DNA of 64,000 nucleotides from Synechococcus sp. PCC 7336 (GTDB lineage: Bacteria > Cyanobacteriota > Cyanobacteriia > Thermostichales > PCC-7336). The notes under the pieces were generated by a model. The model did not search any database. It saw only the letters and a list, made by a program, of their open reading frames with translations, and was not told where the DNA came from. The stretch is taken from assembly GCF_000332275.1 (NCBI RefSeq), contig NZ_CM001776.1:1597268-1661267 (forward strand), written 5' to 3'. Positions 1 through 64,000 of this stretch are shown one piece after another. How positions within the stretch are numbered: position 1 is the stretch's first letter; every line of letters starts with the position of its first letter. The position numbers and the translations under genes were made by a program.

Positions 1-129
1 TTCTGTGCGCCACAGCGCTTCGATCTCGATCTGCTTGGGGGGATTGTTGCGATCGAGCGATACAGACACCTGACCGGCGATCTCGCCCCCCACCTCGAAA
101 GTATCGGTTTCGAGCACAATGTGAATCAC
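1..129 (-). CDS. Arrestin-like fold protein, N-terminal part only
   Basis: The reading frame starts with GTG at 129 and runs off the left edge, so only about 43 residues are visible. They read as a beta-rich segment (start VIHIVLET, then a Gly-Glu-Ile-Ala-Gly turn and SVSLDR), which resembles the first strands of arrestin-like or Spo0M-like beta-sandwiches. The start overlaps the stop of the upstream membrane protein by a few bases, so the two are probably translationally coupled and work together. The family call is inference from a short stretch. Confidence 0.55.
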   Translation of the reverse strand, partial: MIHIVLETDTFEVGGEIAGQVSVSLDRNNPPKQIEIEALWRTE

Positions 130-869
130 GCCACCACCTCCGGCAATACCTTGAGGCAAAAGACACTATCGTCATCCACCGCACGGGGTTGGCGCAACCA
201 GACTTCCACATGCCAGCGCAGTTGATTGTGGGTCGCCTCAAATGAGGGCGGACCTCCTACAGGAATGCGGACTTGCCAAGTGCCGCGCACCGCCTTGCCT
301 CCGGGTACGAGAGCCTGAGTTCCCAAATCGACTTCAGAGACAGGGGCATAAGCCTTGCGAGTATTCGTGCCCTGCTTGTAAATAACCCGCTCGCTACAGA
401 GCAGCTTCGCTTCCAGTTGCCCGGAGGATTGAACCCGTCGGTTGCCACGCATTTGCCGTTCGAAAGTCACAGTGACATCATCCCCCAGTCGCAAAGGCCA
501 GTGAGACAGCACCAGCTCGCCCGGTTTGTAGCTGCGCACGACCCGCAACTGATAGATAAACAGAGCCCAAAGCACGAGCGTGACTAAAACAAAGCCCCCA
601 ACGAAAATGACGGCAAAGATGCCAACAACAATCGTTGCGGCAAAGATGCCGCCCATCATTGACAGGAACAACAGGGCAAACCCGATATCCATTGCCGTCA
701 AGATGGCGGCTGCAATTCCGAGCCCGTACACGGGTCCCCAACTGTCCGAGCGATCGACGAGGGTGTAGCGACCGTCTTGCAAGGTGGGCTCTACGAGAGG
801 CTTTTCTGCCACCGAAGTCCGTCGGGGTCTTCCTTGGGTTCGCAAGCGATTGAGTTTGGATCGCGCCAC
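126..869 (-). CDS. Membrane protein with C-terminal arrestin-like domain
   Basis: A 247-residue protein of unknown function starting at GTG 869. Two long hydrophobic segments at about residues 48-105 should place it in the membrane. The C-terminal 110 residues are beta-rich and end in a segment with PPSFEATHNQLRWHVEVWL, typical of the last strands of arrestin-like domains (inference from pattern). It overlaps the next gene on the same strand, whose start also looks arrestin-like, so this is a two-gene unit. No catalytic motif is visible. Confidence 0.6.
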   Translation of the reverse strand: MARSKLNRLRTQGRPRRTSVAEKPLVEPTLQDGRYTLVDRSDSWGPVYGLGIAAAILTAMDIGFALLFLSMMGGIFAATIVVGIFAVIFVGGFVLVTLVLWALFIYQLRVVRSYKPGELVLSHWPLRLGDDVTVTFERQMRGNRRVQSSGQLEAKLLCSERVIYKQGTNTRKAYAPVSEVDLGTQALVPGGKAVRGTWQVRIPVGGPPSFEATHNQLRWHVEVWLRQPRAVDDDSVFCLKVLPEVVA

Positions 870-996
870 GCCATCTGTCTGTAAGTTATGCCCTGTATTG
901 TAGGCGGTGCCTCGGGGGGAATTGCGGTTCTTCAGACAGAATTCACTGCGATCGCATGTTGCTGTCGCGCATTCGCGAACCCCATCGCTGCCCAGT

Positions 997-1251
997 TCAG
1001 CTCTCGGACGGCCACAAATCCTTCAAGAGATCCATCACCTCAGCTTCGTTGGTTTCCACCTGACCGAAATTATCCTGTTCGTCAAACAAGCGATTGCTTT
1101 GGCGGTAGTCATTGATGCAACCGGCCTGCTTGGCATGACGGCACACTCTCGCCCACAGTCGCGCTTTAGTGCCCTCGCCTCCATAAGCAAACTGGACTTT
1201 GTCGCCAGAAATATGTACGTGGCAAATCGGGCAAGTTGCCGTACTGCTCAT
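997..1251 (-). CDS. Small cysteine-containing hypothetical protein
   Basis: An 84-residue protein that I do not recognise. It opens with a CPIC pair followed by a His, and has two more cysteines near residues 37 and 45, so a small zinc-binding fold is possible. A good ribosome-binding sequence (AGGAG, 7 bases before ATG 1251) supports a real gene. The second half is acidic with a helical ending (residues 65-84). It stands alone between the arrestin-like pair and an IS remnant. Confidence 0.5.
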   Translation of the reverse strand: MSSTATCPICHVHISGDKVQFAYGGEGTKARLWARVCRHAKQAGCINDYRQSNRLFDEQDNFGQVETNEAEVMDLLKDLWPSES

Positions 1252-1411
1252 CTGCTCATCTCCTTAACCGACATTCGGTAGCCTCGATTGGCGAGGGTGG
1301 CTATTCTCGGGGCTAATGTATCAGTCGCCCTACATTCCGATATGACAAATTACCAATTCGTGACAATTGGGTAGGTGGGCGTGCCATTCGAGTAACGCAG
1401 GCAACGGCACT

Positions 1412-1525
1412 TCCTTCAAAATCGTCGAGTTCCCCACCGACCTCGTCTTGCCACGATTGATGTGCGGGTTACTCGGCAAGGTGAGTCTGCGCGATCTGGC
1501 TGAGGTCTTTTCATGGGGGAGATGA
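1412..1525 (+). pseudogene. Possible transposase N-terminal remnant
   Basis: Inside the otherwise empty 1252-1618 stretch, one frame reads as 37 codons with FPTDLVLPRLMCGLL followed by KVSLRDLAEVF and then a stop. This resembles the start of IS6-like transposases, where a FPxDxV segment precedes a YxLSxRDLxEM helix. No start codon, catalytic part or inverted repeats are visible, so at most it is a decayed scrap. I see nothing else in this gap. Confidence 0.3.
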
Positions 1526-1618
1526 GTGAAGCTTTATCGCAATTTGCCGCTTCTACCCCGAAGAAATTTCTAAAATAGAAGTACAAAGCTTTGCAAGTTG
1601 TCTTTCAGCGAGGTTGTT

Positions 1619-1738
1619 ATGGGACACTCTGCAAAAGTCAAAAGAACGTCCAACGGCGATGGCTTTTTCCTGGCGACGATGGCAGCCATTGTGCTTTTGT
1701 GCCTATTTACGCTCATCGTTTTAATTGGCATTTTCTAA
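1619..1738 (+). CDS. Single-pass membrane miniprotein (39 aa)
   Basis: ATG at 1619, TAA at 1736-1738. The peptide has a basic N-terminus (MGHSAKVKRTSNGDG) and one hydrophobic helix of about 22 residues (from FFLATMAAIV to the C-terminus), so it should insert with the N-terminus in the cytoplasm. A GAGG sequence lies about 5 bases upstream. Size and shape resemble small photosystem or NDH subunits, but I could not match it to PsaM, PsbX, PsbM, Psb30, PetN or another I remember. Function unknown. Confidence 0.45.
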   Translation: MGHSAKVKRTSNGDGFFLATMAAIVLLCLFTLIVLIGIF

Positions 1739-1850
1739 CTGAGGAGCGAGTGACATCCTTGCAATGCTGACAGCGGTGGTCGAGTTCTACTCGATCCGCT
1801 GCTGCCGGTTTTTTTGTGCTAAATGGCTGCCGTTGGGTGTAGAGAATCCC

Positions 1851-2321
1851 TCAAGAGATGAGGGGAGCGTTGCTGTAGCGATGAATCGCTTTGGCGAGTT
1901 GCAGTTCGTTACCGGTTTCGTTCCACTCGACGCGATCGAAGATTTGTTTGAGCAGATAAACGCCGCGCCCGCATTCGTCAGTAGTGGCAATGTCGCGACC
2001 GAGCTGGCGCTGGCAGCGACAGTGGCTATTAAAACCAGGCCCTTCGTCCACAATTGTCCATTGATAGAGGGGGGCTTGGTTGAAGACCTCGACCGTCACT
2101 CGCTTGGATGCATCTAAGCCGTTCCCGTGCATTGAGGCGTTTACAAGGGCCTCTTGCAGGCCCAAGCGCACTTCTGCCTGCCAGCAGCGGGGGACTTCCA
2201 GTACTAGCAAGTCGAGGATAGGTCGGACATAGAGGGTGGAAACAAAGCTGAGGGTGTAGGCGGGCCGGGTGACCGGCTGTCGCAGAATCGAGAGCACAGG
2301 CGCAGTTCTCTGGGTTGGCAT
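1851..2321 (-). CDS. RsbW-type anti-sigma regulatory factor (ATP-binding)
   Basis: A 156-residue single-domain GHKL ATPase of the serine-kinase/anti-sigma type (HATPase_c_2). The N box reads EALVNASMHGN (about 57-67), the G1 box DEGPGF, and the G2 box ECGRGVYLLKQI near residue 117. The family phosphorylates an anti-anti-sigma protein or binds a sigma factor directly. No partner STAS or PP2C gene is next to it here, so the target is unknown. It is transcribed away from htpG. Length is normal for the family. Confidence 0.85.
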   Translation of the reverse strand: MPTQRTAPVLSILRQPVTRPAYTLSFVSTLYVRPILDLLVLEVPRCWQAEVRLGLQEALVNASMHGNGLDASKRVTVEVFNQAPLYQWTIVDEGPGFNSHCRCQRQLGRDIATTDECGRGVYLLKQIFDRVEWNETGNELQLAKAIHRYSNAPLIS

Positions 2322-2574
2322 TCTGGCACTTTTTTATTTTAGCAAATCAGCCTGTAGAGCAGTACAGTTTGTTGGGGCTGCCGCTAAAATAACGGCGATC
2401 GCCCGAGGGACTTGTCGTCGATTGGGCAGATTCGGTAGATTAGCACTGGACTGACGAGAGTGCTAACTTCAAGAGGCTGGGCAACCCCGAGGGCGACCCG
2501 ACCCGCCGTACTGGAACCCAGACTCACTCAATAGATGAATACTCACTAGATAGATGGATTGGGAGTGACCCCGC

Positions 2575-4446
2575 ATGCACGAACAAGGCAATATCAGCAT
2601 TCATACCGAGAATATCTTCCCCATCATCAAAAAATCGCTGTATTCCGATCGCGAGATCTTCCTGCGAGAATTGGTCTCGAATGGGGTTGATGCCATTAAC
2701 AAGCTGAAATGGATTAGTTATCGAGAGGATGTATCCGCTCTGCCAGAGCCGAAGATTACGATCGCGATCGATAAAGACAATCGCAAGCTCAGCATCTCCG
2801 ACACTGGCTTGGGTATGACCGCCGACGAGGTGAAAAATTACATCAACCAGGTGGCCTTCTCCAGCGCTGAAGAGTTTATCGAGAAATATAAGGGGAATGG
2901 CAACGAGCAAGGGATTATCGGCCACTTCGGCTTGGGTTTCTATTCCTCGTTTATGGTGTCTGCCCTAGTTGAAATTGACACCCAGTCATACCGGGCGGAT
3001 GCTCCAGCCGTTCACTGGTCCTGCGATGGCTCCACCCAATTTACGATGGACGACTCCGATCGCACCGATGTCGGTACCACCGTCACGCTAACCCTGACGG
3101 AAGAGGATGACGAATTCCTCGAAGAAGCCCGCATCCGCCAACTCATTACGAAATACTGCGACTTCTTATCCGTGCCGATCGAGTTTGGCGACTCGGTGGT
3201 CAACAAGCAGGAGCCTTTGTGGGTCAAGTCTCCAGCGGAACTCAAAGATGAAGACTATCTGGAGTTCTACCGCTATCTCTATCCCTTCCAGGAAGAACCC
3301 CTCTTTTGGATTCACATCAACACCGACTATCCGGTGATTGTCAAGGGCATTCTCTACTTCCCCAAACTCCGTCCCGACATCGATCCCAATCGCGGCCAAA
3401 TCAAGCTGTTCTGCGATCAGGTTTACGTCACCGACAACGCCGAGGAAGTGATTCCTAAATTCCTGATGCCGTTGCGGGGGGTCATCGATGTTGACGGCAA
3501 CGACATTCCCCTGAATGTCTCCCGCAGCTACCTGCACAACGATCGCAAGGTCAAGCGCATCTCCGATCACATTGCCAAGAAGGTGGGCGATCGCCTCAAC
3601 GACCTCTACAAAGAAGACTACGATCGCTATCTGCAGGTGTGGCCCGACATCAGCCTGTTTGTGAAGTTCGGCGTCATGAACAGCGATAAGTTCTACCAGC
3701 GGGTGAAGGACATTCTCGTGTTCGAGACGAGCAAGACAGAGGAGGGCCAGTCGCCTTACGTCACTCTGGCAGGCTATCTGGAGCGCAACCAAGAGAAGCA
3801 GGATAAGACGGTTTACTATACCAACGACAAGTCTGCTCAACGACCTTATATCGAACTGCACGAGGGGCAAGGGCTGGAAGTCCTGGTGCTGGACGGCTTT
3901 ATCGACAGTCACTTCACCGGTTTTCTGGAGCGGGAAAACAGCGAAGTGCAATTCAAACGGGTGGACTCGGAGCTGGACGATACCCTCGTGGATGAAGACA
4001 GTGCTGCCGATATTGTCGATCCCGCCACCAATAAAACCCGCGCTGAAACTCTGGAGGAATTGTTCAAGTCTTCACTGGGCAAAGAACAGCTCTCGGTGAA
4101 GGCTCAAGCCCTCAAGTCAGAGGCAGTACCCGCAATGATTCTGTTACCCGAGGCGCTGCGTCGGATGCAGGAGATGGCGGCAGTCATGCAGCAGGATGCT
4201 GCTTCCCTCAAGCTCCCCGACGAGCACACGCTGGTGGTGAATACCTCTCACCCGTTGGTGCGCAATTTGCAGGAGCTGTCGCAGGGGCAAGTGGTGGGCA
4301 GTGACGATCTACCCCAGTTGATCTGCAACCACATTTACGACCTAGCCATGATGGCCCAACGCAATCCCGACCCCGATACCATGCAGTCATTCCTACAACG
4401 CTCGAATCAGGTGCTGACCCGGCTGACGGAGAAGGCACTCGCGTAA
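2575..4446 (+). CDS. htpG: Chaperone protein HtpG (bacterial Hsp90)
   Basis: An ATP-dependent dimeric chaperone of 623 residues. The N-terminal GHKL ATPase shows REIFLRELVSN (26-36) with Glu32 and Asn36, the nucleotide-binding DTGLGM (76-81) and the lid/G2 segment GIIGHFGLGFYS (113-124). Middle and C-terminal dimerisation domains follow. The usual SNASDA motif is SNGVDA here, a mild deviation. In cyanobacteria HtpG acts in heat stress and has been linked to phycobilisome linkers and tetrapyrrole synthesis. The start at ATG 2575 has GGGAG upstream. purE follows closely on the same strand. Confidence 0.97.
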   Translation: MHEQGNISIHTENIFPIIKKSLYSDREIFLRELVSNGVDAINKLKWISYREDVSALPEPKITIAIDKDNRKLSISDTGLGMTADEVKNYINQVAFSSAEEFIEKYKGNGNEQGIIGHFGLGFYSSFMVSALVEIDTQSYRADAPAVHWSCDGSTQFTMDDSDRTDVGTTVTLTLTEEDDEFLEEARIRQLITKYCDFLSVPIEFGDSVVNKQEPLWVKSPAELKDEDYLEFYRYLYPFQEEPLFWIHINTDYPVIVKGILYFPKLRPDIDPNRGQIKLFCDQVYVTDNAEEVIPKFLMPLRGVIDVDGNDIPLNVSRSYLHNDRKVKRISDHIAKKVGDRLNDLYKEDYDRYLQVWPDISLFVKFGVMNSDKFYQRVKDILVFETSKTEEGQSPYVTLAGYLERNQEKQDKTVYYTNDKSAQRPYIELHEGQGLEVLVLDGFIDSHFTGFLERENSEVQFKRVDSELDDTLVDEDSAADIVDPATNKTRAETLEELFKSSLGKEQLSVKAQALKSEAVPAMILLPEALRRMQEMAAVMQQDAASLKLPDEHTLVVNTSHPLVRNLQELSQGQVVGSDDLPQLICNHIYDLAMMAQRNPDPDTMQSFLQRSNQVLTRLTEKALA

Positions 4447-4491
4447 TCACCTGCGCTCTTGCCCTCGGTCCCGCCATCTCTCCCTTACCCC

Positions 4492-5034
4492 ATGCCCGAT
4501 ATCTCTACTGCTACGCCTAGAATTGCGATCGCCATGGGGAGCGATTCGGATTTACCGACGATGGCGGCTGCGGCTGAGGTGTGCGATCGGTTTGAAGTCC
4601 CCTATACCGCGAACATTCTCAGCGCCCATCGCACCCCCGAGCGCATGCTGGAATTTGCCAAAACCGCTCATCTCAAGGGCTATCGGGTCATCATTGCCGG
4701 AGCGGGGGGAGCGGCACACCTGCCGGGCATGATGGCGGCTCTGACGCCGCTGCCGACGATCGGCGTGCCGGTGCAGACGCGACACTTGAGCGGGGTGGAT
4801 TCCCTCTATTCGATTGTGCAGATGCCGAGGGGGATTCCGGTGGCGACGGTGGCGATCGGAAATAGCCACAATGCGGGATTGCTGGCGATTCAGATCTTGG
4901 CTTGCCAGCAGCCGGAGTTGTTGGAGAAGGTGCAAGCCTATCGGGCGGAGTTGGCTGAGATGGTGGAAGGCAAAGACGAGCAGTTATCACAGCTAGGGTA
5001 TCGTCCTTATTTAGACCGGATGGCTGCGAAGTAG
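4492..5034 (+). CDS. purE: N5-carboxyaminoimidazole ribonucleotide mutase
   Basis: Converts N5-CAIR to CAIR in purine synthesis (class I PurE, cytoplasmic octamer). The phosphate-binding GSDSDLPTM lies at residues 16-24, SAHRTPERM at 44-52, and the [12 protein letters not shown] loop near 72-83. An in-frame TTG at 4459 would add 11 residues rich in Pro and Ser. ATG 4492 gives 180 residues, close to the family length, and is preferred. It follows htpG by about 45 bases, with no sign that the two are functionally linked. Confidence 0.93.
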
Positions 5035-5304
5035 AATGGTTTTCGTCTCACATCCGGCTTCCAGCTAGGTTCTCTCGGAGACATCCAAAAGCTAGGACTA
5101 AATGTCTCTAATGAAGCTCAATAGCAAACAAGCTAGGACGCTGGCGGCGATCTTCTCTGACCCCGTCCAGTCAAACATTAGATGGAAGGATATCGAAAAT
5201 CTGTTCGTAGCCCTCGGAGCAACCGTGACTCAAGGCAATGGTTCGAGGGTGAGGGTTTCCCTCAGCGATATCAAGCGGGTGTTTCACGAGCCGCACCCCG
5301 AGAA

Positions 5305-5572
5305 ACCTGAGTTCGATGGCTCTGCATGGCCCTCACCCCCAGCCCCTCTCCCAAGTTTGGGAGAGGGGAGCAACAGCCTCAAACCCGCAATCTACTGTTC
5401 TGTTCCCCTTCCCCCAAACTTGGGGGAAGGGGTTAGGGGATGGGGGCCAGACGCGAATGGCACTGAGTTAAGGAGTAATCTGGCATCGACAGCCACGCAT
5501 TTCCAAGGGGTTCAGCCTCTGAGCCGGTCTTATTTCAGTGCCATTCGGGCCAGACGCCTGTCGAACTGACGT
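5305..5572 (+). mobile_element. MITE family A, copy 1 (268 bp, in hicA)
   Basis: Bounded by 12-bp imperfect inverted ends (ACCTGAGTTCGA on the left; the right end reads ACGTCAGTTCGA on the other strand) and flanked by an exact 6-bp direct repeat CGAGAA at 5299-5304 and 5573-5578. Inside are two GC-rich hairpins (5343-5369 and 5404-5431) of the CCCTCACCCCCAGCCCC type common in cyanobacteria. No transposase is encoded, so it needs help in trans. A second copy lies at 18025-18199. About 103 bp of its length is a further insertion (5455-5557). Confidence 0.75.
5455..5546 (+). mobile_element. IS4-like MITE (92 bp) nested in MITE A
   Basis: Starts GAATGGCACTGAG and ends TTCAGTGCCATTC, near-perfect 13-bp inverted repeats, with exact 11-bp direct repeats GGGCCAGACGC at 5444-5454 and 5547-5557. 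The left end continues GTTAAGGA, like the end of E. coli IS4 as I remember it, and IS4 elements make 11-13 bp target duplications. No coding capacity. The exact flanking repeats show it inserted into MITE A and has not been rearranged since. Confidence 0.75.
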
Positions 5573-5676
5573 CGAGAAGACAACCAAGAGAGCAGCAGTA
5601 AAGAGCGTGAGAGAATTCCTGCTGCTAGCCGGGATCGAACCAGAGGAAGAAGCAATGGTTAACACGAGCGCCTAAT

Positions 5677-6645
5677 CTATTGCATCAGCGCCTTCAGATC
5701 GGCTAACACATCCGCCGCCAATTGGTAGCGGTAACGATAGTCGCACACCACCAGCTTTTTGAGAATTTGGGCTAACCCCGGACCAATGGGAAAATCATCG
5801 AGAGGGACGGGACCGACAGCACTGCCGCTGTGGAGCTGGTAAGCAGGGATACCCGTCAGGGCGGCGATCGCCACAATTCCCAGAGCATAGAGATCGCTAT
5901 TGAGTTTGGGATAGCCCTCCATCTGCTCGGGAGCCGCATAGCCGCGAGAGCCAATCACGGTATTGGGCTGACCCCAACGACCATCCAATTGTTGGACTGC
6001 GCCAAAATCAATCAGAAAGAGGCGGCCATCGACATCGGCACGAATGATATTGGCGGGCTTGATATCGCGATGAATCACGCCTCGATTGTGGACGAACATT
6101 AGCACATTCGACAGTTGTTCCAATAGGTCGATCGCCTGCGCTTCCGACAGCCACTGACCCTCCACAAACTCCTGTTTGAGCGATCGGCCTCGGATATATT
6201 CCTGCACGATGTATAGACTGCCATCCGCCTCAAACGAATTGAGCAGGGCTGGAATTTGGGGATGTTGCCCCAGTTGGCTCAATAGATCGGCTTCAACCGA
6301 GAGGGAGGGACTAACCGCTCCGGTTTGGGCGAGATCGCAGGGGAGATCGGGGGTTTGTAACTGCTTGATCACGCAATGTCTGCGTTCGGACTGCTGGGTG
6401 TCGAGGGCTAAGTAGGTGGTGCCGAAGCCCCCCGATCCGATGGCTTTTAAGACTCTGTAGCGAGCGGTATTGGGGGGAGCACTAATGTGAGCGATCGCCC
6501 CAGCGACAACTTGCCAGCCCCGGTTGCCCTGCAAGCGGCACAAAACTGTGTTGGGGGGCAGTGTCGTGCGCTCCAGCACAGAGTTTTGGGGAAGAGTGGT
6601 GGGTTCGACAGTCACGGTCGGGCGGACAGAAGAGCTTGGGGGCAT
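5677..6645 (-). CDS. Serine/threonine protein kinase (Hanks type)
   Basis: A 322-residue soluble kinase. After a Thr/Pro-rich leader of about 60 residues come the Gly loop GSGGFG (70-75), the VIK lysine (Lys94), catalytic loop HRDIKPAN, metal-binding DFG and APE. All catalytic residues are present. It has no transmembrane or sensor domain after the kinase. It lies 64 bases downstream of a WD40-repeat gene on the same strand; cyanobacterial kinases are often fused to WD40 repeats, so the two products may work as one unit (inference). Its end converges with the broken hicA. Confidence 0.92.
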   Translation of the reverse strand: MPPSSSVRPTVTVEPTTLPQNSVLERTTLPPNTVLCRLQGNRGWQVVAGAIAHISAPPNTARYRVLKAIGSGGFGTTYLALDTQQSERRHCVIKQLQTPDLPCDLAQTGAVSPSLSVEADLLSQLGQHPQIPALLNSFEADGSLYIVQEYIRGRSLKQEFVEGQWLSEAQAIDLLEQLSNVLMFVHNRGVIHRDIKPANIIRADVDGRLFLIDFGAVQQLDGRWGQPNTVIGSRGYAAPEQMEGYPKLNSDLYALGIVAIAALTGIPAYQLHSGSAVGPVPLDDFPIGPGLAQILKKLVVCDYRYRYQLAADVLADLKALMQ

Positions 6646-6709
6646 CCCAATATCAGCCGAGGGTACAAAATGATTTTATCGGGCGGGTCAATTGCGGAAT
6701 TTACCACGC

Positions 6710-8107
6710 TCACTCCCCAATGTAACGCCGACAGGTTTCGCAGGCGACACGAGTGGAATGGTTGAGAGGGTTGGCGAAGCTGGGGTGGTGCTGAAGGCGA
6801 TCGCAGGCCACTTGCAACCAAAACCGCCACGGCTCGGATGGAGCTGGAGTGGCGTCGAGCTCGCGGATATCCCACAACTTCAGCCGGCCTTGGCGATTGC
6901 CGCTGGCTAACCAGAAACCGTTCGGGGCAGCGGCGATCGCGCTGAAGATTTCGGGGCGCTTGCTGTGGAGGTGACGCTGCACTTGGCCGCGATCGCTCCA
7001 TTGGGCCAAGCTGCCATCCCAACCGGCACTGATGGGGGTGTTGTCCACAAAGGCGAGGGCAGAGAGCGGGCCCCGGTGGGCAGGCCAGCACCCGAGCGAA
7101 TGCCCGCAGCGATCCCAAACGCTGAGGTTGCCCTCACTATCGCCAGCGGCAATGTCTCCGCTGCTGGCGACGGCCAGCGAGAAGCCTGTCTCGCTGGGGA
7201 GTTCGAGCCTATCCCTCAGGTAGCGATCGCCCACCGTCCAGCGATAGACGCAGCCATCGCCCCCCAACCCAACCAACAGGCAAGAGCCCGGATCGAAGCA
7301 GAGCTGCCGAACGATGCCGCGATGGCCCTGCAGGGGAGCGGCTAGCGGCACCCCTTGCCGCGTCCACAGTTGCACGACCCGATCGCTACCCGTACTGGCA
7401 ATCCATTCGCCGTCGGGACTGATGGCGATCGCCAAGATTGCCCCCTCGTGACCGATAAACGGAGGGTCTAGCGGCTTTCCGCTTACGTCCCAGAGCCGCA
7501 CTAAGCCATCGCTGCCCCCAGTGGCGAGCCACTGGCCGTCGGGGCTGTAGGTCACTGCCATCGCAGCTCCCTCGTGAGCCTCAATGGGATGGATCTGGCT
7601 CAGGCTGCGAGCCTCCAGTACCAATACGACACCACTGTCGCAAGCAACCGCAAGCTTCTGGCTATCGGGGCTAAAGGCAACGGCAGCGATTGCCCCTGCC
7701 TCCAATCTCGACACCGCCGTCTCCCGCGCGATCTCCAAGACCTGCCGCAAATGTTGCAGAAGAACATCGGGCACCTGTTGCAAATGCTCCAGACAGTCCC
7801 CCACCGCCACAAGGGTTTGGATCAGTCCCGCCGTCGGATCGCGATTGAGGGTTTGTTGAATGATGGGGAGGGGGTTGTGCAGAGCGGCCTCCGCTAACAC
7901 TCGCACAGCGGCAGCCCATTCCCGCTCGGTGCTGAGTTTGAAATAGTCTCGAACGGGGGACGCAACGAGGGACTCCAGTGTCGGCCAGTGCTGGCGAGCC
8001 TGTTGCAGCAGAGCGCCCTGCAATAGATGGCGATCGCAAGGCTGTTGCTGCCATTGCTGCCAAGCTAACTGCAGTTGTTGTGCCAGCGCACCAGACCAGT
8101 CCGACAT
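6710..8107 (-). CDS. WD40-repeat protein
   Basis: 465 residues. The first 130 or so are predicted helical (rich in Gln, Leu, Ala). A series of WD40 blades follows with repeated FSPD, YSPDGQWLATGGSDGLVRLWD and ISPDGEWIASTGSD patterns, about six or seven blades, enough for one propeller. WD40 propellers scaffold protein complexes. The Ser/Thr kinase gene follows on the same strand, which suggests a kinase-scaffold pair. No catalytic domain is visible. The last residues (CETCRRYIGE) contain a Cys pair of unknown meaning. Confidence 0.88.
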   Translation of the reverse strand: MSDWSGALAQQLQLAWQQWQQQPCDRHLLQGALLQQARQHWPTLESLVASPVRDYFKLSTEREWAAAVRVLAEAALHNPLPIIQQTLNRDPTAGLIQTLVAVGDCLEHLQQVPDVLLQHLRQVLEIARETAVSRLEAGAIAAVAFSPDSQKLAVACDSGVVLVLEARSLSQIHPIEAHEGAAMAVTYSPDGQWLATGGSDGLVRLWDVSGKPLDPPFIGHEGAILAIAISPDGEWIASTGSDRVVQLWTRQGVPLAAPLQGHRGIVRQLCFDPGSCLLVGLGGDGCVYRWTVGDRYLRDRLELPSETGFSLAVASSGDIAAGDSEGNLSVWDRCGHSLGCWPAHRGPLSALAFVDNTPISAGWDGSLAQWSDRGQVQRHLHSKRPEIFSAIAAAPNGFWLASGNRQGRLKLWDIRELDATPAPSEPWRFWLQVACDRLQHHPSFANPLNHSTRVACETCRRYIGE

Positions 8108-8172
8108 CGAGAAACAGGCTTTGGGAAGTGTGAATTGAGACGGAGTTGGGGGATATCTGCACTGTGCCCAGA

Positions 8173-8577
8173 CTAGCGAATGAAGCGATCGATCGCTTTT
8201 TTTAACTCATCTAGTTCCACTTGGATATCGCCACTGTCGGCAGCATGGGCAATGCACTCCGAAATGTGATCGTCCAAGATGATACGGGCGAGGCGATCGA
8301 GGGCCCCCCTAACTGCTGCAATTTGCAGCAATACATCCGGGCAGGGCTGCTCCCGCTCGATCATGGAGCGAATGCCGCGCACGTGTCCTTCAATGCGGGC
8401 CAAACGATTCACCAGCTTGCGCTGCGATGCGGGGTCGTGATGGTGGGGATGGGCCTTGGTTTGGGTGGGTAACGTAGGGGTGGCATCGAGATCCACAGGC
8501 AGATCGTCGAGCAAGAGATCGTCAGCGCGATCGCCAGCATGGGGCTGGATATCGGAAGCAGGTCGAGAACGATTCAT
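8173..8577 (-). CDS. CsoR/RcnR-family metal-sensing repressor (InrS-like)
   Basis: A 134-residue all-helical repressor (DUF156). The metal site residues are Cys79, His104 and Cys108, the C-H-C set of copper sensor CsoR, with a His cluster (KAHPHHHDP, 43-47) before helix 1 that could supply the fourth ligand as in nickel sensor InrS. The DNA-binding face reads RLARIEGHVRGI. The N-terminal 40 residues are acidic and unusual in length. No exporter or metallochaperone gene is adjacent, so the regulated target lies elsewhere. Nickel or copper is likely; I cannot decide which. Confidence 0.88.
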   Translation of the reverse strand: MNRSRPASDIQPHAGDRADDLLLDDLPVDLDATPTLPTQTKAHPHHHDPASQRKLVNRLARIEGHVRGIRSMIEREQPCPDVLLQIAAVRGALDRLARIILDDHISECIAHAADSGDIQVELDELKKAIDRFIR

Positions 8578-8625
8578 AAATTCAAACGTGCGAAGTGGAG
8601 TCGGGGTGGCGATAGCTCTCTCATC

Positions 8626-9840
8626 CTAACGGAGGTCGCTTTGGGTGTAGCGCTCGATGCAAGTGAGAAAGATCTCCACCCCGATGCCTAGAGCGGTCTC
8701 GTCAAAGTCAAAGCGGGGGTGGTGGTGGGGATAGTTCAAGCCAGCAGCAGCATTGGCTGAGCCCAAGAAGAAGTAGCAACCCGGCACTTCATTCAGAAAA
8801 AATGACATGTCTTCTCCCCCCATCGTGGTTTCGGGAACGACGCGGGCGGCATCTCCCAAGACCGCTAAGGCGCTGTCTTGCACTAACTGGGCGATCGCCG
8901 TATCGTTGTTCACCGCTGGATAGCGGCGATCGTAGTGGAAGTCGTAGGTGGCTGCGTGGGCGTCGCAAATCCCCGCCACCACCTGCTCGATGCGTTGGGG
9001 CATCAAATCGGCCAGCTCTGGCGTAAAGCAGCGCACTGTGCCCAGCAATTCCGCCTGGGCTGCGATGACGTTAAAGGTCTCTCCGGCAGCAAACTTGCCG
9101 ATGGACAGGACCGCCGAGTCCAGTGGGTTGACATTGCGGGAGACAATCGTGTGGAGGGCGGTCACCACCTGTGCCCCAATGGCGATCGCATCCACGGTCT
9201 GGTGCGGAATCGCACCGTGACCCCCCTTGCCCAAAATGAGAATGCGAAAGGCATCCGAAGTGGCCATTGAAGGACCGGCTTTGACGCCTACCCTGCCCAA
9301 AGGTAGGTTGTTCCACAGGTGCAGTCCCAGCATCGCATCGACATCGGGATTGTGCAGCACCCCTGCTTCGATCATGGGCTTGGCCCCGCCGGGACGCTCT
9401 TCGGCGGGCTGAAAGATGAACTTGACGGTGCCGTGCAATTGCGATCGCCGCTGCTGCAGGAGTTGGGCGGTGCCGAGGGCGATCGCCGTATGGCCGTCGT
9501 GACCGCAGGCGTGCATGACGCGATCGTGACGGGAGCGATAGGGGATCTCGTTGACCTCCTGAATGGGCAAAGCATCCATATCTGCCCGCAGCCCCAATGT
9601 GGGACCGGGATGCTTTCCCCGCACAATCGCGACTACGCCGGTTTGCGCCACTTCCGTCTGGTGCTCGATGCCCCACTCCTGCAGGCGATCGGCCACAAAC
9701 GCAGCCGTTTTGCGCTCGTTGAAGCCAACCTCGGGATATTGGTGCAGGTGACGCCGCCAAGCCACCAGTTCCGGTTGCAGCAAACTGACTGCCTCGCGCA
9801 GGCGGGCGGCGGGGGAATTGAGGATAAGGGTATCGAGCAA
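8626..9840 (-). CDS. M20-family N-acyl amino acid amidohydrolase
   Basis: 404 residues of the M20D (IAA-amino acid hydrolase/hippuricase) family, which releases amino acids from N-acyl conjugates. The metal site is visible as HACGHDGHTA near residues 110-119 and PAEERPGG near 145, and a dimerisation domain sits in the middle with GHGAIPHQTVDAI. Start MLDTLILNSP agrees with cyanobacterial relatives. No signal peptide, so cytoplasmic. It stands between the metal repressor and trpA, with no sign of an operon. Confidence 0.92.
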   Translation of the reverse strand: MLDTLILNSPAARLREAVSLLQPELVAWRRHLHQYPEVGFNERKTAAFVADRLQEWGIEHQTEVAQTGVVAIVRGKHPGPTLGLRADMDALPIQEVNEIPYRSRHDRVMHACGHDGHTAIALGTAQLLQQRRSQLHGTVKFIFQPAEERPGGAKPMIEAGVLHNPDVDAMLGLHLWNNLPLGRVGVKAGPSMATSDAFRILILGKGGHGAIPHQTVDAIAIGAQVVTALHTIVSRNVNPLDSAVLSIGKFAAGETFNVIAAQAELLGTVRCFTPELADLMPQRIEQVVAGICDAHAATYDFHYDRRYPAVNNDTAIAQLVQDSALAVLGDAARVVPETTMGGEDMSFFLNEVPGCYFFLGSANAAAGLNYPHHHPRFDFDETALGIGVEIFLTCIERYTQSDLR

Positions 9841-9933
9841 GGGTCCGAGCCAAATGCTTGCCTACACGTTAACGTGTCTGTCCCGATTGCGCCGATGTCA
9901 GGCCACCGTTTTTAGAGATATTTCGGCAGATCG

Positions 9934-10758
9934 CTAGGCAGTCCAGTCCTCTGCCAATGCAGCCTTGAGTTCGCGGCAAAACTCGCCAATCGAGGCCAAC
10001 CCGTCAGCAGCACTGTCTGCATCGGCCAGCCGCTTGACGAACGCACTGCCTACTACTGCGGCATCGGCCCCCCACTCAATCACTTGATGCGCCTGCTGCG
10101 GTCCAGAAATCCCGAATCCGACGGCGATCGGCAGTTCGGTGCGGGCGCTCAAATCCCCAATCAGATCCTGCACTCGGCTGGCCATACGCTCGCGCATGCC
10201 GGTGACTCCCGTGGTGCTCACTAGATAAATAAAACCCGAAGACCGGTTGGCAATCTCCTGCATTCGCTCCACCGGGCTGGTGGGAGCCACTAACATGATC
10301 GTGTTGAGGTTCTCATGGGCCGCTGCAGCCAGCAACGGTTGCGATTCCTCCAATGGCAAATCCGGTACGACTAGGCCGCTGCAGCCGCTCTCCTTCACCC
10401 GCTGCATAAAGGCGGGAATTCCCATTCGCAAAATGGGGTTGAAGTAAGTAAACAGCACAATGGGGGCAGTAATGCCTAAAGCGGGCAGACCTGCGAGAAT
10501 ATCCTCCAACCTGGTGCCTTTGGACAGCGATCGCGTCGCCGCTGCCTGAATCACCGGACCATCCGCCAGCGGATCGGAATAGGGCACCCCTAACTCTAGG
10601 ATGTCTGCCCCATTTGCGTCTAAAACTTTCAAGGCTGCGAAGGTGGTGGCTAAGTCGGGATCGCCTGCGGTGATGTAGGGAATGAGTGCCTTTTCGCCCC
10701 GAGCCTTCAACGCTTGGAACCGTTGGGCAATCGCAGTGGGGAGAGGAGTTGACAGCAT
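9934..10758 (-). CDS. trpA: Tryptophan synthase alpha subunit
   Basis: Cleaves indole-3-glycerol phosphate to indole and glyceraldehyde 3-phosphate and passes indole to TrpB. 274 residues. The catalytic Glu and Asp lie in LELGVPYSDPLADGP (about 55-69), and the phosphate-binding loop GFGISGPQQA is near residue 213. trpB is not in this window, so the pair is unlinked, which is usual in cyanobacteria. The start ATG 10758 gives a normal-length protein. Confidence 0.97.
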   Translation of the reverse strand: MLSTPLPTAIAQRFQALKARGEKALIPYITAGDPDLATTFAALKVLDANGADILELGVPYSDPLADGPVIQAAATRSLSKGTRLEDILAGLPALGITAPIVLFTYFNPILRMGIPAFMQRVKESGCSGLVVPDLPLEESQPLLAAAAHENLNTIMLVAPTSPVERMQEIANRSSGFIYLVSTTGVTGMRERMASRVQDLIGDLSARTELPIAVGFGISGPQQAHQVIEWGADAAVVGSAFVKRLADADSAADGLASIGEFCRELKAALAEDWTA

Positions 10759-10838
10759 ACTCGCGAGCGGGGAACGTCAAAAGCTCCCAAATTTTACCGT
10801 ACCGCTGCGATCGCTAGACATTTCGGCAGGCTAATCAC

Positions 10839-11522
10839 CTATCGCAGTGAGTCTGGATCCAGCCCCAAAGCTTTCAATTGCTCCGCCAGCCGTTCTGCCC
10901 GCTGTCGTTCCTGCTCCGCCCGCTGTCGTTCCTGCTCCGCCCGCTGGCGTTCCTGCTCCGCCCGCGCCGCAACTTCCCCGTAGCTTTCAAATGGCTGTCC
11001 GTCCGGTCGCACGAGCTGCAGATCGACCCCCTCCAAACCAAATCGAATTCCCAATAAGGGACTCACCCACCCTTGCATGGCATCGATCGCCTCCAGCTTG
11101 CCATCGCCCCCGATCCACCCTTGCAAGACCCCACGGTCGGGGTCGTAGAGATAGTACTCTTCCACACCGTAGCGCTCGTAAAACTCCAACTTGTGGGCCA
11201 TTTGCCGCTGGGTATTGCCGGGAGAGAGGACTTCAAACACCACTTGGGGGGCAATATTATTTTCTTTCCACTGCATGTAAGAGCCCCGATAGCCCTTGGG
11301 TCGCCCGAAGGCCACCAGCGCATCGGGAGCCACCCGAATCGTATTTTTCCCCTCGACAGGGTACCACAGTAAATCTCCCGCCACGAAGACATCCGGGCGA
11401 TCGCGAAAGAGCCAATCTAGTCCCTCTTTGATGGTGACGATCCAGCCAAACTGCTTGGTATTGTCGGCCATCGGTTTCCCGTCGCTATCGGGGTAGTCAA
11501 TCTTGGGAGGGGTATAAGTCAT
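10839..11522 (-). CDS. Uma2-family PD-(D/E)XK protein with coiled-coil tail
   Basis: A Uma2/DUF820 protein, a PD-(D/E)XK nuclease fold very abundant in cyanobacteria and of unknown role. The core shows DVFVAGDLLWY, PQVVFEVLSPGN and KLEFYERYGVEEYYLYD. The C-terminus carries three copies of the 7-residue unit RAEQERQ, encoded by 21-bp tandem repeats at about 10900-10965, followed by QLKALGLDPDSLR. MTYTPPKID (ATG 11522) is the usual start; the 15 codons before it are probably untranslated. Confidence 0.87.
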   Translation of the reverse strand: MTYTPPKIDYPDSDGKPMADNTKQFGWIVTIKEGLDWLFRDRPDVFVAGDLLWYPVEGKNTIRVAPDALVAFGRPKGYRGSYMQWKENNIAPQVVFEVLSPGNTQRQMAHKLEFYERYGVEEYYLYDPDRGVLQGWIGGDGKLEAIDAMQGWVSPLLGIRFGLEGVDLQLVRPDGQPFESYGEVAARAEQERQRAEQERQRAEQERQRAERLAEQLKALGLDPDSLR

Positions 11523-11595
11523 GGCAGGCATCCTACCGTGGGGGTTGGCTCGGAAAGGTTTAGGCAATCAGCAGTTGGGGAAGAACTCGTCCAGT

Positions 11596-12534
11596 CTAGA
11601 CCAAGCCAGCATCTAAGGCTTCTCGCGAGCGCGCGATCGCCGCCCGCAAATTGGCCCGCTGAGTGTAACGCATGGTCATAGCCGCAGTGGTGTGGCCCAG
11701 CAGGTGTTGAATGTGTTCGGGGGCAACCCCTTTATCCAGCAGCAGGGTGGCAAAGCTGTGGCGGAATTGGTGGGGGGTTTGTTGGCCCGGTTCGTCGCGG
11801 GTGAGTTTGAGGATGACGTGGCGCAGGCCGTCGTAGGTGAGGGGGCGACCCCGATAGCGCGGGCACTTCGATTGGGAGGCAAACAGGGGATCGGTGGGGG
11901 AGTAGGGGAATCGTTCTTCGTAGAGATATTCCTGCAGCAACTCAGCTAGAGCTTCACCCACCGCCACCACGCGGGGTTTGCTGCCTTTACCGCTGCGCAC
12001 GTCCAAAATGGACCCCTCGGCACTGGTTTGAAAATCCTGGATCGATAAATCGATTGTCTCCTGTGCCCGCAAGCCGCATTCGAGCAACACCCGCACTAGC
12101 GCGGAGTAGCGCAGGGAATGGCTGTCGGCCCGGATCAGGACTCGCTCTAGCATGAGGCGATCGATATCGCGGGGCAGTTTGGCGGGCAGGCGAGCAGCCC
12201 GAATCGGACGGGTGGGCAGCGGTGTCTCGCAGTAGCCGCGAGATTCTGCCCAAGCAAAAAATTGGTGCAGGGCCAGCCGCTTGAGATTGTAGGTGGCAGG
12301 GGAAGCTGGAGGATAGAGGGTTTTGCCCGCTTTATTTTTATAGGGACGACCCTTGAGATTGTTGAGAAAGGCTTGGATGTGGTGGGTTTTGATGTCGTTG
12401 AGGGGAAGGGTGCAATCTTGGCTGAATTGTTCTAGCGCCATGCGGTAGGTGCGGCGACTGGCACGAGCTAAATCGCGCTCGCGCTCGTTTAAAAACTGGG
12501 CGACTAACATCCCGGCGGTAGCCGTGGCTGTCAT
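11596..12534 (-). CDS. Tyrosine recombinase (XerC/XerD-like)
   Basis: 312 residues. An N-terminal SAM-like DNA-binding domain (about 10-105) precedes a catalytic domain with Arg in CGLRAQE, HQFRHSFATLLL (His and Arg), HLLGHTTAAMT and the nucleophile in MRYTQ. All catalytic residues are present. No phage genes or attachment site lie beside it, so it may be a housekeeping dimer-resolution recombinase rather than an integrase. The start could also be the internal Met about 8 residues later. Confidence 0.9.
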   Translation of the reverse strand: MTATATAGMLVAQFLNERERDLARASRRTYRMALEQFSQDCTLPLNDIKTHHIQAFLNNLKGRPYKNKAGKTLYPPASPATYNLKRLALHQFFAWAESRGYCETPLPTRPIRAARLPAKLPRDIDRLMLERVLIRADSHSLRYSALVRVLLECGLRAQETIDLSIQDFQTSAEGSILDVRSGKGSKPRVVAVGEALAELLQEYLYEERFPYSPTDPLFASQSKCPRYRGRPLTYDGLRHVILKLTRDEPGQQTPHQFRHSFATLLLDKGVAPEHIQHLLGHTTAAMTMRYTQRANLRAAIARSREALDAGLV

Positions 12535-12555
12535 CCCTCAACACTCCTTTTGGGG

Positions 12556-13821
12556 TCAATCGCCAGTGTACTTACAGAAAGCCAGGGTGACATTGTGACC
12601 GCCAAAGCCGAAGGAATTGGACAGAGCAATGTCAACCGTCAGGGCGCGGCTTTGGTGGGGAACGTAGTCGAGATCGCAACCTTTGCCGGGGTTGTGGTGG
12701 TTGAGGGTGGGGGGGACGCGATCGCGGGCGATCGCGAGCACCGTAGCAACGGCTTCGATGCCGCCAGAACCGCCCAGAAGGTGACCGGTCATGGACTTGG
12801 TGGAGCTGACTGCGACAGCACGGGCGCGATCGCCAAATACCGTCTTGATGGCCGCCGTTTCGTTTTTATCGTTGGCGGGGGTACTGGTGCCGTGGGCGTT
12901 GATGTAATCCACCGAATCGGTTGAGAGACCGCCATCTTTGAGCGCCAGTCGCATGGCTCGCGCGGCCCCTTCCCCTCCTTCTGAGGGCGCGGTGATGTGG
13001 TAGGCATCGCAGGTGAGGCCGTAGCCGACAATTTCGGCGTAAATCTTCGCACCGCGGGCCTTAGCGTGTTCCAATTCCTCCAGCACTAACACGCCGCTGC
13101 CTTCTCCCATGACAAAACCATCTCGGTCTTTGTCGAAGGGGCGGCTGGCCTTATCGGGCTCGTCATTGCGGGTGGACATGGCTTTCATATTGGAAAAGCC
13201 AGCCATCGATAGGGGGGTAATGGCGGCTTCTGCCCCGCCGGTAATCATGGCTTGAGCATCTCCCCGCTGGATGATGCGAAAAGCCTCGCCGATCGCATTG
13301 GCACCTGCCGCACAGGCAGTAACGGTGCAGTTACTGGGACCTTTTGCCCCTACCCGAATCGCCACCTGTCCCGCCGCCATATTGGCAATCATCATCGGAA
13401 TCATGAAGGGGCTGCAGCGCCCCGGCCCTTTGGTGAGATTGACTTCTTGCTGATCCTCTAGGACCTTAATGCCGCCAATGCCAGTGCCAATAATGACTCC
13501 CACCTGCTCGGCATTGACTTCACTAATGGGCAGGCCGGAGTCTGCCATCGCTTGCTCGGTAGCGGCGATCGCAAAATGGACGAACCGATCGTTGCGCTTG
13601 ATTTCTTTGCGATCGAGGTATAGCGACGGATCGAAGTCCTTCACTTCAGCCGCAATCTGACAACCGTGTCGGGAGGCATCGAAATGGGTGATGGGACCAA
13701 CGCCACTGCGACCGGCCATCAATCCTTGCCAGTAGGCTTCAGTGGTATTGCCAATCGGAGTGACAGCACCGAGGCCAGTGATAGCCACGCGCTTGAGCTC
13801 GATAGTACGGTTCGCAGACAT
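12556..13821 (-). CDS. fabF: Beta-ketoacyl-ACP synthase II
   Basis: Condenses malonyl-ACP with acyl-ACP in fatty acid elongation. 421 residues from ATG 13821 (MSANRTIELKRVAITGLG); a longer frame upstream is not protein-like. The active-site Cys is in TACAAGANA, and the catalytic histidines are in HGTSTPAND and GHLLGGSGG. It lies downstream of acpP on the same strand, the standard acpP-fabF pair, though about 250 bases separate them. Confidence 0.97.
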   Translation of the reverse strand: MSANRTIELKRVAITGLGAVTPIGNTTEAYWQGLMAGRSGVGPITHFDASRHGCQIAAEVKDFDPSLYLDRKEIKRNDRFVHFAIAATEQAMADSGLPISEVNAEQVGVIIGTGIGGIKVLEDQQEVNLTKGPGRCSPFMIPMMIANMAAGQVAIRVGAKGPSNCTVTACAAGANAIGEAFRIIQRGDAQAMITGGAEAAITPLSMAGFSNMKAMSTRNDEPDKASRPFDKDRDGFVMGEGSGVLVLEELEHAKARGAKIYAEIVGYGLTCDAYHITAPSEGGEGAARAMRLALKDGGLSTDSVDYINAHGTSTPANDKNETAAIKTVFGDRARAVAVSSTKSMTGHLLGGSGGIEAVATVLAIARDRVPPTLNHHNPGKGCDLDYVPHQSRALTVDIALSNSFGFGGHNVTLAFCKYTGD

Positions 13822-14069
13822 AAGTCGGATGGGGAGAAAAAACGGTGCGCGATAAGGCAAATTTCTGAGGATGCAAAGTACGGACTGAGGGATAGCTCGA
13901 CCTCTGTTGCACTGGCGGCCCCCCTTCGGCCAGTCAGGCGGCAGTGATTCCAAGCTAGCTCAGTGGGTCAATCGCTGTCGGTTGTGGGAGGCAATTGACG
14001 GACAAGCCGATCGCAAGTCGAGATGAATATCCCTCGGAGGGCTTATCTCGTTCTAAGACCGATCTCGTT

Positions 14070-14309
14070 CTAAGACTTATTAGTGGTCTCGATATAACTG
14101 ACAGCATCCCCAACAGTTGCAATCTTTTCGGCTTCTTCGTCGGGAATTTCGAGATCGAATTCTTCTTCAAAAGCCATGACCAACTCTACGGTGTCTAAAC
14201 TATCGGCACCGAGATCGTTTTGGAAATGAGATCCGGGTTCGATCGTCCCTTCTTCAACTCCGAGTTGCTCGGCAACGATCTTGCGAACGCTTTCTAAAGT
14301 GGCTGACAT
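14070..14309 (-). CDS. acpP: Acyl carrier protein
   Basis: A 79-residue acidic carrier protein. The phosphopantetheine attachment site is Ser37 in [11 protein letters not shown] take ATG 14309 ([12 protein letters not shown]) as the start; an in-frame ATG 10 codons upstream would add a tail not seen in the family. It carries growing acyl chains for fabF, which follows. The 13822-14069 gap contains a 17-bp direct repeat (around 14046-14077) but no gene. Confidence 0.97.
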
Positions 14310-14444
14310 TTCTGTTCCTTTCGCGTTTGTCTCGATCAATTCTATCGGAAAGGGGGTCGCTTACTGGCTTCAGTTCCCCAGCTGATTGCTGTCCCTGCCG
14401 CAGGAACTGCATCTGCCAAAGACAGCAACCACACCCCAGTGCTT

Positions 14445-16193
14445 TCAACGGGTTGCCCGAGCCGTCCCATCCTGGCGAGGGTCCGCCGCTCCCTCCAAGC
14501 TACCGTCAGGGGTGACTGCGATCGCGTTGGCATTCCCCCAGCCCGCACGAAAGCTCGATTCGTGACCGCGCGCTTCTAAATCCGCTAAGGTGGCCGCGTC
14601 AAACCCCCATTGCTCTACTATCAGGCGATCGGGCCACCACTGATGGTGCAAGCGAGGAGCTGAGATGGCTTCCCCTGCATCCATGCCGTAGGCCAAGACA
14701 TTCAGCACAATTTGCAAAACGGTGGTGATGATGGTGCTGCCCCCCGGAGATCCCGTGGCGAGACGGAGTTCGCCATCTTGCAACACAATCGTCGGACTCA
14801 TGCTGGAGAGCGGCGTTTTGCCTGGAGCGATCGCGTTCGCGTCGCTGCCCACTAACCCGAACAGGTTGGGGACCCCCGGAGCTGCGGCAAAATCATCCAT
14901 CTCGTTATTGAGCAAAATCCCGGTTCCCTCAGCCACCACCGCTGCTCCGAAGGTGCCGTTGACGGTAAAGGTGAGGCTGACAGCATTGCGATCGCCATCC
15001 ACCACGGTTAAATGACTGGTGTCTTCCGACTCGCTCAACCGCGCGATCGTTTCCGCATCCGCCGCCTGCACCTCTTCAGACGGACGGGCGCGAGTCCGGT
15101 CGATCTCGGCGAGGCGCTCGGCGGCATAGTCGGGACTGGTGAGGGCGGTGACGGGGACCTCGACAAAATCGGGATCGCCCAAGTAAGTGGCGCGATCGGC
15201 GTAGGCAATCCGCATCGACTCCACCATTAGATGCAAGACATCCGCATCGTGCCAGCCCGCCGCCGCTAGCTCGGTGTCCCCCAGCATATTCAGCATTTGC
15301 AGCAGGTGAACTCCACCCGAAGAGGGGGGCGGCATAGAACACACTTGCGCCTCGCGGAACTTGCCGCACAGGGGTTCCCGCCAAATGGGTCGGTACGCTG
15401 CTAAATCTTCTATCCCAATCAGGCCGCCATTGGCCGCCATATCGGCCGCGATCGCCGCCGCAATCTCCCCCTCGTAAAAGCGATCGGGGTCTGCCGCGAT
15501 CGCCTTTAACGTCTCCGCCAGATCCGGCTGCACCCAGATGTCTCCCACTGCATACGGCTCCCCCCGATTCGCAAACACCTCCACCGCTGCGGGGTTCTGC
15601 CAGAGCGTCTCTTGACGGCGATCGATCGCACTGACAAACCGCCTGTGAACGGGGAAACCCCCTTCAGCTAGGGCGATCGCCGGAGCCACCACCACTTCCC
15701 AAGGCAGCACTCCGTAGCGCTCGTGAACTTCTGCCAATCCCGCCACTGTCCCCGGCACCCCCACCGCCAAGTGGCCATCCAAACTGGCGCGGGGAATCAC
15801 CTCGCCATCCGCGTCTAAATACAAGTCTCGAAACGCTGCCTGCGGAGCCCGTTCGCGAAAATCTAGCGCCTCGATATCTCCGCTTGCCGCATCGTAGTAC
15901 AGCAAAAAGCCGCCGCCCCCAATTCCTGCCGAGAATGGCTCCACCACAGAAATAGCCAGTGCCGTCGCTACCGCTGCATCGACTGCATTGCCCCCCTGCT
16001 CCAACATCTCCACCCCCGCATCGGTGGCCAGCGGATGGGCCGACACCACCATGCCGCCTTCTCCCCGCACTGGTCTGACAGAGGCAGCCAGAGCAATTGA
16101 GTGAACAATAATTGAGTCGCCGAGGGGGCTCGCAATCGCCAGGGCGATCGCCACAGCCACAATCCTGAAATTATGTTTGAGATGCTGAGCCAC
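14445..16193 (-). CDS. ggt: Gamma-glutamyltransferase precursor
   Basis: An exported, self-cleaving enzyme that removes or transfers the gamma-glutamyl group of glutathione. 582 residues. A hydrophobic leader (about 10-38) suggests periplasmic or membrane-bound location. The autocatalytic site is SEDTSHLTVVD with Thr392 as new N-terminal nucleophile; the substrate-binding GTGILLNNEMDDF and oxyanion segment SPGGSTIITT follow in the small subunit. Start is GTG 16193; no operon partner. Confidence 0.95.
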   Translation of the reverse strand: MAQHLKHNFRIVAVAIALAIASPLGDSIIVHSIALAASVRPVRGEGGMVVSAHPLATDAGVEMLEQGGNAVDAAVATALAISVVEPFSAGIGGGGFLLYYDAASGDIEALDFRERAPQAAFRDLYLDADGEVIPRASLDGHLAVGVPGTVAGLAEVHERYGVLPWEVVVAPAIALAEGGFPVHRRFVSAIDRRQETLWQNPAAVEVFANRGEPYAVGDIWVQPDLAETLKAIAADPDRFYEGEIAAAIAADMAANGGLIGIEDLAAYRPIWREPLCGKFREAQVCSMPPPSSGGVHLLQMLNMLGDTELAAAGWHDADVLHLMVESMRIAYADRATYLGDPDFVEVPVTALTSPDYAAERLAEIDRTRARPSEEVQAADAETIARLSESEDTSHLTVVDGDRNAVSLTFTVNGTFGAAVVAEGTGILLNNEMDDFAAAPGVPNLFGLVGSDANAIAPGKTPLSSMSPTIVLQDGELRLATGSPGGSTIITTVLQIVLNVLAYGMDAGEAISAPRLHHQWWPDRLIVEQWGFDAATLADLEARGHESSFRAGWGNANAIAVTPDGSLEGAADPRQDGTARATR

Positions 16194-16328
16194 AGTCAGG
16201 TTTCGGATTTTTGGGGTGCGGGTGTCTTTGCAATGAGGGACCGAAGGGCACTCATCAGTTGGACAGCCTTGTGAGAGGGAGTCGTGGGGCGTGAAATGAA
16301 GTCTCGATCGAGGGGGGAATTGCCAGAG

Positions 16329-16652
16329 CTAAGACACATGGACACCTGCTACGGAATTTGCATGAGGCTTTTGCTTGATGACGATTTCAACGTCCTGATC
16401 GAGCGCATTGAGAAACCGAAATAGGCGATCGGTGGAGAATCCATCCAGCCTGCCTCTCATCAGCTCTGATACCTTGGGCTGTTGGGTTCCGAGCGACTCG
16501 GCCGCCTGCTGCTGGGTAAGGTTGCGAGCTTCGATCAAATCGCAGATCCGGGCGACAATCTGTGCTTTGAACAGAAGTTCATCGGCATCAGGAAGTTCTA
16601 AATCGGCAAAGACATTGCCACTACTGACTTCAACCTCGATATGTTTAGCCAT
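16329..16652 (-). CDS. higA: HigA-type antitoxin (XRE helix-turn-helix)
   Basis: 107 residues with a helix-turn-helix of the type NLTQQQAAESLGTQQPKVSELMRGRLDGF, as in HigA/DUF3606-like antitoxins that pair with Gp49-like toxins. It lies 2 bases after the toxin gene on the same strand (toxin first, the usual order for HigBA). It should neutralise the toxin and repress the operon promoter. Residues 1-35 and the C-terminal 20 flank the DNA-binding domain. Confidence 0.9.
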   Translation of the reverse strand: MAKHIEVEVSSGNVFADLELPDADELLFKAQIVARICDLIEARNLTQQQAAESLGTQQPKVSELMRGRLDGFSTDRLFRFLNALDQDVEIVIKQKPHANSVAGVHVS

Positions 16653-16654
16653 GT

Positions 16655-17035
16655 TTAGTCTCCTTCTGCTCGTTTTCTCTCTCGATAGTCTGATTCGGCA
16701 GCCTTCAGTCGCTGTTTGATTAAATCGATGTCCGACTTGGGGGGTTTAATGCCTTGCTTTGACTTTTTCTGGAAGGCATGGAGAACATAAATTCTTTCTG
16801 CAAATCGAACCGTGTAAATAGCTCGATAGGTGTCACCATCGCGGTCTTCAACAATTTCCAGTACGCCGGAGTCAGAAAACCCTTTGAGCGGCTTAGCCTG
16901 GAGGGGCTTGCTGCCAAGCTGTGCCCGGTAGAGGGAAAACCCTAGAACCTGCTGCACCTCGCGTGGGAATTCCTTGAGCGATTTACGGGAATTCCCCATC
17001 CAACTGAGCGACTTGATGGTTTTGATGTTATCCAT
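16655..17035 (-). CDS. higB: HigB-type toxin (Gp49-like, RelE fold)
   Basis: A phage-derived Gp49-like (DUF891) toxin of 126 residues from ATG 17035, expected to cut mRNA on the ribosome. Typical family segments: WMGNSRKSLKEFPREVQQ, KPLKGFSDSGVLEIVED, YRAIYTVRF and VLHAFQKKSKQGIKPP. A TTG three codons upstream is a weaker start. The antitoxin gene follows directly. The module looks intact. Confidence 0.9.
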   Translation of the reverse strand: MDNIKTIKSLSWMGNSRKSLKEFPREVQQVLGFSLYRAQLGSKPLQAKPLKGFSDSGVLEIVEDRDGDTYRAIYTVRFAERIYVLHAFQKKSKQGIKPPKSDIDLIKQRLKAAESDYRERKRAEGD

Positions 17036-17163
17036 GTATACCAAATCTGGAATAAAGTTGGGTTCCTGTCAAGATAGAGCGATGGCGGCGGATCGCCGAG
17101 ATCCGCCAGTCAGGGCAAGCAGGTTAAGCTCGTATTGCTGAGCTATCCAGAAATGGGCTGACG

Positions 17164-17778
17164 ATGGGTTGGGCTCGATTGGCTAGAAGAAGAGCGATCG
17201 CTGCTGCCATCTCGCTCGGCAATGTTCTCCTGGTGGGGGAATTGGCGATCGCCCAATCGCAAATATCGATTGTTGCCGATGATGTCGAGTATGACGATCG
17301 GGGCGCGATCGTGCGAGCCAGCGGCAATTTTGCCATCCGCCAGGGTCGAGCAGAGGCGATGGGACCGCTCGGAAGCTATAACAATCTGACGGGACAGAGC
17401 ATTTTCACCGATGGGGTGACCTTGTCCGCAGGCGCACAACGGTTTGAGGCGCAGCGGCTGGAGGGAAACCATCGGGATGAACTGTTTTTGCTAGAAGGCA
17501 ACGTGGTCTATCGACCAAACGCCACGCTGACAGTGCTGACAAGTGCTGCGATTTACGATGCCACAGCGGATCGGGTGATGTTGAGCGGACCGATTGAGCT
17601 AGTGCATCCTCAGTGGCGGGCGACGGCCGAGCGGGTGGAGGTAACGGCAGAGACGATCGCGCTCTCGGGAAACGTGCAGGTGGTATTGGGCGATCGAGAT
17701 CCGCAAGCGGACGAGGTGCAGCAATGGAGTCGCCTGGAGATTCATCGGCGCACGCAGGTGACGCAGTTTATTGAATAG
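17164..17778 (+). CDS. LptA/OstA-like periplasmic protein
   Basis: 204 residues with an N-terminal signal sequence (basic MGWARLARRR, hydrophobic to about 30, then ELAIAQ). The mature part is made of short repeated beta strands (IVADDVEYDDRGAIVRASGNF, LFLLEGNVVYRP, MLSGPIEL, IALSGNVQV) typical of the OstA/LptA beta-jellyroll that carries lipopolysaccharide across the periplasm. Other Lpt genes are not adjacent. A strong hairpin terminator lies downstream. Confidence 0.82.
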   Translation: MGWARLARRRAIAAAISLGNVLLVGELAIAQSQISIVADDVEYDDRGAIVRASGNFAIRQGRAEAMGPLGSYNNLTGQSIFTDGVTLSAGAQRFEAQRLEGNHRDELFLLEGNVVYRPNATLTVLTSAAIYDATADRVMLSGPIELVHPQWRATAERVEVTAETIALSGNVQVVLGDRDPQADEVQQWSRLEIHRRTQVTQFIE

Positions 17779-17889
17779 CTTGCGATCGAACAGCTTGCCT
17801 TGGCTGGGAACTCTTTGGCAATCGCTCAAAAACTTCGGGGCGGCACTCGGACGAGTGTCTGAGGCAATTGCAAGAGCCCTGTAAAAGGC

Positions 17890-17937
17890 AAAAAGCGAGC
17901 TGAAGACTTTCCGCGTTTCGTCTTCTGCCCGCTTTTT
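17890..17937 (+). terminator. Two-part hairpin terminator
   Basis: AAAAAGCG at 17890 pairs with CGCTTTTT ending at 17937, and inside it GAAGAC pairs with GTCTTC around a 12-base loop. The T run on the plus strand suits termination after the LptA-like gene; the opposite A run allows it to work in both directions. Confidence 0.65.
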
Positions 17938-18024
17938 GTCGTTCACTCCTCACCTGCAATGAAGTCTACACCAGGAATCGCCATTTGACATCAATTAGCC
18001 CAAAACTGATTTTGGTTCCGAGCC

Positions 18025-18199
18025 ACCTCAGTTCGACCAAAGTGTGTCCCCTACCCCTACGCCCCCGCTAAGGGCAGCATCAATCATAACTTTGGGCCTA
18101 GAGGAACCAATCCAGCCAAGCTTAGCAGCGGCTGTTTCTCCCCTCTCCCGAGGGAGAGGGGCCGGGGGTGAGGGCAATGCAGAGCTATCGAACTCAGGT
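18025..18199 (+). mobile_element. MITE family A, copy 2 (175 bp)
   Basis: Ends ACCTCAGTTCGA (18025-18036) and TCGAACTCAGGT (18188-18199) are inverted with one mismatch. The right third (hairpin CCCCTCTCCC...GGGAGAGGGG and the run to the end) is nearly identical, on the other strand, to the left third of copy 1 at 5305. The flanks CGAGCC (18019-18024) and CGAGAG (18200-18205) share CGAG, matching the CGAGAA target of copy 1. It sits in the gap upstream of the ABC exporter and encodes nothing. Confidence 0.7.
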
Positions 18200-18312
18200 C
18201 GAGAGAGACCCTCCTTCCTTCTAGACATCTAAAGAGATTGATGGGAGTCCTGCAGGAACCCTTCAGTTCGGTGTTAAATAACATTAAGAAAGCTATCTAT
18301 AGGTGGCACGCG

Positions 18313-20286
18313 GTGGAACCGGCAGTACTGATTCAGGGCTTACAAAAACGATATGGCGATATCCTCGCCCTCAAGGACGTATCGTTAGAAGTCGAACCCG
18401 GCCAAATCTTTGGACTCTTGGGGCCGAACGGTGCAGGTAAGAGCACCACCCTGCGGTGCTTGTGTACCCTCATGCGTCCCGAAAGGGGTCGCATGGAGGT
18501 GTGCGGCATTTCGGTGTTGGATAACCCTCGGGCCGTGCGCCAAAAAATCGGATACGTCGCCCAAGATGTCGCCCTCGACAAAATGTTGACGGGGCGCGAA
18601 CTGTTGCAATTGCAGGCAGATCTCTACCACATGAGCCGAGCGCTGGCCAAGCAGCGCATCAATGCCGTTTTGGACTTGCTCGAGCTCCACGATCGGGCCG
18701 ATGACAAAATCGGCACCTATTCCGGCGGCCTGCGCAAGCGCTTGGATCTGGCGGCGGGCTTGCTGCACGAGCCCAGAGTCTTGATCTTAGACGAACCCAC
18801 CGTCGGCCTCGACATCGAAAGCCGCACGGTCATTTGGGAATTTTTGCGCAGCTTAAAGGCTCGCGGCATCACCATCCTGCTCACCAGCCACTATCTCGAA
18901 GAAGTGGATGCTCTAGCGGATAAGGTGGCCATTATTGATGTCGGCACCGTCATTGCCTGCGGCACCCCCGCCGAGCTCAAGGCGGAGGTGGGGGGCGATC
19001 GCCTCACCCTGCGCCTGCAGGAATTTACCCCCCGCGACGAAGCCGAAACTGCCCTCAGACTGATGTCGGACCTGCCCTTTGTCCAGAACGTCGTTATCAA
19101 CACGGCCCAGGGCAATGCCCTCAATTTGGTGGTGACCGATGATGAAATTGCGGCCAGCACAAAGGTTCGTAAGGCCCTCGATGGCGCCGGTCTACCCATC
19201 TTCGGTTTGGCTTACTCTCGCCCCAGTCTGGACGATGTTTACCTAGCTTCCACAGGTAAAACCCTGACTGACGCAGAATTGGCTGCCGCCGAGGCTGCTG
19301 CTGCCCCCAAGATTAAACTTAAGGGTGCCAAAAAGGCCAAACCTGCCGTTGAGAACGGTGCTGCCCTCTCCGCTGGGGTCCTCAGCCACAATGGATCTGC
19401 CCAGCCAGAAGGAGCATCCCTCGCTCGATCCTCCCAACCGGGCTCTGCAACCCTCGATGCGAAACTGCCCGGCTTATTTTCGCTCGAATTTTGGCAAGAG
19501 ACCTTTGCCCTCACCCGCCGCTGGTTTATCCAACTCAAGCGCCGTCCCACCACCTTCTTGGTGGGGGTGATTCAACCGCTGCTGTGGCTGTTGTTATTCG
19601 GCTCGCTGTTCCAAAATGCTCCCCAAGGTCTGTTTGGCGAAACCACTAGCTACATGCAATTTCTCGGGGCGGGCGTGATTGTGTTTACCGCTTACGGCGG
19701 TGCCTTAAACGCTGGCGTACCGGTTCTGTTCGATCGCGAGTTCGGCTTTCTCAATCGCCTGCTGGTGGCTCCCCTCGCCTCCCGCTTCTCGATTGTGTTG
19801 GCCTCGGCCTTTTTCATTGTCAGCATGGCGCTAGTACAAACGGGCGTGATTGTGGGGGCCAGCTACGTCTTGGGGGCTGGCATTCCCAATACGGTGGGGC
19901 TTGCCATCATGACGGCGATCGTTTCCTTACTGGTCTTGGGCTTTACCGCCCTCAGCCTCGGCTTAGCCTTTGCCATGCCCGGTCACGCAGAACTGTTGGC
20001 TTTGATTTTCCTGATCAACCTGCCGCTCATTTTCTCCAGCACTGCCTTGGCTCCCCTCTCGTTTATGCCCGCTTGGCTGAAATGGGTGGCCAGCCTCAAT
20101 CCTCTCACCCACGCGATCGAACCTATCCGCTATATCTACACCCACAGCGATTGGGCCTGGTCCAGCATCGTGCTGAATGCTCCTTGGGGTGGATTGTCTT
20201 TGGCGGGTTCCCTCGTCGCCCTGCTCGTGTTTGTGGGGATTTCCGTCAAGCTGGTGCAGGGCTCCCTGAGCAAGGTTCTGGCCTAA
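18313..20286 (+). CDS. Fused ABC exporter: DrrA-like ATPase plus ABC-2 permease
   Basis: 657 residues from GTG 18313, which has AGGTGG six bases upstream; an in-frame ATG at 18238 is less likely. The ATPase half shows LLGPNGAGKST, signature TYSGGLRKRLDLAAG, Walker B LILDEPTVGLD and the H-loop LLTSHYLEEVD. After a 90-residue Ala/Lys-rich linker comes an ABC-2 permease with about six membrane helices (from PTTFLVGVIQPLLWLLLFG). In relatives the two halves are normally separate genes, so this is a natural fusion. Substrate unknown: drug, lipid or polysaccharide. Confidence 0.9.
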   Translation: MEPAVLIQGLQKRYGDILALKDVSLEVEPGQIFGLLGPNGAGKSTTLRCLCTLMRPERGRMEVCGISVLDNPRAVRQKIGYVAQDVALDKMLTGRELLQLQADLYHMSRALAKQRINAVLDLLELHDRADDKIGTYSGGLRKRLDLAAGLLHEPRVLILDEPTVGLDIESRTVIWEFLRSLKARGITILLTSHYLEEVDALADKVAIIDVGTVIACGTPAELKAEVGGDRLTLRLQEFTPRDEAETALRLMSDLPFVQNVVINTAQGNALNLVVTDDEIAASTKVRKALDGAGLPIFGLAYSRPSLDDVYLASTGKTLTDAELAAAEAAAAPKIKLKGAKKAKPAVENGAALSAGVLSHNGSAQPEGASLARSSQPGSATLDAKLPGLFSLEFWQETFALTRRWFIQLKRRPTTFLVGVIQPLLWLLLFGSLFQNAPQGLFGETTSYMQFLGAGVIVFTAYGGALNAGVPVLFDREFGFLNRLLVAPLASRFSIVLASAFFIVSMALVQTGVIVGASYVLGAGIPNTVGLAIMTAIVSLLVLGFTALSLGLAFAMPGHAELLALIFLINLPLIFSSTALAPLSFMPAWLKWVASLNPLTHAIEPIRYIYTHSDWAWSSIVLNAPWGGLSLAGSLVALLVFVGISVKLVQGSLSKVLA

Positions 20287-20298
20287 AGGACTGGTGTC

Positions 20299-21129
20299 GT
20301 GGCCGTTCTAGACCGAATTTCGATTTTCCCGATTAAGTCGTTAGATGGTGTTTCCCTATCGCAGGCCAGGGTTATGCCGTCTGGGGCGTTGGAAGGCGAT
20401 CGCGAGTTCGCCATTGTGGACGAGGCGGGGAAGTTCGTCAATGGCAAGCGCACCGCTCGGATTCATCAGTTGCGATCGCACTTCGATCTGGTGCGGCGCA
20501 GGGTGACGCTGCGGGACAGTTCTGCCAGTGCTGGGGCGGATGCCGAACCCGTTACGTTTGAGTTGGATGGCGATCGCGCCCACCTGTGCAGTTGGCTGAG
20601 CCAGTTTTTCGGCCAATCCGTTCGGGTCGTGCAAAGTGCCGCAGCGGGCTTTCCAGACGACCCAGTTGAGGCAGGACCGACAATCATCTCCACCGCCACA
20701 CTCGAAACCGCCGCCAGTTGGTTTGACAGTCTCGATGCCAATGACATGCGCCAGCGATTTCGCGCCAATCTCGAATTGAGGGAGACCTCTGCTTTTTGGG
20801 AGGATCGGCTGTATGCGGCTGACGGTCGGGGCATCCCCTTTCAGATCGGGACTGTTACCCTACTCGGCACCAATCCCTGCCAGCGTTGCATCGTCCCCAC
20901 CCGCGACGCCCGCACGGGAGAAGCCTATCCCGAGTTTCAACGGACCTTTATCTCGCAGCGCAAGGCAACCTTGCCCGCTTGGGTAGCATCCCAGCGGTTT
21001 AACCACTACTACAGATTGGCGGTGAATACGCGGCTGTCTGACTTGGGGGCAGAGGGGGTTGTGCGAGTGGGCGATCGGGTGGCGATCGCCCACTCGAGGG
21101 CTGGAAGCCGGAGTTTTTTAAATCCGTAA
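20299..21129 (+). CDS. MOSC-domain protein (MOSC N-terminal barrel plus MOSC)
   Basis: 276 residues. The N-terminal beta-barrel begins ISIFPIKSLDG, and the MOSC domain holds the conserved cysteines in NPCQRCIVPTRD (about 193-204), the presumed molybdenum-cofactor sulfur site of the mARC/YcbX family. Such proteins carry molybdenum cofactor in reductases of N-hydroxylated compounds. There is no ferredoxin domain at the C-terminus, unlike YcbX. It follows the ABC exporter by 12 bases and may be co-transcribed. A molybdate uptake operon lies 6 kb away. Confidence 0.88.
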   Translation: MAVLDRISIFPIKSLDGVSLSQARVMPSGALEGDREFAIVDEAGKFVNGKRTARIHQLRSHFDLVRRRVTLRDSSASAGADAEPVTFELDGDRAHLCSWLSQFFGQSVRVVQSAAAGFPDDPVEAGPTIISTATLETAASWFDSLDANDMRQRFRANLELRETSAFWEDRLYAADGRGIPFQIGTVTLLGTNPCQRCIVPTRDARTGEAYPEFQRTFISQRKATLPAWVASQRFNHYYRLAVNTRLSDLGAEGVVRVGDRVAIAHSRAGSRSFLNP

Positions 21130-21323
21130 TGTTGCTAGAGGCGATCGAACTTTAGCCTACTATTAACCCTAATGACACCTCCATCACAACTCCTTCTAGA
21201 AAATTGGCTAAAGGCGGTCTTCAGTTGTTGGAAGACAAACTATGTTGGAAGACAAACTAAAAATGTAGGGGATTCCCAAACGGGCGCACCATCATAAAAG
21301 CATGAATATCGCCTATCCTCACC

Positions 21324-23954
21324 ATGAAAGCGCTGCGCACCTTTCGAATTGCCCCCTACTTGCCCCAGCCACTCGAAGCCTTACGAGAGCTGGCCTATAA
21401 CCTGCACTTCAGTTGGAACGTCGAGACCCGTCGCCTGTTCCGCCGCATGCAGCCTCAGTTGTGGGAGACCAGTCAGCACAACCCCGTTCAGCTATTGGGG
21501 CAAATCGACCAAGCGCGGCTAGATGAATTGGCTGGCGATGAAGGATTTTTGGCCCACATGGAGCGGGCCAGCCAACAGCTCCACACCTATCTCGCAGCCC
21601 CCACTTGGTACCAAAAGCACCGTCAAGATGGTGCAGTCGAAGGGGAATGCTTTGCCTACTTCTCGGCCGAATTTGGCTTGGCCGACTGCTTGCCGATTTA
21701 TTCGGGGGGCTTGGGGATTTTAGCGGGAGATCACCTCAAGTCAGCTAGCGATTTGGGCTTGCCGTTGGTGGGGGTGGGTTTGCTCTATCAAAAAGGGTAT
21801 TTTCGTCAGTATCTCAACCCCGACGGATGGCAGCAGGAACGCTACCCCGTCAACGACTTCTACAACATGCCGCTAGAACTGGAGCACAACCCCGACGGCT
21901 CGGAGCTGCGCATTCGGGTGGACTATCCCAACCGCCCCGTCTACGCTCGCATTTGGCGCGTGCGGGTGGGTCGCATTTCGCTGTACCTGCTCGACACCAA
22001 TATCGATGTCAACAGTCAATACGACCAGAACATTACGGACGAACTCTACGGCGGCGACAAAGATCTGCGCATCCACCAAGAAATCATGCTGGGGATTGGA
22101 GGCATTGCGGCACTGCGCGCCCTCGGAATTTCTCCCACCCTCTTCCACATGAATGAAGGGCATTCGGCCTTTTTGGGACTAGAGCGGATTCGCCTGTTAA
22201 TGGCAGAAAAAGGTCTGAATTTTACGACGGCCTTTCAGGTGGCTAAGTCCAGCCAGATTTTTACCACCCACACGCCAGTCCCTGCCGGGATTGACTTGTT
22301 TCCCCCCGACAAAATCGATTATTACCTCGGCCGCTACTACAAGAGTTTTGGACTGTCGCGCGAGCAGTTTATGGGGTTGGGACGAGAAAATACGGGAGAT
22401 TTCCAGGCCCCCTTCAGTATGGCGGTGCTGGCCATTAATACTGCTAGTTTTGTCAACGGTGTCAGCAAGTTACACAGCCACGTATCGCGGGAAATGTTTG
22501 GCAGCCTGTGGCAGAGCTTGCCTTCAGAGGAAGTTCCCATCGTGGCTGTGACCAACGGCATTCACAGCCCCACTTGGCTGGGGACAGATAACCAGGAACT
22601 GCTCGATCGCTACCTCGGTCCCCATTGGTTCGAAGCCCCGCCATCCGATCCTCTCTGGCAAAAGGTGGATACCATCCCCGATGAAGAGCTGTGGCGCACC
22701 CACGATCGCTGTCGGGCCGATTTGGTCCACTTCGCCCGCCAGCGGCTGCACCGCCAATGGGAGGCTCGGGGGGCATCCCCATTGAAGTTAGAACGGGCCT
22801 TGGAAGTGCTCAATCCGAATGCTCTGACGATTGGGTTTGCGCGACGGTTTGCCACCTACAAGCGGGCCACCTTGCTGCTGCGCGATCGCGATCGTCTCGC
22901 CAAGCTGCTGACCGATAAAGATCGCCCCGTGCAGTTCATCTTCGCTGGCAAAGCCCATCCCAAAGACGATCCCGGCAAGGAACTGATCCGCGAAATCGTA
23001 CATTTTTCCCGCGAGGAAGGCGTGCGCAATCGGATTGTCTTTATCGAAGACTACGACATGTTTGTGGCCAGTCTGATGGTGGTGGGGGCAGATGTGTGGC
23101 TGAACACCCCTCTGCGCCCGCGCGAGGCATCGGGCACCAGCGGCATGAAAGCAGCAGCCAATGGCTTGCTCAACCTGAGTATTTTAGATGGCTGGTGGGC
23201 AGAAGCCGATTATTACAACACTGGCTGGCCGATTGGCCGAGGGGAAGATTATTTCGATCGCGACTACCAAGATCGAGTCGAGTCCACAGCTATCTATGAC
23301 TTACTGGAGCACGAGATCGTGCCGCAGTTTTACAACCGGGATAGCGACGGCTTGCCCCGACAGTGGATTCGTCGCATGAAACACTCCATGCGTCTGAACT
23401 TGCCGCAGTTCAGTACAGAAAGAATGGTGCAAAACTATGCCGAGCAAGCCTATTTTCCCATTAGCGGCTACTACGATCGCATGCGCGCCGACGACTGTGC
23501 TGCGGCCCAGGCTTTAGTGGAGTGGCAGGATCGACTGTTGATGCACTGGTATCACATCGAGATCGATCGGGTTGAGGTGAAGCCTGTTGGCGAACAAGCC
23601 GCAGAGCTTCCCCTGCAAGAACAATTGGACGAGTCAGGGGCGATCGTGGCAGCAGCGCCGGTGCTATCGATGGGACAGCCGATTGAGGTGACTGCCTATT
23701 TGCATTTGGGGCAACTGCTATCCACTGACGTACAGGTGGAACTCTATAGCGGCAGCGTGGACGAGGCGAGCGAGATTGCTGGCGGAACGGCCCAAGCGAT
23801 GGAGTTTGCGGGGATGGAGGGAGTGCTGGCGATCTATCGCGGTAAGGTTCACTATTCCCGCAGTGGCTTGCAAGGACTTGCCTTGCGGCTGCTTCCCCAC
23901 CATCCCGATCTGCACGATCGTCTAGAGTTACGCTTGATTCGCTGGGCGGAGTAA
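21324..23954 (+). CDS. glgP: Alpha-glucan (glycogen) phosphorylase, DUF3417 type
   Basis: A GT35 phosphorylase of 876 residues that releases glucose 1-phosphate from glycogen or maltodextrin. The N-terminal DUF3417 domain (1-120) marks the short bacterial/archaeal type. The catalytic core contains SAEFGLADCLPIYSGGLGILAGDH, RFATYKRA and the pyridoxal-phosphate lysine in EASGTSGMKAAANG. The final 130 residues form a beta domain typical of this subtype. The gap before it (21130-21323) has a 15-bp direct repeat around 21232-21260 and no gene. Confidence 0.95.
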   Translation: MKALRTFRIAPYLPQPLEALRELAYNLHFSWNVETRRLFRRMQPQLWETSQHNPVQLLGQIDQARLDELAGDEGFLAHMERASQQLHTYLAAPTWYQKHRQDGAVEGECFAYFSAEFGLADCLPIYSGGLGILAGDHLKSASDLGLPLVGVGLLYQKGYFRQYLNPDGWQQERYPVNDFYNMPLELEHNPDGSELRIRVDYPNRPVYARIWRVRVGRISLYLLDTNIDVNSQYDQNITDELYGGDKDLRIHQEIMLGIGGIAALRALGISPTLFHMNEGHSAFLGLERIRLLMAEKGLNFTTAFQVAKSSQIFTTHTPVPAGIDLFPPDKIDYYLGRYYKSFGLSREQFMGLGRENTGDFQAPFSMAVLAINTASFVNGVSKLHSHVSREMFGSLWQSLPSEEVPIVAVTNGIHSPTWLGTDNQELLDRYLGPHWFEAPPSDPLWQKVDTIPDEELWRTHDRCRADLVHFARQRLHRQWEARGASPLKLERALEVLNPNALTIGFARRFATYKRATLLLRDRDRLAKLLTDKDRPVQFIFAGKAHPKDDPGKELIREIVHFSREEGVRNRIVFIEDYDMFVASLMVVGADVWLNTPLRPREASGTSGMKAAANGLLNLSILDGWWAEADYYNTGWPIGRGEDYFDRDYQDRVESTAIYDLLEHEIVPQFYNRDSDGLPRQWIRRMKHSMRLNLPQFSTERMVQNYAEQAYFPISGYYDRMRADDCAAAQALVEWQDRLLMHWYHIEIDRVEVKPVGEQAAELPLQEQLDESGAIVAAAPVLSMGQPIEVTAYLHLGQLLSTDVQVELYSGSVDEASEIAGGTAQAMEFAGMEGVLAIYRGKVHYSRSGLQGLALRLLPHHPDLHDRLELRLIRWAE

Positions 23955-24014
23955 CGGTACGATCGCCTTCCGGGAGTGTCCCGAGACAGGCTGAAACTGA
24001 CAAGGCTGAACTGA

Positions 24015-25130
24015 ATGAAATGCGATGTCGCCATAATTGGCTGTGGTGTGGTGGGGGCGGCGATCGCTTACGAGTTGTCCCGCCAGTCGCTGTCAGTGGT
24101 GACGCTGGATGCGGGCGCCCCTGCCGGACAGGCAACTGGCGCGGCCTTGGGGGTGATGATGGCCATCAATACCCTGCAACAGCACGGCCCCGTCGTGGAT
24201 CTGCGTCTAGCCAGCTTGGCCCGGTTCGAAACCGTGGTAGCCGATCTAGAATCGCAGTTAGACTATTCCCTGCCGGTCAATCGGCAGGGGTTGCTGCGCT
24301 TGATTGCTCCCGATGCTTGGGAGAAGTGGTTGCCCGCGATCGCTGCTCGGCAGGTGGCCAACTACGACCTCCATCCCTTAGATGCCGAAGGCATTGCTCG
24401 CCTGCAACCGGCGGTGCAGTGGCAGGGGCGAGGATTGCATTCCCTCGGCGATCGCCAGATCGAACCGCGCGCCTTCGTACAAGCTTTAGTGCGCGCTGCC
24501 CAGCAAAAGGGGGCTCAGTTTTTCTTTAACGAGCCTGTGCTGCGGCTTAAGTCAGAGCGCGGGCGGGTGAATGCGCTCTATACCCGCCATCGCACCCTCT
24601 CTGCGGGCACCACTATTGTGGCGGCGGGCCTGGGCAGTTCCCAGTTCAACCAGCAGTTAGGTCTGGATTTACCCATTGCCCCCGTCAAGGGTCAAGCGTT
24701 GCGCATTCGCCCCGCCGCCCCACTGCTCTACGGTCCTCCCATTACCGATGGCGACGTTAACATCGTGCCCCTGGCCGATGGCACCTATTGGATCGGAGCC
24801 ACGGTGGAGTTCGACGCCTCAATCCAGTCCCCCACTTTAGGGGGAATTCAAACATTGATGCAGCAAGCAATCCAACTGCTGCCGGTGCTGCAAGATGCGG
24901 AATTGATTGACGCTTGGGCTGGGATTCGACCTCGGCCCTCCGGCCAGCGGGCTCCGATTTTAGGGCGATCGCCCCTGCACCAAAACGTTATCATCGCCAC
25001 CGGCCACTATCGCAATGGCGTCTTACTGGCTCCGATTACTGCACAGGTGGTGAAAGATCTCTTGATTGAGGGGAAAACCCACGCCTGCGATCTTTCTGCC
25101 TTTTCCCCCCGCGCCGCGAGCTTGGAGTGA
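24015..25130 (+). CDS. FAD-dependent amino acid oxidase-like protein (DAO family)
   Basis: 371 residues. An N-terminal Rossmann fold binds FAD (VAIIGCGVVGAAIAYEL, 5-21; Glu/Asp at the end of strand 2 is Asp32 in TLDAG). The C-terminal motif GIRPRPSGQRAPILG and ATGHYRNGVLLAPITA matches glycine oxidase/ThiO-type enzymes. ThiO makes iminoglycine for thiazole synthesis in cyanobacteria, but no thi genes are adjacent and other amine oxidases look alike, so I leave the symbol empty. Confidence 0.85.
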   Translation: MKCDVAIIGCGVVGAAIAYELSRQSLSVVTLDAGAPAGQATGAALGVMMAINTLQQHGPVVDLRLASLARFETVVADLESQLDYSLPVNRQGLLRLIAPDAWEKWLPAIAARQVANYDLHPLDAEGIARLQPAVQWQGRGLHSLGDRQIEPRAFVQALVRAAQQKGAQFFFNEPVLRLKSERGRVNALYTRHRTLSAGTTIVAAGLGSSQFNQQLGLDLPIAPVKGQALRIRPAAPLLYGPPITDGDVNIVPLADGTYWIGATVEFDASIQSPTLGGIQTLMQQAIQLLPVLQDAELIDAWAGIRPRPSGQRAPILGRSPLHQNVIIATGHYRNGVLLAPITAQVVKDLLIEGKTHACDLSAFSPRAASLE

Positions 25131-25164
25131 GGGTCAGTTCACGATCGAGCTCGCGTCACTGCTT

Positions 25165-25752
25165 TCAAAGATCGCCGGTTAAGAGTTGCTCGACGGTGAG
25201 AGTGAGTTCGGGGAATGTGAGGGATTTTACGACGTGGGGGCCGGTGAATTCGGTGGCATCATACCAGCCTTCAGCGAGGGTAAGGATCGCGATCTTTTGC
25301 GCGAGGGGATCGACAATCCAGTACTCGGGAATGTCTAGAACGCTGTATTCAGACCGTTTAGCGCGATAGTCAACTCCTTGGGTGGATTCGCTGATGACTT
25401 CTACAACCAGTAGCGGCGGTGGTTCGTCGAGACGGATAACCGCTTCTCGGTTCTGGAGTTCCCGCCACTGGGCTGCAGGTAAGACAACGACATCGGGAAT
25501 TCGGACAGTATCCCATCGATCGCCTCTCGGGGATTGGAGGCCGATAACCCTTTGCTTGGAGACCCACTCGCGACCCAAACGCTCGATCTCGGTGCGAAAG
25601 TTGCTGTTGATAAAGTCGGCGATTTCACCATGTTGTCCCATGCCAAGGGTCATTGGGAGGAGCTCTCTGTTGACGAGTTCGTAAGAGATGTCAGTGCCAT
25701 CGTCATAGTTGAGATAGTCTTTGAGGGTGAAGCGCTGGGTTGTAATGGCCAT
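25165..25752 (-). CDS. Uma2-family PD-(D/E)XK protein
   Basis: 195 residues of the Uma2/DUF820 family. It shows the start [42 protein letters not shown] and the Lys/Arg-rich [20 protein letters not shown]. The role of the family is unknown; a nuclease fold is predicted from the D...ExK pattern. It converges with the FAD oxidoreductase gene 35 bases away. Confidence 0.88.
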
Positions 25753-25851
25753 AATTAAAGAGCAATTGGGTTGACTACCGATGACGCCATGCTTTGCGAG
25801 GGGGGTAAAGAATAGGAGACAGAGACTTGTCGAATTGATGGGGGGTGAGGG

Positions 25852-26115
25852 TCAGTCGGGGCGATCGCTCAATGCCTGAATGGAGCGAGCATTGCTGTCG
25901 GCAATCTTGCGGGTGGCTTCAATCCGCTCTCCTAAGGCATCTAAGAATTGCTGGGTTCTGTCTTGCCGTTCCCCCAAAGCATCAATTTGCCGCTGGGTTT
26001 TGCTCTGCGCTTTCTCCAACTTCGCAATGGCCTCTAGGTTATTGTTACTCGTCTGTAGGTTGATTAGCGCCAACTCTCGCAGGCGATCGAACTCTGCTCG
26101 GATTTCTGGAGTCAT
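25852..26115 (-). CDS. Small coiled-coil protein
   Basis: 87 residues from ATG 26115 (MTPEIRAEFDRLRELA). Almost entirely predicted coiled coil with heptads from LEAIAKLEKAQSKTQRQIDALGER to the end. Similar short coiled-coil proteins occur near Uma2 genes in cyanobacteria; this one lies between two of them. No function known. An AGG about 9 bases before the ATG supports the start over an upstream one. Confidence 0.6.
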   Translation of the reverse strand: MTPEIRAEFDRLRELALINLQTSNNNLEAIAKLEKAQSKTQRQIDALGERQDRTQQFLDALGERIEATRKIADSNARSIQALSDRPD

Positions 26116-26175
26116 AACTTTGCCTGTTAGCATGAACTATTGCCCTGTTTCGCCTGCTATGTCTAGCTTGACTAT

Positions 26176-26235
26176 ATCTGTAGAAACTGGATCTGTAGAA
26201 ACTGGATCTGTAGAAACTGGATCTGTAGAAACTGG
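26176..26235. repeat. Four perfect 15-bp tandem repeats
   Basis: The unit ATCTGTAGAAACTGG occurs four times without mismatch, ending 15 bases before the start of a Uma2 gene. Perfect identity points to recent slippage expansion. It lies between divergent genes, so copy number could change promoter spacing. Confidence 0.9.
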
Positions 26236-26250
26236 CAAAGAGGATACTCT

Positions 26251-26895
26251 ATGGTTTTAACAGTTAGCCCAGAGCGCATTGAACTACCACCAGGGAGCGA
26301 GGTTACCCTGCGCTATCAAACCTGGGCAGACTACGAAGCGCTGCTAGAGAGCCGTCATGATGATGCTGCTATCAAAATCCAATTCAATGCCTATACTCAA
26401 GAAATTTCCATCATGGCACCTCTGGCCGGTCACGGGAGACGAATTGATAGTTTGGTAGACCTGGTTAAAGCTTTGTTGCGCCATCGAGGGCGAGATTGGG
26501 ATAGTTCCCATCCAGTTACCCTGAAACGATTTCAAGCAGCCGGAGCGGAACCCGATGCCTGCTTCTATATCCAAAATTGGCAGGCTGTTTTGGGCAAAGA
26601 CCGCATCGATCTAAGCGAAGATCTACCTCCAGACCTTGCCATTGAAATGGATCTGACTTCACTCACAGATTTAGCGATTTATCGAGCCCTCAATGTTCCT
26701 GAGGTTTGGATTTATCGCCAGGGCAGCTTAGCGATTCACGCGATCGCCGCAGAGGGGTATCGAGCTAGCTCGACCAGCCCCACTTTTCCTGACATAGATG
26801 TCAAAAACTTGTTGCCACAATATGTAGAACGATCCTGGGCAGCAGGTTCTAGCGTTGCTCTGCGGGAGTTCGAGCAGCTCCTAAAATCCCTTTAA
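26251..26895 (+). CDS. Uma2-family PD-(D/E)XK protein
   Basis: 214 residues. It has the family segments LRYQTWADYEALLESR, EISIMAPLAGHGRRIDSLVDLV, AEPDACFYI, PPDLAIEMDLTS and LNVPEVWIYR. In place of the usual E-x-K core this subgroup has IEMDLTSLTDLAIYRAL, so nuclease activity is uncertain. The four 15-bp repeats lie just upstream. It converges with the modBC gene 16 bases away. Confidence 0.87.
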   Translation: MVLTVSPERIELPPGSEVTLRYQTWADYEALLESRHDDAAIKIQFNAYTQEISIMAPLAGHGRRIDSLVDLVKALLRHRGRDWDSSHPVTLKRFQAAGAEPDACFYIQNWQAVLGKDRIDLSEDLPPDLAIEMDLTSLTDLAIYRALNVPEVWIYRQGSLAIHAIAAEGYRASSTSPTFPDIDVKNLLPQYVERSWAAGSSVALREFEQLLKSL

Positions 26896-26911
26896 CTGGA
26901 ACTTGCTGAAA

Positions 26912-28852
26912 TTAGCCGTCACTCAACATCATGAGTTTTGCTGGATCGAGCACGAGCGACCACGGAAAGGGCATCTGTTTGAGAACAGCCCACTTTTCTT
27001 TGAAGATTTCTGCTTGTAGGTGGTAGTCCTGCGGATGGGCAGGGGGGGTATCGAGCTTGAGGTAAAGGGTCATGCGGTGGGGCGTTTCACTGGTCATGGC
27101 GAGCCAGCAGGGGAAGGTATTGGGAGTCACCGATCGCGGGCGGTGGCTTAGATTCTGCCCCCCATCTTGCTGAGCCTTCTGCGCCTGTGCGTCCTGGCTG
27201 CCTCTCTGGCTACTCCAGTTCTGAATAACGGTCTCCCTCTGGCTGATGGCTTCTAAGAAGCCAAACTGATGGGCCCGTATGCCAATGTGGGTGAGGGTGT
27301 CGGGAATCGGTTCGGCAACTTGCAGGATACAGTTCCAGTTCGAGGCGCGAATCGTAGAGGGGTCAATCGGAACGGCGGGGGAGATATTTTTACAGCCCGT
27401 AAGACGGGCAGCACTGACATTTTTGGGGCGATCCAGTACGACAGATTTCGAGTCGTGGGCACTAGCGCGGCCTCGATCCATCACGAGTAGGTTGCTGCAG
27501 ATGCGGTAGGCTTCTTCGATATTGTGGGTGACAAATAGGGTGATGCCAGAGAAGCGTTCTAAGCGCAGCTTTAGATCCCGTTCCATCAAGTAGCGTAAGT
27601 GGGTATCGAGCGCGGAAAAGGGTTCGTCCAGTAATAAAACCTCGGGCTGACTGGTCAGGACACGAGCCATTGCCACCCGCTGCTGTTGCCCCCCGGAGAG
27701 GGCAGTAGGATAGCGATCGCCCATTCCCTCAAGCTGCATCGCCGCCAACTGCTCCTCGACAATCTGCTGCCGCTGCCGCACCGTTAGTTTTCCGGGCAAG
27801 CCAAAGGCGATGTTCTGAGCCACGCTGAGGTGGGGGAACAGAGCATAGTTTTGGAACAGTACGCCAACGCGGCGATCGCAGCTCGGCAGATTAATCCCCC
27901 GCTCCGAATCGAACAACACCCGTCCATTCAGCACAATCCGTCCCCTATCTGGGGTCTCTATCCCCGCAATGCAACGCAGAATCAGACTTTTCCCTGCACC
28001 GGATGCACCTAACAGTCCTAGAGGTTGGCTGTCTGTGGAGAAGGATATATCCAGACTGAAGCCGGGGAGGTGTTTTATCAGGGCGACGGAAAGGGAGGGA
28101 GAGGGACTTGCAGGGGGAGGGGATTGGGAGATGAGAGTGGGCAGACGCGATCGTGACTCCAGATCGATTGCTTCCCGATGCAGTCTTCCTCTTTGGGCTT
28201 GGCTGCGTCCCTGCCAGCCCTGTACCAACGCCAATCCCCCTAGGGCGATCGCCAGAATGACTCCAGCCCAAGCGGCAGCTTCGCCAAAGGCTCCCGCTTC
28301 GACTGCAAAATAAATAGCCATGGGGATGGTCTGAGTTTTGCCGGGAATATTGCCCGCCAGCATGAGGGTGGCTCCAAATTCGCCCAAGGCACGGGCGAAG
28401 GCGAGGGTGGTGCCTGCCAGGATACTGGGGAGGGCTAGGGGTAAGGTGATGCGCCAGAACAGACGCAGTTCCGAGGCTCCCAGGGTGCGGGCAGCCTGCT
28501 GCAGGTTACTGTCGCTCCGATCGAGTGCCCCCAGCACAGTTTTGTACATGAGCGGAAAGGCCATCACCGTAGCGGCGATGATGGCGGCATACCAGGTGAA
28601 GACAATACTGACCCCAACTATCCCCAGGAGGGCACCCAGAGGCCCGTGTTTGCCCAGCAGCAGCAGGAGCAAAAAGCCCAACATCGTGGGCGGTAAGACC
28701 ATCGGTGCCAGGAACGCGCCATCGAGCAGCGATCGCCAGCGTCCCCGATAGCGATGCATGAAGTGGGCGGCGGCAATCCCTAAGAAAAAGGTGATGGCGG
28801 TGGCAATGGTGGCAATCCGCAGCGAGATCCAGAGGGGCGATAGGTCAATCAT
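26912..28852 (-). CDS. modBC: Fused molybdate ABC transporter permease-ATPase
   Basis: 646 residues. ModB (1-220) has several membrane helices and the EAA loop LQQAARTLGASELRLFWRI. ModC (from about 255) shows GLLGASGAGKS, Q-loop LFQNYALFPHL, signature LSGGQQQRVAMARV and Walker B VLLLDEPFSALD. The C-terminus carries a regulatory tail rather than a clear MOP domain. ModBC fusions are known in cyanobacteria. It takes up molybdate (or tungstate) with ModA encoded 60 bases upstream. Last gene of a four-gene operon. Confidence 0.93.
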   Translation of the reverse strand: MIDLSPLWISLRIATIATAITFFLGIAAAHFMHRYRGRWRSLLDGAFLAPMVLPPTMLGFLLLLLLGKHGPLGALLGIVGVSIVFTWYAAIIAATVMAFPLMYKTVLGALDRSDSNLQQAARTLGASELRLFWRITLPLALPSILAGTTLAFARALGEFGATLMLAGNIPGKTQTIPMAIYFAVEAGAFGEAAAWAGVILAIALGGLALVQGWQGRSQAQRGRLHREAIDLESRSRLPTLISQSPPPASPSPSLSVALIKHLPGFSLDISFSTDSQPLGLLGASGAGKSLILRCIAGIETPDRGRIVLNGRVLFDSERGINLPSCDRRVGVLFQNYALFPHLSVAQNIAFGLPGKLTVRQRQQIVEEQLAAMQLEGMGDRYPTALSGGQQQRVAMARVLTSQPEVLLLDEPFSALDTHLRYLMERDLKLRLERFSGITLFVTHNIEEAYRICSNLLVMDRGRASAHDSKSVVLDRPKNVSAARLTGCKNISPAVPIDPSTIRASNWNCILQVAEPIPDTLTHIGIRAHQFGFLEAISQRETVIQNWSSQRGSQDAQAQKAQQDGGQNLSHRPRSVTPNTFPCWLAMTSETPHRMTLYLKLDTPPAHPQDYHLQAEIFKEKWAVLKQMPFPWSLVLDPAKLMMLSDG

Positions 28853-28912
28853 GGCGATCTCAGAAGAGGGGAATGCAGGCGAATCGCCGCAGGGGCCGTT
28901 CTCGAACGCCTC

Positions 28913-29743
28913 CTACAGTGACGGCGGAATCGGTCCGAATCCAAAGTCTGCAAAGATTTCCCGAGCCGTGTCGGCGGTCAGAAAATCAATAAAGGTTTGG
29001 GCGGCATCGGGGTGGGGACTGCTATGGGTCGTGGCGATCGGGTACACAATCGGTTTGTGGGAGCCTGCGGGGGCGGTCGCCAGCACCTGTACGCGATCGG
29101 AGAGGGCTGCGTCGGTGGCGTAAACCATGCCTAGCTCGGCGTTACCACTGGCGACAGCAGCGAGGGTGCTGCGAACATTGTTGCCAAACACAAATGTAGG
29201 CCGCAACAGCTCCAGTAAACCCATGCGATCGAAGACCTGTTCGGCATACTGTCCGGCAGGGACACTGCGAAATTCGCCTACGGCAAAGTGGCGGATCTCG
29301 ATATCTCGAAGCTGGCTGATGTCTGTAATGTCCAGGGGGGAAGCTGTGGGGGCAATCAGCACGAGGCTGTTGGAGACTAGAGACTGACGGGAGTCGGTCA
29401 GAATCAACTCTTTTGCGGCCAAAGCATCCATCTGTTTGGTGGCTGCCGAGAAAAACACGTCGGCAGGGGCACCTTGCTCGATCTGCCGCTGGAGTGCCCC
29501 AGAGGAACCAAAATTGTAGTCAACAGCAATGTCCGCATGGGCTGCTCGGAACTGAGGCGCGATCGCCTCTAGGGTATTTTGGAGACTGGCAGCAGCGGAT
29601 ACCGTAATTGTAGTCGTCCGGGCCGAGGCGCTATCTGCACCGAGCGGCGAGGGAACCGAGCCACGCTCAATCGACCACAAGCAGGCCACGATAAGGCCCA
29701 CCAGGAAAGCGATCGAGAACTGATAGTGCTTTCTGAGTGCCAT
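28913..29743 (-). CDS. modA: Molybdate-binding periplasmic protein
   Basis: 276 residues with a signal anchor (SIAFLVGLIVACLWS, 9-23). The mature protein has the oxyanion-binding pattern TVSAAASLQNTLEAIAPQF, VDYNFGSSGALQRQIEQGAPADVFFSAA and the hinge/second lobe QSLVSNSLVLIAP, all hallmarks of ModA. It delivers molybdate to ModBC. Its start overlaps the vicinity of the previous stop (29745), so it is translated with the small gene before it. Confidence 0.95.
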   Translation of the reverse strand: MALRKHYQFSIAFLVGLIVACLWSIERGSVPSPLGADSASARTTTITVSAAASLQNTLEAIAPQFRAAHADIAVDYNFGSSGALQRQIEQGAPADVFFSAATKQMDALAAKELILTDSRQSLVSNSLVLIAPTASPLDITDISQLRDIEIRHFAVGEFRSVPAGQYAEQVFDRMGLLELLRPTFVFGNNVRSTLAAVASGNAELGMVYATDAALSDRVQVLATAPAGSHKPIVYPIATTHSSPHPDAAQTFIDFLTADTAREIFADFGFGPIPPSL

Positions 29744-29744
29744 G

Positions 29745-30005
29745 CTAGGTTTCCTCGGGTTGGGGATACAGACCTAGCTGGCGGGCCAATTCTCGAGCAA
29801 TGAAAATCAAGAACTTGGCGGCCTCGGGGTTATCTTGGTGGGCAAAGTAGGAGGCTGTCTGCATTAGCGCCTGCACAAAGCCAGCATCTAGCAGTTCGGG
29901 AGAACTATCTAACACTTCTGGTTCTGTTCCATTGGGGCACTCCAGCAGGCGATCGATGAGGGCAAAATAGCGTTCCTGTTGGGGACTCGTGTCGGTTGTC
30001 GTCAT
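29745..30005 (-). CDS. Small conserved cyanobacterial protein in the mod operon
   Basis: 86 residues, acidic and helical (RYFALIDRLLECPNGTEPEVLDSSPELLDAGFVQ...). Similar segments occur as stand-alone proteins and as N-termini of some cyanobacterial CHAT or TPR proteins, as far as I recall. No function is known. Tight spacing, 29 bases after the cupin gene and touching modA, puts it in the operon. Confidence 0.7.
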   Translation of the reverse strand: MTTTDTSPQQERYFALIDRLLECPNGTEPEVLDSSPELLDAGFVQALMQTASYFAHQDNPEAAKFLIFIARELARQLGLYPQPEET

Positions 30006-30034
30006 CGTAGGAACTCCTGAAGGGGAGAAGGTCG

Positions 30035-30649
30035 TTAAAAGCGTCTTGCAGTCTGGGTTTCGGGTTCGAATTGGAATCGGCTTTTGGGTTGAGTATCGCC
30101 GTAAAATTGAAAGGTTAAGGAGATCTTTTGCCCTACGGTTTCGACTTGGTGAATGGCATCGGGATGGAGGCTGAGTATTTCACCGGGTCCGAGCAAATGT
30201 TCGCCAACGGGTTCAATCTGGAGCGGTTTTTCGGCAGGATTGACGCGACGCCAAAAGGTGTGGCGTTCTTCTCCTCGAATTTGGAATATAACACCCCAAG
30301 TTCCGTGGTTGTGAATTGGCGAAAGAAGTCCTGGTTTGGTCGTGACATTCTGAACTGTTAAAGGATAGCCAATTTCATCATAAAGAGTCGTTACATTCAC
30401 TCCCGTTTGAGCATCTGGTCGTGAATATTGGGTTTTTACCCAATAGGAATTTAGAACGAGTTGGCGCACCTTCCTACGAATTTGGGGTAAACGATCCCAT
30501 TCATCTAATTCATGCGGTGCAGAGGCAACGATCTCCAGAACTTCGGAGAGAAATTGGTGTAAGTAATAGCACTCCCGCAGGAGATCCCACGATCGGGCAG
30601 CGGGGCTGGGCTTTTTTAAGCTCTGGGAGGTGAATCCATGTATGGTCAT
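30035..30649 (-). CDS. Cupin protein, cysteine dioxygenase-like
   Basis: 204 residues. The cupin motif 1 is PIHNHGTWGVIFQIRGEERHTFWRR with iron ligands His113 and His115, and motif 2 holds HPDAIHQVE with His167. This His triad and the surrounding pattern match thiol dioxygenases (CDO and 3-mercaptopropionate dioxygenase group), which oxidise a thiol to a sulfinate. The substrate cannot be told from sequence. It is the first gene of the unit cupin, 86-residue protein, modA, modBC, an unexpected partner for molybdate uptake. Confidence 0.8.
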   Translation of the reverse strand: MTIHGFTSQSLKKPSPAARSWDLLRECYYLHQFLSEVLEIVASAPHELDEWDRLPQIRRKVRQLVLNSYWVKTQYSRPDAQTGVNVTTLYDEIGYPLTVQNVTTKPGLLSPIHNHGTWGVIFQIRGEERHTFWRRVNPAEKPLQIEPVGEHLLGPGEILSLHPDAIHQVETVGQKISLTFQFYGDTQPKSRFQFEPETQTARRF

Positions 30650-30806
30650 TTAACTGCCAATGTTCAGAAATTCTGGTTATGTCTGAAAGGAGTCGATCAT
30701 TGTTTCCATGCAGGAAAAGAGCTTAAAAGTACCTCAAAACTCTTTAAATAGTGTAATATTTTAAGGCTTGTCAGGAAAAACCTAATGCACACTTTGCGCC
30801 AATTTA

Positions 30807-31355
30807 GAATGAAAAAGCCCTGGGCAATGATTACTTGGGAGCCCTGAAGGGGAATCAGCCGAAGCTATTTACCGCAGTCAAGCAGCAATTTGTCCCCCAG
30901 CAGGAATATCTCGACATCAGTAAGGGTCACGGGCGCGTCGAACGCCGAGTGACCCAGGTGTGCTATCAGCTCGACGGCTTACCGGATTGGCCGGGACTGC
31001 AATGTGTCATTCGAGTGCAGTCCACCCGCGAAGAACTGTTGCACGATATGAATGTGGTCACCCGCAAAACCCGCTATTACATCTGCTCCTTTCCAGAGAG
31101 CGCCGAGCAGTTGGCTCAACGGATTCGCAACGATTGGGGGGTGGGAAACAAGGTTCATTATGTTCGAGATGTTACTCAAGGAGAGGACAAATCTCGCATT
31201 CGCACCACTCCTCTGGTCCAGATTTGCGCCTTGGCCCGCAACTTTGCCATCAACCTCTACCGAGAGTTTGGCTTTACCAATATGGCCCAAGCTCAGCGAC
31301 GATGTGGACAGACCCTCAACACACTCAGGGCTATCTTTGAATGAAATAACCCTGG
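30807..31355 (+). mobile_element. Decayed ISAs1-type insertion sequence
   Basis: Two copies of what looks like the right end of one IS, GAATGAAAAAGCCCTGG at 30807-30823 and GAATGAAATAACCCTGG at 31339-31355, lie in the same orientation. Between them is only the 3' part of a transposase gene. This fits two adjacent or nested copies that suffered a deletion removing the left end and the first half of the transposase. It cannot move by itself. Confidence 0.65.
30822..31344 (+). pseudogene. ISAs1-family transposase, C-terminal fragment
   Basis: About 170 codons starting mid-protein at GNDYLGALKGNQPKLF, with ISKGHGRVERRVTQV, NVVTRKTRYYICSFPESAEQ, RIRNDWGVGNKVHYVRDVTQGEDKSRIR and the family C-terminus. 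This is the second half of an H-repeat/ISAs1 DDE transposase; the first half is missing. The stop codon overlaps the IS end, as usual in the family. Confidence 0.8.
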
Positions 31356-31450
31356 CTGATTGCCTCAATTAAAATCTTCAAATCCGCCCGCAAAATTCCA
31401 TTGCAGAAACTTGTTATGCTGCCTCGATCTCCACTGCCACTTCCCTGCCT

Positions 31451-31789
31451 TCAACTTTCGGGAGGGATTTGCAACTTCAATTCTTCAATCAGAGGCGTTA
31501 TTTCAGATTGAACCACATTCCAAACGACAATAATATCTACATCATCATATTCATGAACCAACCGATTTCGCATTCCGTTGATTTCCTGCCACGCGATGTC
31601 TGGCAATGTCTGTCGAGTTGCTTTTGAAATTCGTCTTGCAGCTTCAGCAATCACCAATAGTCGCCGAATGACTGCATCCTGAAGCTGCACATTTTCAACG
31701 AAATCATCTTTCGAGCATTGAGCAGTGTAGGTGGTGATGAGTTCCGCAGATTGGAGCATATCAAGCAAGAATTGAAGATCCCGTTGCAT
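31451..31789 (-). CDS. hepT: HepT-type HEPN toxin (DUF86), copy 1
   Basis: 112 residues, all helical. The catalytic RNase motif R-x4-H-x-Y is present as RNRLVHEY near residue 74. HEPN toxins of this type cut RNA and are held inactive by the MNT partner, which adds AMP to the Tyr of this motif. The start overlaps the 3' end of the partner gene by 29 bases, the usual MntA-HepT arrangement. A second pair is at 55.6-56.2 kb. Confidence 0.9.
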   Translation of the reverse strand: MQRDLQFLLDMLQSAELITTYTAQCSKDDFVENVQLQDAVIRRLLVIAEAARRISKATRQTLPDIAWQEINGMRNRLVHEYDDVDIIVVWNVVQSEITPLIEELKLQIPPES

Positions 31790-32093
31790 AAATGACCTGA
31801 GCAGAGGAAAGAATCTCGTGGCGGCGTAGGTAGTTGCGACTAGTTTCGATACCCTGACGGGTAATTAGGTCAATATCTCTGTGAAAAATGGCCTTTAACT
31901 CTGCTTCCATCCGATCTAGGGTATTGAAGGTGGGGCGAGCATCTGGGTGAAATTGCACCATCACATCAATGTCGCTGTCGGGGCGAAAGTTATCGCGCAG
32001 GACGGAGCCAAATAGAGCAAACTCAGTCACTCGCCAGCGATCGCAGAACTCAGCAATTTTTTCTATCGGTAGATCGATCGCAGTGATAGTCAT
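31761..32093 (-). CDS. mntA: MntA-type minimal nucleotidyltransferase antitoxin, copy 1
   Basis: 110 residues from ATG 32093 (MTITAIDLPIEKI). The nucleotidyltransferase signature is complete: GSVLRDNFRPDSDIDVMV, that is GS-x10-D-x-D. In characterised systems MntA adds AMP to HepT and silences it. The C-terminal 20 residues run past the start of hepT in another frame and may be poorly conserved. Transcribed first, then hepT. Confidence 0.9.
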   Translation of the reverse strand: MTITAIDLPIEKIAEFCDRWRVTEFALFGSVLRDNFRPDSDIDVMVQFHPDARPTFNTLDRMEAELKAIFHRDIDLITRQGIETSRNYLRRHEILSSAQVIYATGSSILA

Positions 32094-32263
32094 AGCAATT
32101 TTACTCCCCAAGCTCTAGGTTATTGGTTCACCCAAGTCGTTGATGTTGCTTCATCCGTCTCGATCGCCCTCAACACCTCACCGTCAATAAAACCGCGATC
32201 GGCAAAATTGCGATCGGTCGCCCCACCCTTGACGAACGGCGATCGCCTCCACACCCTCGAGCA

Positions 32264-34705
32264 ATGTCAAGATGGATAGAGCATTCCGAATCCAAATCCT
32301 TGAACGCTGCCGCCGCCACTCTTCACCCCCCCGACATTCTAGTCGAGACCTTAGAACTACTGGAATGGTCGCGGCTGTGCGAACATCTCGCCAGCTTTGC
32401 CGCCACCCGCATCGGCAATAGCGCCTGCCGTACCATTACCCCTTGGATGTCCCGCCAACAGAGCGAAACCCTGCTGGCCCAAACCGGCGAGGCGATCGCC
32501 CTCGACCTCAGCCTTCCCGGCGGCATTCCCATACAGGGGATTTGCGATCTCGTCCCCTTGCTGCAGCGGGCAGAGTTGGGGGGCGTGCTGCAGGGACGCG
32601 AGTTGAGCGATGTGGCCAATACACTGGCGGGGGCTCGCAAAGTGCGGCGGGTGCTGGACGAGACGGAAGAGGCACCGCTGCTGCAGGATGCCATTTCCAG
32701 CATTCGCACCTACCCGGAGATCGAGCGGGACATCAATCGCTGTATTGACGAGCGCGGCGAAGTCACCGATCGCGCTAGCGAAACTTTAGGCAATCTGCGC
32801 GGCAATATTCGCACCCTGCGCAATTGCGTGCGAGACAAACTGCAGAACATCATGTCGGCCAAGAGTTCGGCCATTCAAGAAATGGTGGTGACCGAACGGG
32901 ACAGCCGCTTTGTGATTCCAATTAAAGCCAGCCATCGGGATGTTGTGAAGGGACTGGTTCACGACAGCTCCGCCAGCGGAGCCACACTCTATGTGGAACC
33001 CAATAGCGTTGTCAGCGACAACAACCAACTGAGAGAGTTGCAGGCCCGAGAGCGACGGGAAGAAGAGCGGATCTTGCGGCAGTTGAGCGAGCAGGTGGGG
33101 GAAGTGGCGGACGATCTGCGCCACCTGCAGGCCATGTTGGTGCTCGTCGATGGCGCGATCGCCCGCGCCCGCTACAGTCTGTGGCTCAACGCCCATCCCC
33201 CCAGTTTTGACACGGATACCCTATCCCTGCGGACAGTGCGGCATCCGTTGCTGTTGTGGCAATCGCAAAAGGACTCCGAGCAGCCATTTGAGGTGGTGCC
33301 GATCGATCTGGCGATCGCCCCCGAAAAGCGAGCAGTAGTCATCACCGGCCCCAACACGGGCGGCAAAACCGTCACCCTCAAAACCTTGGGCCTGATGGTC
33401 GTGATGGCGAAAGCGGGCATCTTTTTGCCTGCCCGAGAACCCGTGCTGCTTCCCTGGTTTGACGGGGTATTTGCCGATATTGGCGACGAGCAATCCCTGC
33501 AGCAAAGTCTGTCCACCTTTTCGGGTCACATTCGCCGCATTAGTCGAGTGCTAGCGGCGATCGATGGCGATGCTCTGGTGCTGCTGGATGAAGTGGGGGC
33601 GGGCACCGATCCCAGTGAAGGGTCTGCCCTAGCCGCAGCCCTACTCGAACACTTGGCCCATACCGCCCGCTTGACTGTGGCCAGCACCCACTACGGCGAA
33701 CTCAAAGCCCTCAAATACCAAGACCCCATGTTCGAAAACGCCTCCGTCGAATTCGACTCCAGCAGCCTCGCCCCCACCTATCGCCTGATGTGGGGCATTC
33801 CGGGGCGATCGCACGCCCTCGCGATCGCCTTACGCCTGGGGCTGGATGAAGTCGTCATCGATCGCGCTAAAGCTCGACTGGGGGAAGACAGTTTTCAAGT
33901 GGATACGGCGATCGCCGGATTGGAAGGCCAGCGGGCCGAGCAAGAGGAGAAACTGACTCACCTCAATAGTCTGCAAGCTCAGTTGGAAACGCTGCAGCAG
34001 GAGATGAAAGAGCGCGCCCGCCAGTTAGACCGGCGGGAGGCGGAGTTGGAAGCGGAGAAGAAGGCGGCGATCGAGCAGGCGATTCGGTCGGCGCAGGGGG
34101 AAGTGGCCTCTGTGATTCGGCGGTTGCAGAAGCAGGGGGCCACCGGTCGAGATGCCCAGGCAGCCTCGGAACAGCTCAAACGCATTGGCAAGCAAACCCA
34201 AAAGCGCCAGCCCGAGCCGGTGGTGGCGACGGAGTTTTATCCCGAGATCGGCGATCGCGTTCGCTTGCGAGAGTTGGATCGGGTCGGGGAATTGGTGGCG
34301 ATCGAGGGCGGCAGCTTTACGGTCCGCAGCGGTATTTTAAAGTTCAATGTCAATCTGTCGCAGATCGAGCCCCTCGACGAGGTGCAAGCCAAACAGCGGC
34401 AGCGTCTGCAGCCCGTGAAAACCCCAAAAATCCCGCCCTCAGCGGCGGATAGGGGCCTGCAGGTGCGCACCAGCCAGAACACCCTCGATATTCGCGGTCA
34501 GCGGGTGGCGGATGCCGAATATCAACTGGACGATTGGATTGCCAATGCGGCTTCTGGAGCGGTGTGGATTATTCACGGCCACGGCACCGGCAAGTTGCGG
34601 GCGGGCGTGCAGGAGTTTTTGAAGCGCCATCCCCGCGTGGCTAGTTTTGAAGCTGCGGAAGCCAACGATGGCGGTACGGGAGTGACGGTGGCTCAAATCA
34701 ACTAG
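32264..34705 (+). CDS. mutS2: Endonuclease MutS2
   Basis: 813 residues. A MutS-like core and clamp precede an ABC-type ATPase with Walker A GPNTGGKTVTLK (about 360-371), Walker B VLLDEVGAGTDPSEGS and STHYGELK. A long coiled coil (550-640) and a C-terminal Smr nuclease domain with LDIRGQRVADAEYQLDDW and HGHGTGKLRAGV follow. Lacks the MutS mismatch-recognition domain, as expected. MutS2 suppresses recombination or rescues collided ribosomes in different bacteria. Confidence 0.96.
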   Translation: MSRWIEHSESKSLNAAAATLHPPDILVETLELLEWSRLCEHLASFAATRIGNSACRTITPWMSRQQSETLLAQTGEAIALDLSLPGGIPIQGICDLVPLLQRAELGGVLQGRELSDVANTLAGARKVRRVLDETEEAPLLQDAISSIRTYPEIERDINRCIDERGEVTDRASETLGNLRGNIRTLRNCVRDKLQNIMSAKSSAIQEMVVTERDSRFVIPIKASHRDVVKGLVHDSSASGATLYVEPNSVVSDNNQLRELQARERREEERILRQLSEQVGEVADDLRHLQAMLVLVDGAIARARYSLWLNAHPPSFDTDTLSLRTVRHPLLLWQSQKDSEQPFEVVPIDLAIAPEKRAVVITGPNTGGKTVTLKTLGLMVVMAKAGIFLPAREPVLLPWFDGVFADIGDEQSLQQSLSTFSGHIRRISRVLAAIDGDALVLLDEVGAGTDPSEGSALAAALLEHLAHTARLTVASTHYGELKALKYQDPMFENASVEFDSSSLAPTYRLMWGIPGRSHALAIALRLGLDEVVIDRAKARLGEDSFQVDTAIAGLEGQRAEQEEKLTHLNSLQAQLETLQQEMKERARQLDRREAELEAEKKAAIEQAIRSAQGEVASVIRRLQKQGATGRDAQAASEQLKRIGKQTQKRQPEPVVATEFYPEIGDRVRLRELDRVGELVAIEGGSFTVRSGILKFNVNLSQIEPLDEVQAKQRQRLQPVKTPKIPPSAADRGLQVRTSQNTLDIRGQRVADAEYQLDDWIANAASGAVWIIHGHGTGKLRAGVQEFLKRHPRVASFEAAEANDGGTGVTVAQIN

Positions 34706-34840
34706 GCTGGTCGCATCGGTCGGTCAAGGTTGGAGGAATGTCTAGCCTATGAATTCGGCAGGTGCGGTCGCGAGTTGGAGAAGCTCGCTATACTCAAAGG
34801 GCTAGAGGTAAGAGTTGTCATTCACTGAGTTAATCTACGC

Positions 34841-35677
34841 TTGAAATCTGTGGAAACTACAGGGCACCTTTTGCCGCGATCGGAACTATTACAGCGGGTC
34901 GAACATCGCGAGGCGATCGCCCGTACCCTCGATTTAGCCGAACGGGCCATGAAAACGTGGGAAGTGGTATGCTCTGACTTTTTATCCCCACCAGAGCTGG
35001 CAGAGGCGATGGCGATTTTCGAGCCGCTCGCCGAAGTCGAAACGGTTGCTTGGGGCGGCTATCCTCAAGCGGAGCGACAGCGATTGGCGATCGCTCCCCC
35101 CTCCATGCTGATTGCTTCTCCTGGCGACGATCCCCAAGCACTGGCCAAAGCGGTGGTGGAGCTGGCGGCGATCGAAGTGCGGGGCAATTTTTTGTTCGAT
35201 ACCGCCACCCATCGAGACTTTTTGGGCAGCATTTTGGCCACGGGCATCGTCCGCGAGAAGGTGGGGGATATTTTAGCGGTCGGAGAGCAGGGGGCTCAGA
35301 TTGTCTTGGAGCCGCAGTTGGTACCCCATCTAGAAATGAGTTTGACCCAGGTGCGATCGGTGCCGGTGAAAACCAAGCAGATTTCTATTGAGGCATTGAG
35401 GGTTCGGCCTCCTCGTACGAAGTCTATTACCACGGTTGAAGCGTCGATGCGGCTGGATGCGATCGCCTCGGCAGGGTTTAGCACCTCCCGCAGTCGTATG
35501 GCGGGCGATATTCAAACGGGGGAGGTCAAGGTCAATTGGAAAACCATTACTCAGGCTAGCCGTCCGGTGGCGACGGGCGATCTGATTGCGATTCGCGGTC
35601 GCGGTCGGGTGCAGGTGGGGGAGGTTTCGACCACAAAGAAAGGTCGCTATCGCGTCGAGTTGACTCGCTATCTTTAA
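34841..35677 (+). CDS. Photosystem II S4-domain protein (YlmH-like RNA-binding)
   Basis: 278 residues. A YlmH-like N-terminal region is followed by an S4 RNA-binding domain (about 188-250: MRLDAIASAGFSTSRSRMAGDI, GEVKVNWK, GDLIAIRGRGRV). Cyanobacteria and plants have this as a family named photosystem II S4 domain protein; its exact job is unclear. Start is TTG 34841 or GTG 34850, and the sequence does not decide. It follows mutS2 by about 135 bases. Confidence 0.85.
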   Translation: MKSVETTGHLLPRSELLQRVEHREAIARTLDLAERAMKTWEVVCSDFLSPPELAEAMAIFEPLAEVETVAWGGYPQAERQRLAIAPPSMLIASPGDDPQALAKAVVELAAIEVRGNFLFDTATHRDFLGSILATGIVREKVGDILAVGEQGAQIVLEPQLVPHLEMSLTQVRSVPVKTKQISIEALRVRPPRTKSITTVEASMRLDAIASAGFSTSRSRMAGDIQTGEVKVNWKTITQASRPVATGDLIAIRGRGRVQVGEVSTTKKGRYRVELTRYL

Positions 35678-35745
35678 GGGTTGCGGGGGGATGAAGTGGC
35701 CTGACGTCAGTGCTAGTATCGGCCTATCGCTATGTAAGTGAACCC

Positions 35746-36312
35746 GTGACTGTTGCTGCTGGCAAGAAAGTTTGGACGGATGCAGAGTTTTTGGCGCTGC
35801 CTAAAGATGGGGGCCGTTATGAGTTGCTGAACGGAGAAGTGGTCGATATAGGCAACTCCGGGATGGAGCATGGCAATATTGGCATCTTTCTGGGCGGGGC
35901 TTTGGAGTTCTATGCTCGTTCTGAGAAGCTGGGAGTAGTTTGCGATTCCAGTACGGCCTTTGCCATGAAGGAGGGCAATAAACGGTCGCCCGATGTTGGC
36001 TTTGTTGCTAAGGAAAGACTGAAAGGTATCAAACGCTTGCCTAAAGGTTTTTTTGAGGGGACTCCCGATCTGGCAGTCGAAATCTTGTCTCCCAACAACA
36101 CAATTGAGGAAGTTCATAGAAAGATTGTGGAGTTTTTTGAGAACGGGACGCGATTGGTTTGGGTGATTCATCCAGATGAAAAGTTTGTTCTGGTCTATCA
36201 TTCTCCCCAACCCGATCGCCTATTACTAGTTGGAGACAGCCTCGATGGAGAAGATATTGTGCCGGGGTTTTCGTTGGCGCTCGCCGATTTGTTTATAGAG
36301 TTAGATTTTTGA
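35746..36312 (+). CDS. Uma2-family PD-(D/E)XK protein
   Basis: 188 residues from GTG 35746 (MTVAAGKKVWTDAEFLALP), the usual start for this subgroup; an upstream GTG at 35710 adds 12 residues. Family core: GRYELLNGEVVDIG, RSPDVGFV, PDLAVEILSPNNT and the Lys in EEVHRKIVEFFENGTRLVWVI. A miniature repeat begins 35 bases after its stop. Confidence 0.87.
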   Translation: MTVAAGKKVWTDAEFLALPKDGGRYELLNGEVVDIGNSGMEHGNIGIFLGGALEFYARSEKLGVVCDSSTAFAMKEGNKRSPDVGFVAKERLKGIKRLPKGFFEGTPDLAVEILSPNNTIEEVHRKIVEFFENGTRLVWVIHPDEKFVLVYHSPQPDRLLLVGDSLDGEDIVPGFSLALADLFIELDF

Positions 36313-36346
36313 GTGTTAGCGTGAGGCTTATTGATGCCTATTCAAC

Positions 36347-36614
36347 GTTGAGATCTGGAGTTTTCAGGCGTTGCACTCGGCCCCCTAAATCCCCCACCAG
36401 TGGGGGACTTGTGAGAGGCTATTGGCTTCGTTCTACAACTTTAATGACTGCGATTCGCCGGTTTGTCTTCCCCGTCTCCAAACCCCAGCTAGCACTGTCG
36501 TCAAGTCCCCCAGAATGGGAGATTTAGGGGGCGAATGCAGCGATCGACAGCGCTAGTGAGAGAGACTAATCGATGTCTCATCAAAACTACGGGTTTCAGA
36601 CCAGACTCGGTTTA
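36347..36614 (+). repeat. Repeat family B, copy 1 (about 268 bp)
   Basis: Runs from GTTGAGATCTGGAGTTTTCA to AGACTCGGTTTA. It contains an inner inverted pair (CCCCCTAAATCCCCC at about 36381 and GGGAGATTTAGGGGG at about 36518), each part of a local hairpin. A second copy, about as long and closely similar, lies at 55058-55311 in reverse orientation. No coding capacity. It looks like a MITE; I could not identify a clear target duplication. Confidence 0.75.
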
Positions 36615-36656
36615 ACAGCTCTCCTTCTCTTTTGCAAGAAAAGATAAGGGCTATTC

Positions 36657-37010
36657 GTGGTGAGTAATCGGATTCGGTTACAGTTAGACGAACAGGTTAA
36701 ATCAGTGATTGCCCGTGAGTTACGCCATCGCGGCATTGATGTGACGACTACTGTTGAGGCAGGATTGCGAGCGAAGAGCGATGATGCACAAGTAGAATTT
36801 GCTTGTCAATCAAAGCGAGTGCTCTTTACTCAGAATGAGGATTTCCTGAAAATTGTCAGCCTGACTGGCAATCATTTTGGTATCGCTTATCGCAGGCAAG
36901 GAACTCGTTCGAGCAGCTCAAGCCCCCTTCTCTTCCAACAGCCGTTGCAGCCATTGCAATGCCCCCGGCACTTGTTCCAGTCCGGCCTTGAGCAGCAGCA
37001 GGATCGATAA
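36657..37010 (+). pseudogene. DUF5615-type PIN-like protein, C-terminus lost
   Basis: GTG 36657. Residues 1-80 match the DUF5615 PIN-like family (IRLQLDEQVKSVIARELRHRGIDVTTTVEAGL, RVLFTQNEDFLKI, NHFGIAYRRQG). The family normally continues with a helix (EIIRGLVLIWE-like); here the frame instead runs into the antisense of the exoD 3' end and yields a Ser/Gln-rich tail. A deletion probably fused it to exoD. Often part of toxin-antitoxin pairs; no antitoxin gene is seen upstream, where repeat B sits. Confidence 0.65.
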
Positions 37011-37559
37011 GGTCAACGCCGCTGCCAAACCCGAGAGCAGCAACCCGATCGCCGCGATCGGTCCGTCATCCTCCAGCAACCCCGCCCCCATCACCACAAT
37101 GGAAAACGCAGGTGCAGTATTCGTGAGCGGAAAAGGCAGCATCATCGATATCGCCATCAGAGCGATCGCCATGCCCAAGACTCGCCGCCCCAGCGATCTC
37201 TGACACATCCAGGGCCAGCGCGGTCGCGCAATTAGCTCAATTTTGCTCAGCAACCATCTCCCCTTCCCTAACACCGACGTGGCAAATGCCGTCGGCACCG
37301 ACCAGCGGGCGATCTCCCCCGGCAACCAAGGCTGAGGAGTACCTGCGATCATCTGAGTCGCTAGGAAGAATAGCGCCACCCCAAACGGAACCGAATACCC
37401 CGCCGCCGGAATCGGCAACCCAGACGGCAGCGCTAACAGCACGAGAAAGAAGCCGAAGCCGCGCTCGCCCGCTAGCAATTGGATATCTTTGAGAGAAATT
37501 CTGTCCCCCCGGTCGGGACTCTGTAAAAAAGTATCTAAGTCTTGAGAAAGTCGAGCCAT
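36918..37559 (-). CDS. exoD: ExoD-family membrane protein
   Basis: 213 residues from ATG 37559 (MARLSQDLDTFL); an earlier ATG would add 26 residues unlike the family. It shows ISLKDIQLLAGERGFGFFLVLLALPSGLPIP and several membrane helices (about 65-90, 140-165, 175-205). ExoD was linked to exopolysaccharide synthesis in rhizobia, but its biochemical role is unknown. Its 3' end overlaps the truncated DUF5615 gene on the other strand. Confidence 0.87.
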   Translation of the reverse strand: MARLSQDLDTFLQSPDRGDRISLKDIQLLAGERGFGFFLVLLALPSGLPIPAAGYSVPFGVALFFLATQMIAGTPQPWLPGEIARWSVPTAFATSVLGKGRWLLSKIELIARPRWPWMCQRSLGRRVLGMAIALMAISMMLPFPLTNTAPAFSIVVMGAGLLEDDGPIAAIGLLLSGLAAALTLSILLLLKAGLEQVPGALQWLQRLLEEKGA

Positions 37560-37860
37560 AACAATTGCGAGGAGTCGGTCAGATCCAGTCATACCTCGTG
37601 CATCCTGACAGAAAAGGCGATCGCAGAGAAAGGGCAAGTAGCGCTAAAGCTGGGTATTCAAGCCAGTTGGCGATAAGCTGAGCACAATTGCCGTTCCCTT
37701 ACTGTTCTACGCTAGGGTGTTTCGATGGAGTCTCGCCCGCCCATCGGGTTTCGCTGGCAACCCTGCAAGGATTCGACCCATTGCCGATCGCGCTGGCAGG
37801 TCGGGCAAGTTAGAGGATGCGATTGGAACAGACAAACGTGCGACCTCATTACGATAAGAG

Positions 37861-39117
37861 ATGAATTCAGAAGCACCCCTAACCTCGCTCGGACAAAGAA
37901 CCCTAGCTGCAATCGTGTTTACTGATGTCGTCGATTTTAGTGCGCGCGTCGGTCAGGCAGAAGAACATACCTTGAATTTGGTTCAGCGCGATCTCAACAT
38001 CATGTCTCAGCTCTGCAAGCAGCATGGCGGGCACGTACTCAAATTCACTGGCGATGGCTTGCTGATCTATTTTTCCAGTGCCTTCCGGGCAGTAACCTGC
38101 GCCCAAGAATTTCAGCATGCCATGGCCCGTGCAGCCAACAGCCTGCCGGAAAGTGATGCGTTGTGGCATCGCTGCGGCATTCACTTGGGGGATGTGTTTG
38201 TGAGCGAAACGGATGTCATGGGCGATGGGGTCAATATTGCAGCCCGCCTGCAGGGGGAGGCCCAACCCGGTGGCGTTTGCATGTCTCAAACGGTTTACGA
38301 TGTTGTCAAAAAACGACTCACCTTAAAAGCAACCTATTTAGGGCCGCGCGATCTGAAGAATATTCAAGAACCCGTTCACGTTTATCAAATATTAATGGCA
38401 GCGATGGAGGGGAGAACCTCAGTTGCCTCCATCAAAAACGTACCGTTAGAGCTTGCGCCGTCCGACGAATTATCTGAGGGGCTGGTTGCAACCCCTTCAC
38501 CGCTAACGCCTGCGCGCGAGGTCGAGGATATTGCTCCGAACGCACCCCAGTCCGCTCTACAGGAGAGCAGTCCCGCGATCGCCGCCAGCGTCCGGAAACC
38601 GCCTTTCTCAGTCTTGCCGAGCACTCAAATCCAATTGACCGAGCTGGTTATCGAGCATATGGGACCCATCGGCAAACTCACCGTCCATCAAGCCTTAGCC
38701 CAATCGAGCGATGGGAAAGAGCTGATTGCCGAGATCTCCCAGTGGATTCCAGCTAGCAGCGTCAAAGCTTTTCGCCAGCAAGCCGAACGCCTGTTGCATC
38801 GAGATGCCCTCGCCTCACCTCCAGAACCTCTGACCCCGCCGCCTCCTGTTGCAGACCCGCCAGCTAAAAACTCTGCAACCTCTACGGCTGTCACTGCTGC
38901 GATCGGCCAAGACGAAGCCTTTATGCACTACTGCCGCCAAGAATTGACTCAAGCCATTGGCCCGATCGCTTCACTGTTAGTCAGAAGGGTGCTGAATGAA
39001 ACCCCCAGCCTCTCGCGCCCGCAGCTCGTGGATGCCCTTGTGGAAGAGGTGACCGAGCCGCAAGCCGCGAAAGAACTGCGCGATCGCCTGCTCGCCTGGA
39101 GGCAGCCATCCGACTAG
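37861..39117 (+). CDS. Class III nucleotidyl cyclase with two C-terminal repeat domains
   Basis: 418 residues. The cyclase domain (1-180) has metal ligands Asp22 (FTDVVDFS) and Asp65 (FTGDG), Lys61 for adenine recognition, and transition-state Asn125 and Arg129 (GDGVNIAARL), so it should make cAMP. No sensor or membrane part. After a Pro/Ala-rich linker come two similar 60-residue domains (around 258-310 with MGPIGKLTVHQAL, and 350-410 with IGPIASLLVRRVL), of the DUF8082-like type seen at the end of bacterial kinases. Its stop overlaps the convergent haem-sensor gene by 4 bases. Confidence 0.9.
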   Translation: MNSEAPLTSLGQRTLAAIVFTDVVDFSARVGQAEEHTLNLVQRDLNIMSQLCKQHGGHVLKFTGDGLLIYFSSAFRAVTCAQEFQHAMARAANSLPESDALWHRCGIHLGDVFVSETDVMGDGVNIAARLQGEAQPGGVCMSQTVYDVVKKRLTLKATYLGPRDLKNIQEPVHVYQILMAAMEGRTSVASIKNVPLELAPSDELSEGLVATPSPLTPAREVEDIAPNAPQSALQESSPAIAASVRKPPFSVLPSTQIQLTELVIEHMGPIGKLTVHQALAQSSDGKELIAEISQWIPASSVKAFRQQAERLLHRDALASPPEPLTPPPPVADPPAKNSATSTAVTAAIGQDEAFMHYCRQELTQAIGPIASLLVRRVLNETPSLSRPQLVDALVEEVTEPQAAKELRDRLLAWRQPSD

Positions 39118-40016
39118 TCGTTTTGCCGGTCCAACATTTTCATGGCCACCACCAAACTAGCCCGCATGCGATTGAACGCTGCCGCCAAGATCCCCACCTC
39201 ATCTTTTGAGGTTTGGGCAAATTCAGAATCCATTTTCCCTTTACTAATTTCGTCGGCCACTCGAGCCATTTTCATCAAGGGGCGAATCACCACCTGCTGG
39301 AGAAAGATATTGGTCAGCAGAATCGAGACCGTAAAGGCGATCGCCACAATCCCCATCAAAATCAGCAAGGCTTGTCGAGCGTTGAGGAAAACGCCGCTGG
39401 CAGGCACCGAAATAATCTGAGCCCCAACCACTTCGTTCAATTGCCAGCCAAAGCCGTTCTCTCGACCGTAGGTAGCCAGTTGGCTGGCGGGAGCGTCTGA
39501 AGGAACTCCGTGGCATTCCAGGCAGCTCTCCTTCGAGATCGAAATGGGTCGGGCAATATAGAAAAGCTCGCCGGAAGGGGTCGAGCGGTAGCCCCGCAAT
39601 TCATCTAGCCCGCTGGCTTGCCGAAACCGCTCCACGATATCGGCCTCGAACCGATCGGCTTTATCGCGCAAGTTAGTGGGGTTGAGGGTGGCTTCTTTAT
39701 AAAAGAATTCACTATAGTCTGGATCGCTGCGCAAATCCTCAAACACTTCGCGGGCGGAGTAAGCGGGTACCGTTTGCGGGATGAATTCGGCCTCAGTCTG
39801 GAGGCGATCGGCCAGCTCGGGGCGCACCTGCTGGCTGGTGTAGTTCCGCACCGAAATCATCGTCCTGAGCAGAATAACTGCTTTGGAAGCAATCTGACCT
39901 TCAGCATTGCGATTGAGAATGGCAATAAAAGCGCCTCCGGTCACCAAGAAGCTGATGGTGAAAATAACGATTAATGTCAGACTAAATTTCTGACCAATTT
40001 TAAGATTGCGAAACAT
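39114..40016 (-). CDS. Tll0287-like haem-c sensor protein with HAMP domain
   Basis: 300 residues. A first membrane helix (11-33), a DUF3365/Tll0287-like PAS-type periplasmic domain with a c-type haem motif CLECH (Cys165, Cys168, His169), a second helix (about 210-235) and a HAMP domain ending at the C-terminus. Tll0287 is a haem-c protein proposed to sense redox or a ligand. No kinase, methyl-acceptor or cyclase output follows HAMP, so the signal must pass to a partner. The convergent neighbour is a soluble cyclase without a sensor. Confidence 0.88.
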   Translation of the reverse strand: MFRNLKIGQKFSLTLIVIFTISFLVTGGAFIAILNRNAEGQIASKAVILLRTMISVRNYTSQQVRPELADRLQTEAEFIPQTVPAYSAREVFEDLRSDPDYSEFFYKEATLNPTNLRDKADRFEADIVERFRQASGLDELRGYRSTPSGELFYIARPISISKESCLECHGVPSDAPASQLATYGRENGFGWQLNEVVGAQIISVPASGVFLNARQALLILMGIVAIAFTVSILLTNIFLQQVVIRPLMKMARVADEISKGKMDSEFAQTSKDEVGILAAAFNRMRASLVVAMKMLDRQND

Positions 40017-40127
40017 TGTTCGACCGCACTGCCTTGAAGAACTGAGATAAAATCTTACTACCGATTATGTTTCGGGCACTCTATGCTTAGGATGTTTACG
40101 ACTTTCCCGAGCTGAGATCGAGGTTCC

Positions 40128-41051
40128 ATGCGAGTTTGTCGAGTGGTTGTGCTGTTGATTGCGGCGCTGTTGGTGGGGTGTGCGGCCAGCGCCCCGGTGC
40201 CGGTCAATCGCTTGATCGTGGGTGTAGTGGCCTATGGAGAAGGGAGCCAGTCCCTCGATCGATACGAGTCTTTCCGCGACTATTTGGCTTTGCAAACCCA
40301 TTCGGTGGTGGAGCTGGAGCCTGCCTTTAACGAGGTCAAGGCCCTCGAAGAAATTCGCAGACGTCACTGGTCGCTGGTGTTTGCCCCGCCGGGATTAGCT
40401 GCGGTTGCGATCGCGCAAGCGCAATACAGTTCTCTCTTTCCCCTTCAAGGTCGGTCGAGTAATGTGGTGCGCTCGGTTTTGGTGGTGCGGGAAGATAGCC
40501 CCATTGAGGCGATCGCCGATCTCAAAGGTCAAGCGGTCGCTCTGGGACAACCGGGCTCGGCGACTGGCTACTATCTGCCCCTCTACGACATGTTTGGTCT
40601 GACCTTAGCCGAAGTTTCGCTCGAACCCACGCCGCGCCAGGTGTTGATGGCGATCCATACGGGAGAAGCGGCCGCCGGGGCGTTGGCTAAATCGGAGTTC
40701 GAGCGCTATCGGGGGGAATTTGATGGGGCACAGTTTCGGACGATCCACACCAGCCGCAGCCTGCCCGCCGGTGTGGTGGCGATCGGGCCTGCTGTCGAGC
40801 TCAACCTACAGGAGATTGTCCGTCAAGCAATGAACGATGCCCCCCCTCAAATCGCCTCGGAGGTCGGGTTTATTCCCAATGCCGATCCTCCCGATTACCG
40901 TTTCTTTATCGATCTGATTGCGAAAGTCGCCCCGCTGGAGGTCCGCCTCAACGAGGTTCCTGTCGCTCTCTACCCTCCGGCGATCGAAGTCGAGAGTCCT
41001 CCGGTAGAAACGGTTGAGCCAGAGCTGGAAGTGGTTGGCGATCGCCCCTAG
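40128..41051 (+). CDS. PhnD/SsuA-type substrate-binding lipoprotein
   Basis: 307 residues with a lipoprotein signal (LLIAALLVGCAAS, lipid on the Cys near residue 20). The mature part is a type II periplasmic-binding fold of the phosphate/phosphite/phosphonate PhnD family (LIVGVVAYGEGSQSLDRYESFRDYL, DLKGQAVALGQPGSATGYYLPL). No permease or ATPase lies nearby, so it may feed a sensor rather than a transporter. It is divergent from the haem-sensor gene. The last 35 residues are acidic and Pro-rich. Confidence 0.85.
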   Translation: MRVCRVVVLLIAALLVGCAASAPVPVNRLIVGVVAYGEGSQSLDRYESFRDYLALQTHSVVELEPAFNEVKALEEIRRRHWSLVFAPPGLAAVAIAQAQYSSLFPLQGRSSNVVRSVLVVREDSPIEAIADLKGQAVALGQPGSATGYYLPLYDMFGLTLAEVSLEPTPRQVLMAIHTGEAAAGALAKSEFERYRGEFDGAQFRTIHTSRSLPAGVVAIGPAVELNLQEIVRQAMNDAPPQIASEVGFIPNADPPDYRFFIDLIAKVAPLEVRLNEVPVALYPPAIEVESPPVETVEPELEVVGDRP

Positions 41052-41144
41052 TAATAAGCGGTTTGTAATTGCTAGTTTGTTTTACAGAGCGTTCAAAATC
41101 AATTCGCCTCATCAGCGCCCGTCCCGCAACTCGTCGAGAACTCA

Positions 41145-41393
41145 ATGACTATGAATCCAACTTATTCCCCCGAGCCTAATAATATTGAAGACGATATGGA
41201 AGCTGAGTATCAGTTGGATTATCGAAAAGCTAAACCTAACCGTTTTGCTCCCAGTCATAATTCTAGAGTGGTTATTCTTGATGAAGATGTGGCTAATGTC
41301 TTCAATACTCCAAGTTCTGTCAATGATGCACTTAGATCTTTGATTGAGCTAGCACAAAAGATGCCTAAAATCGTGCCGCACTCGGAAAATTAA
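41145..41393 (+). CDS. Small antitoxin-like protein
   Basis: 82 residues. The segment YQLDYRKAKPNRFA followed by RVVILDEDVANVF and SVNDALRSLIEL is a pattern of small cyanobacterial proteins often annotated as antitoxin components. No toxin gene is next to it. Lower GC and AT-rich codons than the neighbours suggest horizontal origin. Function inferred only from family resemblance. Confidence 0.6.
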   Translation: MTMNPTYSPEPNNIEDDMEAEYQLDYRKAKPNRFAPSHNSRVVILDEDVANVFNTPSSVNDALRSLIELAQKMPKIVPHSEN

Positions 41394-41759
41394 TTCGTAA
41401 AGGCTATCCGATGGCTCGGGAGAACGTTTCCATCAAGTTTGGCTGTGGGTGCGAATCCATTCTCGCCCGCCCCATTCGGCAGCCTGAGGGGAGGAGAAAG
41501 TTTGTTCGTCTCGATAAAGGGTGCCCGAACAGGCGAGCACTTGAAAATGACAGCCTCGGCTGTCGGCAAAACACAGCAGAGTGTATTCCCGGATGGTGAC
41601 GACGAGGTGTACTCTGACATGCATCTGCAGCAGCCTGAGATGTCTTTGAATCTAGCCTACAGCGAAAGCGATCTACATACATTTGCAGGCGATTGACCTG
41701 TCCTGTCGTCCCAGTCCTCCGGTTTCAAAAAAAGTTTTGGACGCTTCCCCAGAGAAACT
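41394..41759. other. Stretch without a recognisable gene
   Basis: 366 bases between the antitoxin-like gene and the Dam-like methylase. Short open frames exist on both strands (for example 41439-41696 plus) but none has a protein-like composition or a family match. A tRNA-like look near 41450-41490 does not fold into an acceptor and T arm. I see no repeat or clear hairpin. Confidence 0.5.
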
Positions 41760-42590
41760 CTAGAATCCCTTCGTTGCCAATATCTCTAAAGCAGGGGTGC
41801 GATCGCCCGTACAAGAAATTCGTCGCGGTCCCGGCAGAGTGTCTACCGTAAATCCTAAGCTGCGGTAGAGCCTGCAAATACGCTCGGTTGCCTGGTTTGA
41901 CGCCACCACCGGCCCTTCGTGTCGGGCCAGCCACTCTGCCAAACGGACCTGTTCCAACCAATCAAATCCCTTGGCGCTATAGGTGGTGAACTCGACATCG
42001 TAGGGGGGATCGGCATAAATGAAATCATCGGCCTGACGCGGCACTGTGTCGAAGTCGCCGTGCCGAATTGTCCAAGTCTCGAATAGCGGGCGATAAGGTT
42101 GAAAGTTGCGCTGGTAATTGATTGTCTTATAGCGACCGAAAGGGACATTAAATTGGTTGTTGCGATTGAACCGACACAACCCGTTAAAGCCAGTGCGATT
42201 GAGATAGTAAAACAACTCGGCAGCTTCGCAGCTATCAGCTCGACCCGCCTCCACTAGCTGGTTGAATTCCGTGCGGTACTGGTAATACAGCTCCTTGTTA
42301 TTGGACAGCTCGCGCTCGATCTGCAATCCCCGCTGCAACCAGCGATAAAAGTTAATTAAATGCTCGTTGGTGTCATTGAGAATTGCCCGCTCGGGACGCA
42401 ACCCCAAGGCGATCGCCATTCCCCCCACAAACGGCTCCAGCAAGCGACGATCGCGATAGGGCTGCCACAATTCGAGTAATTGAGGCACGAGCCACCGCTT
42501 CCCCCCCGCCCATTTCAACGGGGGTTTGAGGGCTGGCTCGGCGATCGGTTTCGCAGAACTGGCGGTTCGAGCGACAGAATTCAGGGGCAT
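41760..42590 (-). CDS. Dam-type DNA adenine N6-methyltransferase
   Basis: 276 residues of the D12-class (alpha group) adenine methylases. Motifs: KWAGGK near 26-31, FVGGMAIALGL (motif I), NDTNEHLINFY, NRTGFNG and the catalytic DPPY near residue 196. Dam-like orphan enzymes of cyanobacteria methylate GATC, the core of the HIP1 octamer GCGATCGC found throughout this window, so that is the likely target. No restriction gene is adjacent. Confidence 0.9.
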   Translation of the reverse strand: MPLNSVARTASSAKPIAEPALKPPLKWAGGKRWLVPQLLELWQPYRDRRLLEPFVGGMAIALGLRPERAILNDTNEHLINFYRWLQRGLQIERELSNNKELYYQYRTEFNQLVEAGRADSCEAAELFYYLNRTGFNGLCRFNRNNQFNVPFGRYKTINYQRNFQPYRPLFETWTIRHGDFDTVPRQADDFIYADPPYDVEFTTYSAKGFDWLEQVRLAEWLARHEGPVVASNQATERICRLYRSLGFTVDTLPGPRRISCTGDRTPALEILATKGF

Positions 42591-42657
42591 GTGGCGAATT
42601 GAGAGGGTGCCCTCACCTTATCGAAGAATCACACTCCAGTCTCCCGCCCTCCTTCCT

Positions 42658-42987
42658 TTAATGAGCTGTTGTCGGGTCTACCGTACAGGCAATTTCATAA
42701 TTTCCCGTCACGGGCTTGGCCGCAAACAACGGAGCCATCTGTCTCAAAATCGAATGGTAGACATTGCCCTTATTTGCCTCCATCGCCTCCCGCGTATCCC
42801 AAAAAATTACGGAAATGCCGCGATCGCTATCGGGCTCCCGCAGCAAATAAGCCCCCTTAAACCCCTGTGCATAGGTGGATACTGCCTTTTGATAGAGCAA
42901 TTGAGCCTCTTCAAACTTGCCAGATTTAAATTCGCCAATCGCAACGTAGGCATATGGATGTGCGAGGCGATCGTGAAAGTCAAACAT
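42658..42987 (-). CDS. Ferredoxin-like fold hypothetical protein (ABM-like)
   Basis: 109 residues from ATG 42987, which follows a GGAGG-rich leader. The pattern AYVAIGEFKSGKFEEAQLLYQKAVSTYAQGFKGAYLLREPDSDRG then VIFWDTREAMEANKGN suits a dimeric alpha-beta barrel like antibiotic-biosynthesis monooxygenase-type proteins. No active-site residues can be named. Longer starts upstream run through Cys-rich unlikely sequence. Confidence 0.65.
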   Translation of the reverse strand: MFDFHDRLAHPYAYVAIGEFKSGKFEEAQLLYQKAVSTYAQGFKGAYLLREPDSDRGISVIFWDTREAMEANKGNVYHSILRQMAPLFAAKPVTGNYEIACTVDPTTAH

Positions 42988-43149
42988 CAAATCTTCTCCC
43001 TCCCAATGCTTGAAGTGTCGCGATCGGGCCGTTAACCTCGCGGCGCACCCACACTCCCAGCAATGCGGACACAATAGGAATAAATTGATTGTCGCCGAAA
43101 CTCTTCGCTGTAAGCTCGAATATCTGTAAATTCAAACCTTTTGAAACAT

Positions 43150-43178
43150 CAACAGCTCCCCAGAACGAGGAGCTGTTG
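43150..43178 (-). terminator. Hairpin downstream of apcE
   Basis: CAACAGCTCC and GGAGCTGTTG form a perfect 10-bp stem with a 9-base loop, about 62 bases after the apcE stop. No long T run follows on the minus strand, so it may stabilise the mRNA end instead of terminating. Confidence 0.5.
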
Positions 43179-43240
43179 GCGATCGCGATTGGGCGATCGG
43201 AACTCTGAAAGGGCGATGGCCCCCTGCCGAGCCTGCCGAA

Positions 43241-45295
43241 TTAACGCATAGCGGTCTTCATGATTTTCGGTCCATTGCTAACCAAAGGCGAGCACATCGG
43301 AGCCATAATCGTGGTGCTTTGAGCCGTAGCCCCCAAACGCATATTGCGCAGCATCAAGCCCCCTGGGGTGACATACCGCTCGTAGGGCACCGCGTCTTCC
43401 CCAAATGAGTCTACATACTCTTTGCTATCCACAAGGGCATCCACGACAGCGTAATAGCCATCCTTAGAGGCAATATCGAAGAGCGCATTAATTTCCTGAC
43501 GCCCAAACGTCGGACGACCCAACAGGCGGCGATGCAAGAACTCAATCGCCTTGACCACGTACATCGTAGACCAGTACTTATCGCGAAACAGCTTGGACTT
43601 GGCCAACTGGCGGACAAACTCGCGCACGGTGATGTCGCCATTTGACAAGCGAGTCTCTAGCAGACTCAACCGCTGGCCACTGTAAGGTTCGAAGCCATAC
43701 ACCCGCACATAACAGGTGCAAATGACCCGCTGTACAGAGGTTTCTCCCAGACGAACCACCGTTGGAGCCAAGCTCGTGGTGCGGTAGGTGGGGGTGGTGG
43801 TCGCCTTCCCGTTGCCGGGGGTAATGCCGCTGGCGATCAAAATACGCTTCACGTCTTTGTTGACCAATGCCGGACGGGCACTGGGGCTGACGGTGTCTTT
43901 GGGGAAGATGGCCCCAAATTGAATTTCCAGCGAATCGTTGCTCTTGCCGTAGGCATGTTGGTCGGGGAGAGGGGCCTTGTAATCGGAGAACAGCGTGATA
44001 AATTGAGGCACCTTGCGGCGGGGGGCGGCGTAATTAAACAGGTCGAACTTGGCTCCCCAGTTGGCGCTGGTCTGGGCTTCTACCCCCAGCTTGCGCAGAT
44101 AGGGCACAATCTCGTCGCCAAAGTAATCGCCATATTCAGCGCTGTCCACCAAGGCATCCACCAGCGCATTCAAACCCTTTTGGGTGACGATCGCAAAATA
44201 GGCCGAAAACTCTTCGGTGGTTTCGGGGCCGCGTCCCAGAAAATGACGGAAGGCTAATTCCACCACGCGGCTGTTCACAAAAGGCTCGTAAAACTGCTTG
44301 CGGTAGAATTCTGTTTTGCCCAAGCGGCGAATAAACTCCTTCATGGAGATTTCGCCATTTTTCACCTTCGATTCCAGATCGCTGATGCTTTGGCCGTAGG
44401 CACGACGGATATCGCGTTCGAACACCTGGCGGTAGGCTGCTTTCAGAATCCCCTGCTTTTCGCCCTCAGACAGTCCGGGCTTCATCTTGAACACCGGCAC
44501 TTGCTCTGCAGCAGCGTTATAAATCTGAGGCAGTTGCAAACCCTGTAGCTTGACGCCGGTAGAGGCTTTGCGCTGGCGAACCTGATTGGAGGGGGCCGAA
44601 CCGACAAATTCAGTCAGGGCCACATCGAAATATTGGTCGGAGATGGCCTTGGCCTCAGCTGCATTAGCGAATAATTCGCCTGCAGCCTGCTTCATCACCC
44701 TCAGGGCCACAAGCGTTGACTCGCTAGAGCAAGCGGCCTCGATAATCTCTCGCAGACTGCGGGTGTTAACGGCCAAAATGCTGGGATCGCCCGCCACGAT
44801 CGCGTAGGTGATATAGCGCAGGAACCACGCCATATCTCGCAGCGACTTGGTCATGTTAGCCGTGCCGTAGCGACCGACGTCAATCGTCCGAAATCCGGGG
44901 GGAATGGCAACGCTAGTCGTACTGAAGAGGTTGCGCAGTGCTGCCCCGAAGCCTTGGCTTGCCTCCACCACAAATTCGGTGCCGAGGGCCGAACTGCTCG
45001 ATTGCTCCATCGTGCCGTCAGTGTCCTCTAAGGGCTTTTCGAGGTAAGTCATGGCCGCGCCACCCGTAAAGATGCGGCCTGCGGCCTGCGAGACGATGCC
45101 CTCGTAGTTTTGGGAAATAGTACCGGCCACCTGAAGGCGCAACTGCCCGAGCCGGTAAAAATCTGCCAGCCGGTCTAACTCTGTTGGGGTGGGAAAGCGA
45201 TCCTGCTGTTCTGCCTGAGAAAGAGTCGAGACCGGGACCGTTTGGTAGAGACGAGGACGAGAAACCACCGTTCCAGCCGATGTATTAATACCCAT
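43241..45295 (-). CDS. apcE: Phycobilisome core-membrane linker (L-CM)
   Basis: 684 residues. Anchors the phycobilisome core to the thylakoid and is the terminal energy emitter. The N-terminal phycobiliprotein-like domain (about 18-230) keeps the chromophore-binding Cys189 in IIEAACSSES, so it is the standard, not the far-red ApcE2, type. Two linker repeats follow (about 265-415 and 510-640). The usual third and fourth repeats are absent, as in Synechococcus elongatus, predicting a two-cylinder core. No apcA, apcB or apcC is adjacent. The 45296-45592 stretch upstream holds its leader and promoter but no gene. Confidence 0.96.
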   Translation of the reverse strand: MGINTSAGTVVSRPRLYQTVPVSTLSQAEQQDRFPTPTELDRLADFYRLGQLRLQVAGTISQNYEGIVSQAAGRIFTGGAAMTYLEKPLEDTDGTMEQSSSSALGTEFVVEASQGFGAALRNLFSTTSVAIPPGFRTIDVGRYGTANMTKSLRDMAWFLRYITYAIVAGDPSILAVNTRSLREIIEAACSSESTLVALRVMKQAAGELFANAAEAKAISDQYFDVALTEFVGSAPSNQVRQRKASTGVKLQGLQLPQIYNAAAEQVPVFKMKPGLSEGEKQGILKAAYRQVFERDIRRAYGQSISDLESKVKNGEISMKEFIRRLGKTEFYRKQFYEPFVNSRVVELAFRHFLGRGPETTEEFSAYFAIVTQKGLNALVDALVDSAEYGDYFGDEIVPYLRKLGVEAQTSANWGAKFDLFNYAAPRRKVPQFITLFSDYKAPLPDQHAYGKSNDSLEIQFGAIFPKDTVSPSARPALVNKDVKRILIASGITPGNGKATTTPTYRTTSLAPTVVRLGETSVQRVICTCYVRVYGFEPYSGQRLSLLETRLSNGDITVREFVRQLAKSKLFRDKYWSTMYVVKAIEFLHRRLLGRPTFGRQEINALFDIASKDGYYAVVDALVDSKEYVDSFGEDAVPYERYVTPGGLMLRNMRLGATAQSTTIMAPMCSPLVSNGPKIMKTAMR

Positions 45296-45592
45296 CGATA
45301 TGAAAACTCCCTGTTTATAGCAATTCAGCGCAGCGCGAGAGGCTCTCCCGCCACACTAGAGGAAAGATATGAAAAACCGGCACTATTCTAAGCCTCGCTC
45401 GCCCGAGTTTAGAGCCGCTACGGAGCAACTGTCAGGGGTTGTGACGGTTGCCTGCAAAGCTCTCAAGTCCCGACCGCGACAGGGATAGAGAGATACCTAG
45501 ACAGGTTCAGAATACAAGGGCACCCGATCCCCTAGACTGCTTTGTTGCAAGTTGTTACAAAGCTGAGGCTGGCGATCGCGCTCGATCGCCGC

Positions 45593-46348
45593 TTAGGGAA
45601 GGGCGCTCGTCGCCGCCACCAAGGCGATCGCCTCCGTCCATTCCACCACTGCTCCATAGGTATCGCCGGTATGTCCTCCCAGTTGCCGGTACAGCCAAGC
45701 GCCGCTGGCTAGGGCGATCGCCGCGCTGGCTGCCATCCATAACGGGAATGGAAAAGTCGGGGCGGCCAGTTGTCGCAGGGCGACGAATGCGATAACTAGG
45801 AGTAGTGTGGAGGGCCACAGGTCTTGGGGCAGGCGAGTGGTGTCTTTGAGAAAGCGGCCCTTGCCTCGCTCTTTTAGATAGGGGTAGAGGGCGATCGCCA
45901 GCAATTGCCCCCATCGTCCCCAAGCGGGGACCAACAGCAGCACCATCCAGCGGGGTTCGGGCAGGTGTAGCAAGGCGACGTACTTGAGCAACAGCAGGAG
46001 GATAGCTGCCATGACGCCAAAGGCACCGGAATAACTGTCGGTCATGGCTGCGAGACGGCGCTGCAGTCCGGCGGAGGTGCGATCGCCTGCTGCCAAGCCA
46101 TCGGCAGTATCCATTGCCCCATCCACATGCAATCCTGCGGTGATGCCGACCCACAGGCACACCACTAAAACCGAGCGGATCTCGTTGGGCACCAGCCAAT
46201 GTAACAGCCAATCTACGCTCGCCAGCAGGGCTCCAATTGTCAGGCCCACCAAAGGCAGCCAACGGGCGACGCGCTCGAAGTTGAGGGGAACCGAGGGAGG
46301 AATCGGCAGAATGGTGTAGAAGACGAAGGCGGCGAGGAGAGAACGCAT
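45593..46348 (-). CDS. cobS: Adenosylcobinamide-GDP ribazoletransferase (cobalamin synthase)
   Basis: Joins adenosylcobinamide-GDP to alpha-ribazole in late B12 synthesis. 251 residues from ATG 46348 (MRSLLAAFVFYTILPIP), the usual family start; an upstream start would leave almost no promoter before the divergent gene. Motifs GLHVDGAMDTADGLAAGD, MTDSYSGAFGVM and GGHTGDTYGAVVEWTEA are present, with about six membrane helices. Other cob genes are not in the window. Confidence 0.94.
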   Translation of the reverse strand: MRSLLAAFVFYTILPIPPSVPLNFERVARWLPLVGLTIGALLASVDWLLHWLVPNEIRSVLVVCLWVGITAGLHVDGAMDTADGLAAGDRTSAGLQRRLAAMTDSYSGAFGVMAAILLLLLKYVALLHLPEPRWMVLLLVPAWGRWGQLLAIALYPYLKERGKGRFLKDTTRLPQDLWPSTLLLVIAFVALRQLAAPTFPFPLWMAASAAIALASGAWLYRQLGGHTGDTYGAVVEWTEAIALVAATSALP

Positions 46349-46418
46349 GAGCGGTTTGGGGCGGGGGTGAGGGAGAGCTTCTGAGTGGACAATAGATAGT
46401 ACCAATCAAGTTTCTCCG

Positions 46419-46904
46419 ATGACCGAATCTCCTACCCCAGTTCCCAGTCCAGAAGCATCTGCGCTGACAGATATCGAGCAACCCGCTGCCTCGATTGTCC
46501 CCAGCTACGGCTGGCATTTATTTCTGTGCGCCGACCAAACCAAGCCCAAATGCTGTGCCAAGCCTGATGGTCTGGAGTCTTGGAACTATTTGAAAAAGCG
46601 CTTGAAGACTTTGGGATTGGAGAAGGGAGAGCTGCGGGTTTATCGCACCAAAGCGAACTGTTTGAGGGGCTGCGATTACAACATTCCCGGCCCGGTGATG
46701 CTGATCTATCCGGGGGGCTACTGGTATCAATCCGTGACGCCCGAGGTTGTGGAGCGCATTTTGCAAGAGCACGTCACGGGCGGTATCCCCGTTGAGGATT
46801 ATCTAGTGGCCCAGACCCCATTGCCACAGCTCCGAGCAGACCCCCAAGCCACCCCATCCCTGCCGACAGCGGCATCTCCTCCAATGCCTGCCACTGAAGA
46901 TTGA
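46419..46904 (+). CDS. Thioredoxin-like [2Fe-2S] ferredoxin domain protein
   Basis: 161 residues. The core (30-130) has four cysteines of a thioredoxin-fold ferredoxin: one in HLFLCADQ, the KCC pair after it, and NCLRGCDYNIPGPVMLIYPGGYWY. Proteins of this kind bind a [2Fe-2S] cluster and occur near cobalamin genes in cyanobacteria, fitting its divergent position next to cobS. N- and C-terminal tails are Pro/Ala-rich and probably disordered. Confidence 0.88.
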   Translation: MTESPTPVPSPEASALTDIEQPAASIVPSYGWHLFLCADQTKPKCCAKPDGLESWNYLKKRLKTLGLEKGELRVYRTKANCLRGCDYNIPGPVMLIYPGGYWYQSVTPEVVERILQEHVTGGIPVEDYLVAQTPLPQLRADPQATPSLPTAASPPMPATED

Positions 46905-47168
46905 ATGATAACTCTGCTATTGTGTTGGCGCACCTCAAGCTAGTCGGGTAACCTAGACATGCAAGTATAGGATTACAGCTTAATTTGTAGGATGTAGAGG
47001 CAAGCATGAATCTACACTACGCTTCAGATAAAGGCGTTTCGAAGTATCGTTCGAATTTCCGGCTCGTGCGTGGAGCTACTGGTGTTCTCCGTGTAGATGT
47101 TGAAAAAGCAAACGCTGCAATGAAGTACGCGATGCAAGCTCGAAAAGAGCGCCACGACCTCGAAGGCG

Positions 47169-49103
47169 TTACAAGTTCTCGATCGCCACTGGCTCCAGAT
47201 CATCTGCCAACTCGAAGCCAAACACCCGAGCGTAGAAATACATCTCCCCATCCAGAGCTCGCTTGATATTTTTCGCCTGCCGAAAGCCGTGTTGCTCCCC
47301 CTCAAACAATACGTACGCGACTGGCAATCCCTTAACCCGCAACGCCTCCACCATTAACTCCGCCTGATTGGGGGGCACAATCTTATCCTCGCTCCCCTGC
47401 AAAAAGATAATCGGACAAGACAGCTCATCCGTAAAGTGGATAGGCGATCGCGCCTCGTACACCGCCTTCGCCTCCGGGTACGGCCCCACTAAGCTATCCA
47501 GATAGCGGGATTCGAACTTGTGGGTATCTCGCGCCAGTACCTCTAAATCGCTCACCCCGTAATAACTGGCCCCTGCCTTAAACACATCCCGAAAGGTCAG
47601 GGCAGCTAGGGTCGTGTAACCTCCCGCACTGCTGCCGTCGATCGCGAGGCGATCGCCATCCGCCAAGCCGCGCTCCACTAAATACAGGGCACCATTGGCG
47701 CAATCATCCACATCCACAACGCCCCACTGACCCTTCAACTGCTCTCGATAAGCCTGCCCGTAGCCCGTACTGCCGCCATAATTCACATCCAACACCGCCC
47801 AGCCGCGACTGGTCCAATATTGAATCCGCCAATCGAGACTGGCTGCTGTTGCCGCTGTGGGGCCGCCGTGACTCTTCACCAATAGCGGCGGCTGTTCGCC
47901 TGCTGGAGCTGCAAAATCGGGATTGCTGGGGGGGTAATAGAAGGCGTACGCGGTGCGATCGCCACTCGTGGGGAACTCAATTTCCTCCGGCACCGAAAGG
48001 TAGGCTTCCTCCACCGACACCGTACTGGCTCGACGCAGCTCCTCAATCTCCAGCGTGGCTAAATCTAAACGCACGATCGCCGCAGACTGTTGGGCCGAAG
48101 CGGCGATCGACACCGCTTGCCCCGCTCCCACCTGCAGGCCCCCCATCTGGGAAAACGGGACTGGAATTTCGGTAACGGCTAGCGTGTCGAGATTGAGACG
48201 CGCCAAATGTCCGAGACCTTGGTGGTTGTAGGCACAAATGAGGGAGTTTGCCGATTCGAAGCCGTAGGTGGACATGCGAAACACCCAATGGGGCAAGCCA
48301 AATTCGGCCTCCATCGGCAGCAGGGGCTCTACGCTGTTCCCCCGCCAGCGATACAAATTCCACCAGCCACTGCGATCGCTGACAAAGGTCAACACTCCAT
48401 CCGGCGACCATTCCGGTTGCACGATGGCTTCTTGCAACCCACCCGCGATCTTCTGCGAATTTGCGATCGAGCCATCAGAAGCGATCGCCCCCAGCCAAAG
48501 CTCAGTACCATCCCAGGGCATATTGGGATGATTCCAGCACAGCCAAGCCAGTTGCGAACCGTCGGGGCTGAGTCGGGGGGAAGAATAAAAATCGGCTCCA
48601 GCCACCAGAATCGTTCCCACGCTTTCTGCATTGAGATCGACTCCCACGATCGCATTGATAGGCTCCCGACCCGCTTGACTGTGGTCTTCCCTCACGCAAA
48701 TCAGTCGCTGTCGGCGGTCATCCAATACCCCATCGGCATAGCGCAAATCTGTTCCCTCGGGCGAGATCGGTGCAGCGGACTGTCCGGCAGTTTGGCGATA
48801 GAGTCGCTGGTCGGCAAAGTTGGAGAAATACACCGTCGAGTCGCTGACGATGAAGGCTCCGCCACCATATTCGTGAACGCGGGTACGCGCGTTAAAGGAT
48901 TCCTCCAGCACATCTACATCGGTTCCATCGGGGGAGCGACGGACGATCGCCTGACGTCCCCCTTCAGCGGGACGCCCTTCGCTCCAATAAATATCGGAGC
49001 CATCCAGCCGAATTTCCCCCAGTCTCAAGCTGTCCGCCACGATCGCCTCTGACGTGATGGGGGATTTCCAGGAACCATAGGGAGCAATGCGCGCTGCAGC
49101 CAT
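47169..49103 (-). CDS. S9-family peptidase (prolyl oligopeptidase/acylaminoacyl peptidase type)
   Basis: 644 residues from ATG 49103; GTG 49127 is possible but lacks a well-placed ribosome site. An N-terminal beta-propeller (about 1-370) guards a C-terminal alpha/beta hydrolase with the nucleophile in DGSSAGGYTTLAAL, acid in GSEDKIVPP and His in GEQHGFR. No signal peptide. It should cleave short peptides from their N-terminus in the cytoplasm. Confidence 0.93.
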   Translation of the reverse strand: MAAARIAPYGSWKSPITSEAIVADSLRLGEIRLDGSDIYWSEGRPAEGGRQAIVRRSPDGTDVDVLEESFNARTRVHEYGGGAFIVSDSTVYFSNFADQRLYRQTAGQSAAPISPEGTDLRYADGVLDDRRQRLICVREDHSQAGREPINAIVGVDLNAESVGTILVAGADFYSSPRLSPDGSQLAWLCWNHPNMPWDGTELWLGAIASDGSIANSQKIAGGLQEAIVQPEWSPDGVLTFVSDRSGWWNLYRWRGNSVEPLLPMEAEFGLPHWVFRMSTYGFESANSLICAYNHQGLGHLARLNLDTLAVTEIPVPFSQMGGLQVGAGQAVSIAASAQQSAAIVRLDLATLEIEELRRASTVSVEEAYLSVPEEIEFPTSGDRTAYAFYYPPSNPDFAAPAGEQPPLLVKSHGGPTAATAASLDWRIQYWTSRGWAVLDVNYGGSTGYGQAYREQLKGQWGVVDVDDCANGALYLVERGLADGDRLAIDGSSAGGYTTLAALTFRDVFKAGASYYGVSDLEVLARDTHKFESRYLDSLVGPYPEAKAVYEARSPIHFTDELSCPIIFLQGSEDKIVPPNQAELMVEALRVKGLPVAYVLFEGEQHGFRQAKNIKRALDGEMYFYARVFGFELADDLEPVAIENL

Positions 49104-49260
49104 GCCAGTTTTGCCTTTCTGAGTCACCTCTATCAGTTCAGAGCATAAGCGCTGGCGATGGGGTTGGAAAGATTGGGGCTAAGCGACCTGCCCGCCGATG
49201 AGAGCGTGACGGATATGAGATGCTGGTGGCAGATGGAGCCCGATCGGGAACTGGTGAGCC

Positions 49261-50229
49261 TTGCGCGTCGGAATTGTCGGGACTGGATATGCTGCACGCC
49301 TGCGGGCGGAAGCTCTGCAACAGGAGCTGCGCTGCGAATTAGTGGCAGTTGTGGGGCGCGATCGCGATCGCACAGCCGGATTTGCCGCAGGGTTTGAGGC
49401 TAAGGCGCTATCGGATTGCGAAGCGCTGTTGCGAGACTTCGATGTCGATTTAGTCTTTGTCAGCACCATTAATTGCCATCACGCCAGCATCGTCCGCCAA
49501 CTGTTAGAGGCGGGCAAGCATGTGGTGGTGGAATATCCGATCGCCTTCGACCTGTCGGAGGCCAGGGATCTGATTGAGTTAGCCAAACGCCAACATCGGC
49601 TGCTGCATGTGGAGCATGTCGAACTGCTCAGTGGCATCCACCTCGCCCTCAAACGGGAACTCCCGGCTTTGGGCTCGATCCTGTACGCCAACTATGTCTC
49701 GGTCAAGGCCGCCCATCCCGCTCCCCAGCGATGGACCTACCAGCCGGATTTATTTGGTTTTCCTCTAGTCGGTGCCCTCTCTCGCATTCATCGCTTAGTC
49801 GATTTGCTCGGTGCTGTCGAACGGGTGTCTTGCCAATTGCGCTATCGCGGCCCCCATCTGCCCGATCGCTTTTCCAGTTGTGTGTGTTCGGCTCAACTGA
49901 CGTTTTGCAGTGGGGCAGTGGCGGATGTGGTCTATGCCAAAGGCGAGTCTCTCTGGCGATCGCGCCGCACGATTGAACTTCACGGCGAGAGTGGGTCGCT
50001 TCAGTTGGGGGGGGAACAAAATGTGGCGATTGATGGCAATGGCGTCCGCAAGGTGGATATGGGCAGTCGGCGGGGCTTGTTTTACCGAGATACCCAGGCG
50101 GCGATCGACCATCTTCTAGGGGGGAAACCCCTTTACACGTCTGCGCTGGAGAGTTTGCGATCGCTTGAGGTGGCCCTAGCTGCCGAACAAGCTGCTGCCT
50201 CGCAGCAAACCGTTACGCTTCCCCTATAA
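49261..50229 (+). CDS. bvdR: Biliverdin reductase (cyanobacterial BvdR)
   Basis: 322 residues of the Gfo/Idh/MocA fold. Rossmann start VGIVGTGYAARLRAE (3-17), then VVVEYPIAF, LLHVEHVELLSGIHLA, APQRWTYQPDLFGFPLVGALSRIHR and GSRRGLFYRDT. These line up closely with Synechocystis BvdR as I remember it. It reduces biliverdin IXalpha to bilirubin and is needed for normal phycobilisome assembly in Synechocystis. The start must be TTG 49261, because a stop codon lies two codons upstream. Confidence 0.88.
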   Translation: MRVGIVGTGYAARLRAEALQQELRCELVAVVGRDRDRTAGFAAGFEAKALSDCEALLRDFDVDLVFVSTINCHHASIVRQLLEAGKHVVVEYPIAFDLSEARDLIELAKRQHRLLHVEHVELLSGIHLALKRELPALGSILYANYVSVKAAHPAPQRWTYQPDLFGFPLVGALSRIHRLVDLLGAVERVSCQLRYRGPHLPDRFSSCVCSAQLTFCSGAVADVVYAKGESLWRSRRTIELHGESGSLQLGGEQNVAIDGNGVRKVDMGSRRGLFYRDTQAAIDHLLGGKPLYTSALESLRSLEVALAAEQAAASQQTVTLPL

Positions 50230-50235
50230 ATTCAC

Positions 50236-50820
50236 TCACTGGCCTGCTGCACTCTCCAGCGATCGCCCTCGACTCGCCTGAATCGCTGCCCAAGTCCGCT
50301 GCACCGTTAAGTCTTCTAGCTCGACCGGCGTGGCATTCGGGTAAACGGGATCGTCTGCAATGGGCACCAGCAAAAGTTGCTCGGCCACCTGCGCCGTTGG
50401 CCGATAGGCTTCAATCTGCTCGAACGCCGACCACAGAATCGTCGGAATGGCAGCGGGACGGCCCGGAATAGCGCGCTCGAAGTAGATCGTGCGATCGGAT
50501 TTCCACAGGTTGCAAGACTGGCAAAGGGGCTGTAGGTTAGCAGGTCGATTGGGACCGCCGCGACTGAGGGGAATAATGTGATCGCGGGCGATCGCCCCCT
50601 CCGTCTGTTCCCAGGCAACACCGCAGCAGGGGCAGCAGGGGTAAAGCCGCAACAACTGCCAAAACTCAGCCTCCGACACCCTATGGGTCGTATCGTAGCT
50701 CGCTCGACGCTCGCGCGCCCTGGCATGCTTGTGCTTGCGCACCTGTTGGGATGCGCAGGTGGGACAGTCCTGCGGTTGAAATAAGAACGTGTCGCGGCAG
50801 CGGGGGCAAGTGTAGGCCAC
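50236..50820 (-). CDS. HNH endonuclease with zinc ribbon
   Basis: About 194 residues from GTG 50820 (next residues AYTCPRCRDTF); a longer ATG start at 50910 would overlap ycf54 by 71 bases. An N-terminal zinc ribbon (CPRC...CPTC) and an HNH core with CPCC, RDHIIPLSRGGPNRPANLQPLC and CNLWKSD. The catalytic His and Asn are present. Such genes are common solo nucleases in cyanobacteria. It follows ycf54 on the same strand. Confidence 0.87.
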   Translation of the reverse strand: MAYTCPRCRDTFLFQPQDCPTCASQQVRKHKHARARERRASYDTTHRVSEAEFWQLLRLYPCCPCCGVAWEQTEGAIARDHIIPLSRGGPNRPANLQPLCQSCNLWKSDRTIYFERAIPGRPAAIPTILWSAFEQIEAYRPTAQVAEQLLLVPIADDPVYPNATPVELEDLTVQRTWAAIQASRGRSLESAAGQ

Positions 50821-50839
50821 AAGCGAATTGAGTCGGGGT

Positions 50840-51163
50840 CTATTCGAGCAGCGAGGCGAGCGGATCGGGGATGGTATCGCTAGGGGCGACAAACTCGCCC
50901 ATTTCGACAAATTCTAGCCGCAACTTCAGCCAGCGGATCGCCTTTGGATCGGAGGACACAATCGCGATCGCCGGAGCGTCAATCCTCGCCCGCACCCCAT
51001 CGAATTCCGGTGCAGACAGAAACGCGGGCCGCTCCACATAGAAAAAATCAATCGGCTTGCCGCGCTCCGCGTAATTGCGCTTGCGCTCCTCCAACACCTC
51101 GTCCAACGGTTCGGACTCGATAAACGCTTTGCTGGCGGCAATAAAATAATAGGTCTCAGTCAT
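50840..51163 (-). CDS. ycf54: Ycf54, Mg-protoporphyrin monomethylester cyclase subunit
   Basis: 107 residues matching the Ycf54/DUF2488 family: YYFIAASKAFIESEPLDEVLEER, GKPIDFFYVERPAFLSAPEF, IVSSDPKAIRWLKLRLEFV and the ending SDTIPDPLASLLE. It stabilises the aerobic cyclase AcsF/CycI, which closes ring E of chlorophyll. acsF itself is not in this window. Start ATG 51163. Confidence 0.92.
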   Translation of the reverse strand: MTETYYFIAASKAFIESEPLDEVLEERKRNYAERGKPIDFFYVERPAFLSAPEFDGVRARIDAPAIAIVSSDPKAIRWLKLRLEFVEMGEFVAPSDTIPDPLASLLE

Positions 51164-51259
51164 CAGCCTGCTTGCAATACCTGCAGTATCTTACCGAGGG
51201 ATGCGATTGGGCGAAACCACTCCCCGCAAAACGTTACCCGTCAAAAATCCCCCCCAAAC

Positions 51260-51670
51260 CTACAGATCGTTCTCGCGATCGAACCGATCCATCTCCGGGC
51301 TGGCGCAGCCGTAGATATCTCCAATGTGTTCCCGACAGCAGGCCGCCGCATATTGGGGGAGCTCGTCAGCCGAGACGCCAAACATCACGCCAAAGGTTTG
51401 AGGGGTTACGCGGCAAAAGGAGGGACGACTCTTGTAGATGCTGCACTGGCGCTGCTGGCGATCGTAGTGAATGCACCAACCATCCTCCCCCACCATGCCC
51501 AGATACTGTTGCAGTTCTGTGGCCGAGAGATAGCTGTCTAACTCATCCCGCTCGTCGGGTTCGAGATAGCAACAGGCACCGCAATGGCTGACGCAGTGCC
51601 ATCCTCCCCGTTGGGATTCGACCGGTCGATCGGAGAGAGAAAAGCGATCGCCTGCATTCAGATCGGTCAA
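51260..51670 (-). CDS. YkgJ-family cysteine cluster protein
   Basis: 136 residues with the metal-binding pattern of UPF0153/YkgJ: CVSHCGACCYLEPDE, CIHYD, CSIYKSRPSFCR and a late CCREH. The family is thought to bind zinc or an Fe-S cluster; its role is unknown. It stands alone between ycf54 and the yefM-yoeB module. Confidence 0.88.
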   Translation of the reverse strand: MTDLNAGDRFSLSDRPVESQRGGWHCVSHCGACCYLEPDERDELDSYLSATELQQYLGMVGEDGWCIHYDRQQRQCSIYKSRPSFCRVTPQTFGVMFGVSADELPQYAAACCREHIGDIYGCASPEMDRFDRENDL

Positions 51671-51839
51671 GTTCTAGTCCTCGCGGATGTATGTAACACT
51701 CGAATCCTCAGTACCCACTTTAGACCCACATACCCACTCTAACTGTAGCGATCGGTCTGTCGCGAACGGTGGGACATGGATCGCACTCTTCTCCATCACT
51801 GGCAAGCACTTGACTGGGCGAGACACTCCGTCAGCTGTT

Positions 51840-51855
51840 GTACGTAATACCGTAC
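51840..51855 (+). promoter_or_regulatory. Candidate operator palindrome upstream of yefM
   Basis: GTACG and CGTAC flank six bases, about 30 bases before the antitoxin ATG. YefM-type antitoxins repress their own promoter at TGTAC-containing palindromes, and this site begins TTGTACG. Position and symmetry fit; binding is inference. Confidence 0.4.
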
Positions 51856-51885
51856 GATAGGAGAGGCAGAGTTTACGATACCGGT

Positions 51886-52137
51886 ATGCCAGACTCCAAT
51901 ATCATTCCTATCACTGAGGCTCGACAAACACTGTTTGGGCTTGTTGACCGCGTCAACGACTCTCACGAACCCGTTTTTATTACTGGCAAGCGGGGAAGTG
52001 CCGTCCTGGTTAGCGAGGAAGACTGGCGATCGATCCAGGAAACGCTTTACCTGAAATCGATATCTGGTGTTTGGGATTCGATTGAGGCAGGGATGAAGCA
52101 GCCCATTGAAGACTGCGCGGACGACCTCCCCTGGTAG
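51886..52137 (+). CDS. yefM: YefM/Phd-family antitoxin
   Basis: 83 residues from ATG 51886 (MPDSNIIPITEARQTL). The DNA-binding N-terminus reads ITEARQTLFGLVDRVNDSHEPVFITGKRGSAVLVSEEDW, classic Phd/YefM. The acidic C-terminus wraps the toxin. The toxin gene starts 8 bases downstream. The pair looks complete and is probably autorepressed. Confidence 0.92.
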   Translation: MPDSNIIPITEARQTLFGLVDRVNDSHEPVFITGKRGSAVLVSEEDWRSIQETLYLKSISGVWDSIEAGMKQPIEDCADDLPW

Positions 52138-52145
52138 AGAGATAG

Positions 52146-52412
52146 ATGTCTTGGAGGTTGAAATATAGCAAGCAAGCGCAGAAAGATTCGCTGAGGCTTG
52201 CCTCGGCTGGGCTGAAGGGCAAAGCAGAGAAACTGTTAGCGATTTTGGCTGACAATCCCTACCAATCGCCACCCAGCGTTGAGAAGCTCAAAGGCACCTC
52301 AAGCCCGGTTTACTCTCGCAGAATTAATATCCAACATCGTCTGGTTTATCAAGTCTTCGAGGAGGAACGCCTTGTCAAAGTCTTGCGGATGTGGACGCAT
52401 TACGGCGATTAA
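52146..52412 (+). CDS. yoeB: YoeB-type mRNA interferase toxin
   Basis: 88 residues of the Txe/YoeB family, cutting mRNA in the ribosomal A site. The conserved Glu is in VEKLKG, the catalytic Arg in INIQHRLVYQV and the C-terminal His-Tyr in MWTHYGD. All catalytic residues are present. It follows yefM directly. Confidence 0.93.
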   Translation: MSWRLKYSKQAQKDSLRLASAGLKGKAEKLLAILADNPYQSPPSVEKLKGTSSPVYSRRINIQHRLVYQVFEEERLVKVLRMWTHYGD

Positions 52413-52635
52413 CTTTGTTGTATTCGAGTCAGGGGTCCAGTCCGCATTCGAACTCCCGTTACCCAGAAAGCAGGCTGGGTCAGTGCAGTGTATCTGCTAG
52501 CGCTCAGATTCAGTGAAATCGCTGTTGTAGACTCGCGATCGCCCCCGGTCCGAGCTGTCAGAATCTTGATATGATGGCCGTCTAGGATGGTGTTTGAGCT
52601 CGAACAGCGCGAGCGGTCAACGGTGGAGGGTGATG

Positions 52636-54063
52636 ATGGCGGAAAGGTCGGTGGCTGATTCAGCTGCCTATCATTTTATTGGTATTGGCGGGATTGGTAT
52701 GTCCGCTCTCGCCTATATCCTTGCGGGGCAGGGCTATCGGGTATCGGGATCCGACTTATCTAACAATAGTTGTACCCAGCGCCTCGCCGAGATGGGGGTG
52801 CATTTCTGTCAGGGACATGCGGCAGAAAATATTCGAGGTCAACCGCAGGTGGTGCATTCTACCGCCATCAAGCCCAATAACCCAGAGTTGGCGGCTGCCA
52901 TCGATCGCCAGTTACCCATCTGTCACCGCTCCGATATTTTGGCACAATTAATCAACGATCGCCCCAGTATTGGCGTTGCGGGCACCCACGGCAAAACCAC
53001 CACCAGCAGTCTGATCGCCTGCATGATGCTCAAAGCCGGTCTCGACCCCACAGCGGCGATCGGCGGCGAAGTGGAGCTACTGGGTGGCAATGCCCGCCTC
53101 GGCCGAGGCGAATATTTTGTGGCCGAGGCAGACGAGTCGGATGGCTCGCTAGTCAAGCTGAAGCCGACGATTGGCGTCATTACCAATATCGAACTCGATC
53201 ATCCCGATCGCTTTCAAACCCTCGACGAAGTGATCGAAGTCTTTCAGCAATTTGTCAGTGGCAGCCAAGTGACGATCGCCTCGCTGGATTGTCCGACAGT
53301 GGCAGCCTCCATTCCCGTCGATGTGGGCTATAGCTTAGAAGATCGTCCCGATGCAGTCTATTGGGCTCGGGACGTGCAGGTCGTGGCTGGCGGCACCGTT
53401 GCCAGCGTGTGGGAGCGGGGCGAGCTGCTGGGAACCCTAAAACTGCGGTTATTGGGTCGCCACAACGTTAGCAATGCTTTGGCGGCGATCGCCGTCGGAC
53501 GGCAGTTAGGGCTGGAGTTTGACGCGATCGCAGAGGCCCTCGCCAACTGCGAAGGAGCCCGTCGCCGCTTCGAACTGAAAGGGACGGTCAACAGCGTTCA
53601 ATTTGTGGATGACTACGCCCATCACCCAACCGAAATTGAAGCAACGCTGGCGGCAGCAAGCACGCAGCAACAGCGGATTGTGGCAGTGTTTCAACCCCAT
53701 CGATACAGCCGCGTTGCTTCGTTGTTTGACGAATTTGCCCACTCGTTTGCCCATGCCGCTACAGTGATTGTCGTGCCCATCTATGCAGCGGGCGAGCAAC
53801 CCCTGCCCGGTCGCGAAACCCAGTCGGCCCAAACCCTCGCGGCTGCCATTGAGGCCGCCCGGCCCAGCCAGACTGGCAGCACCAATGGCCGAAGTGTTTA
53901 TTACGAACCCGATTTAGCCCAACTGTCCGATCGGTTAGTCCCCTTATTGCAAGACAACGATCTGGTGTTATTTTTAGGGGCTGGCAATCTCAATCGCAGC
54001 ATTCCCGACATCATGTCCGCTTATCGACAACAGACCGAGCAATCTCAAACCGCGATCCCGTGA
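52636..54063 (+). CDS. murC: UDP-N-acetylmuramate-L-alanine ligase
   Basis: 475 residues from ATG 52636, placed 5 bases after GGAGGG; an adjacent ATG at 52633 and a TTG at 52594 are less suitable. Adds L-Ala to UDP-MurNAc in peptidoglycan synthesis. Motifs: FIGIGGIGMSALAYIL at the N-terminus, ATP loop GTHGKTTTSSL, and DDYAHHPTEIEATL in the C-terminal domain. murB overlaps its stop (GTGA), so the two are coupled. Confidence 0.97.
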   Translation: MAERSVADSAAYHFIGIGGIGMSALAYILAGQGYRVSGSDLSNNSCTQRLAEMGVHFCQGHAAENIRGQPQVVHSTAIKPNNPELAAAIDRQLPICHRSDILAQLINDRPSIGVAGTHGKTTTSSLIACMMLKAGLDPTAAIGGEVELLGGNARLGRGEYFVAEADESDGSLVKLKPTIGVITNIELDHPDRFQTLDEVIEVFQQFVSGSQVTIASLDCPTVAASIPVDVGYSLEDRPDAVYWARDVQVVAGGTVASVWERGELLGTLKLRLLGRHNVSNALAAIAVGRQLGLEFDAIAEALANCEGARRRFELKGTVNSVQFVDDYAHHPTEIEATLAAASTQQQRIVAVFQPHRYSRVASLFDEFAHSFAHAATVIVVPIYAAGEQPLPGRETQSAQTLAAAIEAARPSQTGSTNGRSVYYEPDLAQLSDRLVPLLQDNDLVLFLGAGNLNRSIPDIMSAYRQQTEQSQTAIP

Positions 54064-54962
54064 CGCAGTCCTCCCGCAATTTACCCCCTCCTTGTGTCGC
54101 CGCTCAGATTTCCCTTGCCCCCTACACGACATTTCGCGTTGGCGGAGCAGCGGAATGGTTGGGCTTGCCGCGATCGCCCCAAGAGCTCCACGACAGTTTG
54201 GCTTGGGCGCAGTCGCAGGACTTAGTATGCCGCTTTATGGGGTTGGGCAGCAATCTGTTGATCGGCGATCGCGGCTTGCCCGGGCTCACCCTCAGCACCC
54301 GCAAACTCAAGCAAGTCAAGGCTTTAGAGGACGGCAAGCTGTGGGTGGAAGCTGGGGCTTCTGCGGTCAAACTGGCCCATACTGTGGCCGACTGGGGTTG
54401 GAGTGGGTTGGAATGGGCCGTTGGGGTGCCGGGAACGCTCGGGGGCATGGCCGTCATGAATGCAGGAGCGCACGGCTGCGAAACCAAGGATGTGCTGGTG
54501 AGTGTAGACATTCTGGACGAGTCGCTGCAGTCCCGCACTTTAGACCCGCAGGAGTTGGACTATCGCTATCGTGACTCGCTCTTGCAGCATCGCCCTTGGA
54601 TTGTCACGGCAGCCACATTTCAACTGGAACCCGATCGCGATCCAGAACAAGTGCGAGCCCAAACCCAAGCCTTTTGGGAAATCCGACATTCTACCCAACC
54701 TTATGACTGGCCCAGTTGCGGCAGTGTATTTCGCAATCCCTATCCCCAAACAGCGGGCTGGCTGATCGAACAAACGGGGTTGAAGGGCTATCAACTGGGG
54801 GGGGCACAGGTGTCTGAGAAACATGCCAATTTCATTATCAATCGCGATCGCGCGACGGCCACAGATATTTATCGCTTGATTGAGCAGGTCCGCGAGCAGG
54901 TCTACGAGCGCTGGGATATTATGCTGCACCCCGAGGTCCGAGTTTTAGGGGAGTTTGATTGA
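54060..54962 (+). CDS. murB: UDP-N-acetylenolpyruvoylglucosamine reductase
   Basis: 300 residues. A flavoenzyme that makes UDP-MurNAc, the substrate of MurC encoded just upstream. FAD-binding pattern APYTTFRVGGAAEWLG at the start, then GLGSNLLIGDRGLPG, and catalytic SCGSVFRNP and ISEKHANFI-like VSEKHANFIIN. Type I MurB length. The start GTG 54060 overlaps the murC stop. Confidence 0.97.
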   Translation: MTQSSRNLPPPCVAAQISLAPYTTFRVGGAAEWLGLPRSPQELHDSLAWAQSQDLVCRFMGLGSNLLIGDRGLPGLTLSTRKLKQVKALEDGKLWVEAGASAVKLAHTVADWGWSGLEWAVGVPGTLGGMAVMNAGAHGCETKDVLVSVDILDESLQSRTLDPQELDYRYRDSLLQHRPWIVTAATFQLEPDRDPEQVRAQTQAFWEIRHSTQPYDWPSCGSVFRNPYPQTAGWLIEQTGLKGYQLGGAQVSEKHANFIINRDRATATDIYRLIEQVREQVYERWDIMLHPEVRVLGEFD

Positions 54963-55057
54963 AATCGGGTCGCTCTTTGCAATACTGTCCCATCAGTGTT
55001 CGAGATCGTCTAAAAATTCCGAACAGGGATCTATGCCGGTTGCCAGCAATCTATCTC

Positions 55058-55311
55058 TAAACCGAGTCTAGTTTGAAACCCGTAGTTTTGAGTTCTTCCT
55101 ACTAGCGCTGCCGCTCGCTGCATTAGCCCCCTAAATCCCCCATTCTGGGGGACTTGACGACAGCGCTAGCTGGGGTTTTGAGACGGGGAAGACGAACCGG
55201 CGAATCACGGTCATTAAAGGTGTGGAGCGAAGCCAACAGACTCTCACAAGTCCCCCACTGGTGGGGGATTTAGGGGGCCGAGTGCAATGCCTGAAAACTC
55301 CAGGTCTCAAC
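55058..55311 (-). repeat. Repeat family B, copy 2 (about 254 bp)
   Basis: Reverse-oriented copy of the repeat at 36347-36614, with the same ends (TAAACCGAGTC at 55058; the other end reads GTTGAGACCTGGAG on the minus strand) and the same inner CCCCCTAAATCCCCC pair. Its end supplies the last codon and stop of the adjacent small gene. It fills the 54963-55306 gap after murB. Confidence 0.75.
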
Positions 55312-55561
55312 ATGGATGAGGTTCATAGACCTCTTCAAGCTCGGATTCATCCGACACGTTTTCGATGCGAATATCGAGATAGTAGCGGTAGTCGTTGGCC
55401 CATTCGACGAACAAGAGGTCATCTGAAAGCTTCCCTTGCTGATAGCGGTTGAAGAAGTCTTCAGAGTCGAGCTTTTGCTCGTTTTCGTAGGTGCTGAGGC
55501 GTTTGGTGACTGCGACCAGAGCATCGATGGGAGAAGTATATTGAATCGTTTGTTTGCGCAT
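55307..55561 (-). CDS. Small protein downstream of HEPN/MNT pair, antitoxin-like
   Basis: 84 residues from ATG 55561 (MRKQTIQYTSPIDALVAVTKRL). It has the pattern LSTYENEQKLDSEDFFNRYQQGKLSDD and WANDYRYYLDIR of small cyanobacterial proteins often found next to RelE- or nuclease-type toxins. No such toxin follows; repeat B begins inside its last codons, replacing the natural end and perhaps a lost partner. It lies 27 bases after the HepT gene on the same strand. Confidence 0.6.
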   Translation of the reverse strand: MRKQTIQYTSPIDALVAVTKRLSTYENEQKLDSEDFFNRYQQGKLSDDLLFVEWANDYRYYLDIRIENVSDESELEEVYEPHPC

Positions 55562-55587
55562 GAGATCGCCTCCTGATTCGCTTGAGT

Positions 55588-55923
55588 CTACGTTATTAAC
55601 CACGGCTCGATCGCCTGCAACAACTCAGGAATGTTGGTTTGAAGGGTGAGCCATACGCGGCGCACATCAACACCTTCGTAATCGTGAATGAGTTTATCTC
55701 GCATTCCTGCGATCGCCGTCCAGGGAATTGCGGAGGTTTGTTGGCGAAATTCTGGGGAGAGGCGTTTGACGGCTTCTCCCAGGATGGCGATTTGGTAGAG
55801 CACGGCGGATTGAGTTTTGATGTCTGCGGTAAAGTTTGCTGCGGTGGTGCCCCGAATAAATTGAAGGGCGAGCCGAGCGGCTTTGGCGATGTCGAGTAAT
55901 GAGGCGCTATCTCGCGGGTTCAT
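55588..55923 (-). CDS. hepT: HepT-type HEPN toxin (DUF86), copy 2
   Basis: 111 residues, helical. The R-x4-H-x-Y motif is RDKLIHDY near residue 75. It differs in sequence from the copy at 31.5 kb, so this is not a recent duplicate. The MNT gene ends 4 bases upstream, without the long overlap of pair 1. Toxin and antitoxin look intact. Confidence 0.9.
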   Translation of the reverse strand: MNPRDSASLLDIAKAARLALQFIRGTTAANFTADIKTQSAVLYQIAILGEAVKRLSPEFRQQTSAIPWTAIAGMRDKLIHDYEGVDVRRVWLTLQTNIPELLQAIEPWLIT

Positions 55924-55927
55924 AGGC

Positions 55928-56239
55928 TTAGGAATAGACGACGCGAGCGGTGCTTAAGATTTCGTTGCGACGGATCCAGTTGTCGCTGGTTTCGATGACG
56001 TGTTTTTCAATTAGATCGACGTTTCGGCCTGCGATCTGTTCGAGTTCCTGTTGCATGGTGATGAGGTCGAGGAGAGTCCAAGGGGTGTTGGGGGCAAAGC
56101 TGATGAGGATGTCTAGATCGCTATCGGGACGGAAGTCGTCTCTCAATACGGAGCCGAACAGAGCTAGCTCGGCAATCTGCCATTTTTGACAGAAGCGATC
56201 GACTGTTTCGGTGGGTAGTTCAATGTTGCCTAGCTGCAT
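55928..56239 (-). CDS. mntA: MntA-type nucleotidyltransferase antitoxin, copy 2
   Basis: 103 residues. Signature GSVLRDDFRPDSDLDILISF (GS-x10-D-x-D) is complete, followed by the DLITMQQELEQIAGRNVDLIEKHVI core. It should modify and silence the HepT encoded directly downstream. First gene of a three-gene unit (MNT, HEPN, small protein). Confidence 0.9.
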   Translation of the reverse strand: MQLGNIELPTETVDRFCQKWQIAELALFGSVLRDDFRPDSDLDILISFAPNTPWTLLDLITMQQELEQIAGRNVDLIEKHVIETSDNWIRRNEILSTARVVYS

Positions 56240-56306
56240 GGGTATTTGGGGCTGCGGGTTTGAAGGCTGGTTGCTCTGGTGTCGATTTGCTCTGCCTACG
56301 TTTAAG

Positions 56307-58991
56307 CTAACTGACGCTGAAGACTTTCATCACTTCGTCGCCAAGGTGGTTGATGACTTTGACGGCGATGCGACCGGATTTGGGTTTGTCGAAGGGGCGA
56401 GAGGTTTCGCTGTACAAGCTCTCCCAAGCTTCGGGATCGATTTCGACGTTGAGGGTGGTTTTGAGGGATTTGTAGGGGTCGCTGGCACCCAGGAAGTAGG
56501 CGTGGCGGACGAAGAAGCTTTCTTCGTTGTAGTCGGTGTCGATAAACCAGCACGCTATGGCATCGGTATCGCTTGCCCGCACCTCACCAGACTGCGGATG
56601 AAAGACATCAACGCCGTGGATGGTGACTTGGGTGTAGTGGCTAGTGGTTAGTGGGGAGTGGAGAGAGATTTCATGAGTCCCCGCAGCATTTTGCCAATCT
56701 CGGTACAAGCGTTGAGTAAGTTCTCGGAATTTGTCAGGGTGAGATAATCCAGCTTCGCGGACAAAATTATGAAGGTTTCCAGTTCCGCCAGAGATCCCCG
56801 CGCAATGCCAAGCGACTGTAGAAACTCCCCGGTCGTTTTCCTGGCCTGACCCTCCGCGATATTGGCTGGAATTGACGTGGCGGCTCGCCGTATCTGTGAG
56901 GTGATCCCAAATTTCTCTTCGGCAGGAAAACTCCGCGTAGCGGCATAAATCTTGACGGCTAAGTTCATTGATTTCTGCCAGACGATCAACTCCCGATACG
57001 AGCTTAAAGATTTCATAGGGGGCTACCCTCGTCCCTGCACTATCCACTATCCACTCCTCACTAGCCACTACAATATCCGGTTCGCCAAAGATGACGAAGA
57101 GGTTGCCTTTGCCGGTGTTTTTGAGGGTGTCGGCCATGTGGAGGTCTGCGTTCATGCGGGCTTTGAGGACGGGGATGCGGCCTAGCTTGGTGAATTCGGC
57201 GGAGTGGGCGTCGTAGCTGAAGGCGCAAGCGATTAGGACATCGAAGCCTGCGTCTCCGGCTTCGCGGGTGGCGGCGACGAGGTCGGCACGGGAGACGGTG
57301 CCAAATTCGGGACCGATGAAGATGCCTGCCCGTTTTTCGGTTTCGCTATCGCCTTCGAGGTAGCGACCTTCGGCACAGATGTAGTCGCCGGGCCAGCCGG
57401 TGAGGGTGGTAAAGGTGATTTTGTCGCTTTTGTGGGCTTGTTGGACTCCTGCAATTTTGAGGGTTTCGAGGATAACGTTGGCGAAGTCGGTGGCTGCGCT
57501 AGTGGTTAGTGAAGGATCTTGACTAGTCACTAAACACTTGCCACTATCCACTTGGTCTACCAGTTCATCATGTTCATCTACTGCCAATACCCGATGGGGG
57601 GAGAGGCTTTCGACGGTGAAGGGGCCGGCGACGCGGACGATGGTTTTGTCTTGGTAGGGTTTGTCGTAGAGGAATTCTTGGTCGGCGCTGGCGGCGATGG
57701 AGGCATCGATCTCTTTTTGGCGGGCGATGCGGGCTTTCCAGAATTCTGCTAGGGGTTTCTGGGTGTTGTCGGGCCAGTCGGTAGGCTGTTCGCGGGGGAC
57801 TTCCCATTCGAGCAGGGCGTTGGCGGGGGCGTCTTCGCCGGAGGGTAGCTTGACGGTGCCGCTGGCAGTGAAGTCAATTTTTTGGCCGTTTCTGCTGCCG
57901 GTGGTGACTTTGTAGGGTTTGCTGTGCCCATCCAGAGCGGCGTTGAGATTGGTCAGTGCCTCCTCGACTTGGGGCTGATACTGTTCCCAAATCACGTCGA
58001 TTTCGGCATTGTTGGCAATGGCTTTTAAAGTGATGTGGGGGACGCGATCGTAGACAAAGCCCTGGCGAATATTGCCGTAGGTGGGGGATTCTGAGGGAAT
58101 AGTGCGGGTGAGTTCGGCTTCTTTCTGCTGCCCTGATTTGGAGTCTTTGAGTAGGTAGTAGGGGTAGCGGGCACCCATGATGCGGGCACGGGCTAGGGCT
58201 AGAGCGACGCGGGAAGTGTCGATGGCGATCCAGCGGCGGCCCCATTGTTCGGCGACGTAGGCAGTGGTGCCAGATCCGCAGGTGGGATCTAATACAAGAT
58301 CGCCCGGGTCTGTAGCCATTAAAAGGCAGCGAGCAACTATTTGTGGATTAGTTTCTACCACGTAACTCTTCAGAGAAGCATCAAATCCCCAACGCAAGTC
58401 AGACCAGAGATTATTGATCGGAGCTATTTTGTAGTCATCAAGAAACCGAGCATATCTTAAGGAATTAGTTCTTTGATAGATACGACTTGCTTTGAGGAGA
58501 TTGCTGAAGCCTGTCTTGTTTGTTTTCCAATGCTGTCCACTTGGGCAGTCAAAACATTTTCCCAAATGATCAACAGAAAATGAGCCTGAAAGTGTCTCCC
58601 CCTGACTAGTTGTTGAAGAATAAGTAGCTAATTGAATGAATTCTTTATCAGGATGTTTCTCAAGATCATTCCTCTTGACAGAAAGACCGCTCAAAGAATT
58701 GAAGAAATACTTATAGTCTTTTGCAAGGTCACTACTTTCATTTTTCTCTAAATATAACTGTCTGTATTTAACAACTTCTTTTCTCTTTGCATACCATAGG
58801 ATAAAGTCTCCTACAGAGCCCAGTGTGCGAGTATCGCCGAATCCACTCGTTTTAGTCAAAAAAACAACTGATGTAAAATTTTCAGTGCCGAAAATTTCGT
58901 CTAAAAGTAACTTTATTTTGTCAAAGTTCTCATCTCCAATTTGCAAGAAAATCGAGCCACTATTCGTCAACAAATCCCTCGCCACCGTCAA
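56307..58991 (-). CDS. mod: Type III DNA methyltransferase (Mod), C-terminal part after frameshift
   Basis: 894 codons continuing the gene that starts at 59649; the TTG at 58991 is only where the frame opens. It begins LTVARDLLTNSGSIFLQIGDEN, contains the SAM motif VLDPTCGSGTTAYVAEQWGRRWIAID and ends KVINHLGDEVMKVF, as in full-length Mod proteins. DPPY lies in the other part, giving the beta-type order. Two insertions with inverted 7-bp repeats sit inside the frame (56634-57071 and 57499-57550) and keep it open. Probably inactive because of the frameshift. Confidence 0.85.
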   Translation of the reverse strand: MTVARDLLTNSGSIFLQIGDENFDKIKLLLDEIFGTENFTSVVFLTKTSGFGDTRTLGSVGDFILWYAKRKEVVKYRQLYLEKNESSDLAKDYKYFFNSLSGLSVKRNDLEKHPDKEFIQLATYSSTTSQGETLSGSFSVDHLGKCFDCPSGQHWKTNKTGFSNLLKASRIYQRTNSLRYARFLDDYKIAPINNLWSDLRWGFDASLKSYVVETNPQIVARCLLMATDPGDLVLDPTCGSGTTAYVAEQWGRRWIAIDTSRVALALARARIMGARYPYYLLKDSKSGQQKEAELTRTIPSESPTYGNIRQGFVYDRVPHITLKAIANNAEIDVIWEQYQPQVEEALTNLNAALDGHSKPYKVTTGSRNGQKIDFTASGTVKLPSGEDAPANALLEWEVPREQPTDWPDNTQKPLAEFWKARIARQKEIDASIAASADQEFLYDKPYQDKTIVRVAGPFTVESLSPHRVLAVDEHDELVDQVDSGKCLVTSQDPSLTTSAATDFANVILETLKIAGVQQAHKSDKITFTTLTGWPGDYICAEGRYLEGDSETEKRAGIFIGPEFGTVSRADLVAATREAGDAGFDVLIACAFSYDAHSAEFTKLGRIPVLKARMNADLHMADTLKNTGKGNLFVIFGEPDIVVASEEWIVDSAGTRVAPYEIFKLVSGVDRLAEINELSRQDLCRYAEFSCRREIWDHLTDTASRHVNSSQYRGGSGQENDRGVSTVAWHCAGISGGTGNLHNFVREAGLSHPDKFRELTQRLYRDWQNAAGTHEISLHSPLTTSHYTQVTIHGVDVFHPQSGEVRASDTDAIACWFIDTDYNEESFFVRHAYFLGASDPYKSLKTTLNVEIDPEAWESLYSETSRPFDKPKSGRIAVKVINHLGDEVMKVFSVS
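56634..57071 (-). mobile_element. Heptad-repeat cassette carrying a four-helix-bundle gene
   Basis: 438 bp. The left edge is four 7-bp units GTAGTGG CTAGTGG TTAG... (56634-56661); the right edge is inverted units CTATCCA CTATCCA CTCCTCA CTAGCCA (57040-57071). Outer ends match as GTAGTGGCTAGTG inverted repeats. Inside is one complete gene. The Mod sequence is family-like on both sides (GEPDIV before, GVDVFHPQSGEVR after) and foreign between. The length is a multiple of three, so the host frame reads through. Confidence 0.75.
56648..57016 (-). CDS. Four-helix-bundle protein (23S rRNA IVS/S23 family)
   Basis: 122 residues in a different frame from the surrounding mod gene. It shows the family start SYRELIVWQKSMNLAVKIY, then FPAEEKFGITSQIRRAATSIPANIAEGQAR, LGIARGSLAELETFI and a last helix. 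This family is found in intervening sequences of 23S rRNA genes and as DGR accessory proteins (Avd), and is thought to bind nucleic acid. Here it is the cargo of the heptad-repeat cassette, and its last codons (SLSTPH) are made from the repeat units. Confidence 0.85.
   Translation of the reverse strand: MKSLSSYRELIVWQKSMNLAVKIYAATRSFPAEEKFGITSQIRRAATSIPANIAEGQARKTTGEFLQSLGIARGSLAELETFIILSAKLDYLTLTNSENLLNACTEIGKMLRGLMKSLSTPH
57499..57550 (-). mobile_element. Empty heptad-repeat mini-element in mod
   Basis: CTAGTGG TTAGTGA (57499-57512) faces the inverted units CTAGTCA CTAAACA CTTGCCA CTATCCA (57523-57550) across ten bases. Same repeat type as the cassette 430 bp away but without a gene. In Mod it adds a short peptide (about KCLVTSQDPSLTTS) to a region where relatives have a variable loop. 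Confidence 0.6.
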
Positions 58992-59649
58992 CCGATCGCG
59001 TAGAATAAGTCAAATACGAATGAATCCCATCCCGCCAAGTATCTCGAAACGCCTTCACCTGCTCTGGTTCCCGCGTAATGTGATCCGTCTTGCCATCCTT
59101 CACATCCCGACTCGTCGTAGACCACTGAAAATTCGAATTGAACTTAATCCTATAGGGCGGGTCGAGATAAATACACTGCACCTTCCCCCGCAGCCCCTCC
59201 CGCTCCGCCAAACTCGCCATCACCTGCAAGCTATCCCCCAAAATCATCCGGTTCGTCCAATGGGCATCGTGCTGATAAAACTCCGCCCCCTGCACCTCCT
59301 GCGGCAACCCATTAAAATCCGCAAACAAATCGAGCTGTTCATCCTGCCGCAACTCCGTCCGCTGCATCAAGTCATCAATCAACACCTTCGGATGCACCTT
59401 CTCCTGGATATACAGCGGCGGCGCACTCACCACCAAATCCGACCAATCCTGCTCATCCTTGCCCCGCCACACCAACTGCGGATCGAGATCCCGATTGCGG
59501 CGCTCATACGCCACCCGAATCGGACTCTTCTCCTCCTCCGCCATCACCGCCTGATACTCCGCCGTCGGGATATTCTTCCGCGTCGCCTCATCGTACTTCA
59601 GGGTTTCGACCTTCTTCGGTTGCTTGTTGGCAGATTTGCGAGGAGACAT
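58960..59649 (-). CDS. mod: Type III DNA methyltransferase (Mod), N-terminal part before frameshift
   Basis: 229 codons from ATG 59649 (MSPRKSANKQPKKVETLKYDE). It holds a family N-terminus, RMILGDSLQVMASLAEREGL and the catalytic motif QCIYLDPPYRIKFNSNFQW. At about 59012 the frame leaves the family sequence (HSYLTY then STRSVDGG). Dropping one T there gives HSYLTYLRDRLTVARDLL and joins the downstream part into one protein of about 1,110 residues. The extra T is not in a long homopolymer. Confidence 0.87.
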   Translation of the reverse strand: MSPRKSANKQPKKVETLKYDEATRKNIPTAEYQAVMAEEEKSPIRVAYERRNRDLDPQLVWRGKDEQDWSDLVVSAPPLYIQEKVHPKVLIDDLMQRTELRQDEQLDLFADFNGLPQEVQGAEFYQHDAHWTNRMILGDSLQVMASLAEREGLRGKVQCIYLDPPYRIKFNSNFQWSTTSRDVKDGKTDHITREPEQVKAFRDTWRDGIHSYLTYSTRSVDGGEGFVDE

Positions 59650-59721
59650 GATGGGGGATTGGTTATGGGTTAGGGTCAGTCGTTAGCCTTTGGCTCTAGT
59701 CGCTAGAAACTCGGCAGAACA

Positions 59722-60090
59722 TTAGAGTAACGGTGAGGTCAGGCTGAGAGATTCGGCAATGGTTTTGAGGCGTTTATCTCGCGTCCAAAGTTCTGCATCG
59801 CCAACCAGAGAAACAGCAGTTAGCAAATGCAGATCGATCCAGCCGACACCACGTCCCATGAGCTGATGCGTATCGAGCAAGACCAAAACCTGGTCACTGG
59901 TAGCAGGTTGAATCGACGGCAGAGCCTGCCAACGCTTGAGCAAAAGCTGGCGATTTTTGAAGGAGCCGATCGCGAGTTCGCCCAGCACCATTTCATGCAT
60001 CACAATTGTTCCCTGGCGCAGTTGCTCTGCTAAGAGCGGTTCCCCTTGCCGCAGATAATCAATCCAAACCGAGGTGTCAGCCAAAATCAT
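59722..60090 (-). CDS. vapC: VapC-type PIN-domain toxin
   Basis: 122 residues. PIN acidic residues are visible: Asp5 in LADTSVWIDYLR, Glu in VLGELAIGSF, Asp in GWIDLHLLTAV and Asp in LWTRDKRL. It is an RNase that usually cuts tRNA or rRNA. The antitoxin gene ends 9 bases upstream on the same strand. Confidence 0.92.
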   Translation of the reverse strand: MILADTSVWIDYLRQGEPLLAEQLRQGTIVMHEMVLGELAIGSFKNRQLLLKRWQALPSIQPATSDQVLVLLDTHQLMGRGVGWIDLHLLTAVSLVGDAELWTRDKRLKTIAESLSLTSPLL

Positions 60091-60099
60091 TGCGCCCCT

Positions 60100-60318
60100 C
60101 TAAATGTCATACCGACGGCGAGGAATCACAGCCGCTTGTGGCTCAGTTCCGCCTAAATCCTCTAGCTTTGGCTCTTTGTCTGAGACTGGTAGCACCTGAG
60201 TATCATCAGCCTCGTCTTCGAGTAGGGTAACAATCGCCCTAGCCGACTTCACCGCTGGCTGTTCTTTAAGCCATTTAATCTCACCGTTCTCAATCATGAC
60301 TTCGTAAGCTCTTAACAT
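60100..60318 (-). CDS. vapB: VapB-type antitoxin
   Basis: 72 residues: MLRAYEVMIENGEIKWL then SARAIVTLLEDEADD and an acidic tail. The pattern matches small cyanobacterial antitoxins that pair with PIN toxins, with the AbrB-like or ribbon N-terminus inferred. It precedes vapC. Its start overlaps the end of the duplicated mod fragment. Confidence 0.8.
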   Translation of the reverse strand: MLRAYEVMIENGEIKWLKEQPAVKSARAIVTLLEDEADDTQVLPVSDKEPKLEDLGGTEPQAAVIPRRRYDI

Positions 60319-60527
60319 AATTTCATCTCCTGGGTTATTGTCAGCCGATCAGTCTGTCTGGGAGCGAGAGCCCGCTTGCGGCGATCATGCGCAACCTGAA
60401 TCGTGCTTTTCTTCTCCTCCTCCATCACCGCTCGATACTCCGCCATCGGGATATGCTTCCGCGTCGCCTCCTCGTGCTTCAGGGTTTCGACTTTCTTCGG
60501 TTGCTTGTTGGCAGATTTGCGAGGCAT
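60312..60527 (-). pseudogene. Duplicated fragment of the mod gene start
   Basis: ATG 60527 opens PRKSANKQPKKVETLKHEEATRKHIPMAEYRAVMEEEKKS, nearly the same as the first 45 residues of Mod at 59649, in DNA as well. Similarity fades around 60366, after which the frame soon stops. It is a relic of a second or rearranged mod gene, left upstream of vapB. Not expected to make a working protein. Confidence 0.75.
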
Positions 60528-60584
60528 AGCGTTGGGGATGTGAGAGATCAAGGGAGAAAGGGGCAAAGAGAAAAAACGTAAGGT

Positions 60585-60797
60585 TTAAGAGAACTGGATA
60601 TCGGCTTGTTTCTCAATCGCCTTCAAAGTACCCATAGGAATGACTCTTTTGCTATGAATCGGGACGATCGCGGTACGGCGGGTTGCTGAATTGAATAGCT
60701 TGAGGTGGGAGCCCGTTTGGGAGACCTCAACAAAACCAGCAGCTTTGAGTTGCTCAATCACCTGTTTAGCGTTCAGGCGTGGAGTTTTGGAAGACAT
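60585..60797 (-). CDS. hicA: HicA-type toxin
   Basis: 70 residues with the double-stranded RNA-binding-like HicA fold: LNAKQVIEQLKAAGFVEVSQTGSHLKLF, catalytic His in GSHLKL, then IVPIHSKRVIPMGTLKAIEKQA. An mRNA interferase. It follows hicB by 10 bases. Different from the larger HicA type broken at 5.1 kb. Confidence 0.92.
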   Translation of the reverse strand: MSSKTPRLNAKQVIEQLKAAGFVEVSQTGSHLKLFNSATRRTAIVPIHSKRVIPMGTLKAIEKQADIQFS

Positions 60798-60807
60798 GAC
60801 AGTTCCA

Positions 60808-61017
60808 CTACAGCGCCAGTTCCACCACTTCTTTGGGCTTGCTGCCCTCTAAAAACTGGTCAGGAATCGGCTCCAGCATTAACTGAATCGCATCCTTGAG
60901 GTTCGCGATCGCTTCATCTTTGGTATCGCCAAAGGAAGAGACAAAATTGAGTTCTGGACAAGTTGCAGAGTAAGCAGTGGACTCCTCATCCCATTCAATG
61001 ACAGCTCGAATAATCAT
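60808..61017 (-). CDS. hicB: HicB-type antitoxin
   Basis: 69 residues: MIIRAVIEWDEESTAYSATCPELNFVSSFGDTKDEAIANLKDAIQLML, the RNase H-like HicB fold, with a short acidic tail and no separate DNA-binding domain. It lies just upstream of hicA in one unit. Confidence 0.9.
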   Translation of the reverse strand: MIIRAVIEWDEESTAYSATCPELNFVSSFGDTKDEAIANLKDAIQLMLEPIPDQFLEGSKPKEVVELAL

Positions 61018-61117
61018 GGTTAATTCCTGATGGTGATTTCATGAGGCTATGGGTGAGTGCGGGATATCGTGGGAACTTGCTGTCAATGCTAACAAGCTGG
61101 GCTGTGTCAAAAAATAT

Positions 61118-61711
61118 CTACTGCGGTTGCGCGATCGCGGCCTCCACCACCTTGTCAAACTCCGACTGAATCTCAAACACCGCCCGAAACTCAGCAAACG
61201 CCCAACGCCCATAACTCCCCAAGTTATTCACCCCCGGAATCCAGTAGTTCCGCATCGTGCTGGCTTTATCCTTCGCGTCTTCACCGCGATACCCTTTAAT
61301 TTCCACAATCAGATTCAGCGGATCGTCACGCCCATCATCCACCTGCACAATAAAATCGGGTTTGTACTTCCTCGGGGTAGAGCCATAGAGATAGGGCACC
61401 TCTAACCCCAGATTGTGGTTTTTGACATAAGCCCGCACCCGAGGTTGAGCCTCTGCCACTCGGCAAAACTCAGCCTCCCAATTACCATCGCAAATTACCC
61501 AGTTGATGTGGCAGCGACGAGCATCCGTCTGCCAACGATCGCCTTTCGACGTGTTGAAGTTGACATGGGCCGTCGAGCCCACAGGGTTGTAAGCATCCAA
61601 AATCGCCTTAATAGGCTTTTCGCCAACGCTCGCCTCAGTAATCGCCTTGCGAATGCGATCGCGATCGCCCTCACCTCGGCTATTTATAACCCACAACAAA
61701 CAGGCTTGCAC
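61118..61711 (-). pseudogene. Type III restriction subunit (Res), C-terminal fragment
   Basis: 197 codons that match the end of Res subunits: HINWVICDGNWEAEFCRVAE, the nuclease core YKPDFIVQVDDG...LNLIVEIKGYRGEDAKDKA (PD-ExK) and NYWIPGVNNLGSYGRWAF. The helicase domain, normally some 700-800 residues before this, is absent; upstream sequence (61712-61864) has no trace of it. With no ATPase the fragment cannot act as a restriction enzyme. Confidence 0.82.
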
Positions 61712-61864
61712 GCTTGAGAGAACGCCCGCTCGACAAGTATCGGGAGGCGATCGACCCTTGGTCCGAGGGGTTTGACAGGAGGAGGCTACACTACAATAAG
61801 GTTCGTGTGAAGCACGATCGCCCTGCTCGCACGCCGCGTTCCTTCTCGATTTTCAGAACTCACA

Positions 61865-62728
61865 ATGACTCTTTCTAATCTCGGTAAAAAGCTAGCCTCG
61901 CGATCGCGGGGTATCTCTCGCGGTATCTCTTCCACAGTGCAATCGGGGCTGGATACCGTCTCGCAACCCAACCGCCGAATTGTGTTGCTGTCCAAACGGG
62001 AAATCGAGAAGATGCGGCGGGCAGGGCGGCTAGCGGCTCAACTGCTGGATTATTTAGAACCCCTGATCCAGCCGGGTATCAGCACTTTAGAACTGAATGA
62101 CGAAGCGGAACGCTGGACTCGAGAGCGCGATGCCATTAGTGCGCCGCTGGGCTATCAAGGTTTTCCCAAATCCATTTGCACCAGTGTTAACGATGTCGTC
62201 TGCCACGGCATTCCCAATGCCAAGCAGATTTTGCGCGAGGGGGACATTATCAATGTCGATGTCACCCCGATTCTGGATGGCTTCCACGGGGATACCTCGA
62301 AGACCTTTTTTGTGGGCACTCCTTCTGCCAAGGCCAAGCATCTAGTGGAGGTGACTGAGGAATGTTTGCGACGGGGCATTGCAGAAGTCGCTCCTGGCAA
62401 GCGGGTTGGGGATATTGGCGCTGCTATTCAGGAGTATGCCGAGGGGCAAGGGTTTTCGGTGGTGCGGGAGTTTGTCGGCCACGGCGTCAATAAGGTGTTT
62501 CACACCGAACCGCAGATTCCCCATTACGGCAAGCGCGGCACCGGGCCTAAGTTTCGTCCGGGCATGACATTCACGATCGAGCCGATGATCAATGAGGGCA
62601 AGGCCGCGACGCGGGTATTGCCTGACAAGTGGACGGCAGTTACGGTCGATCGCAAGCTGTCTGCTCAGTTCGAGCACACGCTTGTGGTGACCGAGGATGG
62701 GGTTGAGATTCTGACCCTGGCAGACTGA
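61865..62728 (+). CDS. map: Methionine aminopeptidase, type I
   Basis: 287 residues. Removes the initiator Met from new proteins. The first 40 residues (Ser/Arg-rich) form an extension of the kind seen in cyanobacterial MetAP variants. The metal-binding core shows CHGIPNAKQIL, INVDVTPILDGFHGDTSKTFF (two Asp), GHGVNKVFHTEP (His), FTIEPMI (Glu) and the last Glu in SAQFEHTLVV. Start ATG 61865. Confidence 0.95.
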   Translation: MTLSNLGKKLASRSRGISRGISSTVQSGLDTVSQPNRRIVLLSKREIEKMRRAGRLAAQLLDYLEPLIQPGISTLELNDEAERWTRERDAISAPLGYQGFPKSICTSVNDVVCHGIPNAKQILREGDIINVDVTPILDGFHGDTSKTFFVGTPSAKAKHLVEVTEECLRRGIAEVAPGKRVGDIGAAIQEYAEGQGFSVVREFVGHGVNKVFHTEPQIPHYGKRGTGPKFRPGMTFTIEPMINEGKAATRVLPDKWTAVTVDRKLSAQFEHTLVVTEDGVEILTLAD

Positions 62729-62738
62729 GGCTGCACAG

Positions 62739-62778
62739 CGCCCCGAGTTCTGTTGGGGGGCGAGACAGAGAATTTTTT
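62739..62778 (+). terminator. Possible terminator after map
   Basis: CGCCCC and GGGGCG pair across a 12-base loop, followed ten bases later by TTTTTT. The gap before the T run is longer than in classic terminators, so this is weak. Confidence 0.3.
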
Positions 62779-62884
62779 GCCCGATCGCTGCTGCCAGCGA
62801 AAATGGCCGGGATGTTTGAGAGTGACGATCTGGCTATTGATTGTCAGTCGCATCACCTGTCACACTTCTGACAGATAGACTCTG

Positions 62885-63241
62885 GTGGTTATCGACCTCA
62901 TGCTTGGAATTCTCGTTGTTTGGCTGGTCACAAGTGTCAGCCTGTTTATCATTTCCAAAGTGCCCTTCATTGGTGTGGAGATCGTCAGCTTCGAGAAAGC
63001 GATGATTTCAGCAGCCGTCTTTGGCATTCTGAATGCGATCTTGGGAGGCATTTTGCGCTTTCTTGCTTTGCCGTTCAATTTTTTGACCTTGGGTTTGGTC
63101 TTCTTCCTCATCAATGCGTTCATCTTTGGCCTTGCCGCCAAGTTAGTCGAAGGGTTTCGTCTCAAAAATGGCATTGCAAGCGCGATCTTGGGAGCCTTGG
63201 CTCTCAGCATCCTGAACTCGCTAATCTTCCGCATTCTGTAA
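62885..63241 (+). CDS. Phage holin family 4/YvlD-like membrane protein
   Basis: 118 residues with four hydrophobic helices (about 5-25, 38-60, 64-90, 98-118): LVTSVSLFIISKVPFIGVEIVSF, FGILNAILGGILRFLALPFNFLTLG and LINAFIFGLAAKLVEGFRL. It matches the YvlD/DUF360 membrane family, which is not a true lysis holin here. Start GTG 62885 or ATG 62900. Function unknown. Confidence 0.85.
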   Translation: MVIDLMLGILVVWLVTSVSLFIISKVPFIGVEIVSFEKAMISAAVFGILNAILGGILRFLALPFNFLTLGLVFFLINAFIFGLAAKLVEGFRLKNGIASAILGALALSILNSLIFRIL

Positions 63242-63274
63242 TCGCGCAGCGTTTCCGAGCTCTGCCCGAACAGC

Positions 63275-64000
63275 TCATTCCAACACGATCGCCCGTTCTA
63301 CATCCAACAGAACCTCCCCCTGGCGGACGAGTTGATATTGACCCAACCAGCGATCGCCTTCGCGACCTTCCCTCCTCAATCGCTTGCCCGCAAAACTCAG
63401 CCAAATCCGCTGGTTCCGAAGCTCCCCTTGCTTTTCAGCAGCGATGCTGCCATCGGGAGCAATGAGCTGAATGCGCTCCTCGTCCCCATCCAATACGCCA
63501 TAAGCCTGTACCCAAAACACGAGGGCGGCACTGTCTGACGGGAGGCGATCGCCCGCAAACTCCCCCGCCCACAATTGCCCCAACTCTGGCGGTTGGGGTG
63601 CAAACCCCGCTCTGACTAAACCCGTCGGCTGATAGGCCAGCGATACATTCCACAGAGACTGGCGATCGCCCCCGCAACCCTCGCTCCCCTCAACTCCAAC
63701 AAAGGGGTCAATGACGCGACCTTCGCGACGCACCGTCAGGTGAACGTGGGGAAATGAAGCCAATCCCGACATGCCCACCAACCCCAACAATTGGCCGCGC
63801 TCGACTCTATCCCCCGGTTGTACTGCAACACTCCCCTGTCGTAGGTGACAGTATTGGGTTTCCCAACCGTCTCCGAGATCGACAACAATGCCGTTGCCGC
63901 ACTCCCTATCGGATACGGCAGCTCGTTGCTCGTCTGAGACGACGCGGCGATCGAGAACCCCGTCCCGCACCCGCAAGACAGTTCCCGCTGACGACGCCAC
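63275..64000 (-). CDS. M23-family (LytM) peptidase, C-terminal part
   Basis: The gene runs off the right edge, so the start is missing. Visible are AGTVLRVRDG, CGNGIVVDLGDGWETQYCHL, GDRVERGQLLGLVGMSGLASFPHVHLTV (the HxH pair of LytM zinc sites) and about 120 further residues forming a beta-rich C-terminal extension. The first zinc ligands lie outside the window. Probably a cell-wall hydrolase or a divisome-associated factor. Confidence 0.85.
   Translation of the reverse strand: MASSAGTVLRVRDGVLDRRVVSDEQRAAVSDRECGNGIVVDLGDGWETQYCHLRQGSVAVQPGDRVERGQLLGLVGMSGLASFPHVHLTVRREGRVIDPFVGVEGSEGCGGDRQSLWNVSLAYQPTGLVRAGFAPQPPELGQLWAGEFAGDRLPSDSAALVFWVQAYGVLDGDEERIQLIAPDGSIAAEKQGELRNQRIWLSFAGKRLRREGREGDRWLGQYQLVRQGEVLLDVERAIVLE

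Follow-up and report, generated by a model that had tools for sequence, protein, structure and literature searches.

No effector has been recognised for two described receptors that end in a HAMP domain, Af1503 of Archaeoglobus fulgidus and an sCache_heme-HAMP protein from Pseudomonas azotoformans that binds nitric oxide (NO). Af1503 has HAMP as its sole cytosolic part and is translationally coupled to Af1502 (excerpts of PMC4834066), a small, lone STAC protein with transport genes nearby. The P. azotoformans protein is arranged as TM-sCache_heme-TM-HAMP, with a CXXCH motif, no axial Cys and no fused output; according to the excerpts of PMC12889525, which name no partner for it, such a protein binds NO and releases it slowly, while soluble stand-alone members of the family behave like redox proteins. 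In the SLC5-STAC histidine kinases CbrA and CrbS, STAC lies between the membrane input and the cytosolic kinase output, and the STAC of CbrA docks on the membrane domain as the proposed coupler to the kinase (excerpts of PMC13022988). EADs, finally, are small helical non-catalytic domains joined to varied effectors (caspase, cyclase) close to a core gene (excerpts of PMC7159879 and PMC8195603).

The locus studied here lies in a window of 64,000 nucleotides, the whole stretch of DNA that was analysed, from Synechococcus sp. PCC 7336. A sequence-only reading had seen in it a possible split signalling set made of a cyclase, a facing haem-c HAMP protein and a divergently encoded PhnD-like lipoprotein; the three open reading frames lie where it had placed them, and the overlap of the first two genes measures exactly the 4 bases it had given (Table 1). 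We think it likely that the first two products form a two-piece transmembrane receptor, in which the haem-HAMP protein is read in trans by the STAC-tagged cyclase and cAMP is the output. At the level of sequence, the domains, their linkage and co-occurrence, the exclusion with fused outputs and a STAC-like fold are all apparent.

Table 1 Features of the cyclase-receptor-lipoprotein locus, with positions in the window
Feature	Position	Strand	Details
Soluble class III cyclase with C-terminal STAC-like repeats	37861..39117	+	418 aa; ORF, PF00211 E 2.5e-13, best PDB relative 3mr7 E 6e-30
Predicted class III cyclase catalytic domain	37909..38391	+	residues 17-177, PF00211 E 2.5e-13
STAC-like repeat 1 of cyclase	38617..38790	+	residues 253-310; profile, AF2 model pLDDT above 90
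STAC-like repeat 2 of cyclase	38911..39099	+	residues 351-413; four helices, GP between helix 1 and 2
Overlap of convergent cyclase and receptor genes	39114..39117		4 bases, tail-to-tail
Membrane haem-c receptor without output, TM - sCache_heme (DUF3365/Tll0287) - TM - HAMP	39114..40016	-	300 aa; PF11845, PF00672, AF2 model
HAMP domain, only recognised cytosolic domain of receptor	39153..39290	-	residues 243-288
Haem c attachment motif CLECH	39510..39524	-	residues 165-169; protein's only Cys
Intergenic region between divergent receptor and lipoprotein genes	40017..40127		111 bp
PhnD-like periplasmic binding lipoprotein	40128..41051	+	307 aa; PF12974 E 6.8e-28, lipobox LVGC

As in Af1503/Af1502, a receptor with HAMP as its only cytosolic domain is gene-coupled to STAC with a GPxxA motif, and the top PDB sequence matches of the HAMP and the repeat are the Af1503 HAMP and Af1502, respectively. 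However, the sensor here is a haem-c Cache domain, and two STAC-like repeats carry an enzyme. The receptor resembles the P. azotoformans protein in the features listed above, but here a partner class is proposed. Whereas CbrA and CrbS combine transporter input and histidine kinase in one polypeptide, the present system would act in trans, from a haem-HAMP input to a cyclase or Ser/Thr kinase. An EAD is paired with another copy of itself on the core protein; our search found no STAC copy in the receptors, none of the Pfam EAD models matched the repeats, and an EAD system was rejected.

The claim of a Tll0287-like haem-c domain plus HAMP without output held for the receptor, which matches PF11845 (E 6e-44; 150 bits against a cut-off of 24.1) and PF00672 (E 7.7e-10), with no Pfam match after the HAMP. 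Its AF2 model (pLDDT 89) is similar to Tll0287 (5b82; Foldseek E 3.9e-7, TM-score 0.70 on the target), and profile match, CXXCH motif and Tll0287/Cache fold place it in sCache_heme; the TM-HAMP context, with TM helices read from sequence and model, and the lack of an axial Cys assign it to the signalling class. In the sensor segment none of the 54 relatives has a Cys beyond the haem motif (Cys positions read), and because there is no axial Cys the haem site is predicted to be open. By analogy with the class described in PMC12889525 (excerpts), NO is probably the ligand of the haem domain, with a redox change possible. In L139, a partner receptor from Pseudomonadota, CATCY stands in place of the motif and the haem His is lost.

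The sequence-only reading had the cyclase end in two DUF8082-like repeats; the two repeats are real, but the label found no confirmation and they appear STAC-like instead. Neither DUF8082 nor any other Pfam family matched the repeats when the whole cyclase was scanned at E up to 0.1, DUF8082 matched 0 of 19 repeats at E up to 1 (its model may be missing from the Pfam copy searched), and a literature search returned no mention of it; the DUF8082 identity found no support. Within the 5.07 Mb genome the repeat profile matches only these two repeats strongly (E 1.8e-22 and 2.0e-17), the next match being at 0.0136; a weak match at 4855451, an NRPS by eye, was attributed to chance. Across 54 aligned repeats a G is invariant and a P is present at 90% or more; both cyclase repeats have GPI(A/G), and the STAC motif (L/I)GPx(x)A between helix 1 and 2 is present in the repeats. 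Searched against the PDB, the repeat profile gave Af1502 as top match (E 0.0099 over 27 residues, aligned on IGPIAK), and a pairwise profile-profile comparison with five CbrA-type STAC regions gave P 8.7e-5 at probability 60; homology to these known STAC members is suggestive.

The modelled repeat 2 is a predicted four-helix bundle resembling Af1502 (5a1q). Among 494 aligned chains 5a1q ranked at the top, with 64 of 69 residues aligned at an rmsd of 2.8; its Z is 6.3 (next row 5.4), under the caution threshold that the tool sets for helical models. Foldseek ranked Af1502 third with a weak E of 1.5, helical bundles being easily matched, and all its matches to the two-repeat model were at E 1 or above. 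Fold support is weaker for repeat 1, because its helices 1 and 2 were modelled as one. Coupling to the gene of a HAMP-only receptor, the mark of the stand-alone STAC class, is also found here.

As had been claimed, the cyclase appears soluble and no sensor domain was found by Pfam. PF00211 is its sole Pfam match and SLC5 and histidine kinase domains are absent, so it is not of the CbrA type. Residues D22, K61, D65, D118, N125 and R129 occupy what we take to be the metal, substrate and transition-state positions expected in class III, and together with the catalytic-domain match they argue for a class III cyclase of predicted activity. With PADLOC, PycC matched the cyclase domain alone and weakly (best E 1.3e-9), and neither of the two neighbours of the cyclase had a PycC or Pycsar match; Pycsar defence, in which a PycC cyclase goes with its usual effector, was rejected, the PADLOC matches being generic cyclase, kinase and caspase matches and nothing more.

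Conservation of the neighbourhood, the test that the sequence-only reading had named, was found in both cyanobacteria and Pseudomonadota, across many genera, and supports its idea of a split set. We analysed a sample of 292 cyanobacterial and 398 Pseudomonadota genomes, the first look scoring up to 21 candidates in each of the former and up to 15 in each of the latter; the repeat was counted as present at a profile E of 1e-4, and a receptor as output-less when its open frame was up to about 400 aa. All counts refer to this STAC subfamily, because the repeat profile misses CbrA-type STAC in genome searches. The repeat occurs in 25 of the 292 cyanobacterial genomes, all of which belong to the 37 that encode a haem-HAMP relative, and in 0 of the 255 genomes lacking the receptor (Fisher 2e-27, relatedness ignored). 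Receptor and STAC gene are at most 1.5 kb apart in 18 of the 25 genomes, as are 23 of the 33 HAMP-only receptors of these genomes, a set from which receptors with fused outputs or longer tails were left out (G024:C100, G060:C7, G170:C10, G289:C14 and C85, and in G091 three of 357-364 aa and one of 1605 aa); in the other 7 genomes both genes are present but unlinked. Among Pseudomonadota the repeat was found in 5 of 398 genomes and adjoins a haem-HAMP gene in 5/5. The gene order is tail-to-tail in the cyanobacterial cyclase and kinase versions, while in Pseudomonadota and in MscS channel versions the two genes share a strand and the receptor gene precedes; both arrangements speak for the pair.

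Genomes with an output-less receptor mostly have the repeat (25/31 in cyanobacteria, 5/6 in Pseudomonadota), and those with fused receptors only never do (0/6 and 0/18), so that repeat and fused-output receptors are, as judged from these profiles, mutually exclusive across genomes. One high-scoring receptor relative without STAC, in G648, is accounted for by a sensor-TM-GGDEF fusion. Six cyanobacterial genomes have an output-less receptor but no repeat at this threshold: G155, G172, G174, G189, G221 and G239. An MscS channel with a weaker repeat adjoins the receptor in G172, and the receptor-like protein of G239 has no HAMP. Among further receptors, the HAMP-only L211 (Pseudomonadota) has no STAC neighbour and L163 and L164 have no STAC gene nearby.

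By Pfam, the outputs of the STAC proteins are cyclase, cyclase-kinase, Ser/Thr kinase, caspase-like peptidase and MscS-cNMP channel; most often the predicted output is a Ser/Thr kinase, cAMP being one version among several. On the receptor tree, 6 output labels require 5 changes (L036 and L037 excluded; N-terminal extensions of L040, L138 and L140 trimmed; 21 of 54 rows without output label, including L067, whose STAC neighbour has only 97 aa). The same STAC plug thus sits on different effectors beside the same sensor, which suggests that the receptor was kept and the output swapped, and cells seem to wire one haem receptor to interchangeable outputs.

The divergent lipoprotein is PhnD-like as claimed (Table 1), at the level of the superfamily PF12974 alone, its TIGR03431 (PhnD equivalog) score being 55.5 bits against a cut-off of 261.1. 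It was said to lack a transporter, and among the nine Pfam-scanned proteins of the region, a subset of its ORFs, there is indeed no ABC transporter gene. Orthologues occur in 20 genomes. In 19 of them a haem-HAMP gene lies no more than 3.5 kb away, and in 18 the distance is at most 409 bp; the remaining orthologue (G091, L141) adjoins a STAC kinase and lies far from a receptor. The lipoprotein is missing in 5 of the 25 cyanobacterial genomes with STAC and receptor, and none was seen beside the pair in MscS versions or Pseudomonadota: it is a cyanobacterial add-on, unseen in proteobacterial and channel-type versions. In LuxP-LuxQ a soluble binding protein reports to a Cache-type sensor in the periplasm; Foldseek gave LuxQ as a weak match to the receptor (E 0.08), an analogy only, and LuxQ differs in being a histidine kinase without haem. 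In TtrS a PhnD-like domain serves in sensing; it matches the lipoprotein weakly (E 0.006) but is fused to a histidine kinase.

In the proposed two-piece receptor, the outer Cache domain with covalent haem c would bind the signal, most likely NO and possibly a redox change, and the lipoprotein may report a second ligand to it. Two TM helices would carry the signal to the HAMP dimer that ends the receptor, where the two STAC-like repeats of the cyclase may dock on HAMP or on the membrane-HAMP junction. The docked repeats would turn a predicted cyclase activity on or off, and the output of this regulation would be cAMP.

It is also conceivable, although rather unlikely, that receptor and STAC effectors share a pathway without direct contact: the receptor would act on another, unseen protein, the effectors would be co-inherited as responders to the same stress, and the repeats would merely dimerise or localise them. 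The 7 genomes with unlinked genes and the receptors L211, L163 and L164 fit this, whereas the absence of the repeat from all 255 receptor-less and all 24 fused-only genomes (6 + 18), as well as the coupling of Af1502 to another HAMP-only receptor, Af1503, argue against it. We regard it as quite improbable that the lipoprotein or some unseen transporter, instead of the HAMP protein, is what the repeats read. CbrA does have its STAC positioned under the SLC5 domain, the lipoprotein belongs to the transporter type of binding protein, and in G091 it adjoins a STAC kinase, far from a receptor; but an extracytoplasmic lipoprotein is out of reach for a soluble enzyme and is missing in the 5 genomes mentioned, and the scanned neighbours include no transporter gene.

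A redox or electron-transfer role for the haem protein, with an incidental neighbourhood, is suggested by the redox-like soluble members of PMC12889525 (excerpts) and by the second PF11845 protein of the genome, found among multihaem cytochromes. This is very hard to reconcile with TM helices, HAMP and a missing axial Cys, which mark the class that binds NO tightly in the same excerpts, and with a neighbourhood kept in many genera of two phyla. Convergent genes with a 4-base overlap require no common function; nevertheless, chance adjacency is contradicted, and effectively ruled out, by the co-occurrence and linkage counts.

If the in-trans reading is true, STAC-tagged enzymes would be the missing output of HAMP-ending receptors, STAC would gain a role beyond transporter-linked kinases, and in cyanobacteria the haem sensor would be linked to cAMP, Ser/Thr kinases, caspase-like peptidases and MscS-type channels, a natural parts kit to exchange receptor outputs. 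More tentatively, HAMP-STAC may be a general plug and socket of bacteria and archaea, by which HAMP-ending receptors drive any STAC-carrying cytosolic effector. Its haem-c (NO-type) version would then connect a single signal with a second messenger, phosphorylation, an ion channel or caspase-like cell death, outputs freely swapped in evolution.

The second PF11845 gene of the genome was rejected as an alternative partner, having no HAMP and sitting in a cytochrome cluster. The other cyclases of this genome, without the repeats by profile search, are a CHASE2-like membrane form and an FHA form as read by eye. In G155, which has no STAC, a caspase-FGE gene overlaps the receptor gene.

The split set in the window is a real finding, of wider reach than a sequence-only reading had stated. 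It points to a split receptor, conserved among relatives, whose outputs are exchanged and carry STAC tags (the cyclase C-terminal repeats being STAC-like); this is a new version of the archaeal HAMP-only/STAC arrangement. The positions which that reading gave for the three genes agree with the ORFs found, and Pfam likewise recovered a class III cyclase domain (PF00211) alone in the sensorless cyclase, Tll0287-like and HAMP domains in the facing gene, and Phosphonate-bd in the PhnD-like gene. The 4-base overlap of the convergent cyclase and receptor genes is present, and the lipoprotein gene, on the opposite strand to the receptor gene, starts 111 bp away. The two C-terminal repeats of the cyclase also proved real and, by repeat profile search, unique within their own genome, where two further cyclases lack them; their proposed DUF8082 label was unsupported by Pfam searches of the window protein and repeats, and "DUF8082" does not occur in the literature searched.

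Coordinates of genes in the window and of selected genes in relatives
Gene	Locus	Position	Strand	Observation
DUF5615 protein	window	36657-37010		Pfam, E 4.7e-15; PIN-like family
Cyclase	window	37861-39117	+	
Haem-c receptor	window	39114-40016	-	
PhnD-like lipoprotein	window	40128-41051	+	
Ser/Thr kinase + WD40 repeats	L046	9185-11074		~629 aa
Ser/Thr kinase + WD40 repeats	L060	8565-10451		~629 aa
MscS-type channel	L072	8647-10269		STAC-like repeat directly before cNMP-binding domain
MscS-type channel	L073	5976-7634		STAC-like repeat directly before cNMP-binding domain
Caspase-FGE-sulfatase	L162	4869-6917		one-base overlap with receptor gene; no STAC repeat found
861-aa protein	L149	6254-8839		three STAC-like repeats; no Pfam match at 1e-4
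Second Tll0287-like gene	L002 (own genome)	about 4208494		secreted, without HAMP; adjoins multihaem cytochrome gene

No Pfam family matches the repeat. The best PDB match of a 54-row repeat profile was archaeal Af1502 (5a1q), with the IGPIAK motif anchoring the alignment (E 0.0099). When both window repeats were modelled with AF2 (pLDDT 85, pTM 0.47), Af1502 was again the best match in VIA-align (Z 6.3; 64/69 residues; rmsd 2.8); Foldseek of this model placed it third, with a weak E, although no other row displayed had a higher probability. The repeat can also be aligned across the domain with five STAC regions of CbrA type from Pseudomonadota (pairwise P 8.7e-5). Searched by sequence against the PDB, the window HAMP matched that of Af1503 best, and therefore the halves of the window pair point to the halves of the archaeal pair. 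According to PMC4834066, an LGPx(x)A motif links STAC helices 1 and 2; Af1503-like receptors have no effector and nothing but HAMP in the cytosol, and are often coupled to short STAC proteins, Af1502 among them. In the literature searched, no paper joined "STAC domain" with cyanobacteria; the original STAC description may already mention Ser/Thr kinase or cyclase fusions.

Relatives of the window receptor occur in 37 of 292 cyanobacterial genomes. Most good matches are short (~300-320 aa) and end in HAMP, so that sensors lacking an output form a stable family and are not broken genes. CXXCH is kept in 53 of 54 aligned relatives; the exception, L139, has CATCY and has lost the haem His, yet a STAC kinase still adjoins it. 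Read from the Cys positions, none of the 54 has a further Cys in its sensor segment. In PMC12889525, from whose text "operon", "partner" and "STAC" are absent, NO was bound and slowly released by a protein that shares this architecture and has no axial Cys; redox-protein behaviour was seen in a soluble member that does have one. One receptor clade (L068, L069, L070, L071, L074) is longer, ~350-400 aa, its HAMP being followed by a charged helical tail; a MinD/ParA-like ATPase gene, read by eye, lies 3' of the receptor in L069 and L074.

A profile built from 19 repeats detected the repeat in 25 of the 292 genomes, all within the 37 with a receptor (Fisher 2e-27, kinship ignored). It lies ≤1.5 kb from a HAMP-only receptor in 18, and elsewhere in the genome or on a different contig in seven. 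Among 398 Pseudomonadota genomes it occurs in five, each time in a Ser/Thr kinase adjoining a receptor relative; L040, from a search of named genomes outside this count, is a sixth case. Two kinds of receptor relative occur: short frames that have no output, and long ones in which an output is fused to the sensor. With classes assigned by open-frame length, the repeat was present in 25 of 31 cyanobacterial genomes with short receptors and in none of six with long receptors only, and in five of six versus none of 18 Pseudomonadota genomes, one of the 18 being inspected individually (437 aa, a sensor-GGDEF fusion). The repeat therefore accompanies receptors that have no output of their own and is not found with those that do. 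Of the proposed receptor-STAC mechanism, the domains, the linkage and the exclusion are shown by sequence.

A Pfam scan of 26 STAC proteins besides the window's found a Ser/Thr kinase alone in 15 (L033, L045, L046, L052, L039, L040, L138, L139, L161, L149_2, L144, L147, L148, L141, L159), cyclase plus kinase in three (L043, L143, L155), a caspase-like domain in four (L057, L142, L145, L146), MscS plus cNMP-binding domains in two (L073 and L072, the latter's cNMP match slightly below the Pfam cut-off) and no family in L149_6 and L156. Further outputs were assigned by similarity or eye (L034, L038, L044, L047-049, L053, L059, L061, L062, L064-066, L137, L140, L150-154). In the receptor tree, of whose 54 rows 33 were labelled, five changes, the fewest possible, account for the six output labels; kinase is commonest, and the MscS and cyclase-kinase versions form one clade each. 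L034, L043 and L044 share about 52-60% identity with the window protein in the cyclase domain, but have a kinase domain in place of its proline-rich linker; judged by sequence, these are conserved ends between which a kinase was lost or gained. The MscS-type proteins, including L152-L154 with the same repeat placement, are encoded 3' of the haem receptor gene on the same strand and could possibly be signal-gated channels. The layout of the 861-aa L149 protein resembles that of caspase protein L057.

Neighbourhood conservation, which the sequence-only reading had proposed as a check, was found for both recurrent neighbours in the receptor flanks, the repeat gene and the lipoprotein gene. Lipoprotein orthologues, seen here in cyanobacteria only, occur in 20 of 292 genomes (≥217 bits; next match 84), all among the 25 with a repeat. 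They lie ≤3.5 kb from a HAMP-only receptor in 19 (≤409 bp in 18); the twentieth (G091, L141) adjoins a STAC kinase. In G170 and CCP5 (L043, L034) the lipoprotein gene is instead placed beyond the cyclase-kinase gene. The cyanobacterial lipoprotein may act on the receptor as LuxP acts on LuxQ, which was also a weak match in the Foldseek list for the receptor model.

A signal would be sensed outside by the haem-Cache and passed on by the HAMP dimer, and the STAC repeats would dock, setting the activity of the attached effector; the docking, the ligand and the sign of regulation are what we infer. The catalytic residues of the window cyclase are present, so cAMP is a plausible output.

In one receptor clade the divergent WD40 kinase gene beside the receptor occupies the lipoprotein's place, and similar-sized genes occur in L047-L049 and L061.
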